Positions 1 through 64,000 of a stretch of DNA of 64,000 nt are shown here, in pieces. Each line of letters begins with the position of its first letter. Position 1 is the first letter of the stretch. A program made the translations under genes and the position numbers. The stretch is from Tenggerimyces flavus (GTDB lineage: Bacteria > Actinomycetota > Actinomycetes > Propionibacteriales > Actinopolymorphaceae): positions 3,596,001 through 3,660,000 of the forward strand of contig NZ_JAFBCM010000001.1 in the NCBI RefSeq assembly GCF_016907715.1, written 5' to 3'. Under the pieces are notes generated by a model. That model saw only the letters and a list, made by a program, of their open reading frames with translations. It made no database searches and had not been told where the DNA came from.

Positions 1-797
1 CCGAGCTGCTGGCGCGAGTGGCGTCGCTGGCGAAGGTGAAGCGCTACCACGAGACCGTACGCAAGCAGGCCGCCGAGCTCGCGGCCTGGAACCGGGAGCT
101 GGAGAACCGCGTCGCGACACAGGTCGCGGAGCTCGAACGGGTCGGGCGGCTACGCCGGTTTCTCTCGCCCCAGTTGGCTGGTCTGGTCATCGACTCCGGC
201 GACGAGTCGTTCCTGGAGAGCCATCGGCGGGAGATCGTCGTGGTCTTCTGCGACCTGCGCGGGTTCACCCCGTTCGCCGAGTCGAGCGAGCCGGAGGAGG
301 TGATCGGCGTCATCCGCGAGTACCACGCGGCGCTCGGCGACCTGGTCTTCCGCTTCGAGGGAACGCTGGAACGCTTCACCGGCGATGGGCTGATGGTGTT
401 CTTCAACGACCCGCTGCCGTGCGACGACGCGCCGCAGCGCGCGCTGCGGATGGCGGTCGCGATGCGGACCCGCGTACGCGAGCTGGCCGAGGGCTGGACC
501 CGCCGCGGTCACGAGCTGGGCTTCAGCCTCGGCGTCTCGCAGGGGTACGCGACGCTCGGCCGGATCGGGTTCGAGGGACGCTTCGACTACGCCGCGATCG
601 GCAGTGTCACCAACCTCGCGGACCGGTTGTGCTCGGCGGCCAAGCCCTGGCAGATCCTCACCACCCAACGCGTGCTGTCCGAGGCGGACGGCGTGGCGGT
701 CGGCGACGCGGTGGGCGAGCTCATGCTGAAGGGCTTCAGCCGGCCGGTGAAGACGTACGACGTGAAGGGCCTGGACGAGTCGCGGGTGCCGCGATGA
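1..797 (+). CDS. Class III adenylate/guanylate cyclase, 5'-truncated by window edge
   Basis: Converts ATP (or GTP) to the cyclic nucleotide in the cytoplasm. The frame is open back to base 3, so the gene starts outside the window; the GTG at 18 is only the first visible start. A predicted coiled-coil linker (about residues 10-45 from that GTG) leads into a cyclase homology domain. The two metal-binding aspartates are seen in VVFCDLRGFT (about D79) and FTGDGLMVFF (about D123), and the transition-state Asn/Arg pair in SVTNLADRL (about N199, R203). The linker sequence is of the kind that follows a response-regulator receiver domain, so the missing N-terminus may be a receiver (inference). The stop overlaps the next gene's ATG (ATGA), suggesting translational coupling. 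Confidence 0.88.
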   Translation, partial: ELLARVASLAKVKRYHETVRKQAAELAAWNRELENRVATQVAELERVGRLRRFLSPQLAGLVIDSGDESFLESHRREIVVVFCDLRGFTPFAESSEPEEVIGVIREYHAALGDLVFRFEGTLERFTGDGLMVFFNDPLPCDDAPQRALRMAVAMRTRVRELAEGWTRRGHELGFSLGVSQGYATLGRIGFEGRFDYAAIGSVTNLADRLCSAAKPWQILTTQRVLSEADGVAVGDAVGELMLKGFSRPVKTYDVKGLDESRVPR

Positions 798-2382
798 CCG
801 GCATGCTGCGCGGCGACGTCTCCGCGAAGCCGTTGACGCTGTCCCAGTTGAACGAGACGGCGCGGTACGAGCGCTTCGACGAGCTGCAGCGGCGGATGCC
901 CGCGGTGTGGGACGCGATGCGGCTCAACCACGCCGACGAGAGCGTGGTCGTCGTTCCGTCGGTGAGCATCGACCGCGCGGTCGCGTACCCGGGCAGCCTG
1001 AGCCAGGCGTACGAGGAACGCCTGCTGTTCTTGCTGCTGTTGCTGCGACAGCCCCGGCTGCGGATGACGTACGTGACCTCGATGCCGATCGCGCCGGGGA
1101 TCGTCGAGTACTACCTCGCGCTGCTGCCCGGCGTGATCCCGAGCCACGCGCGCGCCCGGCTCGATCTGGTGTCCGTCGACGACGCGTCGCCCGCGTCGCT
1201 GAGCGAGAAGCTGCTCGCCCGGCCACGGCTGCTCGCGAAGATCGCGGCGGGCATCGCGAACCCGCGGCGCTCGCACCTGATCCCGTACAACACGACCACG
1301 CTCGAACGCGACATCGCGATCTCGCTCGGCATCCCCATGTACGGTGCCGATCCGCGACTCGCCGAGCTCGGCACGAAGACCGGCTGCCGGCGGCTGTTCG
1401 CCGAGACCGGTGTGCCGTACCCGCTCGGCTTCGAGAACCTGCACGACGTCGAGGAGGTCGTCGAGGCGATCGGGTCGATGCGCCGCACCCGGCCGACGAT
1501 CGCGGAGGTCATCGTCAAGCTCGACGAGGGGGTCGCGGGCGCGGGCAACGCGACCGTCGACCTGCGCGGGCTGCCGGAGCCCGGCTCCGCGGGGGAGCGC
1601 GACGCGGTGCGCGAACGGGTCCTGGGCATGCGGCTCGAAGCGCAGGGGACGCCGCTCGACACGTACCTCGCCAAGCTCACCGAGGGAGGGATCGTCGAGG
1701 AACGCATCACCGGGCAGGAACTGCGCAGCCCGAGCGTGCAGCTGCGGATCACGCCGAACGGCTCGGTCGAGCTGCTCTCGACGCACGACCAGCTGCTCGG
1801 CGGGCTGACCGGGCAGACGTACCTCGGCTGCGTGTTCCCGGCCGAACCCGCGTACGCGCGGACGATCTCCACGCACGCCGCGGCGATCGCCGACCGGCTC
1901 GTGGGGCTGGGCGTGCTCGGGCGGTTCGCGATCGACTTCGTGGTGGCGCGCGAGCGGGACGGGTCGTGGTCGGCGTACGCGATCGAGGTCACCTGCGCAA
2001 GGGCGGCACGACGCACCCGTTCCTCACGCTGCAGTTCCTCACCGACGGCCGCTACCACGCGGACACCGCGCTGTTCCTGACCACGGCCGACGCGGAGAAG
2101 CACCTCGTCGCGACCGACCACCTCGAGTCGCCCGCCCTGCGGGCGTTGTCGCTCGACGACCTGTTCGACGTCGTCGCGCGGCACGGGCTGCACTTCCACC
2201 AGGCCAGGCAGACGGGGGTCGTGTTCCACATGATCAGCTGCCTGACCGAGCACGGCCGGGTGGGGCTCACGGCGGTCGGCAACACGCGGGCCGAGGCGCA
2301 GGCCCTGTACGAACGGGCCGGGCGGATCCTGCTCGACGAGGCCGGTGCGGCGCTCGCCGAGCCGGCGCTGGGCTTGTCCTAG
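794..2382 (+). pseudogene. ATP-grasp peptide ligase-like protein (PGM1-related), frameshifted
   Basis: Starts at ATG 794 inside the cyclase stop codon. The protein reads well to about base 1990 (AIEV, then nonsense to a stop near 2080), and the missing C-terminus continues in the next frame from LRKGGTTHPFLTLQFLTDG to a stop at 2382. Restoring one base (gtc-aac-ctg in place of gtcacctg near 1990) would give AIEVNLRKGG, a typical ATP-grasp metal/ATP site. The whole is about 529 residues, with a KLDEGVAGAGN ATP-binding segment in the middle. The family is ATP-grasp proteins related to the pheganomycin peptide ligase PGM1; the substrate is unknown. Either a true one-base deletion or a sequencing error explains the break. 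Coupling to a cyclase gene suggests a signalling or modification partner, but this is inference. Confidence 0.75.
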
Positions 2383-2385
2383 CCA

Positions 2386-2510
2386 CATGGTCGCGCTGGC
2401 GCGCTCCGGAGCCGGGTGCTTGAACCTGGCCCCTTCCCTCTGGCCGAGAGGCCACGTCACCGGTCGGGTGCGGACCGTCCGGCCAGAGGGAAAGGACCAC
2501 GGCACCCGGC
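2386..2510. repeat. Dispersed palindromic repeat, copy A
   Basis: Begins with CATGGTCGCGCT and contains a 100-bp palindrome (2411-2510) with ends GCCGGGTGC/GCACCCGGC. Its inner arms are CCTCTGGCCG/CGGCCAGAGG and the terminal hairpin is CGGTC-GGGTGCG-GACCG. The same layout recurs at 26609-26740, with paired changes in the stems. It fills the gap between the ATP-grasp gene and the amidohydrolase. It could act as a terminator here, but copy B lies upstream of two divergent genes, so a REP-like mobile palindrome is likelier. Confidence 0.7.
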
Positions 2511-2516
2511 TAGTCT
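2511..2516 (+). promoter_or_regulatory. Candidate leaderless -10 element (TAGTCT)
   Basis: TAGTCT sits six bases before the amidohydrolase ATG and there is no Shine-Dalgarno sequence, an arrangement typical of leaderless actinobacterial transcripts (TANNNT). The same GGCTAGTCTG block with the same spacing precedes the gene at 47923. No good -35 is visible; it would fall in the palindrome arm. Confidence 0.45.
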
Positions 2517-2522
2517 GCCCGG

Positions 2523-3599
2523 ATGACCGACGTTCTGCACGTCCGCGGTGTCGTGCTGCCCGAGGGCATCGAGCGCGACCTGTACGTGGTGGACGGGCGG
2601 ATCACGTTCTCGCCGGCCGCATCTGCTGTGACGGTCGCCGATCGCGGGTGGATCGTTCCCGGGCTCGTCGACGCGCACTGTCACATCGGGCTCGACGCTC
2701 AGGGTGCGGTCTCGCCGGAGAAGCAGGTGGAGCAGGCGGAGCTGACGCGGGACACGGGGACGCTGCTCGTTCGGGACGCGGGGTCGGCGGCGGACACACG
2801 GTGGCTGGATGGGCGGCTCGACCTGCCGCGCATCGTTCGTGCCGGCCGGCACATCGCGCGGCCGCGCAGGTACATCCGCAACTACGCGGTCGAGGTCGAG
2901 CCCGTCGACCTGGTCGCCGCCGTGGCGGAGCAGGCCGTGCGTGGCGACGGCTGGGTGAAGCTCGTCGGCGACTGGATCGACCGCGACCGCGGCGATCTCG
3001 CGCCACTCTGGCCCGGCGACGTACTGTCGGAGGCGATCACGCGCGCGCACTCGTTGGGTGCCCGCGTGACCGCGCACGTGTTCGGCACCGAGGCGATGCC
3101 CGACCTGGTCGCGGCCGGCATCGACTGCCTCGAGCACGGCGTCGGCCTGACCCCTGACCTCATCGACGCGATGGCCGCCCGCGGCACCGCGCTCGTGCCG
3201 ACGCGCTTGCAGGTGGGGCGATTCCCCGAGTATGCGGCCCGCGGCGAGGAGCGCTTCCCGGCGTACGCCAAGCACATGCTCACCCTGCACGCCCGCTCCG
3301 ACGCGATGCTGGCAGCGGCATACGAGGCGGGCGTCCCGATCTACGCCGGCACCGACGCCGGCGGCGAGTTGCCGCACGGCCTGATCGCCGCGGAGATCCA
3401 GGCCATGGCGGCGTTGATGTCGCCGTTCGACGCCCTGGCGGCTGGATCGTGGCGCGCGCGGGAGTGGCTCGGCCTGAACCCGATGCTGTCGGAGGGGGCA
3501 CCCGCGGACTTCGTCGTGTACGAGACCGACCCGCTCACCGACCTGCGCGTCCTGTCCGCACCGAGCCGTCTCGTGTTGCGCGGCGCCGTCATCCGCTGA
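2523..3599 (+). CDS. Amidohydrolase family protein
   Basis: A 358-aa metal-dependent hydrolase of the amidohydrolase superfamily, predicted cytosolic, with an unknown C-N (or related) bond as substrate. Visible signatures are the metal-binding VDAHCHIG (H52, H54), a WVKLVGDW segment that could carry the bridging Lys, later histidines in VTAHVFGTE and CLEHGVGL, and the catalytic Asp in YAGTDAGGELPHG. The C-terminus returns to a small beta-sandwich (PADFVVYETDPLTDLR), as in imidazolonepropionase-like and dihydroorotase-like members. Start ATG 2523 is probably leaderless. The 3' end overlaps the convergent hydrolase gene by 11 bases. Confidence 0.85.
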   Translation: MTDVLHVRGVVLPEGIERDLYVVDGRITFSPAASAVTVADRGWIVPGLVDAHCHIGLDAQGAVSPEKQVEQAELTRDTGTLLVRDAGSAADTRWLDGRLDLPRIVRAGRHIARPRRYIRNYAVEVEPVDLVAAVAEQAVRGDGWVKLVGDWIDRDRGDLAPLWPGDVLSEAITRAHSLGARVTAHVFGTEAMPDLVAAGIDCLEHGVGLTPDLIDAMAARGTALVPTRLQVGRFPEYAARGEERFPAYAKHMLTLHARSDAMLAAAYEAGVPIYAGTDAGGELPHGLIAAEIQAMAALMSPFDALAAGSWRAREWLGLNPMLSEGAPADFVVYETDPLTDLRVLSAPSRLVLRGAVIR

Positions 3600-4401
3600 G
3601 CGTCCGGCGGAAGAACTCCAACGCCTGAACGCCAAGCCCCTCCCACGGCTCGTTGCCCCATGCCAGATCCACGTCGTCGCGGAGGTTGTGGAAGACCCCT
3701 TCGATGAGATGAAACGTCACGTCCACCTCGTGCGCACGCAGCGCATCAGCGAACCGTTGGACCTGCTCGACCGGCACGGTCTCGTCCAGCTCACCGTGCA
3801 CGAGCAACGTCGGTGGCACCCCGGCATGAACGTGGGTCAACGGACTCGCCTGCCGGCGCAGCTCAGCCGTCGCGTCGCGCGGACCACCGAACAGCGGAGT
3901 GAGGTACTCGTCCTCCCCATCCAGCGGCATCGCCGCGAAGTCCGTCGGTGCACACCGCGCCACGACCGCCTGCACCTCCGCGGTGCTGGCGAGCAGCAGA
4001 GCGAGCTGCCCGCCGGCCGAGTCGCCCATGGCGCCGATCCGATCGGGGTCGATGCCGTACGTCGACGCGTTCGCCCGCAACCACCGCACGGCCGCCCTGA
4101 CGTCGTCCAGCTGCGCGGGGAACGGCGCGCGTCCGCTCAGCCGGTACGTCACGTTCGCGACCACGAACCCGTGCGCGGCGAGCAGCGGCCCGACCCACGG
4201 ATGGAGGCCGGCACTCCGCTCGCCGTTCCGCCACCCACCACCGTGCAGATAGACGACCGCGGGCGCTTGGTTCGCCGGCCGTGGAAGGAGTAGATCCAGG
4301 TACAGAGTGCCCTCCCACACGGGAAGGCCAGGCACGGCGCCATAGGGAACAGCGGCACGAACCTCAACAGCACAAGGCGCTTCAGGCATCGACAGCATCA
4401 T
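3589..4401 (-). CDS. Alpha/beta hydrolase (BD-FAE/esterase type)
   Basis: About 270 aa. It is a cytosolic esterase/lipase-like alpha/beta hydrolase. VYLHGGGWRNG forms the oxyanion hole, GDSAGGQ carries the nucleophilic Ser, LVHGELDETVP the acidic residue, and GVFHNL the catalytic His. The frame is open to 4473, but the first residues from there (MKVPFIQ) are encoded by the arm of the palindromic repeat at 4487-4507. I therefore place the start at the ATG at 4401 (next options 4398 and 4389). No clear ribosome-binding site supports any of them. The gene is convergent with and slightly overlaps the amidohydrolase, and its substrate is unknown. Confidence 0.82.
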   Translation of the reverse strand: MMLSMPEAPCAVEVRAAVPYGAVPGLPVWEGTLYLDLLLPRPANQAPAVVYLHGGGWRNGERSAGLHPWVGPLLAAHGFVVANVTYRLSGRAPFPAQLDDVRAAVRWLRANASTYGIDPDRIGAMGDSAGGQLALLLASTAEVQAVVARCAPTDFAAMPLDGEDEYLTPLFGGPRDATAELRRQASPLTHVHAGVPPTLLVHGELDETVPVEQVQRFADALRAHEVDVTFHLIEGVFHNLRDDVDLAWGNEPWEGLGVQALEFFRRTLSG

Positions 4402-4452
4402 GCCGGCGACGCTAACGAGGCCGATGGACGAAAAGCCAGAGGCCGCCGCACT

Positions 4453-4507
4453 TTGAATGAAGGGCACCTTCATACGAACCTATTGAATGAAGGTGCCCTT
4501 CATTCAA
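4453..4507. repeat. Double-hairpin repeat, left copy
   Basis: Perfect 21-bp inverted repeat: arms 4453-4473 and 4487-4507 with a 13-base spacer containing AACCTATTG. Each arm is itself a hairpin (ATGAAGG-gca-CCTTCAT and ATGAAGG-tgc-CCTTCAT). An inverted relative lies at 4942-4992. Chance reading frames beginning MKVPFIQ come from these arms and should not be used as gene starts. Confidence 0.85.
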
Positions 4508-4941
4508 GACGGGAGGCGGCAGACGGAACCCCCCGGCTTCATCCGAGCCACAAGAGACCGGGGGAAGCCCCACAAGCGACGCAAGTACGGCAACAAACCC
4601 GAGCAAGAAGGAACCTCCCCCGGGACACCTGTTCCGGGGGCAGGGGCGGCGCGTGAAAAACAGGTGGCCGGGCCGGGGCGAGTCAAGGGTCGCAAAGCGA
4701 TCGCGAAGCGACGCCTCTCTCCGTCTGCGCGAAGCCCCCCCAGAGAGGCGCCCTTGACGCGCCCCGGACCGGCCACCACCATCGACCGCCGCCACAGACC
4801 CCGAGAGCCCCAAGCGCCCGGAGAGATCTCAGCGAACACCGCACCAAGACAGCACCAGACCCAGAAGAGCTCCGCCGAGAACCTGAGCCACTCGGCACCC
4901 AACGATGGGAAAACCACAGCACCAACACCCCCCGCGACCTC
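4508..4941. other. Non-coding stretch with a three-way-junction fold
   Basis: No convincing gene in 434 bases. It holds a strong predicted fold. A basal stem of 22/24 pairs (4666-4689 with 4751-4774) encloses one arm closed by GTCGC/GCGAC (4689-4712) and a second arm closed by CGCCTCTCT/AGAGAGGCG (4712-4750). A further hairpin built on CCCCCGGG/CCGGGGG lies at about 4617-4642. Whether it acts as RNA or as DNA is unknown. The flanking double-hairpin repeats suggest that it is either a transcriptionally insulated unit or the interior of a non-autonomous mobile element. Confidence 0.55.
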
Positions 4942-4992
4942 GGATGAAGGGCACCTTCATCCAATAGGTTTGGATGAAGGTGCCCTTCATCC
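4942..4992. repeat. Double-hairpin repeat, right copy (inverted)
   Basis: Perfect 23-bp inverted repeat, arms 4942-4964 and 4970-4992, spacer TAGGT. Read on the minus strand it matches the left copy, including the loop AACCTATTG; the outer stem pair that is A-T in the left copy is G-C here on both sides. It lies 15 bases past the larA-like stop, so it could also terminate that transcript. Confidence 0.85.
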
Positions 4993-5007
4993 AACCCAAG
5001 TGGGCGG

Positions 5008-6327
5008 TCAGGCAGCCGGTGCGGGCTCCATCGGCTGGTGCAGCCGTTCCAACGGCAACGTGCTCGCCGCCTCGGGCATCACCACCACCGAGGCGTCCGA
5101 GCCCTCGCGGGCCAGCGCGGCATCGACCGCGGCCTGCAAGGAAGGCGCGGAGTGGTGCCGCAGACGCTCGGCCGCGTCCACGGCCAACGGGTCGCCGACC
5201 ACGATCACGTGCCGCGTCTCGCCCGGCCGGCGCGCGTAGTACTCGCCGCGGATCGTCTTGCACCGGTCCGAGATCTCCCGCGGCGACAGGTCCAGGTCCC
5301 GCCGGTCGTGCTCGACGAACACCCGGTCGAACGACCACGCAGCCATCTCCCGCTGGAACGCCGACGGCTCGCGCAGCACGGTCGCAGCAGGGTTCACGAA
5401 GATCGTCGTCCCACCCGGCCGCGTCCCCAACGCCGCCAACTCCAACGGCGAAGCCCCAAAGGCCCCCGCCCGCAGGTCGCTAGGCGACGCCAGAACGATG
5501 GACGCCCGCCGCCCGATCTCAGCCCCCCAGACGTGAGCGTCACCCCACGCGACCCCCGCGCGATGCGCCGCCAGGTAGTGCCCGGCGAAGCCGCGGAACG
5601 GATCGCCGTGCCGGTTCACCACGAAGTTCACGATGTACTGCAGCCCCACCAGCCCACCGATGTCGTCGACGTCCTCCCGCGACGGGTTCCCCACGAACGA
5701 CCCGTACTCACACAGCGGCGAGAAGTTGCACGAGTGGTTCCGCAGCACCGTCAGCCAGTACGACACCGCTGGCGTGATCATCTTCGCGCCGCCCTCGTAC
5801 CCGTGCGTGATGTGCGGCCCGATCCGCCCCACCGCGATCCGGAAGTCCGCCTCGGCCACCAGCCGGTTGATCCACACCGGAGTCCCACGCGTCGACGTCC
5901 CCATGTACGTCATCGGATGCTCGACCGCGTCGTGTGGCACGCACCGGTACCGCGACCGCACCCACGATCCCACCTTGCGCGTCAGGTCCTCGTCCGACAT
6001 CGGTGCGTGCACGCCCGAGCCGGTCAGGACGGTCACGTCGGACGTACGTGCGCCCGCCGCCTCCACCGCCGACAGCACCGCGGGCAGCACCCGCGAGGCC
6101 GGCGTCGGCCGCCCCCAGTCGTCGCAGATCACCGCGACCCGCTTGCCGCGCAGGTCGTACGACGACAACGCAGGCGCCCCGATCGGCGCCTCCAACGCGG
6201 CGGACACGATCGACTCCCAGGACGAAGTCGCCGCCGGATCCGCGCTGCGCACGACCTGCACCTGGGACGAGGGAACGGGAAGATCAGCCTCGACGACACC
6301 ATCCTGAACGGGCAAAGCGACTCGCAT
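5008..6327 (-). CDS. LarA-like (lactate racemase N-domain) protein
   Basis: A 439-aa cytosolic protein of the nickel-pincer lactate racemase/DUF2088 family, whose characterised members racemise 2-hydroxy acids. Visible features are DDWGRPTP (the DxTRPTP-like segment), the histidines of GSGVHAPM and VPHDAVEHP, and GPHITHGYEGGAKMITPAV, which corresponds to the family's His/Lys region. The product is probably a 2-hydroxyacid or sugar-acid epimerase/racemase rather than a housekeeping LarA; no larB/C/E cofactor genes are nearby. It starts at ATG 6327 behind GGAGCG, 12 bases after the GntR/LacI regulator gene, so the two are co-transcribed. A paralogue lies at 33840-35126. Confidence 0.8.
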   Translation of the reverse strand: MRVALPVQDGVVEADLPVPSSQVQVVRSADPAATSSWESIVSAALEAPIGAPALSSYDLRGKRVAVICDDWGRPTPASRVLPAVLSAVEAAGARTSDVTVLTGSGVHAPMSDEDLTRKVGSWVRSRYRCVPHDAVEHPMTYMGTSTRGTPVWINRLVAEADFRIAVGRIGPHITHGYEGGAKMITPAVSYWLTVLRNHSCNFSPLCEYGSFVGNPSREDVDDIGGLVGLQYIVNFVVNRHGDPFRGFAGHYLAAHRAGVAWGDAHVWGAEIGRRASIVLASPSDLRAGAFGASPLELAALGTRPGGTTIFVNPAATVLREPSAFQREMAAWSFDRVFVEHDRRDLDLSPREISDRCKTIRGEYYARRPGETRHVIVVGDPLAVDAAERLRHHSAPSLQAAVDAALAREGSDASVVVMPEAASTLPLERLHQPMEPAPAA

Positions 6328-6339
6328 GAAGCACGCTCC

Positions 6340-7467
6340 TCACACCAATTCGGGCACGGAAGGCGTCCACACCGCCGGATCCCACACGGACGACTGTCGG
6401 ATCTCCAGCTGCCACGGCAGAACGCGATGGGCGGGTGCCGGGACCCGCCCCGAGATCAGGTCCAGAACGAGCGAAGCCGCCGCGTTGCCGAGCTTCCACG
6501 GCGGCGTACCGATCGTGGTGAGCGCCGGGTACATCGTCACCGCGAACGGGTTCGCGCCGTACCCGACGACCGGGAGATCGCGGCCAGGCTCCAACGAGCG
6601 TTCACGAATCGCCCGATACACACCCAACGCGATGTAGTCGTTGCCCGCGAAGATCGCGGTCGGCGGCCGCTTCGCGTCGAGCAGCGCGGACGCGCCCTCG
6701 TACCCGCCCTCGTCCATCGGGAAGCCCACCTCGCGCACCAGCCGCGGGTCGTACCGCACCGAAGCCTGCCGCAGCGCTTTCCGGTAGCCCTCCAGCCGGT
6801 CGTCCCAGACGCCGACCTCAGGAGGCCCGGGCAGCATCCCGATCCGCGTATGCCCGAGCGACAAGAGATGGTGGGTCGCGGTGAAGGCGCCGGAGATGTC
6901 GTCGGCGTACACGCAGCTGGAACGGTCTGGCGGCAAGCGCCGCTTGACGACGACGTACGGCACGCCGGTCGCGTCCAACTGCCGCAGGATGTCCTCGTCG
7001 AACCGGCGGGTGAGGTGCACCAGCAGACCGGTCAGCCGGCACACGGTGGGGGAGGCCAGCATCGTGGCGAGATCGCCGTCGCCGACCGGCATCGGGTAGA
7101 TGACGGCTCCCTGCTTGCTCGCCGCCTCTGCCGCGCCGAGGACCATGTCGCCGAACGCGGCGTCGTTGCGGTGCCCGAACCGGCGCTCGGTCAGCCCGCC
7201 GAACAGCAGCCCGAGCGTCGGGCCGCGGGTCGGCTGCGAGGCGGCGACGAACGTGCCGCGCCCGCGTTCGCGCCGGAGGAACCCCTCGGCCTCGAGATCG
7301 GACAGCGCCCGGCGCACGGTGATCCGACTGACGCCGTACTGCCCACACAGCGCTGGTTCGGAGGGAATCGGCTGCTCGGCCGCCCATTCTCCGGCCATGA
7401 TTCGCCGTTGCAGCAGGTTCTTCAGCTGCGCGTGCAGCGGGACGAAACTGGCGCGGTCGACCGTCAT
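6340..7467 (-). CDS. GntR-family regulator with LacI-type sugar-binding domain
   Basis: 375 aa. The N-terminal winged helix (residues about 5-75) carries the typical GntR turns PSEPALCGQYGVSRITVRRAL and LEAEGFLRRERGRGTFV. From about residue 85 a periplasmic-binding-protein-like sensor follows (TLGLLFGG, HTRIGMLPG, PTAIFAGNDYIALG), giving an AraR-like architecture that normally binds a sugar or derivative. A strong GGAGGAGGT ribosome-binding site precedes ATG 7467. It is divergent from the TIM-barrel/ABC operon, so it is the likely local repressor, with the palindrome at 7509-7522 as its operator (inference). Confidence 0.88.
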   Translation of the reverse strand: MTVDRASFVPLHAQLKNLLQRRIMAGEWAAEQPIPSEPALCGQYGVSRITVRRALSDLEAEGFLRRERGRGTFVAASQPTRGPTLGLLFGGLTERRFGHRNDAAFGDMVLGAAEAASKQGAVIYPMPVGDGDLATMLASPTVCRLTGLLVHLTRRFDEDILRQLDATGVPYVVVKRRLPPDRSSCVYADDISGAFTATHHLLSLGHTRIGMLPGPPEVGVWDDRLEGYRKALRQASVRYDPRLVREVGFPMDEGGYEGASALLDAKRPPTAIFAGNDYIALGVYRAIRERSLEPGRDLPVVGYGANPFAVTMYPALTTIGTPPWKLGNAAASLVLDLISGRVPAPAHRVLPWQLEIRQSSVWDPAVWTPSVPELV

Positions 7468-7508
7468 CGGACCTCCTCCCCAACGAACCTTGTCGCGACT
7501 CTAGCGCA

Positions 7509-7522
7509 GTTGGTATAACAAC
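7509..7522. promoter_or_regulatory. Candidate operator between divergent units
   Basis: GTTGGTATAACAAC is a palindrome (GTTG-N6-CAAC with a GTATAA core) in the 83-bp gap between the GntR/LacI regulator and the TIM-barrel gene. Its position and AT-rich core suit a GntR-type site. The GGTATA core resembles the palindromes at 40356 and 43712. Confidence 0.5.
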
Positions 7523-7550
7523 CTAACCGCCAGACAGCTGGAGGCCTCGC

Positions 7551-8879
7551 ATGTTCTTCAAGGAAGTCGTGGCGAGCCTGTACGCGTGGGATCTCCTCGA
7601 CGAGAACGTCGATCACGCGCTGGACGTTCTCCAGCGAGAGACGCGGACCAACTCCACCTATCTCGTCGCTCTGATGCATGACGAGAAGCGCCCGCTCACC
7701 GACTTCTACTACCCGCACAATCCGCGCCGGAAGGTCTACTGGACCGAGGACTCCCGCGCGTACTGGCGGCCGAGCCCCGACGGCTACGAGCGGATCAAGC
7801 CGCGGCTCTCCGACTCCGACGAGCTCGCCGGAACGGACTGGATGCAGGTCCTCATCGACGCCTCGCGGGCACGCGGCATGAGCGTCGGCGCCGAGCTCTC
7901 GCACACCTGGATCGACAAGGAACGTACGCGCACCGAGCTCGCCGACTGCGTGCAGCGCGACGTGTACGGCAACCCGTTCGACGGCCAGGTCTGCTTCAAC
8001 AACCCCGACGTGCGCGCGTACGCGAAGGCGCTCTACGTCGACCTCGCCGCGAACTACGACATCGACTACGTGATGACCTGCGTGCGCGGCTTCAACCCCG
8101 GCCGCGGCGAGGGCGCGGACACCGAGCTGGGCAGGCTGGTCGGCACCACGCACGGCGGCTGCTTCTGCGACAGCTGCCAGGCGAGGGCCGAGGCGCACGG
8201 CGTCGACTGGGCGGCGCTGACCGAACGGCTGCGCTGGCTCGCCGACGGGTACGACCGCTTCAACCACAAGCAGAACTTCGAGCTGAGACTGCTGCTCGCG
8301 AGCACCGCGAACATCACGTCCCTGTTGGTGGAACTGCCCGAGCTGTACGCGTTCCTGAAGTTCCGCGCCGACTCGCTGACCGAGTTCTTCGCCGAGGTCC
8401 GTACCGCGGTCAAGGACGTCTCGCCGCGAACGGACCTGCGGCTCAACCATTACGCCGGGCATCCCGAGCTGATGGGCCTGGACCTCAGGTCGGTGGCCAA
8501 GCAGCTCGACTCGATCCGCAGCTCGGACTACGCCGAGCAGAGCGGCGACCCGGCGCGGATGGAGTGGAAGCGCGGCTACCTGCACAACATCCGGCGCACG
8601 GTCGGGCTTGACATGTACTTCCTGTCGGCCGTGTCGCCCCGCCCGAAGGCGACGCCGGAGCTGGTCGAGCAGGGCGTACGCATCTCCGCCGAGTGCGGCG
8701 CCGACGCGTTGACGATCGGCCACTACGACGGCTCGTGGCTGGACTGCCTGCGAGCGGTCAAGTCCGGGTTGGACAAGGTGGGCATCGAGATCAGGCCGGA
8801 CCTGCCGATGTGGCAGCGCGCGGCACCTGCATTAGATGGAAACCCACCCCACGAAATCGTTCCGTCGAGCCGATCGTGA
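7551..8879 (+). CDS. Putative TIM-barrel glycoside hydrolase-like protein
   Basis: A 442-aa protein without signal peptide or membrane segment. I do not recognise a named family. The pattern of acidic residues at strand ends and segments such as SVGAELSHTWIDKE, DIDYVMTCVRGFN and DLRLNHYAGHPELMG suggest a TIM-barrel carbohydrate-active enzyme. GGCFCDSCQARAEAHG is a Cys-x-Cys-x2-Cys motif found in several uncharacterised barrel hydrolases and may bind a metal. It starts at ATG 7551 behind CTGGAGG. It is the first gene of an operon with a carbohydrate importer, so it probably processes the imported oligosaccharide or glycoside in the cytosol (inference). Confidence 0.65.
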   Translation: MFFKEVVASLYAWDLLDENVDHALDVLQRETRTNSTYLVALMHDEKRPLTDFYYPHNPRRKVYWTEDSRAYWRPSPDGYERIKPRLSDSDELAGTDWMQVLIDASRARGMSVGAELSHTWIDKERTRTELADCVQRDVYGNPFDGQVCFNNPDVRAYAKALYVDLAANYDIDYVMTCVRGFNPGRGEGADTELGRLVGTTHGGCFCDSCQARAEAHGVDWAALTERLRWLADGYDRFNHKQNFELRLLLASTANITSLLVELPELYAFLKFRADSLTEFFAEVRTAVKDVSPRTDLRLNHYAGHPELMGLDLRSVAKQLDSIRSSDYAEQSGDPARMEWKRGYLHNIRRTVGLDMYFLSAVSPRPKATPELVEQGVRISAECGADALTIGHYDGSWLDCLRAVKSGLDKVGIEIRPDLPMWQRAAPALDGNPPHEIVPSSRS

Positions 8880-8967
8880 CGGTCCGATGAGCATCGCCAC
8901 GATTTCGCGGGGACCCCGGAAAACTAGGCCGCTGCGGGGACGACCTGACCGACGAGGAGGTCATGTC

Positions 8968-10272
8968 ATGGCAGCAAGTCAGCTCAGCCGAAGACTGTTC
9001 GTAGGTGGCATGGCGGCGATGGCCGCGGGATCGGTGGCCGGGTGCATGACCGCCGGCGGCGGTGGCGGTAGCGGCAGCGCCGGAGGTGGCGGTGGCGACG
9101 CCAAGACGATGACGTTCCTGAACGACCTCGCCATCAAGGGCACGCCGTTCGGCACCGCCGTCGAGGCGTACGAGAAGGCGAGCGGCGTCAAGGTCACCGT
9201 GCAGCCGGTGCCGTCGGAGTACGACACGAAGTTCCGTACGGTGCTGGCGAGCGGCGTCCCGCCGGACCTGGTCAAGATCAACGACGACTACGTCCGCGGC
9301 ATTTCCAAGACCGGCGGTCTGCTGGACCTGGCGCCGTACATCGAGAAGGACAAGGTCGACACCTCGAAGTTCCCACCCGATCTGTTCAACTTCCCCAAGC
9401 AGGCCGACGGACAGCACACCGCATGGGTCATCGCGCACTCGCCGCGGCTGATGTTCTACAACGTCGACATCTTCAAGGAGGCCGGCGTCCCGCTGCCGCC
9501 GACCACCTGGAGCGCGGACAACTGGACCTGGGACGACTTCCTCGAGACCGCGAAGAAGTTGACCATCCCGGGCAAGCGGTTCGGTGCGCTCGTCTACCTC
9601 GACACGGGCTTCGAGCAGACGTTCACGGTCAACAACGGCGACCCGAACGGGATCTACGCCAAGGACGGTAAGACGTTCGCGCTGTCCGACCCGAAGAGTG
9701 CCGAGGCGATCCAGTGGGCGACGGACCTGACCTGCAAGCACAAGGTCCAACCAGCGTGGGGAGATCTGCAGAGCACAGACATCGATCTGCAGATGTTCGC
9801 GCAGGGTCGGCTGGCGATGATGTACCGGCAGTTCTCCTCGATCCCGTACATCGAGAAGGCCGTCAAGGGCATCACCTGGGACGTCGCGCCGCCGCCCGCC
9901 GGGCCGTCCGGTCAGCTGACCGAGTCGAGCGTGATCACGTACTCGATCCCCACCAAGGCGAAGAACCCCGACGCCGCGTGGGAGCTGCTGAAGTTTCTGA
10001 CCAGCAAGGAAGGCGGCGAGATCCTGCTCAAGGGCAAGATGTGGCTGCCGATGGACCGCGACGCGCTGGGCGTCCTCAGTGGACCGCCGGAGCACGTCCA
10101 GCTGTTCGCCGACGCGGTCGAGCACTCGACCTTGCCCAACCAGACCGACAACACGTTGGGCGCGCGGCAGATCTACCGGCCGGCGCTGGACGCGGTCTAC
10201 AACTGCGAGAAGCCAGCGACTGAGGTGCTGAATGCGGTCAAGGCACAAGTGGAGAAAACCCTTCTGGGATAG
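8968..10272 (+). CDS. Carbohydrate ABC transporter substrate-binding lipoprotein
   Basis: 434 aa, family 1 extracellular solute-binding protein. The N-terminus SRRLFVGGMAAMAAGSVAGC has twin arginines, a hydrophobic core and a lipobox ending in the lipidated Cys (about residue 23), followed by a Gly/Ser-rich tether. It is therefore exported and anchored on the outer face of the membrane. Inside are binding-protein landmarks such as LMFYNVDIFKEAGVPLPPTTW and KNPDAAWELLKFLTS. The start at 8968 is chosen because AGGAGG lies seven bases upstream; the frame is open to 8836 without support. It lies between the TIM-barrel gene and two permease genes and delivers substrate to them. Confidence 0.93.
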   Translation: MAASQLSRRLFVGGMAAMAAGSVAGCMTAGGGGGSGSAGGGGGDAKTMTFLNDLAIKGTPFGTAVEAYEKASGVKVTVQPVPSEYDTKFRTVLASGVPPDLVKINDDYVRGISKTGGLLDLAPYIEKDKVDTSKFPPDLFNFPKQADGQHTAWVIAHSPRLMFYNVDIFKEAGVPLPPTTWSADNWTWDDFLETAKKLTIPGKRFGALVYLDTGFEQTFTVNNGDPNGIYAKDGKTFALSDPKSAEAIQWATDLTCKHKVQPAWGDLQSTDIDLQMFAQGRLAMMYRQFSSIPYIEKAVKGITWDVAPPPAGPSGQLTESSVITYSIPTKAKNPDAAWELLKFLTSKEGGEILLKGKMWLPMDRDALGVLSGPPEHVQLFADAVEHSTLPNQTDNTLGARQIYRPALDAVYNCEKPATEVLNAVKAQVEKTLLG

Positions 10273-10281
10273 GGCGGACGC

Positions 10282-11226
10282 TTGAACGCAGTCGCCGAGA
10301 CGGACGCACGCCGTGGGACCCGGAAACGCCGGGCCCCACGGAACGGCCTGCTCGGCGGGCGGTTCGGCAAGTACGAGGGCTTCCTCTACATCGCGCCGCT
10401 GATCCTCGGCATCGCCGCGTTCCAGCTGTTCCCGATCTTCGTCTCGATCTACATGTCGTTCACCCAGTGGGACGGCATCGCGCCGCCGGAGTTCGTCGGT
10501 GTGGGGAACTACACCGAGATGTTCACCGGGGACCCGCTGTTCATCGAGACGTTGCGCAACACGATCATCTTCACGCTGCTCGCGATCCCGTTGACGACCG
10601 TGCTCGGGTTTCTCCTTGCCCTGTTGTGCAATCGGAAGCTGCGCGGGATCTCGTTGCTGCGCGCCGCGTACTTCGCGCCGTACATCACCAACGTCGTCGC
10701 GATCGGCTACATCTGGTACTGGATCTACAACCCCGAGCGTGGGTTGATCAACGGCCTGTTGTCGGGCATCGGCATCGACGGTCCGGCGTGGCTGTCCAGC
10801 TCCACCTGGGCGCTGCCCGCGGTGGTGATCGTCAGCGTGTGGCAGGGCGCCGGCTACCCGATGGTGATCTTCCTGGCTGGCCTGCAGGCGATTCCCAAGG
10901 ACCTGTACGAGGCGGCGGAGATCGACGGCGCGAGCTGGTGGAACCAGGTCCGCCGGATCACGATGCCGCTGCTGACGCCGAGCCTGTTCTTCGTGCTGGT
11001 GACGCAGTTCATCACGTCGTTCCAGGTGTTCGGCGTCATCTACATCATGACGCAGGGCGGGCCGGGGCACTCGACCAGCGTCTACATCTACTACCTGTAC
11101 CAAACGGCGTTCTCGTTCGGGAAGCTCGGCTACGCCTCGGCGATGGCGTGGGTGCTGTTCGTGATCCTCGCGATCGTGACGTACGTCCAATGGCGCATGC
11201 AGAAGAGGTGGGTGTTCTATGGCTGA
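10282..11226 (+). CDS. Sugar ABC transporter permease (MalF/UgpA type)
   Basis: A 314-aa inner-membrane permease with about six transmembrane segments (first near residues 38-58, FLYIAPLILGIAAFQLFPIF). The conserved coupling loop is EAAEIDGASWWNQVRRITMPLL, the EAA motif that docks the ATPase. It starts at TTG 10282, nine bases after the binding-protein stop, and overlaps the next permease by eight bases, so the three are one transport unit. No ATPase gene is nearby; such actinobacterial importers often share a distant MsiK-like ATPase. Confidence 0.92.
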   Translation: MNAVAETDARRGTRKRRAPRNGLLGGRFGKYEGFLYIAPLILGIAAFQLFPIFVSIYMSFTQWDGIAPPEFVGVGNYTEMFTGDPLFIETLRNTIIFTLLAIPLTTVLGFLLALLCNRKLRGISLLRAAYFAPYITNVVAIGYIWYWIYNPERGLINGLLSGIGIDGPAWLSSSTWALPAVVIVSVWQGAGYPMVIFLAGLQAIPKDLYEAAEIDGASWWNQVRRITMPLLTPSLFFVLVTQFITSFQVFGVIYIMTQGGPGHSTSVYIYYLYQTAFSFGKLGYASAMAWVLFVILAIVTYVQWRMQKRWVFYG

Positions 11227-12055
11227 ACGTCGCCGCCGCTTCTCGGTGGTCCTCGACATCGTCACGTACGTGCTGATGATCGGGCTCGCGCTCGTGTTCA
11301 TCCTGCCGCTGGTGTGGATGGTGGCGTCGTCGCTCAAGGAGGAAGGGCAGGTCCTCACCGTTCCGCCGACGCTGTGGCCGACCGTGCCGCAGTGGACGAA
11401 CTACCTGCAGGTGTTCGAGATCATCCCGGTGTTCTTCTGGAACTCGGTGAAGCTCGCCGCGATCAACGTGGTGGGCCTGCTGATCGTCGCGTCGCTGGCT
11501 GGCTTCGCGTTCGGGCGGTTGAGGTTCCCCGGCCGCGACCTGCTGTTCCTGTTGGTGTTGGCGACCGCGATGATCCCCGGGATTGCATACCTGATCCCGC
11601 AGTACCTGGTGTTCCGACAGATCGGCTGGATCGACACCCAGCTGCCGTTGTGGGTGCCGCGGGTGTTCACACCGGTGTTCGCGACGTTCCTGATGCGGCA
11701 GTTCTTCAAATCGCTGCCCCAGGAGCTGGACGACGCGGCACGCGTGGACGGCGCGGGGACATTCACGATCTTCTGGCGGATCATGCTGCCGCAGACCACA
11801 CCGGCGTTGGCGGCGATCGCGATCTTCACGTTCCTGGACTCGTGGAACGACCTGTTCGGCCCGTTGATCTACATCAACTCCGAGGAGCTGCAGACGCTGC
11901 CGGTGGCGTTGGCTCAGTTCCAGAACGAGTACTTCACCCAGATCACCTTGCTGATGGCCGGCGCGACCGTGGCCGTGCTGCCGGTGATCCTCGTCTACAT
12001 CGTGGCGCAGAAGTACTTCATCCAGGGCATCACGATGACCGGGCTCAAGGGCTGA
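11219..12055 (+). CDS. Sugar ABC transporter permease (MalG/UgpE type)
   Basis: 278 aa, second permease subunit with six predicted membrane helices. The EAA loop is DDAARVDGAGTFTIFWRIMLPQ. SLKEEGQVLTVPPTLWP and the C-terminal QKYFIQGITMTGLKG are typical of MalG-like proteins, where the C-terminal tail contacts the ATPase. It pairs with the preceding permease. Its 3' end overlaps the convergent jetD gene by 11 bases, so the two operons meet with no intergenic terminator. Confidence 0.92.
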   Translation: MAERRRRFSVVLDIVTYVLMIGLALVFILPLVWMVASSLKEEGQVLTVPPTLWPTVPQWTNYLQVFEIIPVFFWNSVKLAAINVVGLLIVASLAGFAFGRLRFPGRDLLFLLVLATAMIPGIAYLIPQYLVFRQIGWIDTQLPLWVPRVFTPVFATFLMRQFFKSLPQELDDAARVDGAGTFTIFWRIMLPQTTPALAAIAIFTFLDSWNDLFGPLIYINSEELQTLPVALAQFQNEYFTQITLLMAGATVAVLPVILVYIVAQKYFIQGITMTGLKG

Positions 12056-13277
12056 GGTCTTCGAGCAGCTGGCCCAGGACGTGCTCCTCCTCGATACGCA
12101 CGCCGCGCTCGGTCATTGCCGCCGAGAGCGCGGGGTCCCACGGAGTCGGCAGCGAACGTTCGTCGAGCCTGGCAGACCCCCGCGCGGCCAAATAGGCCGC
12201 CGCGTCGTACCGCCATGGCGTGAACGGCATCCGCTGGTAGATCGAGGTCGCGATCCCGACACCGCCCCAGTCGAAGTCGCCGTGGTACGCGAACTCCGCT
12301 CCGCCAGCGTGCAGGAGCTCGAGGAGGCGCCAGACCGCTGCCGACGGTCTGCCATAGACGCACACCATCGCGGGGCAGTCCGGCCCGAACGCGTCCGCGG
12401 CGGCGGCCAGCACGACGGGGTTCTCGCACAGCCGTACCAGGTGGGCAGTGCCGATCGGGTCCTGTCGACGATGCAGCTGGCGGAAGGTGAGTATGAGCGG
12501 CTCTCCTGCCGCCGCGGCGGTGCGAAGCAGCTGTCCGGTCGCCGTGTTGCCGTCGCCCGGCAGCCCGACGGACAGGACCGTGGAGGACAACTCGTCCAGG
12601 TGAACGCCGACGGCGGCCCAGAGGTCCCGTCGTCCATCGGCCGTCGTGGAATCGGGCACTCCCGCGAGCGCTCGAACGGCCGACAACGCCAACGTTCCGA
12701 TCGGGCGACCCTCGTCGAGAGCATGCGCGTCGTCGCAGGCTTCGGCGGCGAGCTGACCGATCGGAACACCGCTCGCCGGCAACCTGCGAAGCACGCGAGT
12801 CACTGCGGTGAGCAGCCGTCCGGCTTCGGCGGGCTCGGCAGCGAGCCGGCGAACCAGGCCAGTGGCGTCGAGGCGGCTCCGCCACTCGCTCAGCTCCGGG
12901 CGTTCGGTGACCAGCTGGTCGAGGTCGGCGTAGGCAGCCCGCCACGCGGCCGAGCTGACGGCCGCCTCCTTCGCCCGGTCGGTCACCGGTCCGGTCAGCC
13001 GCTCCACCGCCTCTCGCAGCCCACCCGCGGCGGCACCGCTGGAACGCAGGATGGTGTCGACCTCGTCGAGCGAGACCGACAACGACGCGCCCGCCGCTGG
13101 GCGACGACCGAGGAGCAGCTCGACCGCACGGCGCTGCTCGACGCTGGCGCGGACAAGCGTGACCGCGCCGGAGATCGGCTGACCCAGCTCCAAGCGACGG
13201 CGGACCCGTTCGACCAGCCACTCGGTGTGCGTCCCGCCGAGCAGCCGGTGCAGCTTGTCCGTGGCGTTGCCCGTCAT
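12045..13277 (-). CDS. jetD: Wadjet type II nuclease subunit JetD (TIGR02679/DUF2399)
   Basis: 410 aa, last gene of the Wadjet operon. In characterised Wadjet systems JetD is the Toprim-fold nuclease that cuts plasmid DNA once the JetABC condensin has extruded it. The DUF2399 region shows VRLCENPVVLAAAADAFG (conserved Glu) and FAYHGDFDWGGVGIA, where GDFD supplies the metal-binding acidic pair of the Toprim site. An N-terminal DUF3323-like part fills residues 1-250. It starts at ATG 13277, overlapping the jetC stop as ATGA. Catalytic residues look intact. Confidence 0.88.
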   Translation of the reverse strand: MTGNATDKLHRLLGGTHTEWLVERVRRRLELGQPISGAVTLVRASVEQRRAVELLLGRRPAAGASLSVSLDEVDTILRSSGAAAGGLREAVERLTGPVTDRAKEAAVSSAAWRAAYADLDQLVTERPELSEWRSRLDATGLVRRLAAEPAEAGRLLTAVTRVLRRLPASGVPIGQLAAEACDDAHALDEGRPIGTLALSAVRALAGVPDSTTADGRRDLWAAVGVHLDELSSTVLSVGLPGDGNTATGQLLRTAAAAGEPLILTFRQLHRRQDPIGTAHLVRLCENPVVLAAAADAFGPDCPAMVCVYGRPSAAVWRLLELLHAGGAEFAYHGDFDWGGVGIATSIYQRMPFTPWRYDAAAYLAARGSARLDERSLPTPWDPALSAAMTERGVRIEEEHVLGQLLEDLSP

Positions 13278-16200
13278 GCGAACAGGCCAGCCGGCTCCGG
13301 CTCCGGTGGGTCAGGCAGATCGGGTACGGGCCGTTCGACGCGCTGTCGGGTCCGACCGTCCCATCGCCAGGGGGTGACGAGCACGGCGGCGATGCCATCG
13401 CGTCGGGCCAGATGGCTGATCCCCAGCCCCGGCACCTCCGGGTAGCAGCCCCACTCACGCTCGCTCGTCATCACGACGTCCATGTCGAACGTGGCGAGCA
13501 AGCCCATGCACTTCGCGCGGGCGTCGTCGTCGACACCGGCGAACGCCTCGTCCAGCGCCACGAGCCGCGGAGCGTGGGGGTTGCCTGCCGACTTGTAGTG
13601 CGACGACGCGGCCGCGAACAACGGCACCGACGCCACCAACGCCCGCTCCCCACCTGATGCAGGTCCGGTCGCCGGCCGCCATTGGCCTTCCTGGTAACGC
13701 TGGATCGCGAACTCGTGCCACAGCCGGTAGTCCAGCGCCTGGGTCAACTGCTCGGTCCAGCTCGAGGCGGGACTCTCCGCGTGCTCGCGGGCGATCTGCT
13801 CCTGCAGGAACGAGCCGACGGCTGCCCGGTCGTCCGCCGACCAGGCGTCGACGGTCTGCCGAAGCTTCTCCCGTACCCGGGCGAGGCCGTCCGGAGCGTT
13901 CTTCGCCGACCGCCAGACCAGCCGCAGTCGCATGCCAGTGGACGTCGGGCGCGACTCGAGCTCGCCGTTCATCCGCGCCACCTCGTCTTCGGCGGCGGCG
14001 ATCAGCTCCTGCAGCGTGCTGGCGACCTCGTTGAGCAGGTGGTTCTCCAGGATCTCCCGCTCCCTCGCCGACAGCAGCTGCGCCCGCTCGTGGATCTCGG
14101 CGCGCAAGGACTCGCTGAGGTCGGGGACGGCTTGGGACCTGCCTTGGAAGACGACGTCGATCACGATCACGTTCGCTTGGAGGGTCAGGCGGGCCGAGTG
14201 CCCGTGCCTGGCCATCGCGTCGGCCAGCTGCTTGTGCTCGTCGGTCACTCTCCTCTGGACGCGGTCCCAGGTCGGATCAGAGTCGTCGACCGAGTCGAGC
14301 TCGGCATTGACGGACCGAGCCAGCAGCACCGTGGGAGTCGCCGCCCATTGCTCATGGAGATCAGGCGTCTCGATCGCCGGCAGCGCTACCCGCAACAAGC
14401 CGGTCCGGACGAACTGCTGGAACTCCGCGACCGCCGCGTCCCGCTCGACGACGGCCTCGCCGATCTCGTCGCTGAGCTTCTGCCGAGCACCGTCGGCGCG
14501 GCCACGGTCCTCGCGGGCCGCTTTTTCCAGGCGGCGTGCTTCGCTCTCGCCCTGGTGCCGCTCGACCAACTCGGCACTAACAGCGTCCAACCGCCTGTGC
14601 AGCTCCGACACCTCGGCGCCAACGGTCTCCTCCAGCACCCGGTAGGTCTCCCGCGCGACAGTCGCGACCTCCCGCGCGGCCGCTGCCTTCTCGACAGCCT
14701 TGTCGAGGCGTTCGCGCGTACGGGACAGCTCCTCCTGGGCGAAGCCAGCCCGCTGGCGGGCGGTCAGCAAGGCCGTGGCGGCCGGCCACAATCCGGCCAG
14801 CGCGAGCCGATAGGCGGCGAGGCCCTCCCGGACGGCGGTGAGCTCACCGGGCTCGACAGGGAGTCCGACGTCGGTCCCGAACTCGACCGCTCGTTCCTGG
14901 GCCGCGTGCAGGCCGGCCTCCCGTTCGGCGGCCACCCGTTCGGCCGCGTCATGAGCCGCCTGGTGCTCGCGCCGCCTCTCGTGCGCGCCGGTGAGCTTGA
15001 CGTGCGCTTCCCGGAGGGCGTCGTCGGTCGGCATGGCGCGACGCTCTGTGTCGAGCCGTGCTCGCCGGGCGGCGAGCGCGTTCAGCGCGGCCTCGAGCTC
15101 GGCCAGGCGGGCCTTGACCGTTTCCAGCTCGCTGGACAGCTGCGCGAGACGGCTGCGCCGGGCATGCTCGCGGGCGCCCTCCCCGATGAAGTGGGCGGCC
15201 GGCTTGTGCCACGAACCGGCCAGCACGCCGTTGGCCCAGCGACCGTCCGTTGTCACCCAGGTCGTCTTCCCTGGTCCGAGACCGACCGCCGCGAGCGTCG
15301 TACGAACCGTCTCGTCGGTCAACACCGACGCCCACGGATCCACCGAGTCGATCGCGGGCCGGAGCAGCGTCGCGCAGGACTCGCCGGCGGCCGCGAGCTC
15401 CCCGGCCGAGACCAGCACGGTGTCGTCCGCGCCCAGCAGGGCGCCGTCCGGGGTCAGCCAGGCATCCAGGATCCCGGACGCCTCGAGCGCGGCCTCCAGA
15501 CCGGCGCGGTCCGCCTCCGACACGTCATCGGCGAAGTCGACGACCTTCCACAGCGGCGCTCCCGGCCGATCGACGCGTGCCTGCGGGTCTCTCGTGTAGG
15601 GGACGGGTGGGATGTCGTGGCCACCGGCCTCGAGGCGCTCGATCTCCTGCTCGAGCTCGCGACCGCGGGCCTGTCGTTCGTCCCGCTCGGTCCGCAGCCC
15701 GGCCTCGGTCCGGCCCAGGGCCGTCGTCGCGTCCTGGACGGCGTCGGCCACGGCCTCGGCCGCGGGGTTCGGGCCATCGAGGCCTTCCGCCCAACCCTCC
15801 AGCCGGGTGAGCACCTCGCCCGGGTCCGGCAACCGGAACTCGGTTGCCTCGTCGAGGTACTGCCGGTAGACCCGCACCAGCTCAGCCGCCTCGTCGAGGG
15901 TCAGTCGCTCCGCCGCGTCGATCCGTTCAGCCGCGGCCTGGAGCTCGGCGGTCTGCCGATCGACCTCGCGCCTGGCGTTCTCCAGCGCCTGCTGCGCTGC
16001 CTGGACCTCTCGCAGCAGCCGGTCGAGCTCGTGCACCGTCTGCTCGCGCCGGTCGGCGAGTGCGTTCGCGTCGCGCTTGGCGCCGGCCGGGTCGGACTCC
16101 CAACCGGACACGATCTCGTCGTGCTCCCGAGCGCAGAAGGCCCGTACGGACGTGACGCGGGCGTCGTCCCGCGCGGCCTGGAACGCCTCGTCGGCCTGGC

Positions 16201-17356
16201 GCTCGCGCTCCTCCTCCACCTCCGCGCGGGACTGTCCTGCATCGACGTCGATGGTGAGCCGGTCGCGTTCCCGCTCCAGGTCGCCGGCGTAGGACTCCTG
16301 TCGGCCGGCGTCAGCGTTCAGCTGCTCGAGTCGCTCGGCGTCTCGCATCTCCGGGCTCTGCCGCAACGCGTCGCGGCGCGCCTCCAGCTGCTTCTTCGCC
16401 TCGTCCAGCTCGCGCAGCAGCTCGTCCGCAGCAGTCAGGTCGGCGTCGGCCTTCTGGTACCGGGCTTCCGCTTCGGCGAGCTCGCGGTTGAGCCGCTCGT
16501 ACCGGCTCTGGGCCTCGCGCGGTGCCCGGGCCATCCGTTTGGCGGCGACGCCCGCGTAGCGCGTGTAGTGCCGAAGGAAGTCGGCCGCTGCCGACTCTGC
16601 CTCCTCCAAAGCGCGTAACGCGTTCCGTTCCTCGTCGAGGCCACGGAACGCCTCCGCGACCGTCGCTATCAGCGTCGTGCTGATCGGCGGAAGGGCTTCG
16701 GTCAGCGCGCGGGACAGCAGCTTCTCGTCGGGCCTCTTCGAAAGCTGGGGCTGTCGCAGCTGGATCAGCAGATTGACCAGCGCGTCGTAGCGGCGTTCGC
16801 CAAGTCCGAACAGCGCCTCGTCGACCGCGCGGCGGTAGTCGGTGGCGCGGTCGTAGACCATGCCGTGGCCCTCGACCGCGTCGCGCAGCCGCTCCCGGGT
16901 GAGCGCGACCCGGCTCTGGCTGACCAGGGACAGCTCCGGCCCGACGCGTTGCGGGGTGACGAAGTACCAGTGTCGAGCGATCCCGCGCCCCTTCACGGCC
17001 TTCAGCCCGCAGCCGATCGTGCGGTACTCCGCCGTGCCGTCACCCCGTTGGCGGCCGAACTCCAGCCAGGCGTAGCCGGTGCGTTCCGGGTGCGGATGCT
17101 TGTCGCCGAGCAGCAGGTTCCACTCCATCCGCTTCTGCCGGTCGCCGTCGGGCTCGACGCGATGGGGTGACAGGTCTCCGTCGAGCAGGAACGGCAGCGT
17201 GAGGGCGAGCACCTTCGACTTGCCGGTGCCGTTGTTGCCGCGCAGCAGCAGTCTGCCGTCGTGGAAATGGAACTCCTCGACGTCGTAGTAGAAGACGTCG
17301 ACGAGTCCGGCCCGCAAGGGCTTCCAGCGCGATACGATCGGGGTCGGGAGGTTCAT
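13274..17356 (-). CDS. jetC: Wadjet type II SMC-like ATPase JetC (TIGR02680)
   Basis: A 1360-aa SMC/MukB-like motor that drives DNA loop extrusion in Wadjet. The Walker A motif is LRGNNGTGKSKV (G40-S47). Long Glu/Arg/Ala-rich coiled coils fill about residues 260-490 and 720-1130, with a hinge-like globular part near 520-700. Near the C-terminus are the ABC signature ASGGERALVAS and the Walker B LVALDEAFAGVDDD. Length and order match the TIGR02680 family. It overlaps jetB and jetD by four bases at its ends, so the stoichiometry is probably set by coupled translation. The antisense strand is open over about 3 kb, a shadow of the high GC. Confidence 0.93.
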   Translation of the reverse strand: MNLPTPIVSRWKPLRAGLVDVFYYDVEEFHFHDGRLLLRGNNGTGKSKVLALTLPFLLDGDLSPHRVEPDGDRQKRMEWNLLLGDKHPHPERTGYAWLEFGRQRGDGTAEYRTIGCGLKAVKGRGIARHWYFVTPQRVGPELSLVSQSRVALTRERLRDAVEGHGMVYDRATDYRRAVDEALFGLGERRYDALVNLLIQLRQPQLSKRPDEKLLSRALTEALPPISTTLIATVAEAFRGLDEERNALRALEEAESAAADFLRHYTRYAGVAAKRMARAPREAQSRYERLNRELAEAEARYQKADADLTAADELLRELDEAKKQLEARRDALRQSPEMRDAERLEQLNADAGRQESYAGDLERERDRLTIDVDAGQSRAEVEEERERQADEAFQAARDDARVTSVRAFCAREHDEIVSGWESDPAGAKRDANALADRREQTVHELDRLLREVQAAQQALENARREVDRQTAELQAAAERIDAAERLTLDEAAELVRVYRQYLDEATEFRLPDPGEVLTRLEGWAEGLDGPNPAAEAVADAVQDATTALGRTEAGLRTERDERQARGRELEQEIERLEAGGHDIPPVPYTRDPQARVDRPGAPLWKVVDFADDVSEADRAGLEAALEASGILDAWLTPDGALLGADDTVLVSAGELAAAGESCATLLRPAIDSVDPWASVLTDETVRTTLAAVGLGPGKTTWVTTDGRWANGVLAGSWHKPAAHFIGEGAREHARRSRLAQLSSELETVKARLAELEAALNALAARRARLDTERRAMPTDDALREAHVKLTGAHERRREHQAAHDAAERVAAEREAGLHAAQERAVEFGTDVGLPVEPGELTAVREGLAAYRLALAGLWPAATALLTARQRAGFAQEELSRTRERLDKAVEKAAAAREVATVARETYRVLEETVGAEVSELHRRLDAVSAELVERHQGESEARRLEKAAREDRGRADGARQKLSDEIGEAVVERDAAVAEFQQFVRTGLLRVALPAIETPDLHEQWAATPTVLLARSVNAELDSVDDSDPTWDRVQRRVTDEHKQLADAMARHGHSARLTLQANVIVIDVVFQGRSQAVPDLSESLRAEIHERAQLLSAREREILENHLLNEVASTLQELIAAAEDEVARMNGELESRPTSTGMRLRLVWRSAKNAPDGLARVREKLRQTVDAWSADDRAAVGSFLQEQIAREHAESPASSWTEQLTQALDYRLWHEFAIQRYQEGQWRPATGPASGGERALVASVPLFAAASSHYKSAGNPHAPRLVALDEAFAGVDDDARAKCMGLLATFDMDVVMTSEREWGCYPEVPGLGISHLARRDGIAAVLVTPWRWDGRTRQRVERPVPDLPDPPEPEPAGLFA

Positions 17357-18537
17357 CGGTACGCGTCCTCGGTCTTGATGGTGGGCTCGCCGACCGCGAA
17401 GCGGGCGATCGCTGGACGGCTTCGTACCAGGTCGAGGTCGACTTCGACCAGCCTGAGCGCGGCGAGCTTGTCCAGCGCGATGCCGAGGAGCTGCTCCTCG
17501 GCGCCAGGCTCGGTGACACCCTTGCGCCAGTAGGTGGAGAACTGGCGGGCCGCGTCCCGGACGAACGCGTGCAGCTCGTCCAACCTCGCCCGCTGTCTGG
17601 TCGACAGGTACTCCGCGACGAGCAACGTGACGTGCCCGTCGGTGCGCTGCTCGGGCATGCGCACGTCGGTGAGCTCGTCGTCCGGGTCGACCATCGCGAT
17701 GCCTTCCGCGCGGACCTCGGGCAGCAGTCCCGTCGCGTCCTCGATCCGGCGTGTGATCGCGGAGCGCTGGGAGGTCAGGTACGCCCGCTCCTCGTCGTCG
17801 AGCTCGTCGTAGTAGAGCACCGGGTCCTCCAGCAGCCGCCGAGTGAGCCTGCGCCGGATCGCCTGGTTGCGCAGGTCGTCGGTGTCGGGGATCGGCTCGT
17901 CGACCAGCTCCGCCAGCCGGTCCTCGAACGTCTCCGCGGTGATCGTCGACGGCCCGCGATGTCCGGACAGCATGGCGGCGAGCACGGGCCGGCGGATGTC
18001 GTACAACACGTCCCCGGTCGCTGACAGGTACGCGTCCTCGTCGCCGGCGACCTTGGTCAACACGCCCCAGTCGAGGAGGGTACGGATGACCGCGACGACG
18101 TCGGAGCGCTCGGCGCGAGTCTCGAGGGAGAACGCGAACCCGGCACCGGCGAGCTCCGGCTCGGTGGAGGCGTTCATGATCTCCTCGGCCAGCGACCCGA
18201 GCGTGGTCTGCGCATCGGCTCGCTCCAGCACGGCAAGGGCGAGGCAGAGCAGGACGTAGCGCCGACGGCCGAAGGGCTCCTTGGCGCGTCCCCGGGCCGG
18301 ATGGGTGGGGTCCGGCGCCGGCGGGTTGGTCGCCGGCTGGGTCTTGAACAACCGCGCCATCTCGGCGTCGACGTGCAGTCGCCAGCCGGTCTCTCGGCCG
18401 AGCCAGTCGCGCAGGTGAGACTGGTGCTGGCGGACGAGAACCACGGCGTCGGCGTCGGTCTCGGTGAGCAGCAGCGGCTTGGCCAGCAGGGCACGCAGTG
18501 CCCTACGGCGTTGGGCTGTCTCTTCTTCGGGGATCAT
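17353..18537 (-). CDS. jetB: Wadjet type II subunit JetB (TIGR02678/DUF2398)
   Basis: 394 aa, corresponding to the small kite/MukE-like regulatory subunit of the condensin complex; in Wadjet it bridges JetA and the JetC heads. The opening EEETAQRRRALRALLAKPLLL and the LCLALAVLERADAQTTLGSLAEEI region are typical of DUF2398. No enzymatic motif is seen. ATG 18537 overlaps the jetA stop and the end overlaps jetC, both as ATGA. The assignment rests on sequence style plus strict operon order. Confidence 0.87.
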   Translation of the reverse strand: MIPEEETAQRRRALRALLAKPLLLTETDADAVVLVRQHQSHLRDWLGRETGWRLHVDAEMARLFKTQPATNPPAPDPTHPARGRAKEPFGRRRYVLLCLALAVLERADAQTTLGSLAEEIMNASTEPELAGAGFAFSLETRAERSDVVAVIRTLLDWGVLTKVAGDEDAYLSATGDVLYDIRRPVLAAMLSGHRGPSTITAETFEDRLAELVDEPIPDTDDLRNQAIRRRLTRRLLEDPVLYYDELDDEERAYLTSQRSAITRRIEDATGLLPEVRAEGIAMVDPDDELTDVRMPEQRTDGHVTLLVAEYLSTRQRARLDELHAFVRDAARQFSTYWRKGVTEPGAEEQLLGIALDKLAALRLVEVDLDLVRSRPAIARFAVGEPTIKTEDAYR

Positions 18538-20057
18538 GCGGTGAGGTCCGTGATCTCGATCAGGTGCTCCGGGCCGGTCAGGCCGCCGTCCGCGGTCTCG
18601 ACGGACACCTCCGCGCCGCCTTCCACCAGCGACAGCCGAACCTCCATCGAGCCGTCGGCGGTCGTGGTCTTGACCTCAGTGTCGCCGGGAAGACGGGCGG
18701 CGAGGGCGTCACCGAGCAGGCCGAGGAACAGCCTGAACGCCCGTGCGTCCAGCACGCCCAGCTCCGACAGCAGAACCGGACCCTCCGTGGCGAGCAGACG
18801 CCGAGCGGCGGCGGTCTCGGCCGCTTCCCGTTCGGCCTGGTCCCGCAGCATCCGGCGGGCCAGGGAACGGTCCTCGATGCGATTGGGCTGGCCGCGGCGT
18901 TCGTACGATCCGGTCTTGCGCAGCTGTGGCGAGATCCGGATCGGCGGAGCTTCCTGCCAGGGCGTGGACGGGGGCGGATCGACCTCGTCCCATTCGGCGA
19001 CTGTCCCCGCGGTGACGGTGAGGTGGCGAGCCGGCGTGAGCCCGAACGCGGCCCGCCAGAGCCGGTGCATGGCCGCCTCGTCGGGCGCCTCCGCGAACCA
19101 TCGGGCCAGGGCCCGGAAGTCGGCCGACCGGTCGGAGCGGCCGGACCGACGCTCGTTCAGCAGGACGACGGTGTCGATGAGCTGTTTGATCGCGGTCACC
19201 GCGGCTTGGCGCAGCAGCCGGGACTGCGAAGGATGGCCCGTACCGGTGGAGACGAACCAGTCCCGGAGCCCGCGCCACCGGTTGTCCCAGTCGTCGGACG
19301 CGGCTGCCTCGGCATTCGCGTACGCCGCCGCGGCTTCGGTCTCGTCCGGCACCGCGTCGGACGCCTCGCGCTGAGCTGCCAGCCGCAGCAGCCGGTCGTG
19401 GCCGAGCCGCTCCAGGTCGGTGATCAGCACGGTGATCTGCGCGCCGGAGTTGGCGAGATCCGCGATGAACCGGTTGATGTAGTCGATCAGCCGTTCCTTG
19501 TACGCGAGGAAGCCGTCGACGTTGCCGTCGGAGAAGTCGATCGCTCGGCGCAGCGAGGACATGAACGCCTGGGCGTTGTCCGCCAGGGAGGAGAACCGCT
19601 CGGTCAGCGACAGCAGGAGGCGATGGGTCTTCGCGGGATCGGGGTCTGGCTCAGAGGCGAGCACCTTGAGCGCCTGCAGTTGCTCCGCGATGTCCTCCAG
19701 CGCGACGGACTGGAGGGCGCCGCGACGGCCGATCATTTCGTCGTAGAACGTCAACGCCTGCTCGGCCGCGTGTCCTTCGCCCGTGAGCTGATACAGGAAG
19801 CGCTTGCGATGGAAATCCTCGACCGAGGTCACTCGGCTCGTGTCGGGATCGGCCCTGAGGTTGCTCCACCCGGTCAGCTGGTCGAGCGCCTGCGCCAGGT
19901 GCTCATCGCTGAGCCGGCTCAGCTCGGCGGCCACGTCTTCCGGACGCAGGTGGACGATGAAGCGCTCCTTCGCCCGCGCGAAGACACGCATGATGTCGCG
20001 GTAGAGCGACACGTTCGGCGCGCTGAGGTGGGCGAACGGCTGAGCTGTGGTCGGCAC
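18534..20057 (-). CDS. jetA: Wadjet type II kleisin-like subunit JetA (TIGR02677/DUF2397)
   Basis: 507 aa, first gene of the operon. JetA acts as the kleisin (MukF-like) that closes the JetC ring. The start reads AHLSAPNVSLYRDIMRVFARAKERF, a characteristic DUF2397 opening, followed by a winged-helix-like domain and helical middle (about 150-300). An ADFRALARWFAEAPDEAAMHRLW segment is typical of the family. Start GTG 20057 has GGGGA just upstream. The 350 bases before it are non-coding and must contain the operon promoter. All four system genes are present and unbroken. Confidence 0.88.
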   Translation of the reverse strand: MPTTAQPFAHLSAPNVSLYRDIMRVFARAKERFIVHLRPEDVAAELSRLSDEHLAQALDQLTGWSNLRADPDTSRVTSVEDFHRKRFLYQLTGEGHAAEQALTFYDEMIGRRGALQSVALEDIAEQLQALKVLASEPDPDPAKTHRLLLSLTERFSSLADNAQAFMSSLRRAIDFSDGNVDGFLAYKERLIDYINRFIADLANSGAQITVLITDLERLGHDRLLRLAAQREASDAVPDETEAAAAYANAEAAASDDWDNRWRGLRDWFVSTGTGHPSQSRLLRQAAVTAIKQLIDTVVLLNERRSGRSDRSADFRALARWFAEAPDEAAMHRLWRAAFGLTPARHLTVTAGTVAEWDEVDPPPSTPWQEAPPIRISPQLRKTGSYERRGQPNRIEDRSLARRMLRDQAEREAAETAAARRLLATEGPVLLSELGVLDARAFRLFLGLLGDALAARLPGDTEVKTTTADGSMEVRLSLVEGGAEVSVETADGGLTGPEHLIEITDLTA

Positions 20058-20325
20058 GATGGTCCCCGCCTATCGAGCGGCCAGGTCTATGGTCGGCTGG
20101 AGCATGAGGCGACGGTACCCACCCACACCGACAGCTGTGATGGCAGTGGTGAGCTTCGGGATTTCGTGATGGGTTGGGCGGCTCTGGTCTGTGATGTGTC
20201 GAGACCTCTGTGGTGCTGGAGGGGCCTGGGTTTTGGCGTCTGAGGCGATCGGAGCGGGGTGGGCTTGCGTGTGGTCGCCTCACCTGGCCAGTGGCCCCTC
20301 TACCTGGCGTACACCCCACGTAAAG

Positions 20326-20359
20326 GGGCCAATGATCATGTAAACATGATCATTGGCCC
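20326..20359 (-). terminator. Perfect hairpin, likely terminator of the adenosine deaminase operon
   Basis: Arms GGGCCAATGATCATG and CATGATCATTGGCCC (15 bp, perfect) with a four-base loop. On the minus strand it lies 48 bases after the ada stop and is followed by CCTTTACG, a short T-run. A second, overlapping pairing TGGCCCCT (20292-20299) with AGGGGCCA (20324-20331) is also possible. The rest of the gap 20058-20406 shows no gene, only the presumed jetA promoter region. Confidence 0.65.
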
Positions 20360-20406
20360 GGGGCTGGGCCGGTCGCACCAGCCAACCGCCGGACGAAGGA
20401 TCGAGG

Positions 20407-21450
20407 TTAGTGGGATACGTAGGCCTTGGCGACGTCTGCCCAGAGGCGTTCGCGCTCGAGGTAGGGGAGGAACGTCGCGTCGACGGCGTTGAGGGTGAGC
20501 CTGGCGATGTCGTCGGTGCCGTAGTCGAACGCGTCGGCGACGTGCTTGAGCTCCTGACTGGTGGAGGTGTCGCTCATCAGCCGGTTGTCGCTGCTGACCG
20601 TGACCGCGAAGCCCAGCTGGTCGAGCCTGCCGATCGGGTGGTCCTCGTACGAGGCGGCGCCGCCGGTGTGGACGTTCGACGTGGGGCAGATCTCGAGCGG
20701 GATGCGCCGGTCGCGTACGTACGTCGCGAGCGGGCTCAAGTGGTCGCCGTCGATCTCCGCGGCGATGCTGACGCCGTGGCCGATTCGCCAAGCACCACAG
20801 CGATGTACGGCCTGCGCGAGCGGTCGCGGGCCGAGCCACTCGCCGGCGTGGATCGTCACCGGCATCCCCGCGTTGGCGAGCAGCTCGAACGCCTCGAGGT
20901 GCGCGATCGGCGGGAAGCCCACCTCGGCGCCGGCGATGTCGTACCCGCTCACGCCGTCGTCGCGATGGCGCAACGTGAGCTCGGCGATCTCGACCGAACG
21001 GGACGTGTGGCGCATCGCGCAGAGCAGCAGCCCCATCCGAATGCGCCCGCCGGACTCGCGTTCGCCGGCGCGAAGCCCCTCGAGGACCGCGGAGACGGTC
21101 TCGTCCAAGGAGAGCCCCGCCTCGAGGTGCTGCTCCGGCGCGAAGCGCGTCTCGGCGTAGACCACGCCGTCGTCCGCGAGATCGACCGCGGTCTCCGCGG
21201 CGACGCGGGCGAGCTGGTCCTTCGTCTGCATCACCGCACAGGTCTGGGCGAACGTCTCGAGGTAGCGCAGCAACGACTTCGAGGTGGCCGCCTCGACGAA
21301 CCACCGGTGCAGCGCCTCGGTGTCGGTCGTCGGCAGCCCGCCGTACCCGGCCTCGGCCGCCAGCTCCACGATCGTCGCCGGCCGCAACCCGCCGTCGAGA
21401 TGGTCGTGCAGAGCGATCTTCGGCAGCCGCCGCAGCGTCTCGAGGTCCAC
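20407..21450 (-). CDS. add: Adenosine deaminase
   Basis: 347 aa, zinc enzyme converting (deoxy)adenosine to inosine in the cytoplasm for purine salvage. All key motifs are seen: zinc ligands in LHDHLDGG (H15, H17), the catalytic Glu region VTIHAGEW, the RIGHG His, and SSDNRLMS, which carries the metal-binding Asp (Asp-Asn in place of the usual Asp-Asp pair). LEICPTSNVHTG is also diagnostic. Length is normal. It starts at GTG 21450, 20 bases after the 49-aa gene on the same strand, so it ends a leftward operon. Confidence 0.92.
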   Translation of the reverse strand: MDLETLRRLPKIALHDHLDGGLRPATIVELAAEAGYGGLPTTDTEALHRWFVEAATSKSLLRYLETFAQTCAVMQTKDQLARVAAETAVDLADDGVVYAETRFAPEQHLEAGLSLDETVSAVLEGLRAGERESGGRIRMGLLLCAMRHTSRSVEIAELTLRHRDDGVSGYDIAGAEVGFPPIAHLEAFELLANAGMPVTIHAGEWLGPRPLAQAVHRCGAWRIGHGVSIAAEIDGDHLSPLATYVRDRRIPLEICPTSNVHTGGAASYEDHPIGRLDQLGFAVTVSSDNRLMSDTSTSQELKHVADAFDYGTDDIARLTLNAVDATFLPYLERERLWADVAKAYVSH

Positions 21451-21470
21451 GGGCGCTCAGCTTAGGGGGC

Positions 21471-21620
21471 TCAGACCGTGACCAGCTTCCGGTGCTTCAC
21501 GCCGTAGCCGGCCGGCAACCTGCCCTCGGCGAGCATGCGCAGCGGGCACCGCGTGCAGCGCGGCTTGGTGACGCAGCACTTCTTCTTCGGCTTCTTGAGC
21601 TTCTTCGGCTTCTTGCCCAT
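21471..21620 (-). CDS. Small Cys/Lys-rich conserved protein (49 aa)
   Basis: A short gene of 49 codons with ATG 21620, TGA 21473-21471, and GGGAG nine bases upstream of the start. The N-terminus is a Lys/Pro run (MGKKPKKLKKPKKK), followed by CCVTKPRCTRCPLRML, a four-cysteine arrangement (Cys-Cys-x6-Cys-x2-Cys) that could bind zinc, and a basic tail. I believe small actinobacterial proteins with this CC..PRC.RCP pattern are widespread but uncharacterised. The basic charge suggests nucleic-acid or ribosome contact (inference). It sits 35 bases after the NTF2-like gene and 20 before add. Confidence 0.75.
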   Translation of the reverse strand: MGKKPKKLKKPKKKCCVTKPRCTRCPLRMLAEGRLPAGYGVKHRKLVTV

Positions 21621-21655
21621 GCACTCCCGCCTCGACAACCGGCAGAAGTGTAGCC

Positions 21656-22102
21656 TTACCTAACTCGTGGCGTACGTGGCGAGGTCGTCGCGCGTTCGGC
21701 TGCCTGTGCCACCAGGCTGTCGTTGCCGTCGGTGTAGTACAGCTGCAACGTGAAGTCGACGATCTGCTCGTCCACGATCCTGGCGACATAGTGGCCGTAC
21801 ACCCGCCAGACCGGACCGCCCTCGGCGCCGGCGAGGTGGTGGACGGCCTGGACGTGGGTCTCGAGCCAGCCGTCGTCGGTGACCACGCACGGACCGGTCT
21901 GGTGTTGCGTCGCCTCGAACCCCGGGAACACGCCCTGCCACCGCGCGACGAGATCGTCCGCCGCGATGACCTCGGGATCGCCACCCATCAGCTCGGTGTA
22001 GTCGGTGCGGACCGTGTCGGCGAAGCACGTGCGGACGGTCGCCCAGTCCAGCGCGTCGACCGCGTGCAGCATGCGGGTGAGTACGTCAGCGGGCGAAGGC
22101 AT
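21656..22102 (-). CDS. NTF2/SnoaL-like domain protein
   Basis: 148 aa with the cone-shaped NTF2-like fold pattern: an N-terminal helix (VLTRMLHAVDALDWATVRTCFADTVRTDYTELMGG), then strands ending VYGHYVARIVDEQIVDFTLQLYYTDG. Members include polyketide cyclases, small dehydratases and binding proteins; no specific activity can be read here. It overlaps the upstream NmrA-like gene by 17 bases, so the two are coupled and may act on the same small molecule. Confidence 0.8.
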   Translation of the reverse strand: MPSPADVLTRMLHAVDALDWATVRTCFADTVRTDYTELMGGDPEVIAADDLVARWQGVFPGFEATQHQTGPCVVTDDGWLETHVQAVHHLAGAEGGPVWRVYGHYVARIVDEQIVDFTLQLYYTDGNDSLVAQAAERATTSPRTPRVR

Positions 22103-22910
22103 CGGCGTTCTCCACCACCCAGTGCAGGAAGGACTTCGGCTGGCGGCCGGCGACCTCGATGATGGTCGGCCGCACGGTGGTCTCGTCGAGCGTGCCGTCG
22201 ACGAAGAACGAGAAGAACGCGTTCACGTACGGCTCCGGCATCTCGCCGAGCATCCGCGCCCGTGCGTCCTCGTTCGGCTCGGCCTCGAACGTCAGCGGCC
22301 GGTTCAGCACCTCCGCGAGGACGGCGACGCGTTGGGCTGGCGTCAGCGCCTCCGGTCCGGTCAGCGCGTACACCTTGCCCTCGTGCCCGTCGCCGGTGAG
22401 CGCCTCGGCGGCGACCAAGGCGATGTCGGCGGGGTCGATCATCGCGATCGGGACGTCCGCGAACGGGGCCCGCACGACGTCGCCCGCGCGCAGCTGGGGG
22501 AGCCACTGGAGCGTGTTCGACATGAAGCTCACCGGCCGCAGGAACGTCCAAGCGAGACCGGACCGCCTGACCGCCGCCTCGGTGCGGATCATGTACGCCG
22601 ACACCGGATTGTCGGTGTTCGTCGCGACCGCCGAGCCGCCGGACAGCGACGCGATCCGCCGCACGCCAGCCTTCGCCGCCTCGGTCGCGATCTCGTCGGC
22701 GTAGCCGGGCATGAGGAACAGCCCGTCCACGCCGTCGAACGCGTTCCGCAGACTCGAAGCGTCGTTCAGGTCGCCGACCGCGGGCTCGACCCCGTCCGGC
22801 AACGGCTTCGAGGGGTCGCGAACGACGGCCCGCACGCCGACGCCGCGGTCCAGCAGCTGGCGCACCAGCGCGCCACCGACGTTCCCGGTCGCTCCGGTCA
22901 CCAGGATCAC
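22086..22910 (-). CDS. NmrA-like NAD(P)-binding reductase
   Basis: 274 aa, atypical short-chain dehydrogenase. The N-terminal VTGATGNVGGALVRQLL is the Rossmann dinucleotide site. DGVDGLFLMPG and RRIASLSGGSA follow the NmrA/quinone-oxidoreductase pattern; the canonical SDR Tyr-x3-Lys is not evident, as usual in this family. It may be a redox-sensing regulator or an NADPH-dependent reductase. Start GTG 22910 overlaps the stop of the upstream hydrolase gene (GTGA), so I prefer it to the longer open frame reaching 23462. Confidence 0.85.
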   Translation of the reverse strand: MILVTGATGNVGGALVRQLLDRGVGVRAVVRDPSKPLPDGVEPAVGDLNDASSLRNAFDGVDGLFLMPGYADEIATEAAKAGVRRIASLSGGSAVATNTDNPVSAYMIRTEAAVRRSGLAWTFLRPVSFMSNTLQWLPQLRAGDVVRAPFADVPIAMIDPADIALVAAEALTGDGHEGKVYALTGPEALTPAQRVAVLAEVLNRPLTFEAEPNEDARARMLGEMPEPYVNAFFSFFVDGTLDETTVRPTIIEVAGRQPKSFLHWVVENADAFAR

Positions 22911-23794
22911 GACAGCGTCCTCCGGAAGTGCTGGTCTGCCGCGTCGACGGACATCGCCACCTGCTGCTCCTGGTCGTAGAAGTCGATCTGCGTTCCCTCG
23001 GCCCACACAACCTCGCTCGGGCCGGCCAACGTGGACGCTACTCGGCGCAGGTTGTCGGGCAGAACCGCGTCTTCGCTGTGCACGAAGAGCGTCGGCACGG
23101 ACACCTCGGCCGCCGCCGACAGACCGTCGAACGTCAGCCAGTACGCCCAGCTGAACTCCGCCATCTCGTTCGCCCACGTCGGGACCGCGCCGCGGCCTGG
23201 CTCGGCGTAGTACGGCAGCTCGAACGACATCCCCGCGCGGTCGTTGCCGTTCTCGTACGCCGGCACCGTCCGCACCTCGCCGGTCCGCTGGAAATGCTCG
23301 AACGCCTCCGCCGCGCGGGCGAGCCGCATCGCGACGCCCTGCTCGCCGCCGTAGAACGGCGCCACGGACTCGGCGTCGTGGTACCAGCCCGCGACGCTCG
23401 CGAACGAGGCGATCGGCGCGCCCCTCGCGATCGCACGCAGCGCGTACTGCGCCGACGCGCACACCGCCAGGTAGGCGACAGCGCCGGGGCGGACGTACGA
23501 CAGCGTCGACACGGTCCGCGCCGCGGCGATGATGTCCTCGATCTTGCGCGCCGGCAGCTCGGCGTGGCGCGGCGTCCCGCCGCTCGCGCCGAAGCCCGCG
23601 AAGTCGAACGTGAAGACGGTGTAGCCGCGGTCCGCGAGCCTGGCCGCGTACAGGTCGGCCATCTGTTCCTTCACGGTGAGCCAGGAGCCGGTGACGATCA
23701 CCGCGGGCTGCCGCTCGGTCAGGTTGTCGACATCGCGATGGACGTGCACGGCGAGTGGGGTGTCGCCGTGGAAGAACTGGAACGGGGTGGTCAC
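22907..23794 (-). CDS. Alpha/beta hydrolase
   Basis: About 295 aa, predicted cytosolic. VIVTGSWLTVKEQMADLYAARLADRGYTVFTFDFAGFG is the classic first half of the fold. The nucleophile elbow is unusual, AVCASAQYAL (Cys-Ala-Ser rather than Gly-x-Ser-x-Gly). VPTLFVHSEDAVLPDN gives the acidic residue; a C-terminal His is less clear. Similar proteins are annotated as DLH-like or peptidase-like hydrolases; the substrate is unknown. I take GTG 23794 (VTTPFQFFHGD) as start, 25 bases after the AraC gene; the open frame upstream to 23953 overlaps that gene. Confidence 0.8.
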   Translation of the reverse strand: MTTPFQFFHGDTPLAVHVHRDVDNLTERQPAVIVTGSWLTVKEQMADLYAARLADRGYTVFTFDFAGFGASGGTPRHAELPARKIEDIIAAARTVSTLSYVRPGAVAYLAVCASAQYALRAIARGAPIASFASVAGWYHDAESVAPFYGGEQGVAMRLARAAEAFEHFQRTGEVRTVPAYENGNDRAGMSFELPYYAEPGRGAVPTWANEMAEFSWAYWLTFDGLSAAAEVSVPTLFVHSEDAVLPDNLRRVASTLAGPSEVVWAEGTQIDFYDQEQQVAMSVDAADQHFRRTLS

Positions 23795-23819
23795 GCCCGC
23801 GAGGCTGCCATGCAACTCC

Positions 23820-24632
23820 CTACGCTGGGAGGGTCCGATTTTGCTGTCCTCGGACCTCGCCGGGCAGCAGGCCGAGCTCGCGGCGGAACACCCGGCGGAA
23901 GTGGCTGACGTTCGCGAACCCGACCGCGTGCGCCACCTCGACCACGCTGGCATCGGTCTCGCGCAGCTGAGTCCGGGCTCGCTCGACGCGGCGTGCGGTG
24001 ACGAACTGGTGCGGGGTCAGTCCGGTCGTGGTCCGGAACGCGCGGGCGAAGTGGAACGGGCTGAGCGCGGCCACGCCGGCGAGCTGGTCGAGCGTGATCG
24101 TCTCGCCGACCTGCGCGTCGACGTACTCCGCGATCCGGTCGACGAGCCTGCGGTCCAGCGCGCCGACCGGCGGGATCGCGGGCCGCGGAGCGGGGCCGTA
24201 CTCCGAGCCCAGGTGCGCGGCCAGCCGGTGCGCGATCGTGCTCGCCTCGACGTCGCCGAGCGGCACCCCGGTGAGGTGCGCGCGGCGAAGCCGATGGGCG
24301 ATCCCGATGACCACGCCGTCCCGGGCGTCGACCGTGGTCGCGACCTCGCGGCTGGCGAGGAGCTCGGCGTCGAGGTAGATCTCCAACGCCTCGGTGGGAT
24401 CGGCGACCTCGGTCCAGGTGATCGCCACGTCGCCAGTGACGAACACAGCACCCGGGCGTACGTCGGCGCGTTCCGCCCGGCCGTCGACCTCACGGACGAG
24501 GCCCGTGTGGCGGCTGAACGACACCCCGATCTGGTACGGCTTCGTGGTCGTCGTGCCGGGATGCGGCGGCAGCGAGGCGTACTCCGACCGCATCCCCGGC
24601 CAGCTCAATGTCGAGGTCAGGGTCGGGCTCAC
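23820..24632 (-). CDS. AraC-family transcriptional regulator
   Basis: 270 aa. An N-terminal cupin-like sensor (about 1-160) precedes a C-terminal double helix-turn-helix: ITLDQLAGVAALSPFHFARAFR then VVEVAHAVGFANVSHFRRVFRRELG, followed by LLPGEVR. Start GTG 24632 overlaps the stop of the peptidase gene (GTGA). It is probably a local activator of the operon it sits in (hydrolase, reductase, NTF2-like), but its ligand is unknown. Confidence 0.9.
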   Translation of the reverse strand: MSPTLTSTLSWPGMRSEYASLPPHPGTTTTKPYQIGVSFSRHTGLVREVDGRAERADVRPGAVFVTGDVAITWTEVADPTEALEIYLDAELLASREVATTVDARDGVVIGIAHRLRRAHLTGVPLGDVEASTIAHRLAAHLGSEYGPAPRPAIPPVGALDRRLVDRIAEYVDAQVGETITLDQLAGVAALSPFHFARAFRTTTGLTPHQFVTARRVERARTQLRETDASVVEVAHAVGFANVSHFRRVFRRELGLLPGEVRGQQNRTLPA

Positions 24633-26554
24633 CTGAATTCGGGGTTCCTCCAGTCCTGGCTCGAGGTCTTGGCGGCGACTGTCGCGTCGGTGGTCACGAC
24701 CGGCGGCGTGGTGATCGACGGCAGGGCCACGAGGCCGGCGGCCGGGAGGCGGATCGAGCTGCCGCGCAGGTCGACGTCGATCGTCGCGCCCGTCGTCTTC
24801 GGCGTGCTGAACTCGTCGTCGCTCGCCGTCACGACCAGCCCGAGCACGTGCCCCTTCGGCACCACCGCGTCGTACGCCTGCACCGGGACCTTCACGTCGT
24901 ACCAGCGGCCCGGCCGCAACGGCGACGCCTGCCGCAATGACGAGCGGTGCGCGGCGTCGACCCAGCCGCGGGTCAGCACCGCGTGCGACGTGGTCGCGAA
25001 GTCCTCGGCCGTGTCGAGATAGCAGGAGTTGTCCGCCGCCGTCGACGCTCCCCAGCAGGACTCGGTCGTCAGGTTGTGCACGCCGGAGCCGGGGGAGAGG
25101 TAGTCGACGCGGCGCGCGGTGCCGTAGTCGACGAGCCGCACCGCGAGGCTCGTCGTCGGCTTGTCGACCCGTACCCGCAGAGTCACCGACGGCTGGCCGG
25201 AGATCCGCAGGTCCTTCTTCAGCGCGCCGGAGAGGAACGCCAGCCGCCCGTTCTTCGCCGCGTTCGGGTCGGCGACCGCCGCGTCCTCGTACAGGCCGGG
25301 GTCGTCGGTGAACGTTCGCTCCGACCCGCGCGGCGCCGGTGCGAAGCCCAGCGTCCCGGTCGTCCCGTCGCCCTCGCCCAGCCGAACAGTCACGTCGTGC
25401 GCGCCGACCGCCGGCCAGCGCGGCTCCTCGACCCACTGGCCGGAGGACCGCTCCAACGACGCCTGCGGCTCGCGCATGACGCCGTTCCGCAGCCCCTGCA
25501 GCCAGTAGTCGAACCACTCGTGCAGCGTCTCGACCCACTCCACGCGGCGGAAGTCGAACGGGTCGACGTGCCCCTGCTGGGCGAGCCAGATCTTGCGCGG
25601 CACCCCGTTCTTCGCCAGCGCGGTCCACCACTTCGCGAAGTGCGAGGTCTGCACGTTCAGGTCGTTGACGCCGTGCACGACGAGCACACTCGCGCGGACG
25701 CGCGACGCGTCGGGCAGGTAGTTCCGCTCGGCCCAGTAGTCGTTGTAGTCGCCGGTCTCGTCCTCGCTGCCGGTCACCAGCTCCTGGCGGACCGCGGCGC
25801 ACGCGGCGTCCGGGCGACCGCCCACGTAGTCGTGCAGGAACGCGTGGTGCCCGTTGCTGCGGACGATGCCGTTGTAGCGGCTGTAGTCGTACCAGCTGGA
25901 GATCGCCGAGATCGGCACGATCGTCTCCAGGCCGCGGACGCCGGTGGCGGCGACACCGTTCGCCATCGTGCCGTCCCAGGACTTGCCGATCATGCCGACC
26001 TTGCCCGTGGACCAGGTCGCTCGCGCGCGGGAGCCGTCGGCGTACGCGCCGGGCGCTCGCCCGTTCAGCCAGTCGACCGCGGCCTTCGCGCCGAGCACCT
26101 CCTCGCGGCCGCCGACGTCGTTGCAGCCGGTCGAGCGGTTGGTGCCGGCGAGGTCGACCTGCGCGATCGCGTACCCGCGCGGGACGAAGTAGTTGTCGTA
26201 GTGGAGCGGGTAGCGGGTGACGGTCCCGTCCGGGCCGTACAGCTTCTTCTCCGACTCGTTGCCGCGGCCGCAGCAGACGTAGTACGGCGAGGCGACCATG
26301 ATCACCGGGACCTTGACGCCCTTCGCCGCGGCCTCGCGCGGGCGGATCAGGTCGACGACGACCTTGTCCTTCGCCCCGTCGCCGTCGTTGTCGAGCGGGG
26401 TCGTGACCCAGACGCTCTCCCGGATCGCGCTCGCGTAGTCGTACACCGGGACGGTCTCGGTGCCCTTGACGTGCGGCGGGCCTCCGGCCTGTGCCGGGCT
26501 CATCACCGCGAATGCCGCTGCGAGAATGGCGACGAACGTGACGAATCTCTTCAT
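24629..26554 (-). CDS. Secreted X-Pro dipeptidyl-peptidase-type (CocE/PepX) hydrolase
   Basis: 641 aa, serine hydrolase of the S15/CocE family. A signal peptide is visible (MKRFVTFVAILAAAFAVMSPAQA, cleavage after about residue 23), so it is exported. The alpha/beta domain carries the nucleophile in GMIGKSWDGTMANG, the Asp in VVHGVNDLNVQ and the His in AQQGHVDPFD. A C-terminal jelly-roll domain (from about 390; SVTLRVRVDKPTTSLAVRLVDYG) is typical. GGGGGGA lies upstream of ATG 26554; the frame is open to 26611 but the signal peptide starts here. It probably cleaves Xaa-Pro dipeptides or esters outside the cell. Confidence 0.88.
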   Translation of the reverse strand: MKRFVTFVAILAAAFAVMSPAQAGGPPHVKGTETVPVYDYASAIRESVWVTTPLDNDGDGAKDKVVVDLIRPREAAAKGVKVPVIMVASPYYVCCGRGNESEKKLYGPDGTVTRYPLHYDNYFVPRGYAIAQVDLAGTNRSTGCNDVGGREEVLGAKAAVDWLNGRAPGAYADGSRARATWSTGKVGMIGKSWDGTMANGVAATGVRGLETIVPISAISSWYDYSRYNGIVRSNGHHAFLHDYVGGRPDAACAAVRQELVTGSEDETGDYNDYWAERNYLPDASRVRASVLVVHGVNDLNVQTSHFAKWWTALAKNGVPRKIWLAQQGHVDPFDFRRVEWVETLHEWFDYWLQGLRNGVMREPQASLERSSGQWVEEPRWPAVGAHDVTVRLGEGDGTTGTLGFAPAPRGSERTFTDDPGLYEDAAVADPNAAKNGRLAFLSGALKKDLRISGQPSVTLRVRVDKPTTSLAVRLVDYGTARRVDYLSPGSGVHNLTTESCWGASTAADNSCYLDTAEDFATTSHAVLTRGWVDAAHRSSLRQASPLRPGRWYDVKVPVQAYDAVVPKGHVLGLVVTASDDEFSTPKTTGATIDVDLRGSSIRLPAAGLVALPSITTPPVVTTDATVAAKTSSQDWRNPEFR

Positions 26555-26608
26555 CGAGAGTCCCCCCAACTCGACACTGCCCATGTCGGCGTGTCGCCGA
26601 GCGTATTT

Positions 26609-26740
26609 CATGGTCGCGCTCCGCGCGACGTGCCGGGCGCGCCTGATCGTGGCCCCTTCCCCCTGGCCGAGGGGCCACGTGGTCGGTCGGGTGCAGACCG
26701 ATCGGCCAGCGGGAAGTGACCACGATCAGGCGCGCCCGGC
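26609..26740. repeat. Dispersed palindromic repeat, copy B
   Basis: Shares CATGGTCGCGCT at its left end with copy A (2386-2510). It contains a 109-bp palindrome, 26632-26740, whose outer 21-bp arms (26632-26652, 26720-26740) are perfect. The small hairpin CCCCT-ggccg-AGGGG replaces CTCT-ggccg-AGAG of copy A, a paired change. The terminal loop CGGTC-GGGTGCA-GACCG is almost the same. It lies between divergent genes (peptidase and rpsP), so it does not terminate either. Confidence 0.75.
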
Positions 26741-26925
26741 AGGGGGCTGGGGACGGCGAGTCACCACCCTTCGGCCGGGTCTGGCACAATGGACCGCGCG
26801 AGTCCGCTGGGGCGGGAGCCCTCTCACCTTCCAGCCTGCGCGGACCCCTTCCGAGCTGTTGGTGCCGCACCCCACGTGGCGAGCGGCAGCTCACCCGCCT
26901 TAAACACACAGGAGACACCACACCC
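26741..26925 (+). promoter_or_regulatory. rpsP leader and promoter region
   Basis: No gene in this stretch. A possible -10 (CACAAT, 26785-26790) lies about 136 bases before rpsP, with no good -35, so the transcript would have a long GC-rich leader. CAGGAGA ahead of the rpsP GTG is a proper ribosome-binding site. Confidence 0.35.
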
Positions 26926-27477
26926 GTGGCCGTCAAAATTCGCCTCAAGCGCATGGGCAAGATCCGCGCGCCGTTCTACCGCATCGTCGTCGCCGACTCC
27001 CGGGTCAAGCGGGACGGCCGGACGATCGAGCAGATCGGTCAGTACCACCCGAAGGTCGACCCGAGCGTCATCGTGGTCGACTCCGAGCGCGTGCAGCACT
27101 GGCTTTCGGTGGGCGCTCAGCCCAGCGAGCCGGTTCTCCGCCTCCTCAAGGTGACCGGCGACTGGCAGAAGTTCAAGGGCGAGCCCGCACCCGCCGAGGG
27201 TGTCAAGGTCGCGCCGGAGAAGGCTCCCAAGCGGACGATGTTCGACGAGGCGCTGCGCGACGCGCACGCCGAGCCGAAGACCGAGGCCGTGAGCCAGAAG
27301 AAGACCCGCAAGAAGGCCGAGGCGGTGTCTTCTGAAAAGGGCCAGGCCGCCGACGAGGCACCGGCAGCCGAGGCCAAGGCTGAGGCCAAGGTTGAGGCCG
27401 AGCCCAAGGCTGAGGCCAAGGCTGAGGCCAAGGCTGAGGAGCCGGCGGCGGAAGCCACGGCTGAAAGCGAGTCCTGA
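26926..27477 (+). CDS. rpsP: 30S ribosomal protein S16
   Basis: 183 aa, small-subunit assembly protein. The conserved core [24 protein letters not shown] and [14 protein letters not shown] occupies residues 2-80. The tail from about residue 110 is an Ala/Glu/Lys repeat (AEAKAEAK units) about 70 residues long, longer than in most bacterial S16 and low-complexity; actinobacterial S16 is often extended, but this is long. Start GTG 26926 (VAVKI) follows a GGAG site. It heads the classical rpsP-khpA-rimM-trmD operon. Confidence 0.96.
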
Positions 27478-27479
27478 GC

Positions 27480-27728
27480 GTGTTGACCGAAGCGCTGGAG
27501 CACCTGGTCCGTGGCGTCGTCGCCCACCCGGACGACGTACGAGTGAAGATCAGGGAGCTCCGGCGCGGTCGGGCCTATGAGGTACGCGTTCACCCCGACG
27601 ACTTCGGCCGGGTGATCGGGCGCCGCGGCCGGACCGCACACGCGATCCGGACCGTCGTCACGGCCCTGGACAAGGGCCGGCACTCCCGCATCGACTTCGT
27701 CGAGTCGCGGGCTGCCGTCGGTCGCTGA
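27480..27728 (+). CDS. khpA: KH-domain RNA-binding protein KhpA
   Basis: 82 aa, a single type II KH domain that binds RNA in the cytoplasm, in partnership with KhpB/Jag in other Gram-positives. The GXXG loop is seen in VIGRRGRTAHAIRTVV. It starts at GTG 27480, two bases after the rpsP stop, in the standard position between rpsP and rimM. Confidence 0.93.
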   Translation: MLTEALEHLVRGVVAHPDDVRVKIRELRRGRAYEVRVHPDDFGRVIGRRGRTAHAIRTVVTALDKGRHSRIDFVESRAAVGR

Positions 27729-27735
27729 TCCGTTC

Positions 27736-28245
27736 GTGGATCTCGTCGTCGGGCGGATCGTCCGTGCTCACGGCATTCGCGGTGAGGTCACGGTCAACAT
27801 CCTGTCCGACCAACCCGAGCTGCGGTTCGTCCCCGGCGCCAAGCTGGGTGCGGGCGCTCGCTCGTTGGTGATCAAGAATCTGCGCTGGCACGGTCCGCGA
27901 CTCCTCGTCACGTTCGAGGGAGTCGCGGACCGTACTGCTGCCGAGGCGTTGCGCGGGACGTCACTCGTGGCGGACATCCCGGACGACGAGGAGCTCGACG
28001 ATCCGGACGAGTTCTTCGACCACCAGCTCGCCGGACTGCGCGCCGAGCTCGCCGACGGTGAGCTGATCGGCGAGGTGACCGAGGTGCTGCACCTGCCGAT
28101 GCAGGACGTGCTCGCCGTACGCATGCCTACCGGGCGCGAGGTCCTGGTGCCGTTCGTCGCCTCGATCGTTCCCGTGGTGGACGTGGCGGCGGGGAGGCTG
28201 GTCGTCGAGCCGCCCGAGGGCCTGTTCGACGAGGCGAACCAGTGA
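27736..28245 (+). CDS. rimM: Ribosome maturation factor RimM
   Basis: 169 aa, binds S19 and helps mature the 30S head. The N-terminal RimM barrel opens with [17 protein letters not shown], and the PRC-barrel-like C-terminal part contains [17 protein letters not shown] and ends VEPPEGLFD, as expected. It starts at GTG 27736, seven bases after khpA, and its stop overlaps the trmD GTG (GTGA). Confidence 0.95.
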
Positions 28246-28994
28246 GAGTCGACGTCGTCTCGATCTTCCCCGACTACCTGGCGCCGCTCGGCCTGTCGCT
28301 CGTCGGCAAGGCGGCGGCGTCGGGGGTGCTGGACGTCCGCGTGCACCACCTGCGCGACTTCACCCACGACAAGCACCGCTCGGTCGACGACACCCCGGTC
28401 GGCGGGGGAGCGGGCATGGTCATGCGGCCCGAGCCCTGGGACGAGGCGCTGCGTACCGTCGCTCCCGAGGGCGCGCGGCTGATCGTTCCAACGCCGGCCG
28501 GACGGCCGTTCACCCAAGCTCTTGCCGCCGAGCTCGCCGCTGAGCCGCGGCTGGTCTTCGCGTGCGGACGGTACGAGGGCATCGACCAGCGCGTGGTCGA
28601 CTCCGCGCGGGAACGGATGCCCGTCGACGAGGTCTCGATCGGCGACTACGTCCTGGCCGGCGGCGAGGTCGCGGTGCTCGTGATGGTCGAGGCCGTCGCC
28701 CGCCTGCTGCCGGGCGTGCTCGGCAACCCGGACTCGCTGGTGGAGGAGTCGCACGTCGACGGGCTGCTCGAGTACCCCGTCTACACCAAGCCGGCCGTGT
28801 GGGAGTCCCGCGAGGTCCCGCCCGTGCTGCTGTCCGGCCACCACGCGAACATCGTCCGCTGGCGCCGCGACGAGTCACTGCGTCGTACCGCCCGCAACCG
28901 CCCCGACCTGCTCGACCGCCTCCCGGCCTCGTCGTTCGACGACCGCGACCTCTCGATCCTCGCCTCAGAAGGCTGGCGTCCGCCTCAGGACTGA
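28242..28994 (+). CDS. trmD: tRNA (guanine-37-N1)-methyltransferase TrmD
   Basis: 250 aa SPOUT methyltransferase that makes m1G37 in tRNA and guards reading frame. The N-terminal [12 protein letters not shown] and [13 protein letters not shown], and the trefoil-knot segments [15 protein letters not shown] and [17 protein letters not shown], are all present. Length is normal. Start GTG 28242 overlaps rimM by four bases. It is last in the rpsP operon, followed by two hairpins. Confidence 0.96.
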
Positions 28995-28996
28995 AG

Positions 28997-29065
28997 GCCA
29001 CACCTAGCGTGGCCACGCTACTTGTTGGACAGATCTCGGCTTCTATCCCGAGATCTCTCCAACAA
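28997..29065 (+). terminator. Two hairpins ending the rpsP-trmD operon
   Basis: GGCCAC/GTGGCC (28997-29014) is followed by a larger inverted repeat, 29022-29039 with 29048-29065 (17 of 18 pairs; TTGTTGGA...TCCAACAA outside, AGATCTCGG/CCGAGATCT inside, 8-base loop). There is no long T-run, which is common for actinobacterial terminators. Confidence 0.6.
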
Positions 29066-29161
29066 CTGGTGGGCTCGACCGAGTGGGGGTCGACCGATTC
29101 GCGGGGCGTTGGCGGCATGTGACACACTAGGTGGCTGGCGCAGCGCTCGCGGTCACCCGCG

Positions 29162-29261
29162 GGCAGCGTGCCTGCCGGCGGGCCTGCCACAGGGGGAACG
29201 CCGAGGCGCGACAGGAGCTGCGCCCAGACCGACCATCCATCCGCGCGCATGAACGCGCGGA
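29162..29261 (+). promoter_or_regulatory. rplS: Structured 5' leader of rplS
   Basis: The 240 bases before rplS hold no gene. Predicted hairpins include GGCAG/CTGCC near 29162-29176, GGCGC (29205-29209) with GCGCC (29220-29224), and a perfect 8-bp stem TCCGCGCG/CGCGCGGA (29240-29261) 40 bases before the start codon. An L19 autoregulatory leader is possible but unproven. Confidence 0.4.
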
Positions 29262-29301
29262 CGCAAACTGATGGTGACCTGTGGCACCACGAGGAGCAGA
29301 C

Positions 29302-29661
29302 ATGAACTCGCTCGCCGCGCTCGACGCAGCCTCCCTCCGTGACGACGTCCCGGGCTTCAACGCCGGTGACACCCTCAAGGTCCACGTCAAGGTGGTCGAA
29401 GGCAACCGGTCCCGAGTCCAGGTCTTCCAGGGCGTCGTGATCCGCCGCTCCGGCAGCGGCCTGCGCGAGACGTTCACCGTCCGCAAGGTCAGCTTCGGTG
29501 TCGGCGTCGAGCGGACCTTCCCGGTCCACAGCCCGATCCTCGACAAGATCGAGGTCGTCACCCGTGGTGACGTACGTCGCGCCAAGCTCTACTACGTCCG
29601 TGGCCTGCGCGGTAAGGCCGCGAAGATCAAGGAGAAGCGCGAGAACACCCCGGCACGCTGA
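29302..29661 (+). CDS. rplS: 50S ribosomal protein L19
   Basis: 119 aa, located at the subunit interface. It shows the full family pattern: [60 protein letters not shown] and [22 protein letters not shown] choose ATG 29302 because GAGGAG lies eight bases upstream and the family starts here; an in-frame start at 29281 would add seven residues. It has its own leader. Confidence 0.96.
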
Positions 29662-29705
29662 GCTGATCCGAGCGGTTCCCCAAAGGAGTAGGGATACTGG
29701 GCGAC

Positions 29706-30572
29706 ATGACCTCGGAGAGGACGCCGACGTTGGGGACGAGCGAAGAGCCCGATCGTGGCGGAAGTGGTGGAAGCCGCCGCAAGCGGAGCAAGGAACGTTC
29801 GTTCTGGAAAGAGCTGCCCATCCTCGTGGTGCTGGCGCTCGGCCTCGCTCTGATCATCAAGACATTCCTGATCCAGGCGTTCTACATCCCTTCGGAGTCG
29901 ATGGAGAACACGCTGGTCCCGGGCGACCGCGTGCTGGTCAACAAGCTCGCGTACCGCCTGGGCGAGGTCCAGCGCGGCGACGTGATCGTCTTCAACGGCG
30001 CCAACTCCTGGGAGCCCGAGGCGATCTTCGAGGAGCCGACCAACGCCGCGGGCAAGGTCGTCCGCTGGGTCGGTGAGCTGTTCGGGTTCTCCTCGGTCGG
30101 CGAGAAGGACTTCATCAAGCGGGTCATCGGCCTCCCCGGCGACAAGGTCGTGTGCTGCGACAAGAGCGAACGGGTGACGGTCAACGGCCGCCCGCTGAGC
30201 GAGTCGAAGTTCCTCTTCCCCGGTGACGCCCCGTCGCAGACTCCGTTCACCATCACGGTGCCGAAGGACCGGCTCTGGGTGATGGGCGACCACCGCGCGG
30301 CGTCCGCCGACTCCCGTTCGCACACCGGCGACCCGGGTGGCGGCACGATCCCGATCGACCACGTCATCGGCCGCGCGTTCGTGGTCGTCTGGCCGCTCGA
30401 CCGGATCACGCTGCTCAACCGGCCGCCCGCGTTCGCCGAGGCCGGCCTCGCGAGCGGTCCGGTGACGGTCTCGCCGCAGGTCGCCTCGGGTGCCGTACCG
30501 ATCGCCTCGATCGGGCTGATCCTGCCCATCGTCGGGATCAAACGGTTCCGCCGGTTCCGGCGACGTCGCTGA
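29706..30572 (+). CDS. lepB: Signal peptidase I
   Basis: 288 aa membrane endopeptidase that removes Sec/Tat signal peptides. There is a charged cytosolic N-terminus (to about 36), a first TM segment around 37-57 (LPILVVLALGLALIIKTFLI), catalytic Ser in FYIPSESMENTL (about S63) and catalytic Lys in KDFIKRVIGLPGD (about K139), then the GDHRAASADSR box. A second TM lies near the C-terminus (PIASIGLILPIVGI) before an Arg-rich tail, as in many actinobacterial LepB. Start ATG 29706 has AAAGGAG rather far upstream. Confidence 0.95.
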   Translation: MTSERTPTLGTSEEPDRGGSGGSRRKRSKERSFWKELPILVVLALGLALIIKTFLIQAFYIPSESMENTLVPGDRVLVNKLAYRLGEVQRGDVIVFNGANSWEPEAIFEEPTNAAGKVVRWVGELFGFSSVGEKDFIKRVIGLPGDKVVCCDKSERVTVNGRPLSESKFLFPGDAPSQTPFTITVPKDRLWVMGDHRAASADSRSHTGDPGGGTIPIDHVIGRAFVVVWPLDRITLLNRPPAFAEAGLASGPVTVSPQVASGAVPIASIGLILPIVGIKRFRRFRRRR

Positions 30573-30576
30573 CACC

Positions 30577-31305
30577 ATGCGAGACGTCCGGGCCCCGCGA
30601 GTGGTGATCCGGCGCGAAGCCGGGCTCTACGCGTACGAACGAGCGCTGCTCCGCGCCGGCATGGCACCTGTCGCCGGCGTCGATGAGGCCGGCCGGGGTG
30701 CCTGTGCCGGCCCGCTGGTCGCGGCAGCGGCGATCCTGCCCGAGGGCAAGCGCGGCGAGGTGCCGGGCCTGAACGACTCCAAGCTGCTCACCGAGAAGGC
30801 CCGCGAACGCTGCTACACCGAGGTCACCCGCCGCGCGCTCGCCTGGTCGGTGGTCGTCGTCTCGCCGCAGGAGTGCGACCGGCTCGGCATGCACCGGGTC
30901 AACATCGAGGCGCTCCGCCGGGCCCTGTTCCGGCTGGAGACGCGCCCGTCGTACGTCCTGTCCGACGGCTTCCCCGTCGACGGGACCGGCGCCCCGGCCC
31001 TCGCCGTCTGGAAGGGGGACCGCGTCGCCGCCTGCATCGCGGCCGCCTCCGTGATCGCCAAGGTGACCCGGGACCGGATCATGTGCGAGCTGCACGAGCA
31101 GTACCCGGAGTACGACTTCAACATCCACAAGGGCTATTGCACGTCCGAGCACCAGGACGCACTGGAGCGTCACGGTCCGTGCCCGGAGCATCGGCGACGC
31201 TGGGTCAACGTCATGAAGGCGATGGGCAACAATGGGTCGGAGGTCGCCGATCTGGAGGCCGCCGACGACGTCCTGAACGACGGGAGCCTGGTGAGCGAGC
31301 AGTGA
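30577..31305 (+). CDS. rnhB: Ribonuclease HII
   Basis: 242 aa, cleaves RNA in RNA:DNA hybrids and removes misincorporated ribonucleotides. The acidic site is visible in AGVDEAGRGACAGPLVAAA (Asp-Glu) and YVLSDGFPV (Asp); the GKVTRDRIM-like turn appears as IAKVTRDRIM. The last 40 residues are a variable tail. It starts four bases after lepB and its stop overlaps the next gene's GTG. Confidence 0.95.
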   Translation: MRDVRAPRVVIRREAGLYAYERALLRAGMAPVAGVDEAGRGACAGPLVAAAAILPEGKRGEVPGLNDSKLLTEKARERCYTEVTRRALAWSVVVVSPQECDRLGMHRVNIEALRRALFRLETRPSYVLSDGFPVDGTGAPALAVWKGDRVAACIAAASVIAKVTRDRIMCELHEQYPEYDFNIHKGYCTSEHQDALERHGPCPEHRRRWVNVMKAMGNNGSEVADLEAADDVLNDGSLVSEQ

Positions 31306-31628
31306 GCGCTGAGGACCTCGAGAAGTACGAGACCGAGATGGAGCTCCAGCTCTACCGGGAGTACCGCGACGTCGTCGGCATCTTCAAGTACGTGGTCGAG
31401 ACCGATCGGCGGTTCTACCTCGCCAACAACGTGGATCTGAAGGTCCGGACCGAGGGCGGCGAGACGTACTTCGAGGTGACGATGTCGGACGCCTGGGTGT
31501 GGGACATGTATCGTCCTGCCCGGTTTGTGAAGAATGTCAAGGTAGTTACGTTCAAGGACGTCAACGTCGAGGAGCTCGCGAAGAGCGACTTCGACGTACC
31601 CAAGGACGACACGAACTTCGGTCAATAG
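31302..31628 (+). CDS. DUF2469 family protein
   Basis: 108 aa, acidic, no membrane segment. The start SAEDLEKYETEMELQLYREYRDVVGIFKYVVETDRRFYLAN is the signature of DUF2469, a short actinobacterial family almost always found directly after rnhB; its function is unknown. GTG 31302 overlaps the rnhB stop (GTGA), implying coupled expression. Confidence 0.93.
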   Translation: MSAEDLEKYETEMELQLYREYRDVVGIFKYVVETDRRFYLANNVDLKVRTEGGETYFEVTMSDAWVWDMYRPARFVKNVKVVTFKDVNVEELAKSDFDVPKDDTNFGQ

Positions 31629-31646
31629 AGCACGGGGGATTTACGG

Positions 31647-32204
31647 ATGGACCTCGCGACGTTCCAGGGTCAGCAGACGCTGGAGATCCGGCAGCGGATC
31701 ACGTTCATGGTGAACCGGTACGAGATCTGGGCCGGCGGAGAGATCATGGGCCTGGCCCAGCAGAAGCGGATGACCATGCGCGAGCAGGTCACGTTCTTCG
31801 GCGACGAGGACAAGACTCTTCCGCTCTTCGGCTTCAAGGCGCGGCAGATCATGGACCTCGGCGCGACGTACGACGTCACCGCGCCGGACGGCGGTGTGAT
31901 CGGCTCGTTTCGCAAGGACTTCGGCAAGTCGCTGCTGCGCTCGACCTGGCACCTGACGCAACCGGGCCTCGGCGAGTGCACGGGGTCCGAGCGGAACCAG
32001 GTGATCGCGATCCTGCGCCGGTTCTCCGACTTCGCATGGCCGTACCATTTCGACTTCACCACCCCGGACGGCCGGCCGATCTTCTCCGTCGAGCGCCAGT
32101 GGGCGTTGCGGGACAAGTACGCCGTGACCATCAACGACCCCGCCATCGACCGCCGCCTCGTCGCCGCCATGGCCGTCGCCCTGGACGCCCTGCAGGCTCG
32201 CTAG
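31647..32204 (+). CDS. LURP-one-related/tubby-like C-terminal domain protein
   Basis: 185 aa, single LOR (DUF567) domain: a 12-stranded barrel around a central helix, related to tubby and scramblase folds. Segments RITFMVNRYEIWAGGEIMGLAQQKR, ARQIMDLGATYDVTAPDG and FRKDFGKSLLRSTW fit. Function in bacteria is not established. It lies 18 bases after DUF2469. The stop shares the palindrome CTAG (32201-32204) with the stop of the convergent methyltransferase gene. Confidence 0.82.
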   Translation: MDLATFQGQQTLEIRQRITFMVNRYEIWAGGEIMGLAQQKRMTMREQVTFFGDEDKTLPLFGFKARQIMDLGATYDVTAPDGGVIGSFRKDFGKSLLRSTWHLTQPGLGECTGSERNQVIAILRRFSDFAWPYHFDFTTPDGRPIFSVERQWALRDKYAVTINDPAIDRRLVAAMAVALDALQAR

Positions 32205-32941
32205 GCCACGCCGACGGCGTAGCGGAAGGCGTTGCGCAGCCGGTAGCCGCCGGCAGACGTACGGAACGGGCGCGCCGCCGTCAGCACCACCGGTGTCAGC
32301 TCGGTCATCGTCGCGGCGTCCTCGCCGAGCAGGATGCCGCGCACGAGTGTGGTGTCGTCCGGCACGGCCCACTCCAGGTCGATCACGGCGTCCTCGACGA
32401 CCTTCAGCCCGGCCTCCTCGAACGCCGAGGCGAGCCCACCCGCCTCCCGCAACGGCCCGCCGGGCAGCACGTCCTCCTCCCGCGCCGCCGCGATCGCCGC
32501 CTCCAGGACGTCGACGTCGTTGCGCGCGGCCTCGGCCCAGTTCGCGATCGCCACGCGCCCACCCGGCCGGGTCACCCGGCGCAGCTCACGTAGCCCGTCC
32601 TCGGCGAACTGCAGCGCGTTCACCGCCGTCGCCACCTCGAACGAGCCGTCCGGCCAGGGGATCTCGTCCAGCGACGCCTCCCGGATCTCCGCCCCTGGCA
32701 CCCTCAGTCGGGCGAGCGCTGCCATGCCGGGCGCGGGTTCGAGGCCCGCCACCAGCGCGCCTCCCGAGGCCAGGTACGCGAGCAGCTCGCCGCTCCCACA
32801 GCCCGCGTCCAACACCGACGTCCCCGCGCCGACCGCGGCCACGGCGACGAACCGTTCCCACACCGGGCGCGGAAACGAGCCCCACAAGGCCGACCAGTCC
32901 GCGGCGACGTCGGACCAGCCGTCCGGGTCGCCGCCGTCCAT
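32201..32941 (-). CDS. Class I SAM-dependent methyltransferase
   Basis: 246 aa, UbiE/Methyltransf_11 type. Motif I is VLDAGCGSGELLAYLA (about 43-58), followed by GLEPAPGMAALA and EIPWPDGSFEVATAVNALQF, where the acceptor-side motif lies; GGRVAIANW is the post-III motif. The substrate is unknown. ATG 32941 shares one base with the stop of the DapA-family gene upstream, so it is the last gene of that leftward operon. Confidence 0.86.
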   Translation of the reverse strand: MDGGDPDGWSDVAADWSALWGSFPRPVWERFVAVAAVGAGTSVLDAGCGSGELLAYLASGGALVAGLEPAPGMAALARLRVPGAEIREASLDEIPWPDGSFEVATAVNALQFAEDGLRELRRVTRPGGRVAIANWAEAARNDVDVLEAAIAAAREEDVLPGGPLREAGGLASAFEEAGLKVVEDAVIDLEWAVPDDTTLVRGILLGEDAATMTELTPVVLTAARPFRTSAGGYRLRNAFRYAVGVA

Positions 32942-33843
32942 CAGCCGAGACCCCAGCTCGCCACGATGTCGGCGGCCTCCGCGGCCTCGTCGGTGTCCAG
33001 CTCCGACACTGGCGGCCGTACCGCCCGTCCACACAGGCCGAGCTGCGCCAACGCCTCCTTGACGGCCGACACGTTGTTCGCGTTGCCGCGCCGCATCCGC
33101 AGCTTCTCCATCGGGACGAGCCGTTCCCACAACGCCATGGCAGCAACGGAATCGCCGGAACGCAGCAACGACAACAGCTCCACCGCGAGCGCGGGCGCGA
33201 CGCTCACCAGCCCCGACGTGAACCCGCGTGCGCCAGCGAGCCAGTAGAACGGAGCCCATCGTTCGGCCAGCCCGCAGATCCACGCCACTCGGTCCGCGCC
33301 GACCGCGCCGATGGCCTCGGAGAGAGCGAAGACGTCCGGCACCGCGTACTTCACCGCGACCAGCGAAGGAACCTGTTCCGCCAACGACACAAGGGCTTTC
33401 GCGTCGAGTGAAGGATCCCGGACGTACGCCACGATCCCCAACGACGGCGCCGCCTCAGCCACCGCGCGGTGGTAGTCAACCCAGCCTTGCACCGACTGGT
33501 ACGGATGCACGGGCTGGTGCACCATCACCGCCGGCGCCCCGGCCGCTGCGGCGGCACGCGCCAGATCGGCCGCATGCCCGGGCGCGTTCCCGACTCCCGG
33601 TACCACCACGGCCCGCGAGCCCACCGCCTCGATCGTCAGCTCCAGCGCACGTTGCAGCTCGTGATCCCGCAACGAGTAGAACTCGCTCGTGTTCCCGTTC
33701 GGCGTCACCGCGTCGACGCCCGCGTCGACCATCCGCGACACGATGCCGCTGAACGCCTTCTCGTCCAGCTCGCCCGCGCCGTCGAACGGCGTCACCGGGA
33801 TCGCGACCAACGTACGAAGGCGTTCGACCAGTTCGTGACTCAT
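32941..33843 (-). CDS. DapA-family (dihydrodipicolinate synthase-like) lyase
   Basis: 300 aa, TIM-barrel class I aldolase/dehydratase. The Schiff-base Lys is in SLVAVKYAVPD (about K164), the Tyr in LGIVAYVRDP (about Y137), and the substrate-carboxylate loop reads TPNGNTSEFYSL, which resembles sugar-acid members (5-dehydro-4-deoxyglucarate dehydratase or keto-deoxy-sugar-acid aldolases) more than true DapA. Context (LarA-like, RraA-like, IlvD/Edd dehydratase nearby) supports a sugar-acid role. Start ATG 33843 overlaps the LarA-like gene stop. Confidence 0.85.
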   Translation of the reverse strand: MSHELVERLRTLVAIPVTPFDGAGELDEKAFSGIVSRMVDAGVDAVTPNGNTSEFYSLRDHELQRALELTIEAVGSRAVVVPGVGNAPGHAADLARAAAAAGAPAVMVHQPVHPYQSVQGWVDYHRAVAEAAPSLGIVAYVRDPSLDAKALVSLAEQVPSLVAVKYAVPDVFALSEAIGAVGADRVAWICGLAERWAPFYWLAGARGFTSGLVSVAPALAVELLSLLRSGDSVAAMALWERLVPMEKLRMRRGNANNVSAVKEALAQLGLCGRAVRPPVSELDTDEAAEAADIVASWGLG

Positions 33844-35126
33844 GCGAGATCTCCATCGGGGGTGAACGTCATCGGCGACGGCTCGCCGAGGACTGTCAAG
33901 GCGGGGTTGGCATCGAGCTCCGCGCGCAGCGACGTGCTCACCAGCATCGTCTCGAGGTCGAGCGTGTCGCGGACCCGAACGAGCCGCACAGCAGCGGGAT
34001 CCGCCACCCCACAAGCCCGAATGGCCGACGCGATCACGTCCCGGTCCGTCGGCAGTACCACCGGCAGGCGTGCGCGCCGCAGCCCGGACAACCCGGCCGT
34101 GAGGCTGTTGACGTACGTCGACCTTAGGTCCAGCTGCCGCACCACCCGCAGCGGTACGAGATCGGCCAGCCCCACGCCGATCCCGTTCCCGTGCGAAGCC
34201 TCGGTGAGGTGATGAACGGTGACGTTCGTGATCCGCGGCGTCGGCAGCTCGGCGATGCCCGGAATCCCCATCCGGCCAAGGACATTCGGGTCCATCCCCG
34301 CACCGGACTTGTCCTTGCCGAACTCGTCCACCACCAGCACGTCCAGCTCGTCGAACGGCAACCGAGGCAGCAGTTCGAACGCCTCCGCGAGCAGCGCGGC
34401 CTCACCAGCGGCGCCGATCCCGTCGGCAGAGACGAACGCGACCTTCGCGACCTGATGATGCGCGTTCTCCAGGATCGCCACGCCACCGAGCACCTTGCCG
34501 GTCGCGGCGAGCGCACGGTACGCGGCGGGAATCCACGTACCCAGCTGCACCGGTCCGTGCAGGTGGATCGCCTCCGCGCCGTGCTGCTTGCCGAGCCCGA
34601 TCGCGGCGATCTTCGCCAGCCCACTCTCGACCTCGCCGCGGAACGTCGTGTGCGGCTTGATCCGGTTCACCAGCAGGATCGCGTCGGCCGCGGCCGCCCG
34701 CGCGTCGACGTGCACCTCCGGCCCGCCGTCGAGCCGATCGATCACGACCGTGTCCATGCCGGACTCGATCGGCGCGCCCACGGAGTCCTCGGTCACCCCG
34801 AGACCGGACAGGATCTCCTGCTGGCCCTCGGCCGTCGCCCCGCCGTGCGACCCCATGGCCGGAACGACGAACGGCGAGGCGCCCCGCGAGCGCAGCTCGG
34901 CGACCGCCGTACGCAGGATCGTCGCCAGGTCCGCGATGCCCCGGCTGCCGGCGGTGACGCAGACCCGCTTGCCCTCGACGTCGCCGATCCCGGCGAGTGC
35001 CGCACGCGTCGACGCCTCGACATCGGCCACCGCCGGCGCGGCGATGTGCTGGCGCACGGGGATCAGGTCGGGGAACTTCGTGTCGTACGCGAGGCCTTCG
35101 ACAGCGGCGAACGGATCGGCGGTCAC
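33840..35126 (-). CDS. LarA-like (DUF2088) protein, second paralogue
   Basis: 428 aa. It shares with lactate racemase an N-terminal Rossmann-like domain (VCVTAGSRGIADLATILRTAVAELRSRGASPFVVPAMGSHGGATAEGQ) and the His-rich RIKPHTTFRGEVESGLAKIAAIGLGKQHGAEAIHLHG, which includes probable metal/cofactor His and Lys residues. It is only distantly similar to the copy at 5008. A racemase or epimerase of a hydroxy- or sugar acid is likely but unproven. It is first in a leftward three-gene operon with the DapA-family lyase and a methyltransferase, divergent from the RraA-like gene. Confidence 0.8.
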   Translation of the reverse strand: MTADPFAAVEGLAYDTKFPDLIPVRQHIAAPAVADVEASTRAALAGIGDVEGKRVCVTAGSRGIADLATILRTAVAELRSRGASPFVVPAMGSHGGATAEGQQEILSGLGVTEDSVGAPIESGMDTVVIDRLDGGPEVHVDARAAAADAILLVNRIKPHTTFRGEVESGLAKIAAIGLGKQHGAEAIHLHGPVQLGTWIPAAYRALAATGKVLGGVAILENAHHQVAKVAFVSADGIGAAGEAALLAEAFELLPRLPFDELDVLVVDEFGKDKSGAGMDPNVLGRMGIPGIAELPTPRITNVTVHHLTEASHGNGIGVGLADLVPLRVVRQLDLRSTYVNSLTAGLSGLRRARLPVVLPTDRDVIASAIRACGVADPAAVRLVRVRDTLDLETMLVSTSLRAELDANPALTVLGEPSPMTFTPDGDLA

Positions 35127-35158
35127 GAGCTCTCCTCCCGAGCGGCGACTTTGTCAGA

Positions 35159-35187
35159 ATGTCAGGACATGAAGACATCAGGACATG
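35159..35187. promoter_or_regulatory. Repeat-rich operator candidate
   Basis: TCAGGACATG occurs twice (35162-35171, 35178-35187), 16 bases apart, and ATGTC-N10-GACAT (35159-35178) is an inverted repeat over the same bases. It lies 32 bases upstream of the LarA-like gene, in the divergent gap. Near it, TTGGTATATCGTACGCCA (35211-35228) just before the RraA-like start carries a GGTATA half-site. Confidence 0.45.
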
Positions 35188-35229
35188 TGAGCAGCTCGTC
35201 CCTGGGTCACTTGGTATATCGTACGCCAC

Positions 35230-35955
35230 GTGTCCGACCTCCTCGCCGCGGAGACCCTCACGGCTCTCCGCCACGTCTCGACCGCGACGCTCACCACCCA
35301 ACTGCTCGCGCGCGGGCTGCGCAACGCGTTCCTCGTCGGTCTGAGACCGCTCAACCCGAACGCCGCCCGGATGGTGGGCGAGGCGTTCACGCTTCGCTAC
35401 ATCCCGGCGCGCGAGGACCTCGACGTGCTGAGCGTGTTCCAGGACCCGGAGCACCCGCAGCGCAAGGCGGTCGAGTCGGTCGACGAGGGCCAGATCCTCG
35501 TCATGGACTGCCGCGGCCAGGCGCGGGCGGCCTCCCTCGGTGCGATCCTTGCGACGAGGCTGCTCAAGCGCGGAGCCGCCGGCATCGTGACCGACGGAGC
35601 CGTCCGCGACTCGCCCGAGTTCGCCCAGCTGAACCTGCCGACGTACGCCGCCGGAGTCGCCGCGACCACCAACCTCGCCCAGCACCACGCCGTGGATATG
35701 CAAGTTCCGATCGGCTGCGCGGAAGTTCCGGTCTACCCGGGCGACGTGCTCGTCGGCGACCTCGAAGGCGTCGTCGTCCTCCCGCGGCACCTCGCCGCCG
35801 AGGTCGCCGAGGCTGCCGCCGCGCAGGAGCACCTGGAGGAGTTCATCCAGGCCGAGATCGCGGCGGGCGCCGCGCTGCCCGGCACGTACCCGCCGAACGA
35901 CGACACCCGCGCCCGTTACGCCCAATGGGCCAAGGAGAATCCGCTTCCTACTTGA
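35230..35955 (+). CDS. RraA-like / HMG-aldolase family protein
   Basis: 241 aa, RraA superfamily. Members are class II pyruvate aldolases (HMG/CHA aldolase) or oxaloacetate decarboxylases, or the RNase E inhibitor RraA. The active-site segment AAGIVTDGAVRDSPEF carries the substrate Arg and the metal Asp, and GCAEVPVYPGDVLVGDLEGVVVLP is highly typical. The catabolic setting favours aldolase over RNase regulation. It starts at GTG 35230 without a clear ribosome-binding site. The 3' end overlaps the convergent dioxygenase-like gene by eight bases. Confidence 0.87.
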   Translation: MSDLLAAETLTALRHVSTATLTTQLLARGLRNAFLVGLRPLNPNAARMVGEAFTLRYIPAREDLDVLSVFQDPEHPQRKAVESVDEGQILVMDCRGQARAASLGAILATRLLKRGAAGIVTDGAVRDSPEFAQLNLPTYAAGVAATTNLAQHHAVDMQVPIGCAEVPVYPGDVLVGDLEGVVVLPRHLAAEVAEAAAAQEHLEEFIQAEIAAGAALPGTYPPNDDTRARYAQWAKENPLPT

Positions 35956-36769
35956 GTGGGTCGCCTACCCGGACCGGGGACACCGGCCGCAGGATCCGCC
36001 GCCGAGCCTCCGGCAACGTCGCCAGCCAGTCCGCGTCGTACACGTACCCGTACCGACTAGCACCCCAGATCGGCCCGTACCGGTAGATCAGGATCCGCCG
36101 TTCGCCCGGATTCGTCCGGCTCGAGCCGCCGTGGATCAGGCCGTCGACGAACAGCAGCGCGTCGCCGGCGCGGAGGTACGCGGGTACGGCGCCCATCAGC
36201 TCGTCCATCCGGTCGCTCTGCCCGTAGTCGCCTTCGAGCGGGTGGGGGAAGTTCGACTTGTGCGAGCCCGGCACCACCATCGTCGCGCCGTCACCCGGGC
36301 CGATGTCGGTGAGCGCGACGATGATGTTGACCTGCCCGCACCGGAACCGCCCGTCCTTGTAGCGGAAACTGCCCCGCAGCGCGCCCTGGTAGCCACCGGA
36401 GTGCGCCGGATGATGTCCGCCGCTCTCGCGGATCGACGCGATCGTCTCGTCGATGAACAGTCCCGAGACGTAGCTCTGCTCCTCACCGGCGAAGTGCGCG
36501 ACGAGCCGAACCCAGCTGGGGTGGTCGATCAGTTCCTCGAACGGCGCGCCCGCCGCGACCGCCTGGTGCAGCTCGAAGCCGGTGTCCGGCGTGTAGTCGC
36601 GCCGCTGGGCGCCGTGGTACCACGCGCCCCACGGGAGGTCGCGCGGGAACGCGTCGAACTCGGCGTTGAGCCGGCCGAGCAGGTCCTGGTCGATCGCGTT
36701 CTCCAGCACGAGGTAGCCGCGCAGGTCGAACAGGAAGTCGTCCAGCTCGGTCGGTTCTCGGTCGGCCAT
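35948..36769 (-). CDS. Phytanoyl-CoA dioxygenase (PhyH) family protein
   Basis: 273 aa, Fe(II)/2-oxoglutarate-type double-stranded helix fold: FDLRGYLVLENAIDQDLLGRLNAEFD, QVNIIVALTDIGPGDGATMVVPGSHKSNFPHP, and the distal FVDGLIHGGSSRTN with RRILIYRYGP. The usual first-half H-x-D iron motif is not obvious (HHPAHSGGYQG in its place), so the metal site may differ. GAGGGG lies upstream of ATG 36769. The gene is divergent from an AraC regulator across 96 bases and probably controlled by it. A hydroxylase of a catabolic substrate is the best guess. Confidence 0.83.
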   Translation of the reverse strand: MADREPTELDDFLFDLRGYLVLENAIDQDLLGRLNAEFDAFPRDLPWGAWYHGAQRRDYTPDTGFELHQAVAAGAPFEELIDHPSWVRLVAHFAGEEQSYVSGLFIDETIASIRESGGHHPAHSGGYQGALRGSFRYKDGRFRCGQVNIIVALTDIGPGDGATMVVPGSHKSNFPHPLEGDYGQSDRMDELMGAVPAYLRAGDALLFVDGLIHGGSSRTNPGERRILIYRYGPIWGASRYGYVYDADWLATLPEARRRILRPVSPVRVGDPLK

Positions 36770-36865
36770 GGCGTGCCCCTCTTCGGTCGGATGGTCCAGC
36801 CTGTCGCGGTTCCCGGCGACACGCAGCCGGAGTCGCCGGCGAATCTGTCGCATATCCTCAAGGCG

Positions 36866-37693
36866 ATGGACGACGCTCGCTCGGACGTGCAAACCCTCGG
36901 GTTGACGGCCTTTCGCGCCGTCGGCGGCCAGATGCGACGTCCGCACCTGCATCCGGAGGTCGAGTTCAACCTCCTGCTGTCGGGCTCCGCCCGTTACGAG
37001 ACGGCGACCGGCGAGCTGGAGTTGCCGCCCGGCCGGATGCTGGCGTTCTGGGGTGGCTACCCGCACCGGATGGTCACCCCGTCGGGCATCGACATGCTGG
37101 GCGCGACGATGCCGCTCAGTGCTGTCACCGGCCAGCCCGTTCTGCGCCGGGCGATGCGGCGGCTGCTCAACGGTGAGGCCCTGATGGGCCAACGCAGAGA
37201 GGGCACCTCCGACCGTGCACTGCTGCGGCGTTGGCTCGCCGATCTCGAGGAGGAGGTGCGGGACGGCGTCGACCTGTGCCTGCTGGAGATGACGGCCAGG
37301 TTGGCGCGCCTGGCCGGGAACGGCGGGTCGGCCGGTCCCTCGGCCGCGCCCTCGCGCTCGGCCGACCGGCTGCTGGCGGTCGTCGCCGCGGAGTACACCG
37401 AACCGCTGTCGATCGACGACATCGCGCTCAAGGCCGGCGTGCACTCGACGTATGCGGCGAAGACGTTCAAGGAGGTGCTGGGGATGCCGATCTGGGGGTA
37501 CGTCACCCGCCTCCGCGTCGCGCACGCGTGCCGGCTGCTGGAGTCCACCGACCGCACCGTCGACCAGATCGGCCACGCGAGCGGGTTCCGCAGCCGTTCG
37601 AGCTTCCACCGCGCGTTCCGCGCCACGGTCGGTCGTACGCCCGCCGACTACCGGGCCAGCCGAGCGACCTCCTCTTCCTTCATCCGTGCTTGA
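36866..37693 (+). CDS. AraC-family regulator with cupin sensor
   Basis: 275 aa. The N-terminal cupin (RRPHLHPEVEFNLLLSGSARYETATGELELPPGRMLAFWGGYPHRM) resembles sugar-sensing AraC proteins. The C-terminal double helix-turn-helix spans about 180-270: LSIDDIALKAGVHSTYAAKTFKEVLG and TVDQIGHASGFRSRSSFHRAFRATVG, then RTPADYR. Start ATG 36866 (MDDARSD) has AAGGCG nearby. The reading frame is open far upstream (36131), which is a shadow of the dioxygenase gene. It overlaps the convergent dioxygenase-like gene by 46 bases. Confidence 0.88.
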   Translation: MDDARSDVQTLGLTAFRAVGGQMRRPHLHPEVEFNLLLSGSARYETATGELELPPGRMLAFWGGYPHRMVTPSGIDMLGATMPLSAVTGQPVLRRAMRRLLNGEALMGQRREGTSDRALLRRWLADLEEEVRDGVDLCLLEMTARLARLAGNGGSAGPSAAPSRSADRLLAVVAAEYTEPLSIDDIALKAGVHSTYAAKTFKEVLGMPIWGYVTRLRVAHACRLLESTDRTVDQIGHASGFRSRSSFHRAFRATVGRTPADYRASRATSSSFIRA

Positions 37694-38523
37694 ATCCGTT
37701 CGCGTTCGGGAATGACGCGCTCGCGCGGCGCGGTCGGCTCGAACACGTACCGGTCGACGCCGAGTCCCTTCAGCACCGCCTGCTCGACGAGCGAGTGCCC
37801 GTCCTCGCGGTCGAACCGCATCGGTTCGGTCAACGACACCGCGGGGTTGGTGATGAAGCGCGGCAGCCTGAGCAGGTTCTGCGCCTTGGCGTGCAGGATG
37901 AACGGGTGGAGCAGGAACACGTCGCCCACCCGGCCGGTCGCCTCGGCGAAGTCCGTACAGCCGGCCGCGATGCCAGCGAAGTCGAAGCCGCCGGGCAGGA
38001 TCCCCTCCGGATGCTCGGCGAGGAACCGCGCGATCGGCGCGACCGAGTCGCAGGTCACGAACGTCGCGCCGCCCTGGTGCTGGACGTCGGACCAGAGCAC
38101 GAGCGTCAGCAGCCCCTGCTCGGGTGAGTCGAGGAAGTGCCGGAACCAGTCGCCGTCCTTGTGCCAGCCACTCGACTCCGGACCGGCCGGCGCCCACGGC
38201 TCGTCCGCGCCCTGGCCGAGGTTGACGATGAAGCCATCGCCCCACGCGGGTCCGGGCGCGATGCGGTCCTCGCCTCCGACGAGGTCGCACATCGCGTCCC
38301 ACGCGCGCGGCGCGAACTCCTTGACCTCCAGCCGCCGGTGCACGGGCATGTGGACGGACGGCTCGACCCAGGTCGACTGGTCGTCGCGGTCGTAGCCGAG
38401 CCTCGTCCAGATCGTGTCGGTGTACTCGGCGGCGGCTTCGGCGGAGAAGCAGTCGTGGATGACGACGTAGCCCTTGTCGAGGAAGTGTTGTGCCTGCTCG
38501 TCGGAGAGGACTCGATAGGTCAT
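37648..38523 (-). CDS. Phytanoyl-CoA dioxygenase (PhyH) family protein
   Basis: 291 aa, second PhyH-like protein. Here the iron motif is clear: SGWHKDGDWFRHFLD (H-x-D), with the distal His in FLLHPFILHAKAQN and the 2-oxoglutarate-binding Arg region RLPRFITNPAVS. FLDKGYVVIHDCFSAEAAAEYTDTIW opens the fold. It probably hydroxylates a small metabolite. Start ATG 38523 has GAGGAA four bases upstream. It is divergent from the Gfo/Idh/MocA gene. Confidence 0.85.
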   Translation of the reverse strand: MTYRVLSDEQAQHFLDKGYVVIHDCFSAEAAAEYTDTIWTRLGYDRDDQSTWVEPSVHMPVHRRLEVKEFAPRAWDAMCDLVGGEDRIAPGPAWGDGFIVNLGQGADEPWAPAGPESSGWHKDGDWFRHFLDSPEQGLLTLVLWSDVQHQGGATFVTCDSVAPIARFLAEHPEGILPGGFDFAGIAAGCTDFAEATGRVGDVFLLHPFILHAKAQNLLRLPRFITNPAVSLTEPMRFDREDGHSLVEQAVLKGLGVDRYVFEPTAPRERVIPERERIQARMKEEEVARLAR

Positions 38524-38621
38524 TTCCTCAACGTACGCGGCGGCTGGTGGCCGGATCCAGCCGATTTCGCGGCCCGGACAGCCACTCCCGGACACCGGTT
38601 TCCGTGCCATGATCTTCGTTC

Positions 38622-39695
38622 ATGACTGGACTCCGGGTCGGCGTGGTCGGCCTTCGCTTCGGCGGCGACTTCGTGCCGATCTACCGCGATCATCCCGATG
38701 TCGCCGAGGTGGCCATCGCGGACACCGACCCCGCCGCGGTCGCCCGGGTCGCTTCGCAGCACGGGATCGCGTCGACGTTCACCTCGCTCGAGGCGCTGGT
38801 GGACGCGGTCGACGCTGTGCACGTGGCGACGCCCGTACGGTTCCACGTCGAGCACGTCGTCTCGGTGCTGTCCGCTGGTCGGCACTGTGCGAGTGCTGTG
38901 CCGATGGCGATGGACTTCGAGGGGATCCGGCGCATCATCGCCGCGCAGGAGGCGGCCGGCCGGAACTACATGATGATGGAGACGATGGTCTTCGGTCGCG
39001 AGTACTTCTTCGTTCGCGACTTGCATGCACGTGGTGAGCTGGGGCCGCTGTCGTTCTTGCGCGGTATGCATCTGCAGAACCTCGACGGCTTTCCGCGTTA
39101 CTGGTATGGGTATCCGCCGCTCAAGTACGCCACGCACGCACTGTCGCCGCTGCTCGCGCTCGCCGACGCGCGGGTGGTGTCGGCGCATGCTTTGGGGTCT
39201 GGCGTGCTGACACCGGAGCGGCGGGGTGACTTCGACAACCCGTTCCCGACCGAGACGGCCTTGTTCCGCCTTGACAAGGACGGGTTGACGGCCGAGGTCA
39301 CGGTGTCGTTCTTTCAACTGGGACGGGCCTATCAGGAGGGCTTCCAGGTGTACGGCCAGGAGGCTGGTGTCGAGTGGCCGCAGCTCGAAGGGGACGAGCT
39401 GACGGTCTTCCGCCTGGACTACCCGTCGTCCTCGCGGCGCGGCCGTGCTGTCTCTGTTGAGCGTATGCACGCTCCGGACCGGCCGGACCTGCTCCCGACC
39501 GAGCTGCATCCGTTCGTCCGCGGCGGGCACAGCGGGGCGCATCCTCATCTGGTGCACGAGTTCGTCCGCAGCATCGTGGAGGAACGTTCACCGCTCGTCG
39601 ACGCCCGCACCGCCGCGCGCTGGACCGCACCCGGCATCGCCGGGCACGAGTCGGCGATGCTCGGTGGTCAGCCGGTCGAGGTGCCCGACTTCTGA
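38622..39695 (+). CDS. Gfo/Idh/MocA family oxidoreductase
   Basis: 357 aa NAD(P)-dependent dehydrogenase of sugars or cyclitols. The N-terminal Rossmann part starts LRVGVVGLRFGGDFVPIYRDHPDVAEVAIADTD (Gly-x-Gly-like site altered to GLRFGG). The usual EKP motif is replaced by AVPMAMDFEGIRRI, so the catalytic Lys is not evident, which is unusual. MMMETMVFGREYFF and KYATHALSPLL follow the family C-terminal sheet. The dehydrogenase role is therefore less certain. The 3' end overlaps the FCD-GntR gene by 28 bases. Confidence 0.85.
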   Translation: MTGLRVGVVGLRFGGDFVPIYRDHPDVAEVAIADTDPAAVARVASQHGIASTFTSLEALVDAVDAVHVATPVRFHVEHVVSVLSAGRHCASAVPMAMDFEGIRRIIAAQEAAGRNYMMMETMVFGREYFFVRDLHARGELGPLSFLRGMHLQNLDGFPRYWYGYPPLKYATHALSPLLALADARVVSAHALGSGVLTPERRGDFDNPFPTETALFRLDKDGLTAEVTVSFFQLGRAYQEGFQVYGQEAGVEWPQLEGDELTVFRLDYPSSSRRGRAVSVERMHAPDRPDLLPTELHPFVRGGHSGAHPHLVHEFVRSIVEERSPLVDARTAARWTAPGIAGHESAMLGGQPVEVPDF

Positions 39696-40354
39696 AGCCG
39701 CGACAGCGAGTGCTCGATGTGCTGCCGGGCAAGGCGTTCCGCGTCCTTCGCGTTGCCCTTCTCGACGGCGTCGAGGATCCCTTCGTGCTCCTCGAACTCC
39801 TCGGTCCAGGTCGGCCAGCGTTCCCAGAGCAGGCTGACGATGCCGAGCGCGGTGAGGTGCTGCAGGTCGTCGAGCTGGGACACGACGATGTCGTTGCCAC
39901 ACGCGGCGTAGAGCGCTCGGTGGAACCGCCGGTTGGTGAGTGAGAGCTCGCTGTGATCGGGCTCGGCGAGCAACGTACGCGCTTCCTCGAGTGTCGCCTT
40001 CGCCTCCGTGATCGCCTTGTCCGGTTGGGACTTCGCCGTTCGTCCGACGGCCCACGGCTCGAGGAGCAGGCGGACCTCGTAGATGCGTTCCAGGTCACCG
40101 ACGGCGAGCCGGCGTACGGCGACGCCGCGGTTGGGATGGACGGTGACGAGCCCGGTCGACGCCAGGCTGATCAGTGCTTCACGCACGGGCGTCTTGGAGA
40201 CGCCGAGCATCTCGGCGAGGCGACGTTCGACGAGTGAGGATCCGGGCGCGAGCTGGCCCTGCAGGATCGCCAACCGGATCGCGTCCACAACGAGGTCCGA
40301 GCGGGTCGCCGTCTGTTCCAGCGGCGCCAACGCGGGTGGGTTGCTCATGCTCAT
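39668..40354 (-). CDS. GntR-family regulator, FCD (FadR) type
   Basis: 228 aa. The N-terminal winged helix (about 15-85: AILQGQLAPGSSLVERRLAEMLGVSKTPVREALISLASTGLV with HPNRGVAVRR) is joined to an all-helical FCD ligand domain (RIYEVRLLLEPWAVG, NRRFHRALYAACGN, EHEGILDAVEKGNAKDAERLARQHI) that usually binds an organic acid through a metal held by the His residues. It is the last gene of the ThDP enzyme-dehydratase-regulator operon, with a GGTATACC palindrome filling its upstream gap, suggesting autorepression. Confidence 0.92.
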   Translation of the reverse strand: MSMSNPPALAPLEQTATRSDLVVDAIRLAILQGQLAPGSSLVERRLAEMLGVSKTPVREALISLASTGLVTVHPNRGVAVRRLAVGDLERIYEVRLLLEPWAVGRTAKSQPDKAITEAKATLEEARTLLAEPDHSELSLTNRRFHRALYAACGNDIVVSQLDDLQHLTALGIVSLLWERWPTWTEEFEEHEGILDAVEKGNAKDAERLARQHIEHSLSRLQKSGTSTG

Positions 40355-40355
40355 C

Positions 40356-40363
40356 GGTATACC
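40356..40363. promoter_or_regulatory. GGTATACC operator-like palindrome
   Basis: GGTATACC fills the nine-base gap between the dehydratase stop and the GntR-FCD start. It is the same core as the longer TGGTATACCA upstream of the operon (43712-43721), and suits a FadR/FCD regulator site. Confidence 0.5.
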
Positions 40364-42084
<1,721 letters not shown>

Positions 42085-42088
<4 letters not shown>

Positions 42089-43689
42089 GTGAGCTCCGAG
42101 AGTCGGCGGTTCGGGGCGATGACGTCGGGATCGGTGCGTACGTCCACGACACAAGGGCGCCCGCAGGCGAGGGCGGTGCGGAGGACGTTCTCGGTGTCGC
42201 TTGGTCGGTCGAGCGTGAGGCCGATGGCGCCAAGCCCTCTTGCCCACTGCGCAAGGTCGAGCTCGCCGATATCGACGGCAGCCAGCCGTCCGTGCTCACG
42301 CGCCTGATGCATGGCGATCGTGCCGTAGAGGCCGTTGCGGAACACGACCACGACAATGGGGGCATCGAGCCGTACGGCGGTCTCGATCTCCTGACCGGTC
42401 ATGAGCACGCCACCGTCGCCGACGAACGCGACGACGGTGCTGTGCGGCCGGCTGAGCTTGGCCGCCACTGCCGCCGGCACCGCATACCCCATGGCGCCGT
42501 TGCAAGGCCCAAGCTGCCTGTGGGGGCCGGCGAACTTCCAATACCGGTGGTAGAAAGCCGAGAAGTTCCCCGCATCATTCGTGACCACGGTGTCGTCCGG
42601 AACTAGCCCTCGCAACGTGCGAACGACCTGCGCCGGATGCACCCCCACCTCAGTGGCCACATCCCCGACCTCCCCAGCCCGCACCGCCGCCTCATGCCCT
42701 GCGGTCCACTCTCGTGAGGCGCCCTTCGTCAGCCGTCCGAGCACTGCGGTGGCGTCGACATCGAGCACCGTCGCCGGTCCCTCATGGCGCGGCAGCGGCA
42801 ACTCGCGGCCCACCATCACCAGTCGCTGCTCCGGCCGCGGAACCGCATAGTCCTGCGACGTGATCGCGTCCAACCGAGTCCCCGCGACCACCACCACGTC
42901 AGCCTCGGCCAACGACCGCGACACGTCCGCCGGCACGCCCAGACCCAGATGCCCCAGGAACAGCGGATGATCCTCCGCGAACCGATCCTGTCGCCGAAAA
43001 GCGACGTACACCCCGAGCCCGTGAGCCTCCGCAGCCCGCCGCAGCTCGTCCCGCCCCACCGCACCCGCGATGACGACCGGCCGCTCGGCCCCGTCGAGGA
43101 TCCGCGCCAGCTCCGCCGCGGCCCGTTCGACGACCGCCTCCTCAGGCGCCTGCGGAAACTCCACCTCGGGCGCCGACCTGTCGTAAGCCTGCTCCCAGAA
43201 GTCCGCCGGCACCGAGATCGCCACCGGCCCCGGCCGCCCCGCCAGCGCCCGCGTCAGCCCCTCCGCCACCAACGCCGGCACTTCGTCGGCCGTCCGCGCC
43301 TCGGCCGACCACTTGCAGATCGGCGCGTAGAACGCCGCCAGCTCCACCTCTTGGAAAGCCTCGCGCCCGCGTTCGCCCGACTCGACCTGGCCGAGGATCA
43401 CGAGCATCGGCGTCTGGTCCTGCATGGCCGTGTGGACGCCGATGGACAGGTTCGCGGCGCCCGGTCCGCGGCTGGCGAGCGCGACCGCAGGCAGGCCCGT
43501 GAGCTTGGCCTCCGCCTCGGCCATGAACGCGGCGCCGCTCTCGTGCCGGGTCGAGACCAGGGCGATGCGCGGCTCGGTCTGGAACTCGTCGAGCAGGCCG
43601 AGGAACGACTCGCCGGGCACGGTGTACGCGTGCCGAACGCCTGCTCTCGCGAGCAGCGCGACGGTCGCCTTCGCGACGCTGTCAGCCAT
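42085..43689 (-). CDS. Thiamine diphosphate-dependent enzyme (acetolactate synthase-like)
   Basis: 534 aa with the three-domain POX/ALS fold. The catalytic Glu lies in STRHESGAAFMAEA (about E51); the central FAD/regulatory-type domain runs from about 190; the ThDP motif is FVGDGGVLMTGQEIETAV followed 25-30 residues on by FRNGLYG. It lacks features that would name it benzoylformate decarboxylase, oxalyl-CoA decarboxylase or ALS with certainty. It may cleave or decarboxylate a 2-keto acid made by the adjacent dehydratase (inference). Start ATG 43689 follows GGAGGGAG; a perfect TGGTATACCA lies 22 bases upstream. Confidence 0.86.
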
Positions 43690-43711
43690 CCGGCTCCCTC
43701 CAGTCGATATC

Positions 43712-43721
43712 TGGTATACCA
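43712..43721. promoter_or_regulatory. TGGTATACCA operator-like palindrome
   Basis: A perfect 10-bp palindrome in the promoter region of the ThDP enzyme-dehydratase-GntR operon, in the divergent gap before yraN. FCD-GntR proteins commonly bind such GGTATACC-type cores, and the operon encodes one. Confidence 0.6.
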
Positions 43722-43853
43722 CGCCAGCCGCGGTGCGTGCGTGGCCGCGTTTCGTCCACAAGGGCACGATTCGCCGAGTTCTCCACAGCTCGGCGGTTGG
43801 CTCCCGCATTGGGGTCTTGGGCCCGGCACGGTGGAGGCCGAAGGAGGTGCCCG

Positions 43854-44210
43854 ATGCACACGAAGGACATGTTGGGAAAGTTCGGCGAAGCGGTCGCGGT
43901 GAAGCACCTGAAGTCGGCCGGATACGAGGTGATCAGCCGCAACTGGCGCTGCGACCTCGGCGAGATCGACATCGTCGCGCGCGACCGCGACACGCTCGTG
44001 GTCTGCGAGGTGAAGACCCGGTCGGGAACGGGTTACGGAACCCCGCTGGAAGCCGTCACCCGCGAGAAGGCAGCCCGCCTCCGGAACCTCGCGTCCCGCT
44101 ACCTCGACCACCACGACCTACGCATCAAGAAGGTCCGCGTCGACGTCATCGGCGTCCTCTGCAAGCCCGAAGAAGCCCCCACCATCAACCACCTCCAGGA
44201 CGCCGCCTGA
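43854..44210 (+). CDS. YraN family (UPF0102) putative endonuclease
   Basis: 118 aa with a PD-(D/E)xK nuclease fold: GKFGEAVAVKHLKSAGYEVISRNWRC, then LGEIDIVARDRDTLVVCEVKTRSG carrying the Asp...Glu-x-Lys triad. YraN stands next to yifB/dprA in many genomes and is thought to act on DNA or RNA, but its role is not settled. AAGGAGG lies seven bases before ATG 43854. It reopens the core gene order after the catabolic island. Confidence 0.92.
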   Translation: MHTKDMLGKFGEAVAVKHLKSAGYEVISRNWRCDLGEIDIVARDRDTLVVCEVKTRSGTGYGTPLEAVTREKAARLRNLASRYLDHHDLRIKKVRVDVIGVLCKPEEAPTINHLQDAA

Positions 44211-44503
44211 TGTCCCCGCCCTACTACCGCCACCCCTACCAACCGACACCCGCCGCACGACCTGCGACAGCACCAGTTTCTTTTGCCTGCTTGAGAGAAC
44301 GTCGGATGGCAGCTGTCATCCCCACCACCACTGGCCGCGCGCCAACCACCCCCGCGACCCGCGCAGTGGGCGTGCCGGCGATCAGCATGCCCTCCCGCGA
44401 TATCTCCACCTCCCCACCACCTGCCACCTCCACTGGCCGCAGGCCAGCCACCCCTGACTCGACGCCTCCCAGGAGTGCCACCACTTCCCGGAGGCTCCGA
44501 TGA
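44210..44503 (+). CDS. Doubtful 97-codon ORF between yraN and yifB
   Basis: This frame starts with an ATG that overlaps the yraN stop (TGATG) and stops in the yifB start (ATGA), exactly spanning the gap. The peptide is Pro/Thr/Arg-rich with no domain I recognise. Third-position G+C is near 70 percent, well below the neighbours, and the opposite strand is also open. It may be a fast-evolving small gene or just a non-coding spacer with a chance frame; I favour the spacer slightly. Confidence 0.25.
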   Translation: MSPPYYRHPYQPTPAARPATAPVSFACLRERRMAAVIPTTTGRAPTTPATRAVGVPAISMPSRDISTSPPPATSTGRRPATPDSTPPRSATTSRRLR

Positions 44504-46095
44504 GCACCGCCCGCACTCGGTGCGTCGCGCTGATCGGCATCGAGGGCCACCTCGTCGAGGTCGAGGCCTATCTCGGCGGCGGGCTGCCCTCGTTCGGCAT
44601 CGTCGGCCTGCCCGACAAGACGCTCAACGAGTCTCGCGACCGCGTCCGAGCGGCAGTCACCAACTCCAACGTCGACTGGCCGTCCCAGAAGATCACCATC
44701 GGCCTCTCACCTGCCACGCTGCCCAAGTCCGGCTCGCATTTCGACATCGCGATCGCCGTCGCCGTCCTCGCCGCATCCGACTTCCTCAAGCAAGAGTCGA
44801 TCGACGGCATCGTCTTCCTCGGCGAGCTCGGGCTGAACGGTCGCGCGCGATACACCCGCGGCATCCTCCCCGCCGTCCTCGCCGCAGCCCAGGCCGGTTA
44901 CCGCAGGTTCGTCGTCCCCGAGCCGAACGTCGCCGAGGCCAGACTCATCGAGGACGCCGAAGTCCTCGGCATCCGCTCCCTCCGCCAACTCCTCGCCGTC
45001 CTTCGCGAGGACGAGCTCCCCGACGAGCCAGCGTACGAAGAGTCCGAGATCCGCCAACACACCCACGGCGTCGTCGCCAGCGCCGGGCGGCTCGCTGGCC
45101 TCGATCTCGCCGAGGTCGTCGGACAGGCCGTCGCGCGCAAGGCCCTCGAAGTCGCCGCGGCGGGCGGCCACCATCTGTTCTTCTCCGGACCGCCCGGCGG
45201 CGGAAAGACCATGCTCGCCGAACGTCTCCCCACCCTGCTCCCGGACCTGAATGCCGCACGCTCGTTGGAAGTCTCGGCCATCCACTCCGTCGCCGGCACA
45301 CTCCCACCCGACGCGCCGCTCATCACCCGACCCCCGTTTTGCGACCCGCACCACACGGCCAGCACCGCCGCGATCGTCGGCGGCGGAGCCCGCATTCCGA
45401 GACCGGGCTCGATCTCGCTTGCCCACCACGGTGTGCTGTTTCTCGACGAGGCCCCCGAGTTCCGGCCCGAAGTGCTCGAGACGCTTCGCCAACCCCTCGA
45501 GCACGGCGAAGTCGTCATCGCCAGATCCGAGGGCGCCGCGCGGTTCCCCGCCAAGTTCCAGCTCGTCCTCGCCGCAAACCCCTGTCCCTGCGGCAAGTTT
45601 GTCGGCAAGGGCATCCACTGCGTCTGCTCCCCGATCGTCCGCCAGCGCTACGCCCAACGCCTCTCCGGCCCGATTCGTGACCGCATCGACATCGTCCAGA
45701 CCGTCGAGCAGGTCTCCCGCGCCGAGATGCTCGCCGACCGTTCGTCCGTCGAGTCCTCCGAGGTCGTCGCCGCCCGCGTCGCCGAGGCCCGCAAACGACA
45801 AGAACACCGCTACCGGGACACGCCCTGGTCGCTGAACGCCCAGGTCCCCGGCCACATCCTCCGCCGCAGCTGGCCCGCCGAGCCCGGCTCGATGCCGCTC
45901 GTCGACAACCAGCTCACCGGCGGCTGGATCACCGCCCGCGGCGCCGACCGCGTTCTCCGCCTGTCGTGGTCGCTCGCCGACCTCGCCGGACGCGACCAAC
46001 CCACCAAGGACGACGTGATGGTCGCGCTCACCCTGCGCCTCGGCCACGAACCCGTCGACAAGCGAACGACCACCGACATCAGGAGGGTCGGATGA
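44500..46095 (+). CDS. YifB/ComM family Mg-chelatase-like AAA+ ATPase
   Basis: 531 aa. The N-terminal LonC-like domain (GHLVEVEAYLGGGLPSFGIVGLPDKTLNESRDRVRAA) precedes an AAA+ module with Walker A FFSGPPGGGKTMLAERLP and Walker B GVLFLDEAPEF. PCPCGKFVGKGIHCVC holds a Cys cluster typical of the family, and a C-terminal Mg_chelatase_C domain ends the protein. ComM relatives are helicases for branch migration in natural transformation. It is followed by dprA with a four-base overlap. Confidence 0.95.
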   Translation: MSTARTRCVALIGIEGHLVEVEAYLGGGLPSFGIVGLPDKTLNESRDRVRAAVTNSNVDWPSQKITIGLSPATLPKSGSHFDIAIAVAVLAASDFLKQESIDGIVFLGELGLNGRARYTRGILPAVLAAAQAGYRRFVVPEPNVAEARLIEDAEVLGIRSLRQLLAVLREDELPDEPAYEESEIRQHTHGVVASAGRLAGLDLAEVVGQAVARKALEVAAAGGHHLFFSGPPGGGKTMLAERLPTLLPDLNAARSLEVSAIHSVAGTLPPDAPLITRPPFCDPHHTASTAAIVGGGARIPRPGSISLAHHGVLFLDEAPEFRPEVLETLRQPLEHGEVVIARSEGAARFPAKFQLVLAANPCPCGKFVGKGIHCVCSPIVRQRYAQRLSGPIRDRIDIVQTVEQVSRAEMLADRSSVESSEVVAARVAEARKRQEHRYRDTPWSLNAQVPGHILRRSWPAEPGSMPLVDNQLTGGWITARGADRVLRLSWSLADLAGRDQPTKDDVMVALTLRLGHEPVDKRTTTDIRRVG

Positions 46096-47273
46096 CCGAA
46101 GTCTCCGACGACGAGCGCCTCGCCCGCGCCGCGCTCACCGGACTCAGCGAGCCCGGCAACGTCATCCTCGCAAGATTCGTCGCCGAGCACGGACCCGAGG
46201 CAACGCTCCAAGCCATCCGGAACGGCAGCTACCCGGGCACCGCTCTCCAAGATCTCCAGGCGAGACTGGCCGCCAGCGAGCCCGGTGCCGACCTCGATCG
46301 CGCGGCCAAGGCCGGAGCATGGCTCGTCTGCCCAGGCGATCCCGAGTGGCCAGTGCAACTCGACGTCCTCGCCGAGTCCGAGTCGACCGAGGGCGCCGGC
46401 GGCGAACCGCTCGCCCTGTGGGTACGAGGATCACTCGAGCTCGGCGTGATCACCCAGCGCGCCTGCGCCATCGTCGGCGCCCGGTCGGCCACCCAGTACG
46501 GCACCCACGTCGCCGGTGAACTCGCAGCCGGGCTGGCCGATCGAGGCGTCACGATCGTCTCCGGCGGCGCGTTCGGCATCGATGTCGCGGCCCACCGTGG
46601 CGCCCTCGCCGCGAACGGGTACACGGTCGCCGTCCTCGCCTGCGGAGTCGACATCCCGTACCCCCGAGCGCACGCCGCGCTGTTCGACCGCATCGCCGAG
46701 GAGGGCCTGCTGGTCAGCGAGGTGCCGCCCGGCTCGACCCCGCGGCGGCCGCGGTTCCTCGTACGCAACAGGCTCATCGCCGCCCTCAGCGAGGGAACGG
46801 TGGTCGTCGAGGCCGCGCTCCGCAGCGGCGCCCTCAACACCGCCGCCTGGGCTCACCGGTGTCAACGCGAGGTGATGGCGATCCCTGGTTCGGTCCTCTC
46901 GCCGCTTTCGGCTGGCACGAACCAGTTGATCCGCGACGCGGGCGCAATCCTCGTCACCGACAGTGCCGAGATCGCCGAGCAGATCGGCCGGATCGGCGAC
47001 GACCTCGCGCCGGTGAAGGCGGGGGAGCAGCGGGCCCGCGACGCCCTGGACCGCAGGTCACAGCAGGTGCTGGAGTGCGTTCCCGTCCAGCAGTTCCAGG
47101 GCATCGCGCAGCTCGCCGCGACCGCCGGCGTGCCGGTGGACGAAACGTTGGCCGTGCTCGGTCACCTGCTTCTGCTTGGCTTTGTCGAACACGTTGGCGC
47201 AGGCTGGAGACTGTCAGCCGCCGAGCGGACCCGAAACCGGCACGCCTCCACGGTGGAGCGGACCGGGAGCTGA
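46092..47273 (+). CDS. dprA: DNA-processing protein DprA
   Basis: 393 aa, loads RecA onto incoming single-stranded DNA in transformation. The Rossmann-like core is complete: AIVGARSATQYGTHVA, IVSGGAFGIDVAAHRGAL, LACGVDIPYPRAH, and FLVRNRLIAALSEGTVVVEA. A C-terminal winged helix (QQVLECVPVQQFQGIAQLAATAGVPVDETLAVLGHLLLLGFVEH) ends the protein. AGGAGG lies eight bases before ATG 46092, which overlaps the yifB stop. Confidence 0.95.
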   Translation: MTEVSDDERLARAALTGLSEPGNVILARFVAEHGPEATLQAIRNGSYPGTALQDLQARLAASEPGADLDRAAKAGAWLVCPGDPEWPVQLDVLAESESTEGAGGEPLALWVRGSLELGVITQRACAIVGARSATQYGTHVAGELAAGLADRGVTIVSGGAFGIDVAAHRGALAANGYTVAVLACGVDIPYPRAHAALFDRIAEEGLLVSEVPPGSTPRRPRFLVRNRLIAALSEGTVVVEAALRSGALNTAAWAHRCQREVMAIPGSVLSPLSAGTNQLIRDAGAILVTDSAEIAEQIGRIGDDLAPVKAGEQRARDALDRRSQQVLECVPVQQFQGIAQLAATAGVPVDETLAVLGHLLLLGFVEHVGAGWRLSAAERTRNRHASTVERTGS

Positions 47274-47346
47274 TCATGTTCTTTCGGTTTGGTTTCGCAG
47301 GGTGGTAGGTACTCTTTGGGCGAGGAAAGGTCGCCGAGGAGGTCCG

Positions 47347-47913
47347 ATGGGGTCGCAGCCTCCCTTCGATCCGACGATCTCGTTGGAGCCGGAACCACCG
47401 GCACCAGCACCACCCACACCAGTGCGCAAGACCGCCCGGACGGTGGGGATCTTGCTCACCGTGGTGGGCTTGCTCGTGGTCGGCGGATCGACGCTGCTGT
47501 ACGTGACAGGTGTGCTCGGAGCGGACAAACCCGACGCTCCGGTCCAGGCGTATGTCGAGGCGTACGGGCAGCAGGACTGTGATCGGTTGTGGAACCAGTT
47601 CACCGACCGTGGGAAGCAACAGCTGGTCAGGCAATCGATGCCCAACGGCACAGCCCCCAGTGAGGCGAACCCCGAGCTGAAGGAGTCGTACTGCTCGGAG
47701 CGGTTCACCGACCAGCTGCCCGTCCAGCTGACATCGACGTCGGTGGACGAGTCCCCGGACCGGGTGAACGCGACCGTACGCGCAACCATCCAGCTGGGCG
47801 GCGGCGGTGGCCAGTCCGCAACGATCATGACCACGACGTTCCAGGTCGCCAAGGTCGCCGGCATCTGGAAGATCGACTCCTTGCGCGGAGGCGACGCCCT
47901 CACCCGCGGCTAG
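47347..47913 (+). CDS. Single-pass membrane protein of unknown function
   Basis: 188 aa. A Pro-rich cytosolic head (to about 27) leads into one transmembrane helix (about 31-55, TVGILLTVVGLLVVGGSTLLY), then an exported domain with the look of a DUF4878/NTF2-like lumazine-binding fold (VQAYVEAYGQQDCDRLWNQFT ... TTFQVAKVAGIWKIDSL) and two cysteines that could form a disulfide. GAGGAGG precedes ATG 47347. The role is unknown; similar proteins are common in actinomycetes. Confidence 0.8.
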   Translation: MGSQPPFDPTISLEPEPPAPAPPTPVRKTARTVGILLTVVGLLVVGGSTLLYVTGVLGADKPDAPVQAYVEAYGQQDCDRLWNQFTDRGKQQLVRQSMPNGTAPSEANPELKESYCSERFTDQLPVQLTSTSVDESPDRVNATVRATIQLGGGGGQSATIMTTTFQVAKVAGIWKIDSLRGGDALTRG

Positions 47914-47916
47914 TCT
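47911..47916 (+). promoter_or_regulatory. Candidate leaderless -10 element (TAGTCT)
   Basis: TAGTCT lies six bases before ATG 47923, without a Shine-Dalgarno sequence, in a GGCTAGTCTG block identical to the one before the amidohydrolase at 2523. It overlaps the stop codon of the membrane protein gene. No clear -35 is seen. Confidence 0.45.
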
Positions 47917-47922
47917 GAACCA

Positions 47923-48927
47923 ATGCCGCCGATCGACCGTCCGCCGCCGACGACCGAGACGACCGACAGGCCGAGCCGGCTGGAACCCCTCGCCCCGCCG
48001 GACGCTCTCCCGGACCCGCGCCAGTACGACGGCAAGTACCTGACCCCGGAGATCGAACGGGTCATCAAGTCGCACCAAGACCGGCCCGCCGAGACCGAGC
48101 GCAAGCCCTGGACCCTCGACACCCCCGTTGGCAAGAACGAGACAGCCGGCGACGTCCTCCGCCGCCACCACGGCGACGAGCTCCCGCCGGAGACCGTTCG
48201 GAAGAACGCCGACTACATCGCGGAGAAGGGGAACGACAAGTCGCCCTGGCTCAAAGAAGCCGCCGACGCGGACCCGCTAGTCCAGTCGGTGTACGTCGAG
48301 CGCGACCAGTCCGTAGGCCACGACCTCCAACGCCACGAAGGCTGGCGCGGCGACCAGGGCCAACACGACCGAGCCCTCTACCAGCGCGACCCGCATCACC
48401 CAGAGAACAGCCCCGAGTACCTCCGCTCCAACGACTTCTTCGGCCAGGGCCGCCTCCACGACTGCTGGGGCTACGCCACCCACATCCCCGACCCCGTCGC
48501 CTACGCCACCACCTACGCCCGGATCGCCGAGCACCCTCGGGTCAAGGACGCCCTCTCAGGCCCCTTCGTCCGCGACAACGAGCCCCTAGCGATACGGGAC
48601 ATCCCGATCGACGAGATCCTCGGTCCGGACGGTCACGCGGCGATCAGCGGCTACGAACTCGCGGGCGACAACATGAAGGAGGCGACAGCCGACCGGCGAG
48701 ATTGGATCAGAGCAGTCCGCGCCGAGATCGACAAAGGCCTCACCTCCGACGAAGCTGAGGAGAAGGTCCGTTCGTCGGCAGCCGATATGAACCTCCCGGA
48801 GCCAGCCGTCCGTCCTATCGAGTCGTTTGCCGGTGGTATGTTCAGCGTGCAGTTCGGCCTCAATCGCGACAAGAGCGGATTCGAGATCGTGTCGTTCCAT
48901 GCGAGTCCCCGAAGGGTTGAGTCGTGA
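47923..48927 (+). CDS. Unknown 334-aa protein, candidate effector
   Basis: I do not recognise a family. The first 50 residues are Pro/Thr/Arg-rich and probably disordered; no signal peptide or membrane segment is seen. The middle (about 90-190) is rich in His, Asp and Trp (SVGHDLQRHEGWRGDQGQHDRALYQRD, GRLHDCWGYATHIPD), and the C-terminal third is mixed helical ending in two strands. Its stop overlaps the GTG of the first of three paralogous 115-aa genes. One odd protein followed by a tandem array of small paralogues is the usual look of a toxin with immunity genes, but toxicity is inference. The start is probably leaderless. Confidence 0.75.
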   Translation: MPPIDRPPPTTETTDRPSRLEPLAPPDALPDPRQYDGKYLTPEIERVIKSHQDRPAETERKPWTLDTPVGKNETAGDVLRRHHGDELPPETVRKNADYIAEKGNDKSPWLKEAADADPLVQSVYVERDQSVGHDLQRHEGWRGDQGQHDRALYQRDPHHPENSPEYLRSNDFFGQGRLHDCWGYATHIPDPVAYATTYARIAEHPRVKDALSGPFVRDNEPLAIRDIPIDEILGPDGHAAISGYELAGDNMKEATADRRDWIRAVRAEIDKGLTSDEAEEKVRSSAADMNLPEPAVRPIESFAGGMFSVQFGLNRDKSGFEIVSFHASPRRVES

Positions 48928-49271
48928 GTGTCCCCGGTCGGATGCGCGATCCGGAAGAGTCCCGGGTCAGCAATCGCGACGAGCCGTTCGCCACGTTGAC
49001 CTCCTACGTGGCCACGTACTTCAATCCTGAGACGCAGCCGGCTGCCGTCGACCGTCTCCGTTCAGCTGTGCATCGGCCGATCGAGGATCAGCACATCGAT
49101 ACGCGCACCTTCGTGGAGGAGCTCCGACGAGTTCTTTCTGGCGACACCGAACTTCTTTCGGAGAACGCCCTTTTCGACGTGACGCATTACTACGACCGCA
49201 CGGACGAGGCGTTTCTCAAGCGGGTCTGGGGGGAGCTCTTCCCTGAAGAACCTCTCCCGACGCGCGGGTGA
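48924..49271 (+). CDS. 115-aa paralogue 1, immunity-like
   Basis: First of three tandem proteins that align without gaps. Conserved blocks are PGRMRDP, NRDEPFA, IDTRTFVEELRRVLSGDT, and DEAFLKRVWGELFPEEPLP. It is predicted all-helical, acidic and cytosolic. The FxxxLxxYFxPE opening and the closing DxAFLxRVW segment recall CdiI-type immunity proteins of contact-dependent inhibition; that link is by eye only. GTG 48924 overlaps the stop of the 334-aa gene. Confidence 0.78.
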   Translation: MSVPGRMRDPEESRVSNRDEPFATLTSYVATYFNPETQPAAVDRLRSAVHRPIEDQHIDTRTFVEELRRVLSGDTELLSENALFDVTHYYDRTDEAFLKRVWGELFPEEPLPTRG

Positions 49272-49274
49272 CCA

Positions 49275-49622
49275 GTGAGTCTTCCTGGCCGCATGCGCGA
49301 TCCCGACGAACCGCGGGATGAGAATCGCGAAGAGCCTTTCGCGATTCTCATCGACTACGCCGCGACGTTCTTTCACCCAGAGACCACTCCCAGGCTCATC
49401 GATACCTTGCGCGCAGCTGTTCGCAAGCCGATCGAGGAGCAGGGCATCGACACCCGCGCCTTCGTCAAGGAACTCCGCCAGGCTCTCTCTGGTGACACCG
49501 TGGGCTTGCCGGACGAGGCACTCTGGGACGCTGCCGAGTACTCCGATGGCACAGATGAGGCCTTCCTCAAGCGGGTCTGGGAGGAGATCTTCCCCGGGGA
49601 GGCTCTCCCCACCCGCCAGTGA
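49275..49622 (+). CDS. 115-aa paralogue 2, immunity-like
   Basis: Second tandem copy and the most diverged of the three (EEPFAILIDYAATFFHPE; DEALWDAAEYSDGTDEAFLKRVWEEIFPGEALP). It has the same length and layout. It starts at GTG 49275, three bases after copy 1, without a clear ribosome-binding site, so translation is probably coupled. Divergence is spread over the whole protein, especially in the middle (about 35-50 and 75-92), as expected if each copy meets a different partner. Confidence 0.76.
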   Translation: MSLPGRMRDPDEPRDENREEPFAILIDYAATFFHPETTPRLIDTLRAAVRKPIEEQGIDTRAFVKELRQALSGDTVGLPDEALWDAAEYSDGTDEAFLKRVWEEIFPGEALPTRQ

Positions 49623-49648
49623 TTCCAGGACCGTGAAGGGACCAAGCA

Positions 49649-49996
49649 GTGAGTGTTCCTGGGCGCATACGCGATCCGGAAGTGTCGCGGGTCAAGAATC
49701 GTGACGAGCCGTTCGCGACGCTGATCTCCTATGCCGGCAAGTTCTTTCACCCCGAGAGAACGCCACGGCTGGTTGAGACTCTGCGCACGGCGGTCCACCG
49801 GCCCATTGAGGACCAGAACATCGACGCGCGGACGTTCGTCCAGGAGCTCCGCCGGGCACTGTCGGGTGACACTGAGGGTCTTCCGGAGGACGCGCTGTTC
49901 GACGTGACGCACTATGGCGATGGCAGCGACGAGGCCTTCCTGAAGCGCGTCTGGGAAGAGATCTTCCCCGAAGAACCGCTCCCCGCCCGCTCGTGA
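49649..49996 (+). CDS. 115-aa paralogue 3, immunity-like
   Basis: Third tandem copy, closest to copy 1 (RPIEDQNIDARTFVQELRRALSGDTEG, DVTHYGDGSDEAFLKRVWEEIFPEEPLP). It starts at GTG 49649 behind AAGGGA and ends in a GTGA overlap with the 230-aa gene. No enzymatic motif is seen. Confidence 0.76.
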   Translation: MSVPGRIRDPEVSRVKNRDEPFATLISYAGKFFHPERTPRLVETLRTAVHRPIEDQNIDARTFVQELRRALSGDTEGLPEDALFDVTHYGDGSDEAFLKRVWEEIFPEEPLPARS

Positions 49997-50685
49997 TTCG
50001 GGATGCCGGGGGGATTGTTGCCGCACAGAGTGGGCGGTGTGGGGCAGACTATGGGCTGCTCGGCATCGACTATGGCCAGTCTCTCCGGGGTGAACGGCTG
50101 GTGCGCACGACGCCGGGGTTGCGGTGGTGGATCGAGACCGCGGTTGTCGCCCAGCTCGTCGGGCGCCCAGGCAACGCCGTCGCGCAGGAACTGCGTAGGC
50201 AGATCGAGGAAGTCCCGCTCGATGCGCTCAGAGCCGCGATCGCCTACGGGGTGGACGAGGCGGTGGCCGTACGGTCCGCCGCGATCAAGCCCGAGATCAG
50301 CGCTGGCGCGTTCGCCGAGCATGTCGTCGACGCGCTGTGGGACAGCCTCCTCCACGACGAAGCCTGCCAAGCGGACGAGCGATGGATCGCCAGACCGTTC
50401 AGGCTGACCGCCGATCTCGACACCCTCCTGAGACAGGCCAGCGAGAGCCGAGAAGCCGCCGCACGGCTCGAAGAACTCCAATGGAGCTGGGCGAAACAGC
50501 ACAGTGCGCGGCGCGTTCACCACATCGTGCTCGGCCAGGACGAGCCGAGCGCGATCGAGCGCGTCCTCGACACCAGACGCGACGACCAGGGATGGTCGCA
50601 GGCCATCGAGAAGGCCGGCGACCATGGGCAACTCGACCCCGTCGTCGCCGGCATTCTCCGCAACCTTCCCTACGCCGAACGCTGA
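49993..50685 (+). CDS. Unknown 230-aa helical protein
   Basis: I do not recognise a family. It is soluble and mainly helical, with a Trp-rich segment near residues 45-50 (TPGLRWWIETAVVAQLVG) and a helical C-terminal half (LLRQASESREAAARLEELQWSWAKQ). GTG 49993 overlaps the stop of paralogue 3, so it belongs to the same five-gene transcription unit. It could be a further partner of the effector-like protein. The 3' end overlaps the convergent ABC permease gene by 16 bases. Confidence 0.7.
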   Translation: MIRDAGGIVAAQSGRCGADYGLLGIDYGQSLRGERLVRTTPGLRWWIETAVVAQLVGRPGNAVAQELRRQIEEVPLDALRAAIAYGVDEAVAVRSAAIKPEISAGAFAEHVVDALWDSLLHDEACQADERWIARPFRLTADLDTLLRQASESREAAARLEELQWSWAKQHSARRVHHIVLGQDEPSAIERVLDTRRDDQGWSQAIEKAGDHGQLDPVVAGILRNLPYAER

Positions 50686-51494
50686 TACGCCGCGAACGCT
50701 CGCGTCGACAGCCAGCCGATCACCAACGCGAACGCCAGCAGGAGGCCGCCGCGCGTCAACACCACTGACCAGTCAGGCGATGCCGACAGCGCCTCGCGCG
50801 ACGCGACCACGGCCCAGTCGACCGGGTTGAACTTCGACACCGACGCCAACCACGACGGCATCAGCGCCGGCGCCATCATCACCGACGACAGGAACGTCAA
50901 CGGCAGCGAGACGAACTGGGAGATCGCGATCAGCGACTCCTGCTTCCGCGCCAACAGGGCCACCGCGTTCGACAACGAAGCGAACGCCGCGCCGAGCAGC
51001 ACGCCCATCAGCACCGTCACCAGCAGGCCGAGCACGCCACCGGCGTACGACGCTCCCGCCAGAAGCCCGATCAGCACGACGATCACCGCCTGCACCACGG
51101 TCGCCGCGGACTGCGACACGAGCTGCCCGATCATCAGCGCACCACGCCGCACCGGCGACGTCAGCATCCGGTCCATGATCCCGCGATCGATGTCGGTGAT
51201 GAAGTTCGAACCACTCCACCCCGCACCCATCAGGGCCGTCATGATCACGATGCCCGGCGTCAGGTACGAGATGTACGACCCGCCGCCGAACCCGGGCAGC
51301 TGCGCCAGGTTCTTGAACAGCTGCCCGAACAAGAGCAGCCAGATCGCCGGCTGCACCAGCGTGAACACGATGTACAACGGCTGCCGCAGCTGCGCCCGCA
51401 GCCAACGCCCCGCGATGAACGTGGAGTGCGAGAGCAACCCACGCGGTCGTGAATGCTCAACGACAGAAGGCGAAACAGTCACAGCAGCCATCAT
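50670..51494 (-). CDS. ABC-2 type exporter permease (DrrB-like)
   Basis: 274 aa with six predicted membrane helices. The ABC-2 pattern is seen in LRAQLRQPLYIVFTLVQPAIWLLLFGQLF, SYLTPGIVIMTALMGAGWSGSNFITDIDRGIMDRMLTSPVRR (the ABC-2 signature) and LPLTFLSSVMMAPALMPSWL followed by FNPVDWAV. ATG 51494 overlaps the ATPase gene stop. With the ATPase it forms a DrrAB-like exporter of lipophilic compounds; the true substrate is unknown. Confidence 0.92.
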   Translation of the reverse strand: MMAAVTVSPSVVEHSRPRGLLSHSTFIAGRWLRAQLRQPLYIVFTLVQPAIWLLLFGQLFKNLAQLPGFGGGSYISYLTPGIVIMTALMGAGWSGSNFITDIDRGIMDRMLTSPVRRGALMIGQLVSQSAATVVQAVIVVLIGLLAGASYAGGVLGLLVTVLMGVLLGAAFASLSNAVALLARKQESLIAISQFVSLPLTFLSSVMMAPALMPSWLASVSKFNPVDWAVVASREALSASPDWSVVLTRGGLLLAFALVIGWLSTRAFAAYQRSA

Positions 51495-52510
51495 GCGGCC
51501 CTCCTCGAAGCAGACTCGTCGGCGAGCTCGGCGGCCGAGAACGACCGCCCGGTGTGCCGCAGGTACACATCGTCCAGCGACGGGCGCGACGTCGTCACCG
51601 ACGACACCGCCACGCCTCCGTCGTCCAAGAGCCCAAGCACGGCAGGCACCGCGGTCGCCCCGCTGTCCACCCGGCACCGCACCACGGCTCCGTCCACGAC
51701 GACCTCGCGCACGCCCGGCAGCCGCGACAGCAGCGAGGCAGCCTGCGAACCCAACGAAGCGCCCGCCAGGTCGATCTGGATCGCATCGCCGCGTAGCGAA
51801 GCCTTCAACGACTCCGGCGACCCCTCGACCACGACGGCGCCGCGGTCCACGATCGCCAGCTGCCCCGCGAGCCGATCGGCCTCCTCCAGGTAGTGCGTCG
51901 TCAGCAGAACGGTGAGCCCGTCCTGCCCTGTCAGCTTCTCGATCTCCGCCCACATGTCCGCGCGCGCCTCGGGGTCGAGGCCCGTCGTCGGCTCGTCCAA
52001 GAACAACACCTGCGGTCGATGAACGAGCCCGAGCGCGACGTCAAGCTTGCGTTGCATCCCGCCCGAATACCCACGCACGATGCGGTTCGCGGCCTCACCG
52101 AGCCCGAACCGGTCGAGCAGCTCCTCCGCCCGACGCGTGGCCGCCGAACGCGACAGACCGTAGATCCGCCCCTGCAGAACGAGATTCTCCCGCCCGGTCG
52201 CGTCGACATCGGACCCAGACTTCTGCGACACGTACCCGATCGCGAGCCGTACCGCGTTCTGGGACTTGACGACGTCGAGCCCCATCACGCGCGCATCGCC
52301 GGAGTCGGCGCGCGACAAGGTGGTGAGGATCTTCACCGTGGTGGACTTGCCGGCACCGTTCGGTCCGAGCAACCCGAACACGGTCCCGTGCGGTACGGCG
52401 AGGTTCAGCCCGTTCAACGCGCGCACCGGCTCCTTGCCGCGCCCGCTCGGGCCGTAGGTCTTGACGAGGTCGCTGGCTTCCAACGCCAGTCGACCAGAAG
52501 GCACAGCCAT
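51491..52510 (-). CDS. ABC exporter ATP-binding protein (DrrA-like)
   Basis: 339 aa. Walker A GLLGPNGAGKSTTVKIL, Q-loop YVSQKSGSD, signature RGYSGGMQRKLDVAL, Walker B VLFLDEPTTGLDPE and switch His LLTTHYLEEAD are all present. A C-terminal DrrA-type extension (about 230-339; VREVVVDGAVVRCRVDSG) is typical of drug-exporter ATPases. It is transcribed leftward with its permease. The PadR gene lies upstream in the same direction and probably controls the pair. Confidence 0.94.
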   Translation of the reverse strand: MAVPSGRLALEASDLVKTYGPSGRGKEPVRALNGLNLAVPHGTVFGLLGPNGAGKSTTVKILTTLSRADSGDARVMGLDVVKSQNAVRLAIGYVSQKSGSDVDATGRENLVLQGRIYGLSRSAATRRAEELLDRFGLGEAANRIVRGYSGGMQRKLDVALGLVHRPQVLFLDEPTTGLDPEARADMWAEIEKLTGQDGLTVLLTTHYLEEADRLAGQLAIVDRGAVVVEGSPESLKASLRGDAIQIDLAGASLGSQAASLLSRLPGVREVVVDGAVVRCRVDSGATAVPAVLGLLDDGGVAVSSVTTSRPSLDDVYLRHTGRSFSAAELADESASRRAA

Positions 52511-52677
52511 CTGCAGACTCCTTCACAAAGGTGGTGTGGAAGGAGTCGGCCGTACGAGCCTGGCGTGACCTATCGTGGTCCCTGCGCCTTGGTGTCAGGT
52601 TCGTTCGCGGACCGACTCCGAGGGTTCCGGCTCCTGGTCGAGGTGTTGCCGCACGTCGACCAGGAGCCCTTTCACGC

Positions 52678-53373
52678 TTACATGAAGCCCATCCCCTTCA
52701 GGTCGCGGAGCCAGTTCGCTCCCGGGCCGAAGTTCTTGTCGACATCGGCGGTCGCCTCCTCGAACGAGACTCCGGCCGCCTTCAGCTCGTAGGCACGGCG
52801 CCAGAAATCCAACCCGGGCAGGTTGTCCTCCCGCATGTCCCTCACGATCGCCTCGACGAAGTCCCGTTCCGCGCGCACCATCGCCCGGTGATACTCGTGC
52901 TCGATCCAGAACAACCGGGGGAGTGCGGCCGCCTCCGGCTGGTTGGCCTCGGCCTCGAGCTCGTCGAGCGTCGCGACGAGCTTGGTGACGCGTTGGTCGA
53001 GTAGTTCGACGAACCGGTCGGGAGACACCGCCGGCGCCAACGCCAGCGCCGCCTCGAGCTGGGTGAACTCCTTCACCGGATTGCCGAGCATCTCGGTGAT
53101 CGTGTCCTCGAGCACCTTCTCGCCGGCCGGAGTGATCCGATAGACGGTGCGCTCAGGCCGCCTGCCGTCCCGAACGATCTCGTGCTCGGCGATCAGCCCC
53201 TGCTTCTCCAGCGACTCGACGACCGAGTACAGCGATCCGTAGTTGAGCTTGATGCTGCGTTCCTTGCCCCGCTCCTTGAGCGTGGTCGAGATCTCGTACG
53301 GATGCCGCGGCTTCTCGATCAGGCTGCCGAGCACAGCGAGCCCCAGCGGGCTGATGGCCCCACGCTTCGGCAT
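52678..53373 (-). CDS. PadR-family transcriptional regulator
   Basis: 231 aa. The N-terminal winged helix (SPLGLAVLGSLIEKPRHPYEISTTLKERGKE ... LNYGSLYSVVESLEKQGLIAEHEIVRDGRRPERTVYRITPAGEKVL) is the PadR signature; a Vir-type helical dimerisation domain fills the rest. Start ATG 53373 follows GGGAG. It is directly upstream of the DrrAB-like exporter genes, the classical pairing for drug-responsive repression. An inverted repeat at 53396-53415 is the likely operator. Confidence 0.92.
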   Translation of the reverse strand: MPKRGAISPLGLAVLGSLIEKPRHPYEISTTLKERGKERSIKLNYGSLYSVVESLEKQGLIAEHEIVRDGRRPERTVYRITPAGEKVLEDTITEMLGNPVKEFTQLEAALALAPAVSPDRFVELLDQRVTKLVATLDELEAEANQPEAAALPRLFWIEHEYHRAMVRAERDFVEAIVRDMREDNLPGLDFWRRAYELKAAGVSFEEATADVDKNFGPGANWLRDLKGMGFM

Positions 53374-53395
53374 CCGATCTCCCTGCTCGCGGTCA

Positions 53396-53415
53396 AGTAC
53401 TCTGAGTCGAGTATT
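53396..53415. promoter_or_regulatory. Inverted repeat upstream of padR
   Basis: AGTACTC-N6-GAGTATT (6 of 7 pairs) lies 22 bases before the padR start; a related half-site TCAAGTAT is at about 53434-53441. The position fits autoregulation by PadR. Confidence 0.45.
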
Positions 53416-53496
53416 TGGGCAAGAGTGACCGATGTCAAGTATCTTGGGACGGCCGTGCGGCTTCCGTACGAGGCTTGTCAATACGATCGAAGGACC

Positions 53497-56016
53497 ATGA
53501 CGACTCTGACCGACCTGCTCCCGGCCGATCCCGATCCGGACACGCTCTACGACACGTTCGTCACGTGGGCGTCCGGCGAGGGCTTCGAGCTGTACCCGGC
53601 GCAGCAGGACGCGCTGATCGAGATCGTCTCCGGTTCGAACGTGATCCTCAGCACCCCGACCGGCTCGGGGAAGAGCCTGGTCGCGACCGGCGCCCACTTC
53701 GTCGCCCTAGCGCAGGGCAAGCGCACGTTCTACACGGCACCGATCAAGGCCCTGGTCTCGGAGAAGTTCTTCGCGCTCTGCAAGGTCTTCGGCGCCGACC
53801 AGGTCGGCATGATGACCGGCGACGCCGCCGTGAACCCGACCGCTCCGATCATCTGCGCGACCGCCGAGATCCTCGCGAACGTCGCGCTGCGCGAGGGCAC
53901 GTACGCGGACATCGGCCAGGTCGTCATGGACGAGTTCCACTTCTACGCCGAACCCGACCGCGGCTGGGCCTGGCAGGTCCCGCTGCTCGAGCTCCCCGCC
54001 GCCCAGTTCCTGCTGATGTCGGCGACGCTCGGCGACGTCTCCCACTTCGAGAAGGACCTCACCCGCCGGACCGGCCGTACGACGGCGGTCGTGGCGTCGG
54101 TCGAACGGCCCGTCCCGCTGGAGTACAGGTACGTGCTCACGGCGATGCACGAGACGTTGGAACGGCTGCTCGCCGACGGACTGGCGCCGATCTACGTCGT
54201 GCACTTCACCCAGGCCTCCGCCGTCGAACGCGCGCAGGCGCTCACCAGCATCAACGTCTGCACGCGTGCGGAGAAGGACGCGATCGCCGAGCTGATCGGC
54301 GGCTTCCGGTTCAGCGCCGGCTTCGGCAAGGCGCTGTCCCGCGTCATCCGGCACGGCATCGGCATCCACCACGCCGGCATGTTGCCCAAGTACCGGCGCC
54401 TCGTCGAACAGCTCGCCCAGGCGGGCCTGCTCAAGGTGATCTGCGGCACCGACACGCTCGGCGTCGGCATCAACGTGCCGATCCGTACTGTCGTCTTCAC
54501 CGCGCTGAGCAAGTACGACGGCGTCAAGACCCGGCACCTGCGCGCCCGCGAGTTCCACCAGATCGCCGGCCGCGCTGGCCGCGCCGGCTACGACACCGCG
54601 GGCACTGTCGTCGTCCAGGCGCCCGAGCACGTCGTGGAGAACGAACGCGCGATCGCCAAGGCCGGCGACGATCCCAAGAAGAAGCGGAAGATCGTCAAGA
54701 AGAAGCCGTCCGGCGACTTCGTGTCCTGGGCGCAGCCGACGTTCGACCGGCTCGTCGCGGCCGAACCCGAGCCGCTCACCTCCAGCTTCGCGGTCACGCA
54801 CTCGATGCTGCTGAACGTGATCAGCCGCCCTGGTGACGCGTTCGACAGCATGCGGCACCTGCTCACCGACAACCACGAGGACCGCCCGGCGCAGCTCAGG
54901 CACATCCGCCGCGCGATCGCGATCTACCGCGCGCTGCTCGCCGCCGGCGTCGTCGAGCAACTGCCGACTCGCGACGAGGACGGCAGGTTCGCCCGGCTCA
55001 CCGTCGACCTGCAGCTCGACTTCGCGCTCAACCAGCCGCTGTCGCCGCTCGCGCTCGCCTCGCTCGAACTGCTCGACAAGGAGTCGCCGACGTACGCGCT
55101 CGACGTGTTGTCGGTGATCGAGGCGACGCTGGAGAACCCGCGCCCGGTGCTGTCCGCCCAACTGTCCAAGGCGAAGGGCGAAGCGGTCGCGCAGATGAAG
55201 GCCGACGGCCTCGAGTACGAGGAGCGCATGGCGCTGCTCGAGGACGTCACCTATCCGATGCCTCTCTACGACCTGCTCGAGGCGGCGTACGACCTGTATC
55301 GCCGCGGGCACCCGTGGGTCGCCGACTACGAGTTCAAGCCGAAGTCCGTCGCCCGCGACATGTTCGAGCGGGCGCTCACCTTCACCGAGTACGTCAGCTT
55401 CTACCAACTGGCGCGGTCCGAGGGACTCGTACTCCGCTACCTCGCCGACGCGTACAAGGCGCTGAAGCAGACCGTGCCGGAGTCCGCGCGCACCGAGGAG
55501 CTCGTGGACGTCATCGAGTGGCTCGGCGAGCTGGTCCGGCAGGTCGACTCGAGCCTGCTCGACGAGTGGGAACGGCTCCGTACCCCCGACGGCACCGAGG
55601 TCGACGCGGTGCGCCCGGGTGGGGCCCCGAAGCTCACCGGCAACGTCCGGGCGTTCAAGGTGCTCGTCCGGAACCACCTCTTCCGCCGCGTCGAGCTGGC
55701 CGCGCTCCGGCGCTACGACCTGCTCGGTGAGCTCGACGCCGAGTGGGGCTGGGACGCCGACCGCTGGCGCGAGGCAGTCGAGCCGTATTTCGAGCTGTAC
55801 GACGTCCTCGGCACCGATGCCGACGCGCGCGGCCCGCACCTGTTGATGATCGAGGAACGGCCGGACGTGTGGGTGGTGCGGCAGATCTTCGCCGACCCCG
55901 AGGGCGACCACGACTGGGGCATCAGCGCCGAGGTCGACCTCGCGGCGTCGGACGAGGCCGGCGAAGCCGTCGTCCGCATCGTCGAGGTCAACCAGCTCGG
56001 CAGCCTGTCGGCGTGA
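53497..56016 (+). CDS. DEAD/DEAH-box helicase, DUF3516-containing (Ski2-like)
   Basis: 839 aa superfamily 2 helicase. Walker A is ILSTPTGSGKSLVATG; motif II is VMDEFHFY (DEFH instead of DEVH); motif III is LMSATLG; motif VI is HQIAGRAGRAGYDTAG. A Lys-rich insert (KKKRKIVKKK) follows, then the long DUF3516 C-terminal region characteristic of an actinobacterial family of Ski2-like RNA/DNA helicases. A GAAGGA site precedes ATG 53497. Its promoter region is shared with the divergent padR gene. It is followed by xerC after 57 bases. Confidence 0.9.
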   Translation: MTTLTDLLPADPDPDTLYDTFVTWASGEGFELYPAQQDALIEIVSGSNVILSTPTGSGKSLVATGAHFVALAQGKRTFYTAPIKALVSEKFFALCKVFGADQVGMMTGDAAVNPTAPIICATAEILANVALREGTYADIGQVVMDEFHFYAEPDRGWAWQVPLLELPAAQFLLMSATLGDVSHFEKDLTRRTGRTTAVVASVERPVPLEYRYVLTAMHETLERLLADGLAPIYVVHFTQASAVERAQALTSINVCTRAEKDAIAELIGGFRFSAGFGKALSRVIRHGIGIHHAGMLPKYRRLVEQLAQAGLLKVICGTDTLGVGINVPIRTVVFTALSKYDGVKTRHLRAREFHQIAGRAGRAGYDTAGTVVVQAPEHVVENERAIAKAGDDPKKKRKIVKKKPSGDFVSWAQPTFDRLVAAEPEPLTSSFAVTHSMLLNVISRPGDAFDSMRHLLTDNHEDRPAQLRHIRRAIAIYRALLAAGVVEQLPTRDEDGRFARLTVDLQLDFALNQPLSPLALASLELLDKESPTYALDVLSVIEATLENPRPVLSAQLSKAKGEAVAQMKADGLEYEERMALLEDVTYPMPLYDLLEAAYDLYRRGHPWVADYEFKPKSVARDMFERALTFTEYVSFYQLARSEGLVLRYLADAYKALKQTVPESARTEELVDVIEWLGELVRQVDSSLLDEWERLRTPDGTEVDAVRPGGAPKLTGNVRAFKVLVRNHLFRRVELAALRRYDLLGELDAEWGWDADRWREAVEPYFELYDVLGTDADARGPHLLMIEERPDVWVVRQIFADPEGDHDWGISAEVDLAASDEAGEAVVRIVEVNQLGSLSA

Positions 56017-56073
56017 CGTGCGTGATGTGCGTGGCGCGCTTGCCTCGGGCGCTGCGGCGATGCACCGTCGACT

Positions 56074-56997
56074 GTGATGCCTGAGGAACTGCCGGATGGT
56101 GCCGCCGAGGTGGTCGCGGAGTTCGCCCGCCACCTGGCGGCCGAGCGCAACCTGTCGCGGCACACCGTGCGTGCCTACACAGGCGACCTCGCCAGCCTGC
56201 TCGCCCACGCCGGCGTCGCCGGCCCCGAGAACCTCGACGAGCTCGACATCCACGTTCTCCGCGGCTGGCTCGGCCGGCTCCAGGCCACCGGCAAGGCCCG
56301 GACCACGCTCGCCCGGCGGGGCGCGGCGGCCCGTACGTTCACCGCCTGGGCGCATCGACGGGGGCTGCTCGCGTCCGACCCTGGGCTGCTGCTCGGCACG
56401 CCCAAGGCGCACCGCACGCTGCCGCCCGTCCTCCGCCAGGACGAGGCCGCCGAGCTTCTGCAGGTGGCCATGGTCGCCGCCGACGACGGCACGCCCGCCG
56501 GTGCCCGCGACCGGGCGATCCTCGAACTGCTCTACGCCTGCGGCATCCGGGTCGGCGAGCTGGTCGGCCTCGATGTCGACGACCTGGACTTCGACCGCAA
56601 CATCGTCCGCGTCATCGGCAAGGGCGACAAGGAACGGTCGGTGCCGTTCGGCCAACCCGCGGCTGCCGCGGTGAAGGCCTGGCTCGCCGTCCGCCCGACG
56701 CTGGTCCGGAACGGCAGCGGGCCTGCTTTGTTCCTCGGCGCCCGCGGCGGAAGGCTCGACCAGCGCGCCGTTCGGCGGCTGGTCCACCAACGCCTCGCCG
56801 ACGTCCCCGGCGCCCCCGACCTTGGGCCGCACGGACTCCGGCACTCCGCGGCCACCCACCTGCTCGAGGGCGGCGCCGATCTTCGGAGCGTGCAGGAGCT
56901 GCTCGGCCACGCGTCCCTGGGGACCACGCAGATCTACACGCACGTCTCGACCGAACGGCTCCGCAAGGTCTACCAACAGGCCCACCCCCGCGCCTGA
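56074..56997 (+). CDS. xerC: Tyrosine recombinase XerC
   Basis: 307 aa site-specific recombinase that resolves chromosome dimers at dif with XerD. The N-terminal SAM-like domain ([31 protein letters not shown]) precedes a catalytic domain with Arg in [14 protein letters not shown], Lys in [11 protein letters not shown], HxxR in [14 protein letters not shown], His in [11 protein letters not shown] and the nucleophile in IYTHVSTE. All six residues are present. It starts at GTG 56074 or the adjacent ATG 56077, without a clear ribosome-binding site. The gene occupies the usual place upstream of rpsB. Confidence 0.94.
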
Positions 56998-57034
56998 CGC
57001 GAGCCGGTCTGCGTGGCGTCCGCGCCGGTGGCGG

Positions 57035-57425
57035 CCCGCCGATGGACGCTGGTGGGCGTTCCATCCCAGGCGGCGGAGCAAGCGGTGGAGCAGGCGGCGG
57101 AGGGTGGTCATGCGGACCTCCGGAGGCGCCGGCGGACCTCATCGAGGTTGATCACCGCGCCCGGTGCGGCGGGTGTGCGTGGTGGCAGGGCGCGGCGGCG
57201 CGTCACGCCGGCCACGACCGCTTCCGCGGTGGCCACGCCCGCGCCGCTCCCGCGCTCTGCCACTGCCGATGGGCGGTGGCGGGCATGCCATCCCAGGCGG
57301 CCGAGCAGGCGGCGGAGCAGGCGGCGGAGGATGGTCATGCGGACCTCCGGAGGCGTCGGCGGACCTCATCGAGGTTGATCACCGCGCCCGGTGCGGCGGG
57401 GGTACGCGGTGGCGGGGGAGGGCTG
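57035..57425. repeat. 227-bp tandem duplication at the 3' end of the M23 gene
   Basis: Two copies with a 227-base offset (for example GAGGTTGATCACCGCGCCCG at 57144 and 57371, and GGTCATGCGGACCTCCGGAG at 57107 and 57334). Over about 57095-57180 against 57322-57407 they are nearly identical. The right copy is the 3' end of the M23 gene; the left copy repeats its last codons and stop. This gap between xerC and the peptidase gene holds no other gene. Confidence 0.8.
57108..57338 (-). CDS. Duplication-born 76-aa ORF
   Basis: It begins at an ATG overlapping the M23 stop (ATGA), reads an Arg/Leu-rich amphipathic start (MTILRRLLRRLLGRLGWHA), and ends with a copy of the M23 C-terminus (VINLDEVRRRLRRSA). 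At its own stop the same ATGA and MTTLRRLLHRLLRRLGWNA pattern begins again in the left repeat copy. It may be a real short gene made by duplication or a remnant; expression is unknown. Confidence 0.35.
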   Translation of the reverse strand: MTILRRLLRRLLGRLGWHARHRPSAVAERGSGAGVATAEAVVAGVTRRRALPPRTPAAPGAVINLDEVRRRLRRSA

Positions 57426-58102
57426 CCGCCGGTGGGTGGTAGGGCGCGGCGGAGCATTACGCCGGCTACGACCGCACCCGCGACGGCGCCGGCCGCCGGT
57501 GCGGCGAACGGGCCCAACGCATCCGCCAAGGCCGCCACCCCCGCGCGCTGCGGCCCAGCAGGCGCCGCGACCGAAGGCGAGGGCGACGAGGCAGCCGAGA
57601 CCGACGACGAGTCCAGCGGCAACAGCCGCGGCGGGCCGAGGCCGACCAGGGCGAGCGGGTCCAGATACTCCGCGCCGCGCTTCAGCCCCCAGTGCAGGCA
57701 GGTCCGACCTGTGCAGTGACCGGCCGCCTCCACCGTTCCCAAGGCGGCACCTGCCGCCACCCGCGTCCCCACCGTCACGGACGAAGCCACCGGCTCGTAC
57801 GTCGACCGCAGCTCCCCGTGCCGGACGACAACCACTCCGCGACCGGCGAGCACGCCCGCGTACGACACCTGACCCGCGCCCGCGGACCGGACGGTCTGCC
57901 CCGCCGACGCGGCCAGGTCCACGCCGCGGTGCCCAGCTCCCCACGGCACCGGCGGCGGGTGGAAGCCGCGCAGCACCTCCGGGCGCGGCGACAGCGGCCA
58001 CTGCCAGGCCGTGGCACCAGCCGAGGCGGGACCCGTGCACAGGCACCACCACCCCAGCAGGGCCAGGACCACGAGCGCGAGGCGAGTCGATGGATTCGTC
58101 AT
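57335..58102 (-). CDS. Secreted M23-family metallopeptidase
   Basis: 255 aa. A signal peptide is visible at the N-terminus (MTNPSTRLALVVLALLGW, cleavage near ASAGA, about 28). The LytM/M23 domain follows: WGAGHRGVDLAASAGQTV (His and Asp zinc ligands), then VVVVRHGELRSTYEPV, with CLHWGLKRG carrying the H-x-x/His pair of the second motif. A Ser/Pro linker and a second hydrophobic stretch (APAAGAVAGAVVAGVML) precede a basic tail, so it may be membrane-tethered. It probably cleaves peptidoglycan peptides or is a degenerate regulator. ATG 58102 is the start. It is divergent from rpsB. Confidence 0.88.
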   Translation of the reverse strand: MTNPSTRLALVVLALLGWWCLCTGPASAGATAWQWPLSPRPEVLRGFHPPPVPWGAGHRGVDLAASAGQTVRSAGAGQVSYAGVLAGRGVVVVRHGELRSTYEPVASSVTVGTRVAAGAALGTVEAAGHCTGRTCLHWGLKRGAEYLDPLALVGLGPPRLLPLDSSSVSAASSPSPSVAAPAGPQRAGVAALADALGPFAAPAAGAVAGAVVAGVMLRRALPPTGGSPPPPPRTPAAPGAVINLDEVRRRLRRSA

Positions 58103-58225
58103 GCGTCGATCTTGGCCGGGGATGACACGGAGCGGAGTCGCTCGAACGCAACCTGTGGACAACCCGTGGAATCCGCGCGCTGTGGACGAAACGACGGCCA
58201 CCGAGAGCTCAACCAGCGAGTCCAG

Positions 58226-58231
58226 TAGACT
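58226..58231 (+). promoter_or_regulatory. Candidate -10 of the rpsB promoter
   Basis: TAGACT, about 190 bases upstream of the rpsB ATG and beyond the structured leader. No consensus -35 (the hexamer 17 bases upstream is GAGAGC). Confidence 0.4.
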
Positions 58232-58299
58232 TGCGGAGGTATCCCGACCACCCAGCAGTGGCCGGGGTGTTCATGCATGACATCACGCACGCTCGCATG

Positions 58300-58353
58300 C
58301 CGCTAGGTAGCGGGCGCACCGACTCGGTCCCAGCACGCTGGGAAGCGGTGCGC
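58300..58353 (+). promoter_or_regulatory. rpsB: Structured leader of rpsB
   Basis: Two adjoining hairpins: CCGCTA-gg-TAGCGG (58300-58313), then an outer stem GCGCACCG/CGGTGCGC (58314-58321 with 58346-58353) holding an inner hairpin CCCAGC-ac-GCTGGG (58329-58342). It lies 65 bases before the rpsB start in an otherwise gene-free 316-base stretch. It may be a leader bound by S2 (inference). Confidence 0.5.
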
Positions 58354-58418
58354 GCGGGCGTCAGGGGCGCCGGTCGACCGACCGGAGCCAGGAACCGAGA
58401 CCAGGAGGTAACGCGGCC

Positions 58419-59459
58419 ATGGCCGTCGTCACCATGCGCCAGCTCCTCGAGAGCGGCGTCCACTTCGGGCACCAGACCAGGCGCTGGAACCCGAAGATGA
58501 AGCGGTACATCCTCACCGACCGCAACGGCATCTACATCATCGATCTGCGCCAGTCGCTGGCCTACATCGACCGGGCGTACCAGTTCGTCAAGGAGACCGT
58601 CGCCCGCGGCGGTGCGGTGCTGTTCGTCGGCACCAAGAAGCAGGGCCAGGAAGCGATCGCCGAGCAGGCGACGCGCGTTGGCATGCCGTACGTCAACCAG
58701 CGCTGGCTGGGCGGCATGCTCACCAACTTCCAGACCGTCTACAAGCGTCTCCAGCGGCTCAAGGAGCTCGAGGAGATGGACTTCGACGACGTCGCCGCGT
58801 CCGGCCTCACCAAGAAGGAGCTGCTGCAGCTCCGCCGTGAGCGGGACAAGCTGGACCGCACGCTCGGCGGTATCCGCCGCATGCAGCGAGTGCCCAGCGC
58901 GGTGTGGATCGTCGACACCAAGAAGGAGCACCTCGCGGTCGACGAGGCCAAGAAGCTCGGCATCCCGGTGATCGCGATCCTCGACACGAACTGCGACCCC
59001 GACGAGGTCACGTACCCGATCCCCGGCAACGACGACGCGATCCGTTCGGTCGCGCTGCTCACCCGGATCGTCGCCGACGCCGTGGCCGACGGCCTGATGT
59101 CGCGCGTCGGTGCCGCCGGCGGCGAGAACGAGCCGGCCCAGGTCGGCGCCGAGCTCGGTGTCGAGGAGCCGCTGCCCGAGTGGGAGCGCGAGCTGCTCGC
59201 CCGTGCCGACGCGGAGAGCTCCGTGACGGCGGCGGCGAACGGCGAGGCCGCCCCGGCCGCGCAGGCCACGGCGACCGCCACGGCCGTCGCGGAAGCCCCG
59301 GAAGCTACGCCGGAGCCCGTCGCGGAGCCCGTCGTGGAGGCAGTCGAGGCGCCCGCCGAGACCGTCGAGACGCCCGCCGAAGCCCCCGCTGCCGAGGCCG
59401 AGACGGCCGAGACCACCGAGGCGCCCGCCGCCGAAGAGGCTCCCGCCGAGGAGAAGTAG
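58419..59459 (+). CDS. rpsB: 30S ribosomal protein S2
   Basis: 346 aa. The S2 core is unmistakable: [42 protein letters not shown], and [34 protein letters not shown]. From about residue 265 the protein carries an 80-residue Ala/Glu/Pro/Thr tail ([10 protein letters not shown] end), longer than in model bacteria and acidic. CAGGAGG lies 11 bases before ATG 58419. It heads rpsB-tsf-pyrH-frr. Confidence 0.96.
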
Positions 59460-59508
59460 ACCCACCACCCACGCACCACCACATAGAGGAAAGCGACAGA
59501 GAAAGCTG

Positions 59509-60345
59509 ATGAGCACGTTCTCCGCTGCAGACGTCAAGCGGCTCCGGGACGAGACCGGCGCCGGGTTCATGGACTGCAAGAAGGCCCTCACGGAGGCCGA
59601 CGGCGACTTCGACAAGGCCCTGGACGCGCTGAAGGTCCGGGTCCAGGAGAAGGCCGCGAAGCGTGGCGTCGAGCGCGAGGCGTCGAACGGCGCCGTCGTC
59701 TCCAAGGACGGCGCCATCCTCGAGCTCAAGTGCGAGACCGACTTCGTCGCGAAGAACGAGAAGTTCCTCGCGCTCGCCGACGAGCTGCTCGACGTCGCGA
59801 TCGCGAACAAGGTGACCAGCGCCGAGGAGCTGCTCCAGCAGCAGCTCCTCGACGGTCGCGCGGTAACCGAGGGCCTCGCCGCCCTCGCCGCCGTGATCGG
59901 CGAGAAGATCGCCATCGGCGGCGTCGCGGTGTACGACGGCACCACGACCACCTACCTGCACCGGCGTGACCCCGGTCTGCCGCCGCAGGTGGGCGTGCTC
60001 ATCGAGTACGCGGGCTCCGACGAGAGCGCCGCGCGTACGGCCGCGATGCAGATCGCGGCGATGGCACCGCTGTACGTCTCCCGCGAGGACATCCCGACCG
60101 AGGTCGTGGACGCCGAGCGCAAGGAGGCCGAGGACTTCGCCCGCAGTGAGGGCAAGCCCGAGCAGATCCTGCCCAGGATCGTCGAGGGTCGGCTGAAGAA
60201 GTTCTACGCCGAACGCGTCCTCCTGGAGCAGACGTCGGTGCACGACGACAAGAAGACCGTCGGCCAGGTTCTCGAGGCCGCCGGCGTGACCGTCAGCCGG
60301 TTCGCCCGGTTCGTGGCCGCCGAGCCCGCCGGTCAGCAGGCCTGA
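59509..60345 (+). CDS. tsf: Translation elongation factor Ts
   Basis: 278 aa, nucleotide exchange factor of EF-Tu. The N-terminal UBA-like domain [35 protein letters not shown] and the EF-Tu-binding motif [12 protein letters not shown] are complete. The C-terminal part ([24 protein letters not shown]) matches the family. Start ATG 59509 follows GAAAG. It lies 49 bases after rpsB. Confidence 0.97.
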
Positions 60346-60394
60346 CCGAGGAGCCGAAGCGCGCGATCGAACGGGAGGCCGGGATCATGAGGGA

Positions 60395-61159
60395 GTGGCT
60401 TTGACGACTGAGACGATCCCGGCCTTGCCGCCGGCCGACTTCGAGCCCGCGCCGTACCAGCGCGTGGTGCTGAAGCTGTCCGGCGAGGTGTTCGGTGGCG
60501 GCAAGCTCGGGGTGGACCCCGAGGTCGTGTCGAACATCGCCAGCCAGGTCGCCGACGTGGTGAAGACCGGCGTCCAGGTGGCCGTGGTGGTCGGCGGCGG
60601 CAACTACTTCCGCGGCGCCGAGCTGTCCGAGGGCGGCATGGACCACGCCCGGGCCGACTACATGGGCATGCTCGGCACGGTGATGAACTGCCTCGCCCTG
60701 CAGGACTTCCTGGAGAAGCGCGGCGTCGACACCCGCGTCCAGACGGCGATCACGATGGGGCAGATCGCCGAGCCGTACATCCCGCGCCGCGCCATCCGGC
60801 ACCTGGAGAAGGGCCGCGTGGTGATCTTCGGCGCGGGCAGCGGCATGCCGTACTTCACCACCGACACCGTCGGCGCCCAGCGCGCGCTGGAGATCGGTGC
60901 CCAGATCCTGCTGAAGGCGACCTCGGTCGACGGCGTGTACGACGCCGACCCGAAGAAGGTGCCGACGGCGACGAAGTTCGAACGGATCAGCTTCGCCGAG
61001 TGCCTCCAGCGCGGGTTCCGCGTGGCGGATGCCACCGCGTTCAGCTTGTGCATGGAGCACAACCTGCCGATCATCGTCTTCAACCTCCGCGAGGACGGCA
61101 ACATCGCGCGTGTCATCCGAGGTGAGAGGATCGGAACACTCGTTTCGGCGGACGGCTGA
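60395..61159 (+). CDS. pyrH: Uridylate kinase
   Basis: 254 aa, phosphorylates UMP to UDP. Amino-acid kinase fold: [54 protein letters not shown] and the uridine-site [17 protein letters not shown]. Start GTG 60395 (MALTTETIP) follows GAGGG. The N-terminus is about ten residues longer than usual, and a TTG at 60401 is another option. Standard position after tsf. Confidence 0.95.
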
Positions 61160-61204
61160 CCCGCCACCCCGAAACGACCGCCGAAGGACAAGGAGAACCC
61201 GACC

Positions 61205-61765
61205 GTGACCATCGACCAGACCCTTGCCGAGGCCGAGCAGAAGATGGGTAAGGCCGTCGAGTTCGCCAAGGAAGACTTCGCCACGATTCGGACCGGACGC
61301 GCCCACCCGGCGATGTTCTCCAAGATCGAGGCCGAGTACTACGGGACGCCGACGCCGATCCAGCAGATCGCTTCGTTCCACATCCCCGAGGCCCGCCTCG
61401 TCGTGATCACGCCGTACGACAAGAACGCGCTGCACGCGATCGAGAAGTCCATCCGCGACTCCGACCTCGGGGTGAACCCGAACAACGACGGCGCCGTGAT
61501 CCGCATCGCGCTCCCGGAGCTCACCGAGGAACGTCGCAAGGAGTACGTGAAGCTCGCGCGGAACAAGGCCGAGGAGGGGCGGGTCTCCGTCCGTGGCGTG
61601 CGGCGGCACGCCAAGGAGGCGCTCGACAAGCTGTCCCGCGACGGCGACGCCGGCGAGGACGACGTGGCTCGCGGCGAGAAGCGGCTGGAAGGCTTGACCC
61701 ACAAGTACGTCGAGCAGATCGATGAACTGGTCAAGCACAAAGAAGCAGAGATCCTCGAGGTCTAG
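61205..61765 (+). CDS. frr: Ribosome recycling factor
   Basis: 186 aa, splits post-termination ribosomes with EF-G. The two-domain RRF pattern is complete: [109 protein letters not shown]. Start GTG 61205 follows AAGGAGA. The TAG stop is made of a TA target duplicate plus the first base of the MITE-like element that follows. Confidence 0.96.
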
Positions 61766-61931
61766 GCCGTGTCACGAAAAGATCGCCTGGCGCGCGACAC
61801 CTCACATCCCGCCTGGCTGCGTTGCAGATCTGCGGACGTATGACGGATATGGCCTTGACCTGCACCACACCCAGCCGGGCGCGATGCGCCGCGCGCCCGT
61901 TGGCAGCCGTCGCTATTTTCGCGACACGACC
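61765..61931. mobile_element. MITE-like element with TA target duplication
   Basis: 167 bp with terminal inverted repeats GGCCGTGTCACGAAAA (left) and TTTTCGCGACACGACC (right), 14 of 16 matching. TA flanks both ends (61763-61764, 61932-61933), the pattern of IS630/Tc1-mariner transposition. It encodes nothing. It could be mobilised only by a transposase elsewhere in the genome. It separates frr from cdsA and carries further internal short palindromes. Confidence 0.7.
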
Positions 61932-61984
61932 TAGGCGACCTTCGGTGTGGTGCTTGGCGGGGTGGCACGGCCCCAGGCCTCGTC

Positions 61985-62950
61985 GTGCATGACGCCGTGA
62001 CCGGGGCGCAGAGCTCGCAGGAACCGGACGGAGCCGAGGCGATCGCTCCTCCCGGTGGAGCCGACGCGACCGTTCCGGCCGCGGCCGCGCCGAACGGCGT
62101 TCCCGACGTGCCTGTCAACGAGGAAGCGCTGCCGACGACGGAACGTCCCGGCCGCGACCTCGCCGCCGCCATCGGCGTGGGCACCCTCATGGCCGGCGCG
62201 GTCATCGTCTCGCTCCTGGTCTTCAAGGTCGCGTTCGTCGTCCTGGTCGTGATCATCGTCGGCATCGGCGTGGTCGAGCTGGCCCAGGCGCTCCGCCCGT
62301 CCGGCGTACGACTTCCGCTGATCCCCATGCAGGCCGGCGTGATCGGCATGATCGCGGGCGGGTACATCGGCGGCGCCGGCGTGCTTGCGGCGGCGCTCGG
62401 CCTTTGTACGTTGGCGGTCTGCTTCTGGCGGATCACCGGCCCCCGCGAGGGGTTCGTCCGTGACATCACCGCGAGCTTCTTCGTCGCGCTGTACGTACCG
62501 TTCCTCGCCGCGTTCGCGATCCTCATGCTGCGACCAGAGGACGGCGCGTACCGCGTGCTGCTCTTCGCCGCGGTGACCGTGATGTCGGACGTCGGCGGGC
62601 TCGCGGCCGGCATGCTGTTCGGGAAGCACCCGCTCGCGCCGTCGATCAGCCCGAAGAAGACCTGGGAGGGGCTGGCCGGCTCGGCCGTCCTCTGCCTCGC
62701 GGTCGGTACGGCCGGCGGCTGGTTCCTGTTCGACGGGCACTGGCTGGCCGGCCTCGTGCTGGGCGCGGTCGTGACGTTGACCGCGACGCCGGGCGACCTG
62801 GTCGAGTCGGCGCTGAAGCGCGACCTCGGCATCAAGGACATGGGTCACGTCCTGCCCGGCCACGGCGGCGTGATGGACCGGCTCGACTCGCTGCTCCCGT
62901 CGGCGCTGGTGAGCTGGATCGTGCTGACGCTGCTCATCCCGATCGGATGA
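61985..62950 (+). CDS. cdsA: Phosphatidate cytidylyltransferase
   Basis: 321 aa integral membrane enzyme making CDP-diacylglycerol. A soluble Glu/Pro-rich head (to about 60) precedes about eight membrane helices. The family signature is complete near the C-terminus: TPGDLVESALKRDLGIKDMGHVLPGHGGVMDRLDSL, as is the SISPKKTWEG motif. It starts at GTG 61985 or the GTG at 61997; no clear ribosome-binding site separates them. The stop overlaps the ATG of the histidine phosphatase gene. Standard place after frr. Confidence 0.95.
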   Translation: MHDAVTGAQSSQEPDGAEAIAPPGGADATVPAAAAPNGVPDVPVNEEALPTTERPGRDLAAAIGVGTLMAGAVIVSLLVFKVAFVVLVVIIVGIGVVELAQALRPSGVRLPLIPMQAGVIGMIAGGYIGGAGVLAAALGLCTLAVCFWRITGPREGFVRDITASFFVALYVPFLAAFAILMLRPEDGAYRVLLFAAVTVMSDVGGLAAGMLFGKHPLAPSISPKKTWEGLAGSAVLCLAVGTAGGWFLFDGHWLAGLVLGAVVTLTATPGDLVESALKRDLGIKDMGHVLPGHGGVMDRLDSLLPSALVSWIVLTLLIPIG

Positions 62951-63507
62951 GGCTGCACCTCGTTCGGCACGGGCGGCCGCTCGTCACCGAGGGCGAGCCG
63001 AACGCGTCCTGGCCACTCGCCCCGGAGGCGGCCGAGGGTCTCGCGGCCTTGCGTACGTCGGGGCGGCTCCCGGCCGACGCGACCTGGTACTCCTCGCCCG
63101 AGCCCAAGGCGCTCGGCACCGCGGAGGCTCTGGCGGCCGGCAAGGTGACCGTCGTCGAGGGCCTGCGCGAGATGGAACGACCGGCTGGACCCTGGCTCGG
63201 CGGCAAGGAGTGGCACGCGATCGTGTCGCGGTCGATGCTCGAGCCGGACGTTCCCGCGCTCCCGGGTTGGGAGACTGGGCGGGCGACGACCGAACGGATC
63301 GTGGCCGCCGTGCGCGCGCTGCCGGCCGTTGACGACGTCGCGCTGGCCGGCCACGGTACGGCGTTCACGCTGCTCGTCGCCGCCCTGACCGGCGCATCGC
63401 CCGACCTCGAGGGCTGGCGCCGGATCGCCATGCCCGACCACCTGGTGCTGGACCTGACAGCCGAGGGCGCCACCGTCGTGCTCGACTGGCACGGCGACTG
63501 GGCGTAG
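62947..63507 (+). CDS. Histidine phosphatase superfamily protein
   Basis: 186 aa. The phospho-acceptor motif LHLVRHGRP (Arg-His-Gly) lies at residues 4-12, and the second catalytic His is in ALAGHGTAF; GLREMERP provides the acid residue. Members are phosphoglycerate mutase-like phosphatases; the substrate is unknown. ATG 62947 overlaps the cdsA stop (ATGA). In many actinobacteria rlmN follows cdsA here, so this gene is a local variation. Confidence 0.9.
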   Translation: MRLHLVRHGRPLVTEGEPNASWPLAPEAAEGLAALRTSGRLPADATWYSSPEPKALGTAEALAAGKVTVVEGLREMERPAGPWLGGKEWHAIVSRSMLEPDVPALPGWETGRATTERIVAAVRALPAVDDVALAGHGTAFTLLVAALTGASPDLEGWRRIAMPDHLVLDLTAEGATVVLDWHGDWA

Positions 63508-63511
63508 CCCG

Positions 63512-64000
63512 ATGCCGAGCCTCCTGCACGGCATCGCTGTCCCCTTCCTCCGCCTGACGCGCAAGCACCGCTGGGCCTCGGCGGCTGGCCTGCACGCGGC
63601 GATTGCGAAGGCGCACGAGCCGGCGCCGCCTCCCGAGGGCGCCGTGCGAGACGACTCGCTGGGCTTCCCCGTCTACACGGTCACGGCTGGGTCCGGCGGC
63701 CGTTCGCGCCGGCTGCTGTATCTGCACGGCGGCGGCTACGTCTTCGAGATCGCCAAACAGCACTGGACGCTGATCACCCAGCTTGCCGAGCGACTCGACG
63801 CCACCGTCACCGTCCCGCTGTACCCGAAGGCGCCGGCACACACCTGGCGCGACAGCCTTCCCTCGTTGGGGAGCCTCGTCACGGAGTCCGTCACCGTGAT
63901 GGGCGACTCCGCTGGCGGCGGCCTCGCTCTGGCACTCGTCCACCAGGCGATCGCCGCGGGAGTCGTCCCGCGCCGGGTCGTGCTGATCGCACCGTTCCTG
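63512..64000 (+). CDS. Alpha/beta hydrolase (HSL family), 3'-truncated by window edge
   Basis: The first 163 residues are visible. LLYLHGGGYVFEIAKQHW is the oxyanion-hole motif of hormone-sensitive-lipase-type esterases, and VTVMGDSAGGGLALALVHQ carries the catalytic Ser. VPLYPKAPAHTW is also typical. The Asp and His lie beyond the window. ATG 63512 is four bases after the histidine phosphatase stop, so the two are probably co-transcribed. Substrate unknown. Confidence 0.88.
   Translation, partial: MPSLLHGIAVPFLRLTRKHRWASAAGLHAAIAKAHEPAPPPEGAVRDDSLGFPVYTVTAGSGGRSRRLLYLHGGGYVFEIAKQHWTLITQLAERLDATVTVPLYPKAPAHTWRDSLPSLGSLVTESVTVMGDSAGGGLALALVHQAIAAGVVPRRVVLIAPFL

Follow-up and report, generated by a model that had tools for sequence, protein, structure and literature searches.

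A dispersed non-coding repeat of Tenggerimyces flavus with double-hairpin ends and a cloverleaf that appears to be selected on one strand

Positions 4453–4992 of the window, a stretch of 64,000 nucleotides from the genome of Tenggerimyces flavus, are probably a copy of a non-autonomous, non-coding mobile repeat whose functional part would be a strand-specific cloverleaf. In the proposed organization, two inverted double hairpins would bound a conserved core, and the cloverleaf hairpin in that core, termed H, would be the working part (Table 1). The perfect inverted repeats described in an earlier note on this DNA were recovered at 4453–4473/4487–4507 (21 nt) and 4942–4964/4970–4992 (23 nt), together with the interval of 434 bases between them (4508–4941). 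Their opposite orientation also holds, with 4453–4508 and 4939–4994 forming one larger inverted repeat that is 89% complementary; the loop between the left palindromes is AACCTATTG and that between the right palindromes is CAATAGGTT. The outer pair is A-T on the left (GAATG/CATTC) and G-C on the right (GGATG/CATCC), a compensated change, as had been noticed. Inside the interval, the long stem that had been reported is present (4663–4689/4751–4777, 27 nt, 93%), but the three-way junction has to be revised to a four-way junction, as the stem encloses three arms. Inspection of the open reading frames revealed no DUF222-HNH gene in this copy. The LarA-like protein encoded next to the element has three distant relatives in a search that may omit near records, namely two Chloroflexota MAGs (the closest, 58 and 56% identity) and one archaeon.

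Table 1. Parts of the element at 4453–4992 and the adjoining genes (positions in the window)
Feature	Positions	Strand	Remarks
ORF, alpha/beta-hydrolase-like (by eye)	3589–4473	−	Adjoins the element; true start probably ~4400, outside the element
Left double hairpin	4453–4507	+	17-nt palindromes 4457–4473 and 4487–4503 in opposite orientation, inside the 21-bp inverted repeat; loop AACCTATTG
Conserved non-coding core	4508–4890	−	Sense strand, which is minus in this copy, matches that of the DUF222 genes in class B
Cloverleaf hairpin H	4663–4777	+	Plus is the probable folding strand
5′ half of the near-invariant GTCAAGGG stem	4682–4689	+	Pairs with 4751–4758
Two short arms	4690–4711	+	TCGC-AAA-GCGA (4690–4700), TCGC-GAA-GCGA (4701–4711)
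Third arm, longest and most variable	4712–4750	+	Compensated changes among copies
3′ half of the GTCAAGGG/CCCTTGAC stem	4751–4758	+	
Right double hairpin, GGATG variant	4942–4992	−	Palindromes 4944–4960 and 4974–4990; orientation opposite to that of the left double hairpin
Flanking gene, LarA-like (by eye)	5008–6327	−	Adjoins the element

The palindromes are members of a large family. With up to two mismatches allowed, the palindrome pattern occurs four times in the window against 0.03 expected, and a relaxed form of it occurs 336 times in the 8.52-Mb genome whereas the pattern read backwards is absent. The genome search for the exact 17-mer run, recommended in the earlier note, returned 323 copies, and the exact core motif was found 82 times genome-wide with none for its reversed control. 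A doublet arrangement is common, as 89 spacings of exactly 30 bases were counted among the 239 palindromes examined. In the part of the genome examined, 179 of 229 palindromes have a Watson-Crick pair at the adjacent outer position, compared with a mean of 94 and a maximum of 114 over 500 shuffles of the partners. Using 4400–5020 as a blastn query, 39 other long copies with 80–91% identity were obtained among the best 40 of 218 candidates scored; the left double hairpin is present in 29 of 30 aligned copies, and the left edge is sharp.

Based on what lies beside the core, the 89 core clusters of at least 140 bp that were examined comprise 46 with a left double hairpin (class A), one in which a single palindrome is present, 23 that precede a DUF222 gene (class B), and 19 others. 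The left flanks of the 46 class A copies are similar in only 1 of 1035 pairs. Both double hairpins, as in the window, occur in 13 of the copies examined; the right one is a separable module, which elsewhere stands at another distance, is reduced to a single palindrome, or is absent. The exact 17-mer was not found in seven genomes of the family or in 49 others of the order (0 of 56), and in a sample of the phylum, 5 of the 395 other genomes contain one palindrome each. The dispersed flanks, the 13 composites, and the absence of the 17-mer from the 56 relatives thus support the suggestion of a non-autonomous mobile element. Two further repeat families were observed alongside. One, a palindrome family with GTGATCATGAAG ... 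CTTCATGATCAC and arms about 28 nt apart, is often near the core and also occurs alone (for instance at 303439–303502, 567547–567609, and 4963499–4963562 of the genome). The other consists of GTCAAGGG ... CCCTTGAC hairpins that differ from H in their arms and have the outer stem AATGTCAAGGG; they lie close to some cores near 524411, 1475965, 6513413, and 7932760.

Folded as DNA, H consists of a long outer stem, the near-invariant GTCAAGGG/CCCTTGAC stem, and three arms. The predicted energy of the plus strand as DNA is −51.8 kcal/mol (z −9.4), a value reached by none of 200 shuffles, and the same strand folded as RNA has a z of −8.0. Free-standing hairpins with a wholly different yet complementary outer stem occur at 2710948, 2810575, and 2998545 of the genome, while three cores lack H, all at one common junction, and a fourth core has an inner deletion. 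A covariation analysis, which had likewise been recommended, was performed on 88 copies of the genome itself. Two-sided changes were found at 19 pairs against 9.4 with shuffling and in 211 cells against 71, and the structure exceeded all 500 shuffles on every measure, with related copies counted as independent here and in the other pair and loop counts. In 37 sequences from four genera (the window, nine other own copies, and 27 of 30 hairpins of relatives), 25 pairs are changed on both sides against 16 with shuffling and 171 cells against 48, counts that lean toward structure because the relatives were found using structure-carrying models. On four measures this structure surpassed all 500 shuffles; for the number of pair types it surpassed 487 of them. 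By these alignments, the shape of H is maintained by compensatory change. Both other copies and covariation, the lack of which had been named beforehand as evidence against such an element, are therefore present. Palindrome correction between the stem arms was considered and set aside; it could mimic covariation and should not produce the strand asymmetry described below.

The mismatched pairs differ between the two strands. The 53 distinct cloverleafs of other genomes, obtained from 103 matches by keeping the better strand at each of 59 places and then distinct sequences only, contain 90 A-C and 11 G-T pairs on the aligned strand and the reverse on the opposite strand. The corresponding counts are 52 to 11 in the set of 37 sequences and 52 to 16 in the own copies, where 26 of the 52 A-C pairs come from one column pair. 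Moreover, of 118 triloops, 101 read TNC on the aligned strand with N free, and 109 are closed by C-G, which corresponds to C(GNA)G on the folding strand. The TNC form was found in 58 of 59 and 31 of 33 triloops of two outside subsets, the class subset omitting 3 of 26 sequences that are near-repeats of others. Triloops of the own genome fit less well, with TNC in 136 of 218 and GNA on the aligned strand in 30. Since wobble asymmetry and triloops name the same strand, the plus strand of the window is taken as the folding strand, and a double-strand cruciform is disfavoured because the wobble asymmetry is strand-specific. Predicted energies prefer this strand in two of three examples as DNA and in one of three as RNA. 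Taken from sequence comparison, these data support selection of H as a fold of one strand, the plus strand of the window.

The chemical nature of that strand is addressed by two features. On the folding strand, about 5% of the pairs are G-T, compared with 27 of 274 (10%) in 12 tRNAs from the examined loci; the tRNA pairs were taken from ARAGORN, whose brackets mark allowed pairs only, so that the absence of A-C there is uninformative. A G-T share of about 5% fits either DNA or RNA. The C(GNA)G motif is a very stable mini-hairpin that is best known from DNA, and its prevalence among the loops would favour single-stranded DNA over RNA as the folded form. In PMC4513846, the telomere hairpins of Streptomyces are described as having GCA loops with sheared G:A pairs.

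Cloverleafs are also found well beyond this organism. With the model built from own copies, and at most the best 62 candidates per genome scored, matches were obtained in 10 of 56 relatives besides the own genome and in none of the seven other genomes of the family, with hit numbers ranging from 0 to 52 among other genomes of the order. In several relatives, they are arranged as inverted pairs 450–1000 bp apart. A wider model, for which at most the best 11 or 10 candidates per genome were scored, matched about a fifth of the sampled class (78 of 394 genomes, counting the own one), compared with 5 of 358 genomes from the other classes, the latter being counted on a list from a separate draw of equal size. 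Cloverleafs of other genomes lie outside called genes in 51 of 53 cases, and of the 44 neighbours called within 400 bp, 34 are oriented toward them. Around the class A cores of the own genome, 77 called neighbours were counted within 600 bp, of which 46 are oriented toward the core, sides with no near neighbour being uncounted; this is a slight tendency to convergence, and a weak one at most. The gene calls for the neighbour counts were made with a simple custom script.

Inverted cloverleaf pairs in other genomes enclose short stretches or small gene sets. For instance, one genome (G407) has three inverted pairs whose terminal repeats align over 147 to 262 columns and which contain different genes, namely a GntR regulator in one, an HAD hydrolase alongside unassigned genes in another, and in the third a protein whose TPR match stays below the cut-off. 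The G407 repeat also has a match on a Streptomyces plasmid, covering 86% of the query with 87% identity. Furthermore, the 8-kb plasmid pPA43082 carries a cloverleaf at 4342–4432, which precedes a rolling-circle Rep_1 gene at 4626 by about 190 bp, and cloverleafs precede ArdC genes in Kocuria pCE7 and on one further contig. In blastn searches against plasmids, the window element and a pair element of another genome (G014) had no match, although other cloverleafs did; a search against phages with one cloverleaf as the query was also negative. On a Streptomyces plasmid, a cloverleaf (L285:3999–4089) was seen inside an open frame that carries an IS110 transposase annotation, and at L274:2318–2416 a group II intron match (RF00029, 61 bits) was recorded about 240 bp from a cloverleaf.

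In T. flavus, the core is also associated with genes of the DUF222-HNH type. DUF222 matches number 27 in this genome, all of them free of internal stops, and 23 form one close subfamily, of which the 20 members examined are 76–100% identical to the query protein (the query itself included). The core stands directly upstream on the same strand in all 23 genes, and by eye the sequence common to the subfamily starts about 350–400 bp upstream, core included, and ends just past the stop codon; Pfam assigned both DUF222 and HNH to the one copy analyzed. In one DUF222 copy (L110), part of the shared 5′ region is itself repeated upstream of the gene (5267920–5268370). REP13E12/HNH/DUF222 repeats is the published name for such genes in PMC10589994 and PMC13061034, and the latter paper terms the DUF222-HNH family one without a defined function. 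The window element could accordingly be viewed as belonging to a family of deletion derivatives of a DUF222-HNH (13E12-type) repeat, moved by that protein, and the intact genes with their constant upstream core speak for such an origin. However, no cloverleaf was detected near 30 DUF222 loci of nine other genomes, 18 of these loci being from cloverleaf-positive genomes (best E 0.11 and 0.029), and tblastn of the own DUF222 protein against 74 cloverleaf loci from other genomes gave no match. Additionally, long upstream conservation accompanies DUF222 copies elsewhere in only 2 of 30 pairs, and one of the 23 own copies lacks the cloverleaf itself. The link between core and DUF222 is thus known from the own genome only, being absent at the examined loci of other genomes; a derivative of this kind appears improbable, and the DUF222-HNH protein may be regarded just as a candidate partner of the core.

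Other explanations concern the product or the mover of the repeat. A structured RNA, either a small RNA or a leader, could be made from the plus strand and spread by the repeats; it would likewise be expected to produce wobble asymmetry and covariation, and the stable RNA fold of the plus strand agrees with it. This explanation is nevertheless rather unlikely. Most triloops are of the C(GNA)G type and G-T pairs are about half as frequent as in the tRNAs, no sigma-70-type match appeared in a promoter scan restricted to that one promoter type, and no Rfam family reached its cut-off at the window or the cloverleaf places. Eleven sub-threshold Rfam hits (ten microRNA models and one Staphylococcus sRNA) were taken as chance. 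Class B copies have, by eye, a promoter-like TAGAAT between the core and the DUF222 start, so that the core need not belong to that mRNA. The alternative of the earlier note, an RNA locus insulated by bidirectional terminators, did not gain support either, as a scan for T-run terminators gave a single terminator-like site where 1.4 would be expected, this site does not lie at the palindromes, and the promoter scan was negative. Retention of the repeats as terminators or chromosome-architecture sites serving the host would account for the neighbours facing the cloverleaf in other genomes. It is hard to reconcile with window hairpins that carry no T-run and with hit numbers that vary so widely within the order, and we consider it very unlikely.

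A REP/BIME-like system moved by a RAYT or an IS200-type HUH transposase would resemble the present family in its hundreds of palindromes, which are mostly inverted pairs confined to one lineage, and in its position outside genes, as all 46 class A cores lie outside called genes. It differs in the large multi-arm core between the pairs. Furthermore, a Y1_Tnp (RAYT) profile search of the genome gave no match while its control was positive in 6 of 14 genomes. IS608-like insertion is expected to produce an orientation bias along the chromosome, but core orientation has no replichore bias (p 0.46). Such movement, a reading already weakened by these results, seems highly improbable. A Rep_1 search of the genome gave no match, and the control of that search was also silent.

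Compared with other known systems, the preferred mobile repeat shares with MITEs its short, non-coding nature, terminal inverted units, and many dispersed copies, but no parent transposon was identified in the Y1_Tnp and Rep_1 searches and no consistent target-site duplication was found in the 13 composites, the longest shared flank word being 4–6 nt in 12 and 11 nt in one, with an uncertain outer right boundary. It shares with 13E12/DUF222-HNH repeats the core upstream of the 23 genes and departs from them in the gene-free window copy and in the missing link at the 30 foreign loci. Streptomyces telomere palindromes and parvovirus hairpin ends are similar in their clustered single-strand hairpins and G:A-closed triloops, as described in PMC4513846, whereas the copies here are dispersed along a chromosome. 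Plasmid sso sites and ssDNA promoters offer a likeness in the putative strand-specific fold, with one copy before a rolling-circle Rep gene and two before ArdC genes. Most copies here nevertheless lie in genome contigs, and those of other genomes are found chiefly at the 3′ ends of genes.

Under the mobile-repeat reading, the plus-strand cloverleaf would most simply be single-stranded DNA recognised by a protein, by analogy with hairpin ends, single-strand origins, and Streptomyces telomere palindromes. A trans-acting enzyme might recognise the fold in order to copy or prime the element. The cloverleaf appears to be undescribed so far, because no Rfam model matched at its cut-off and a literature search, with most subscription papers outside its coverage, returned nothing on such repeats in actinomycetes. 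More tentatively, and with parvovirus and Streptomyces telomere hairpins as models, the cloverleaf may be a class-wide, strand-specific site of recognition and priming that acts in the form of folded single-stranded DNA and is a common end of selfish repeats, plasmids, and small gene cargoes.

These findings link the hundreds of palindromes of a single genome with a conserved cloverleaf of class-wide occurrence. The putative strand-specific signal is now directly testable. Furthermore, the DUF222-HNH gene family would acquire, at least in one genome, its first non-coding neighbour.
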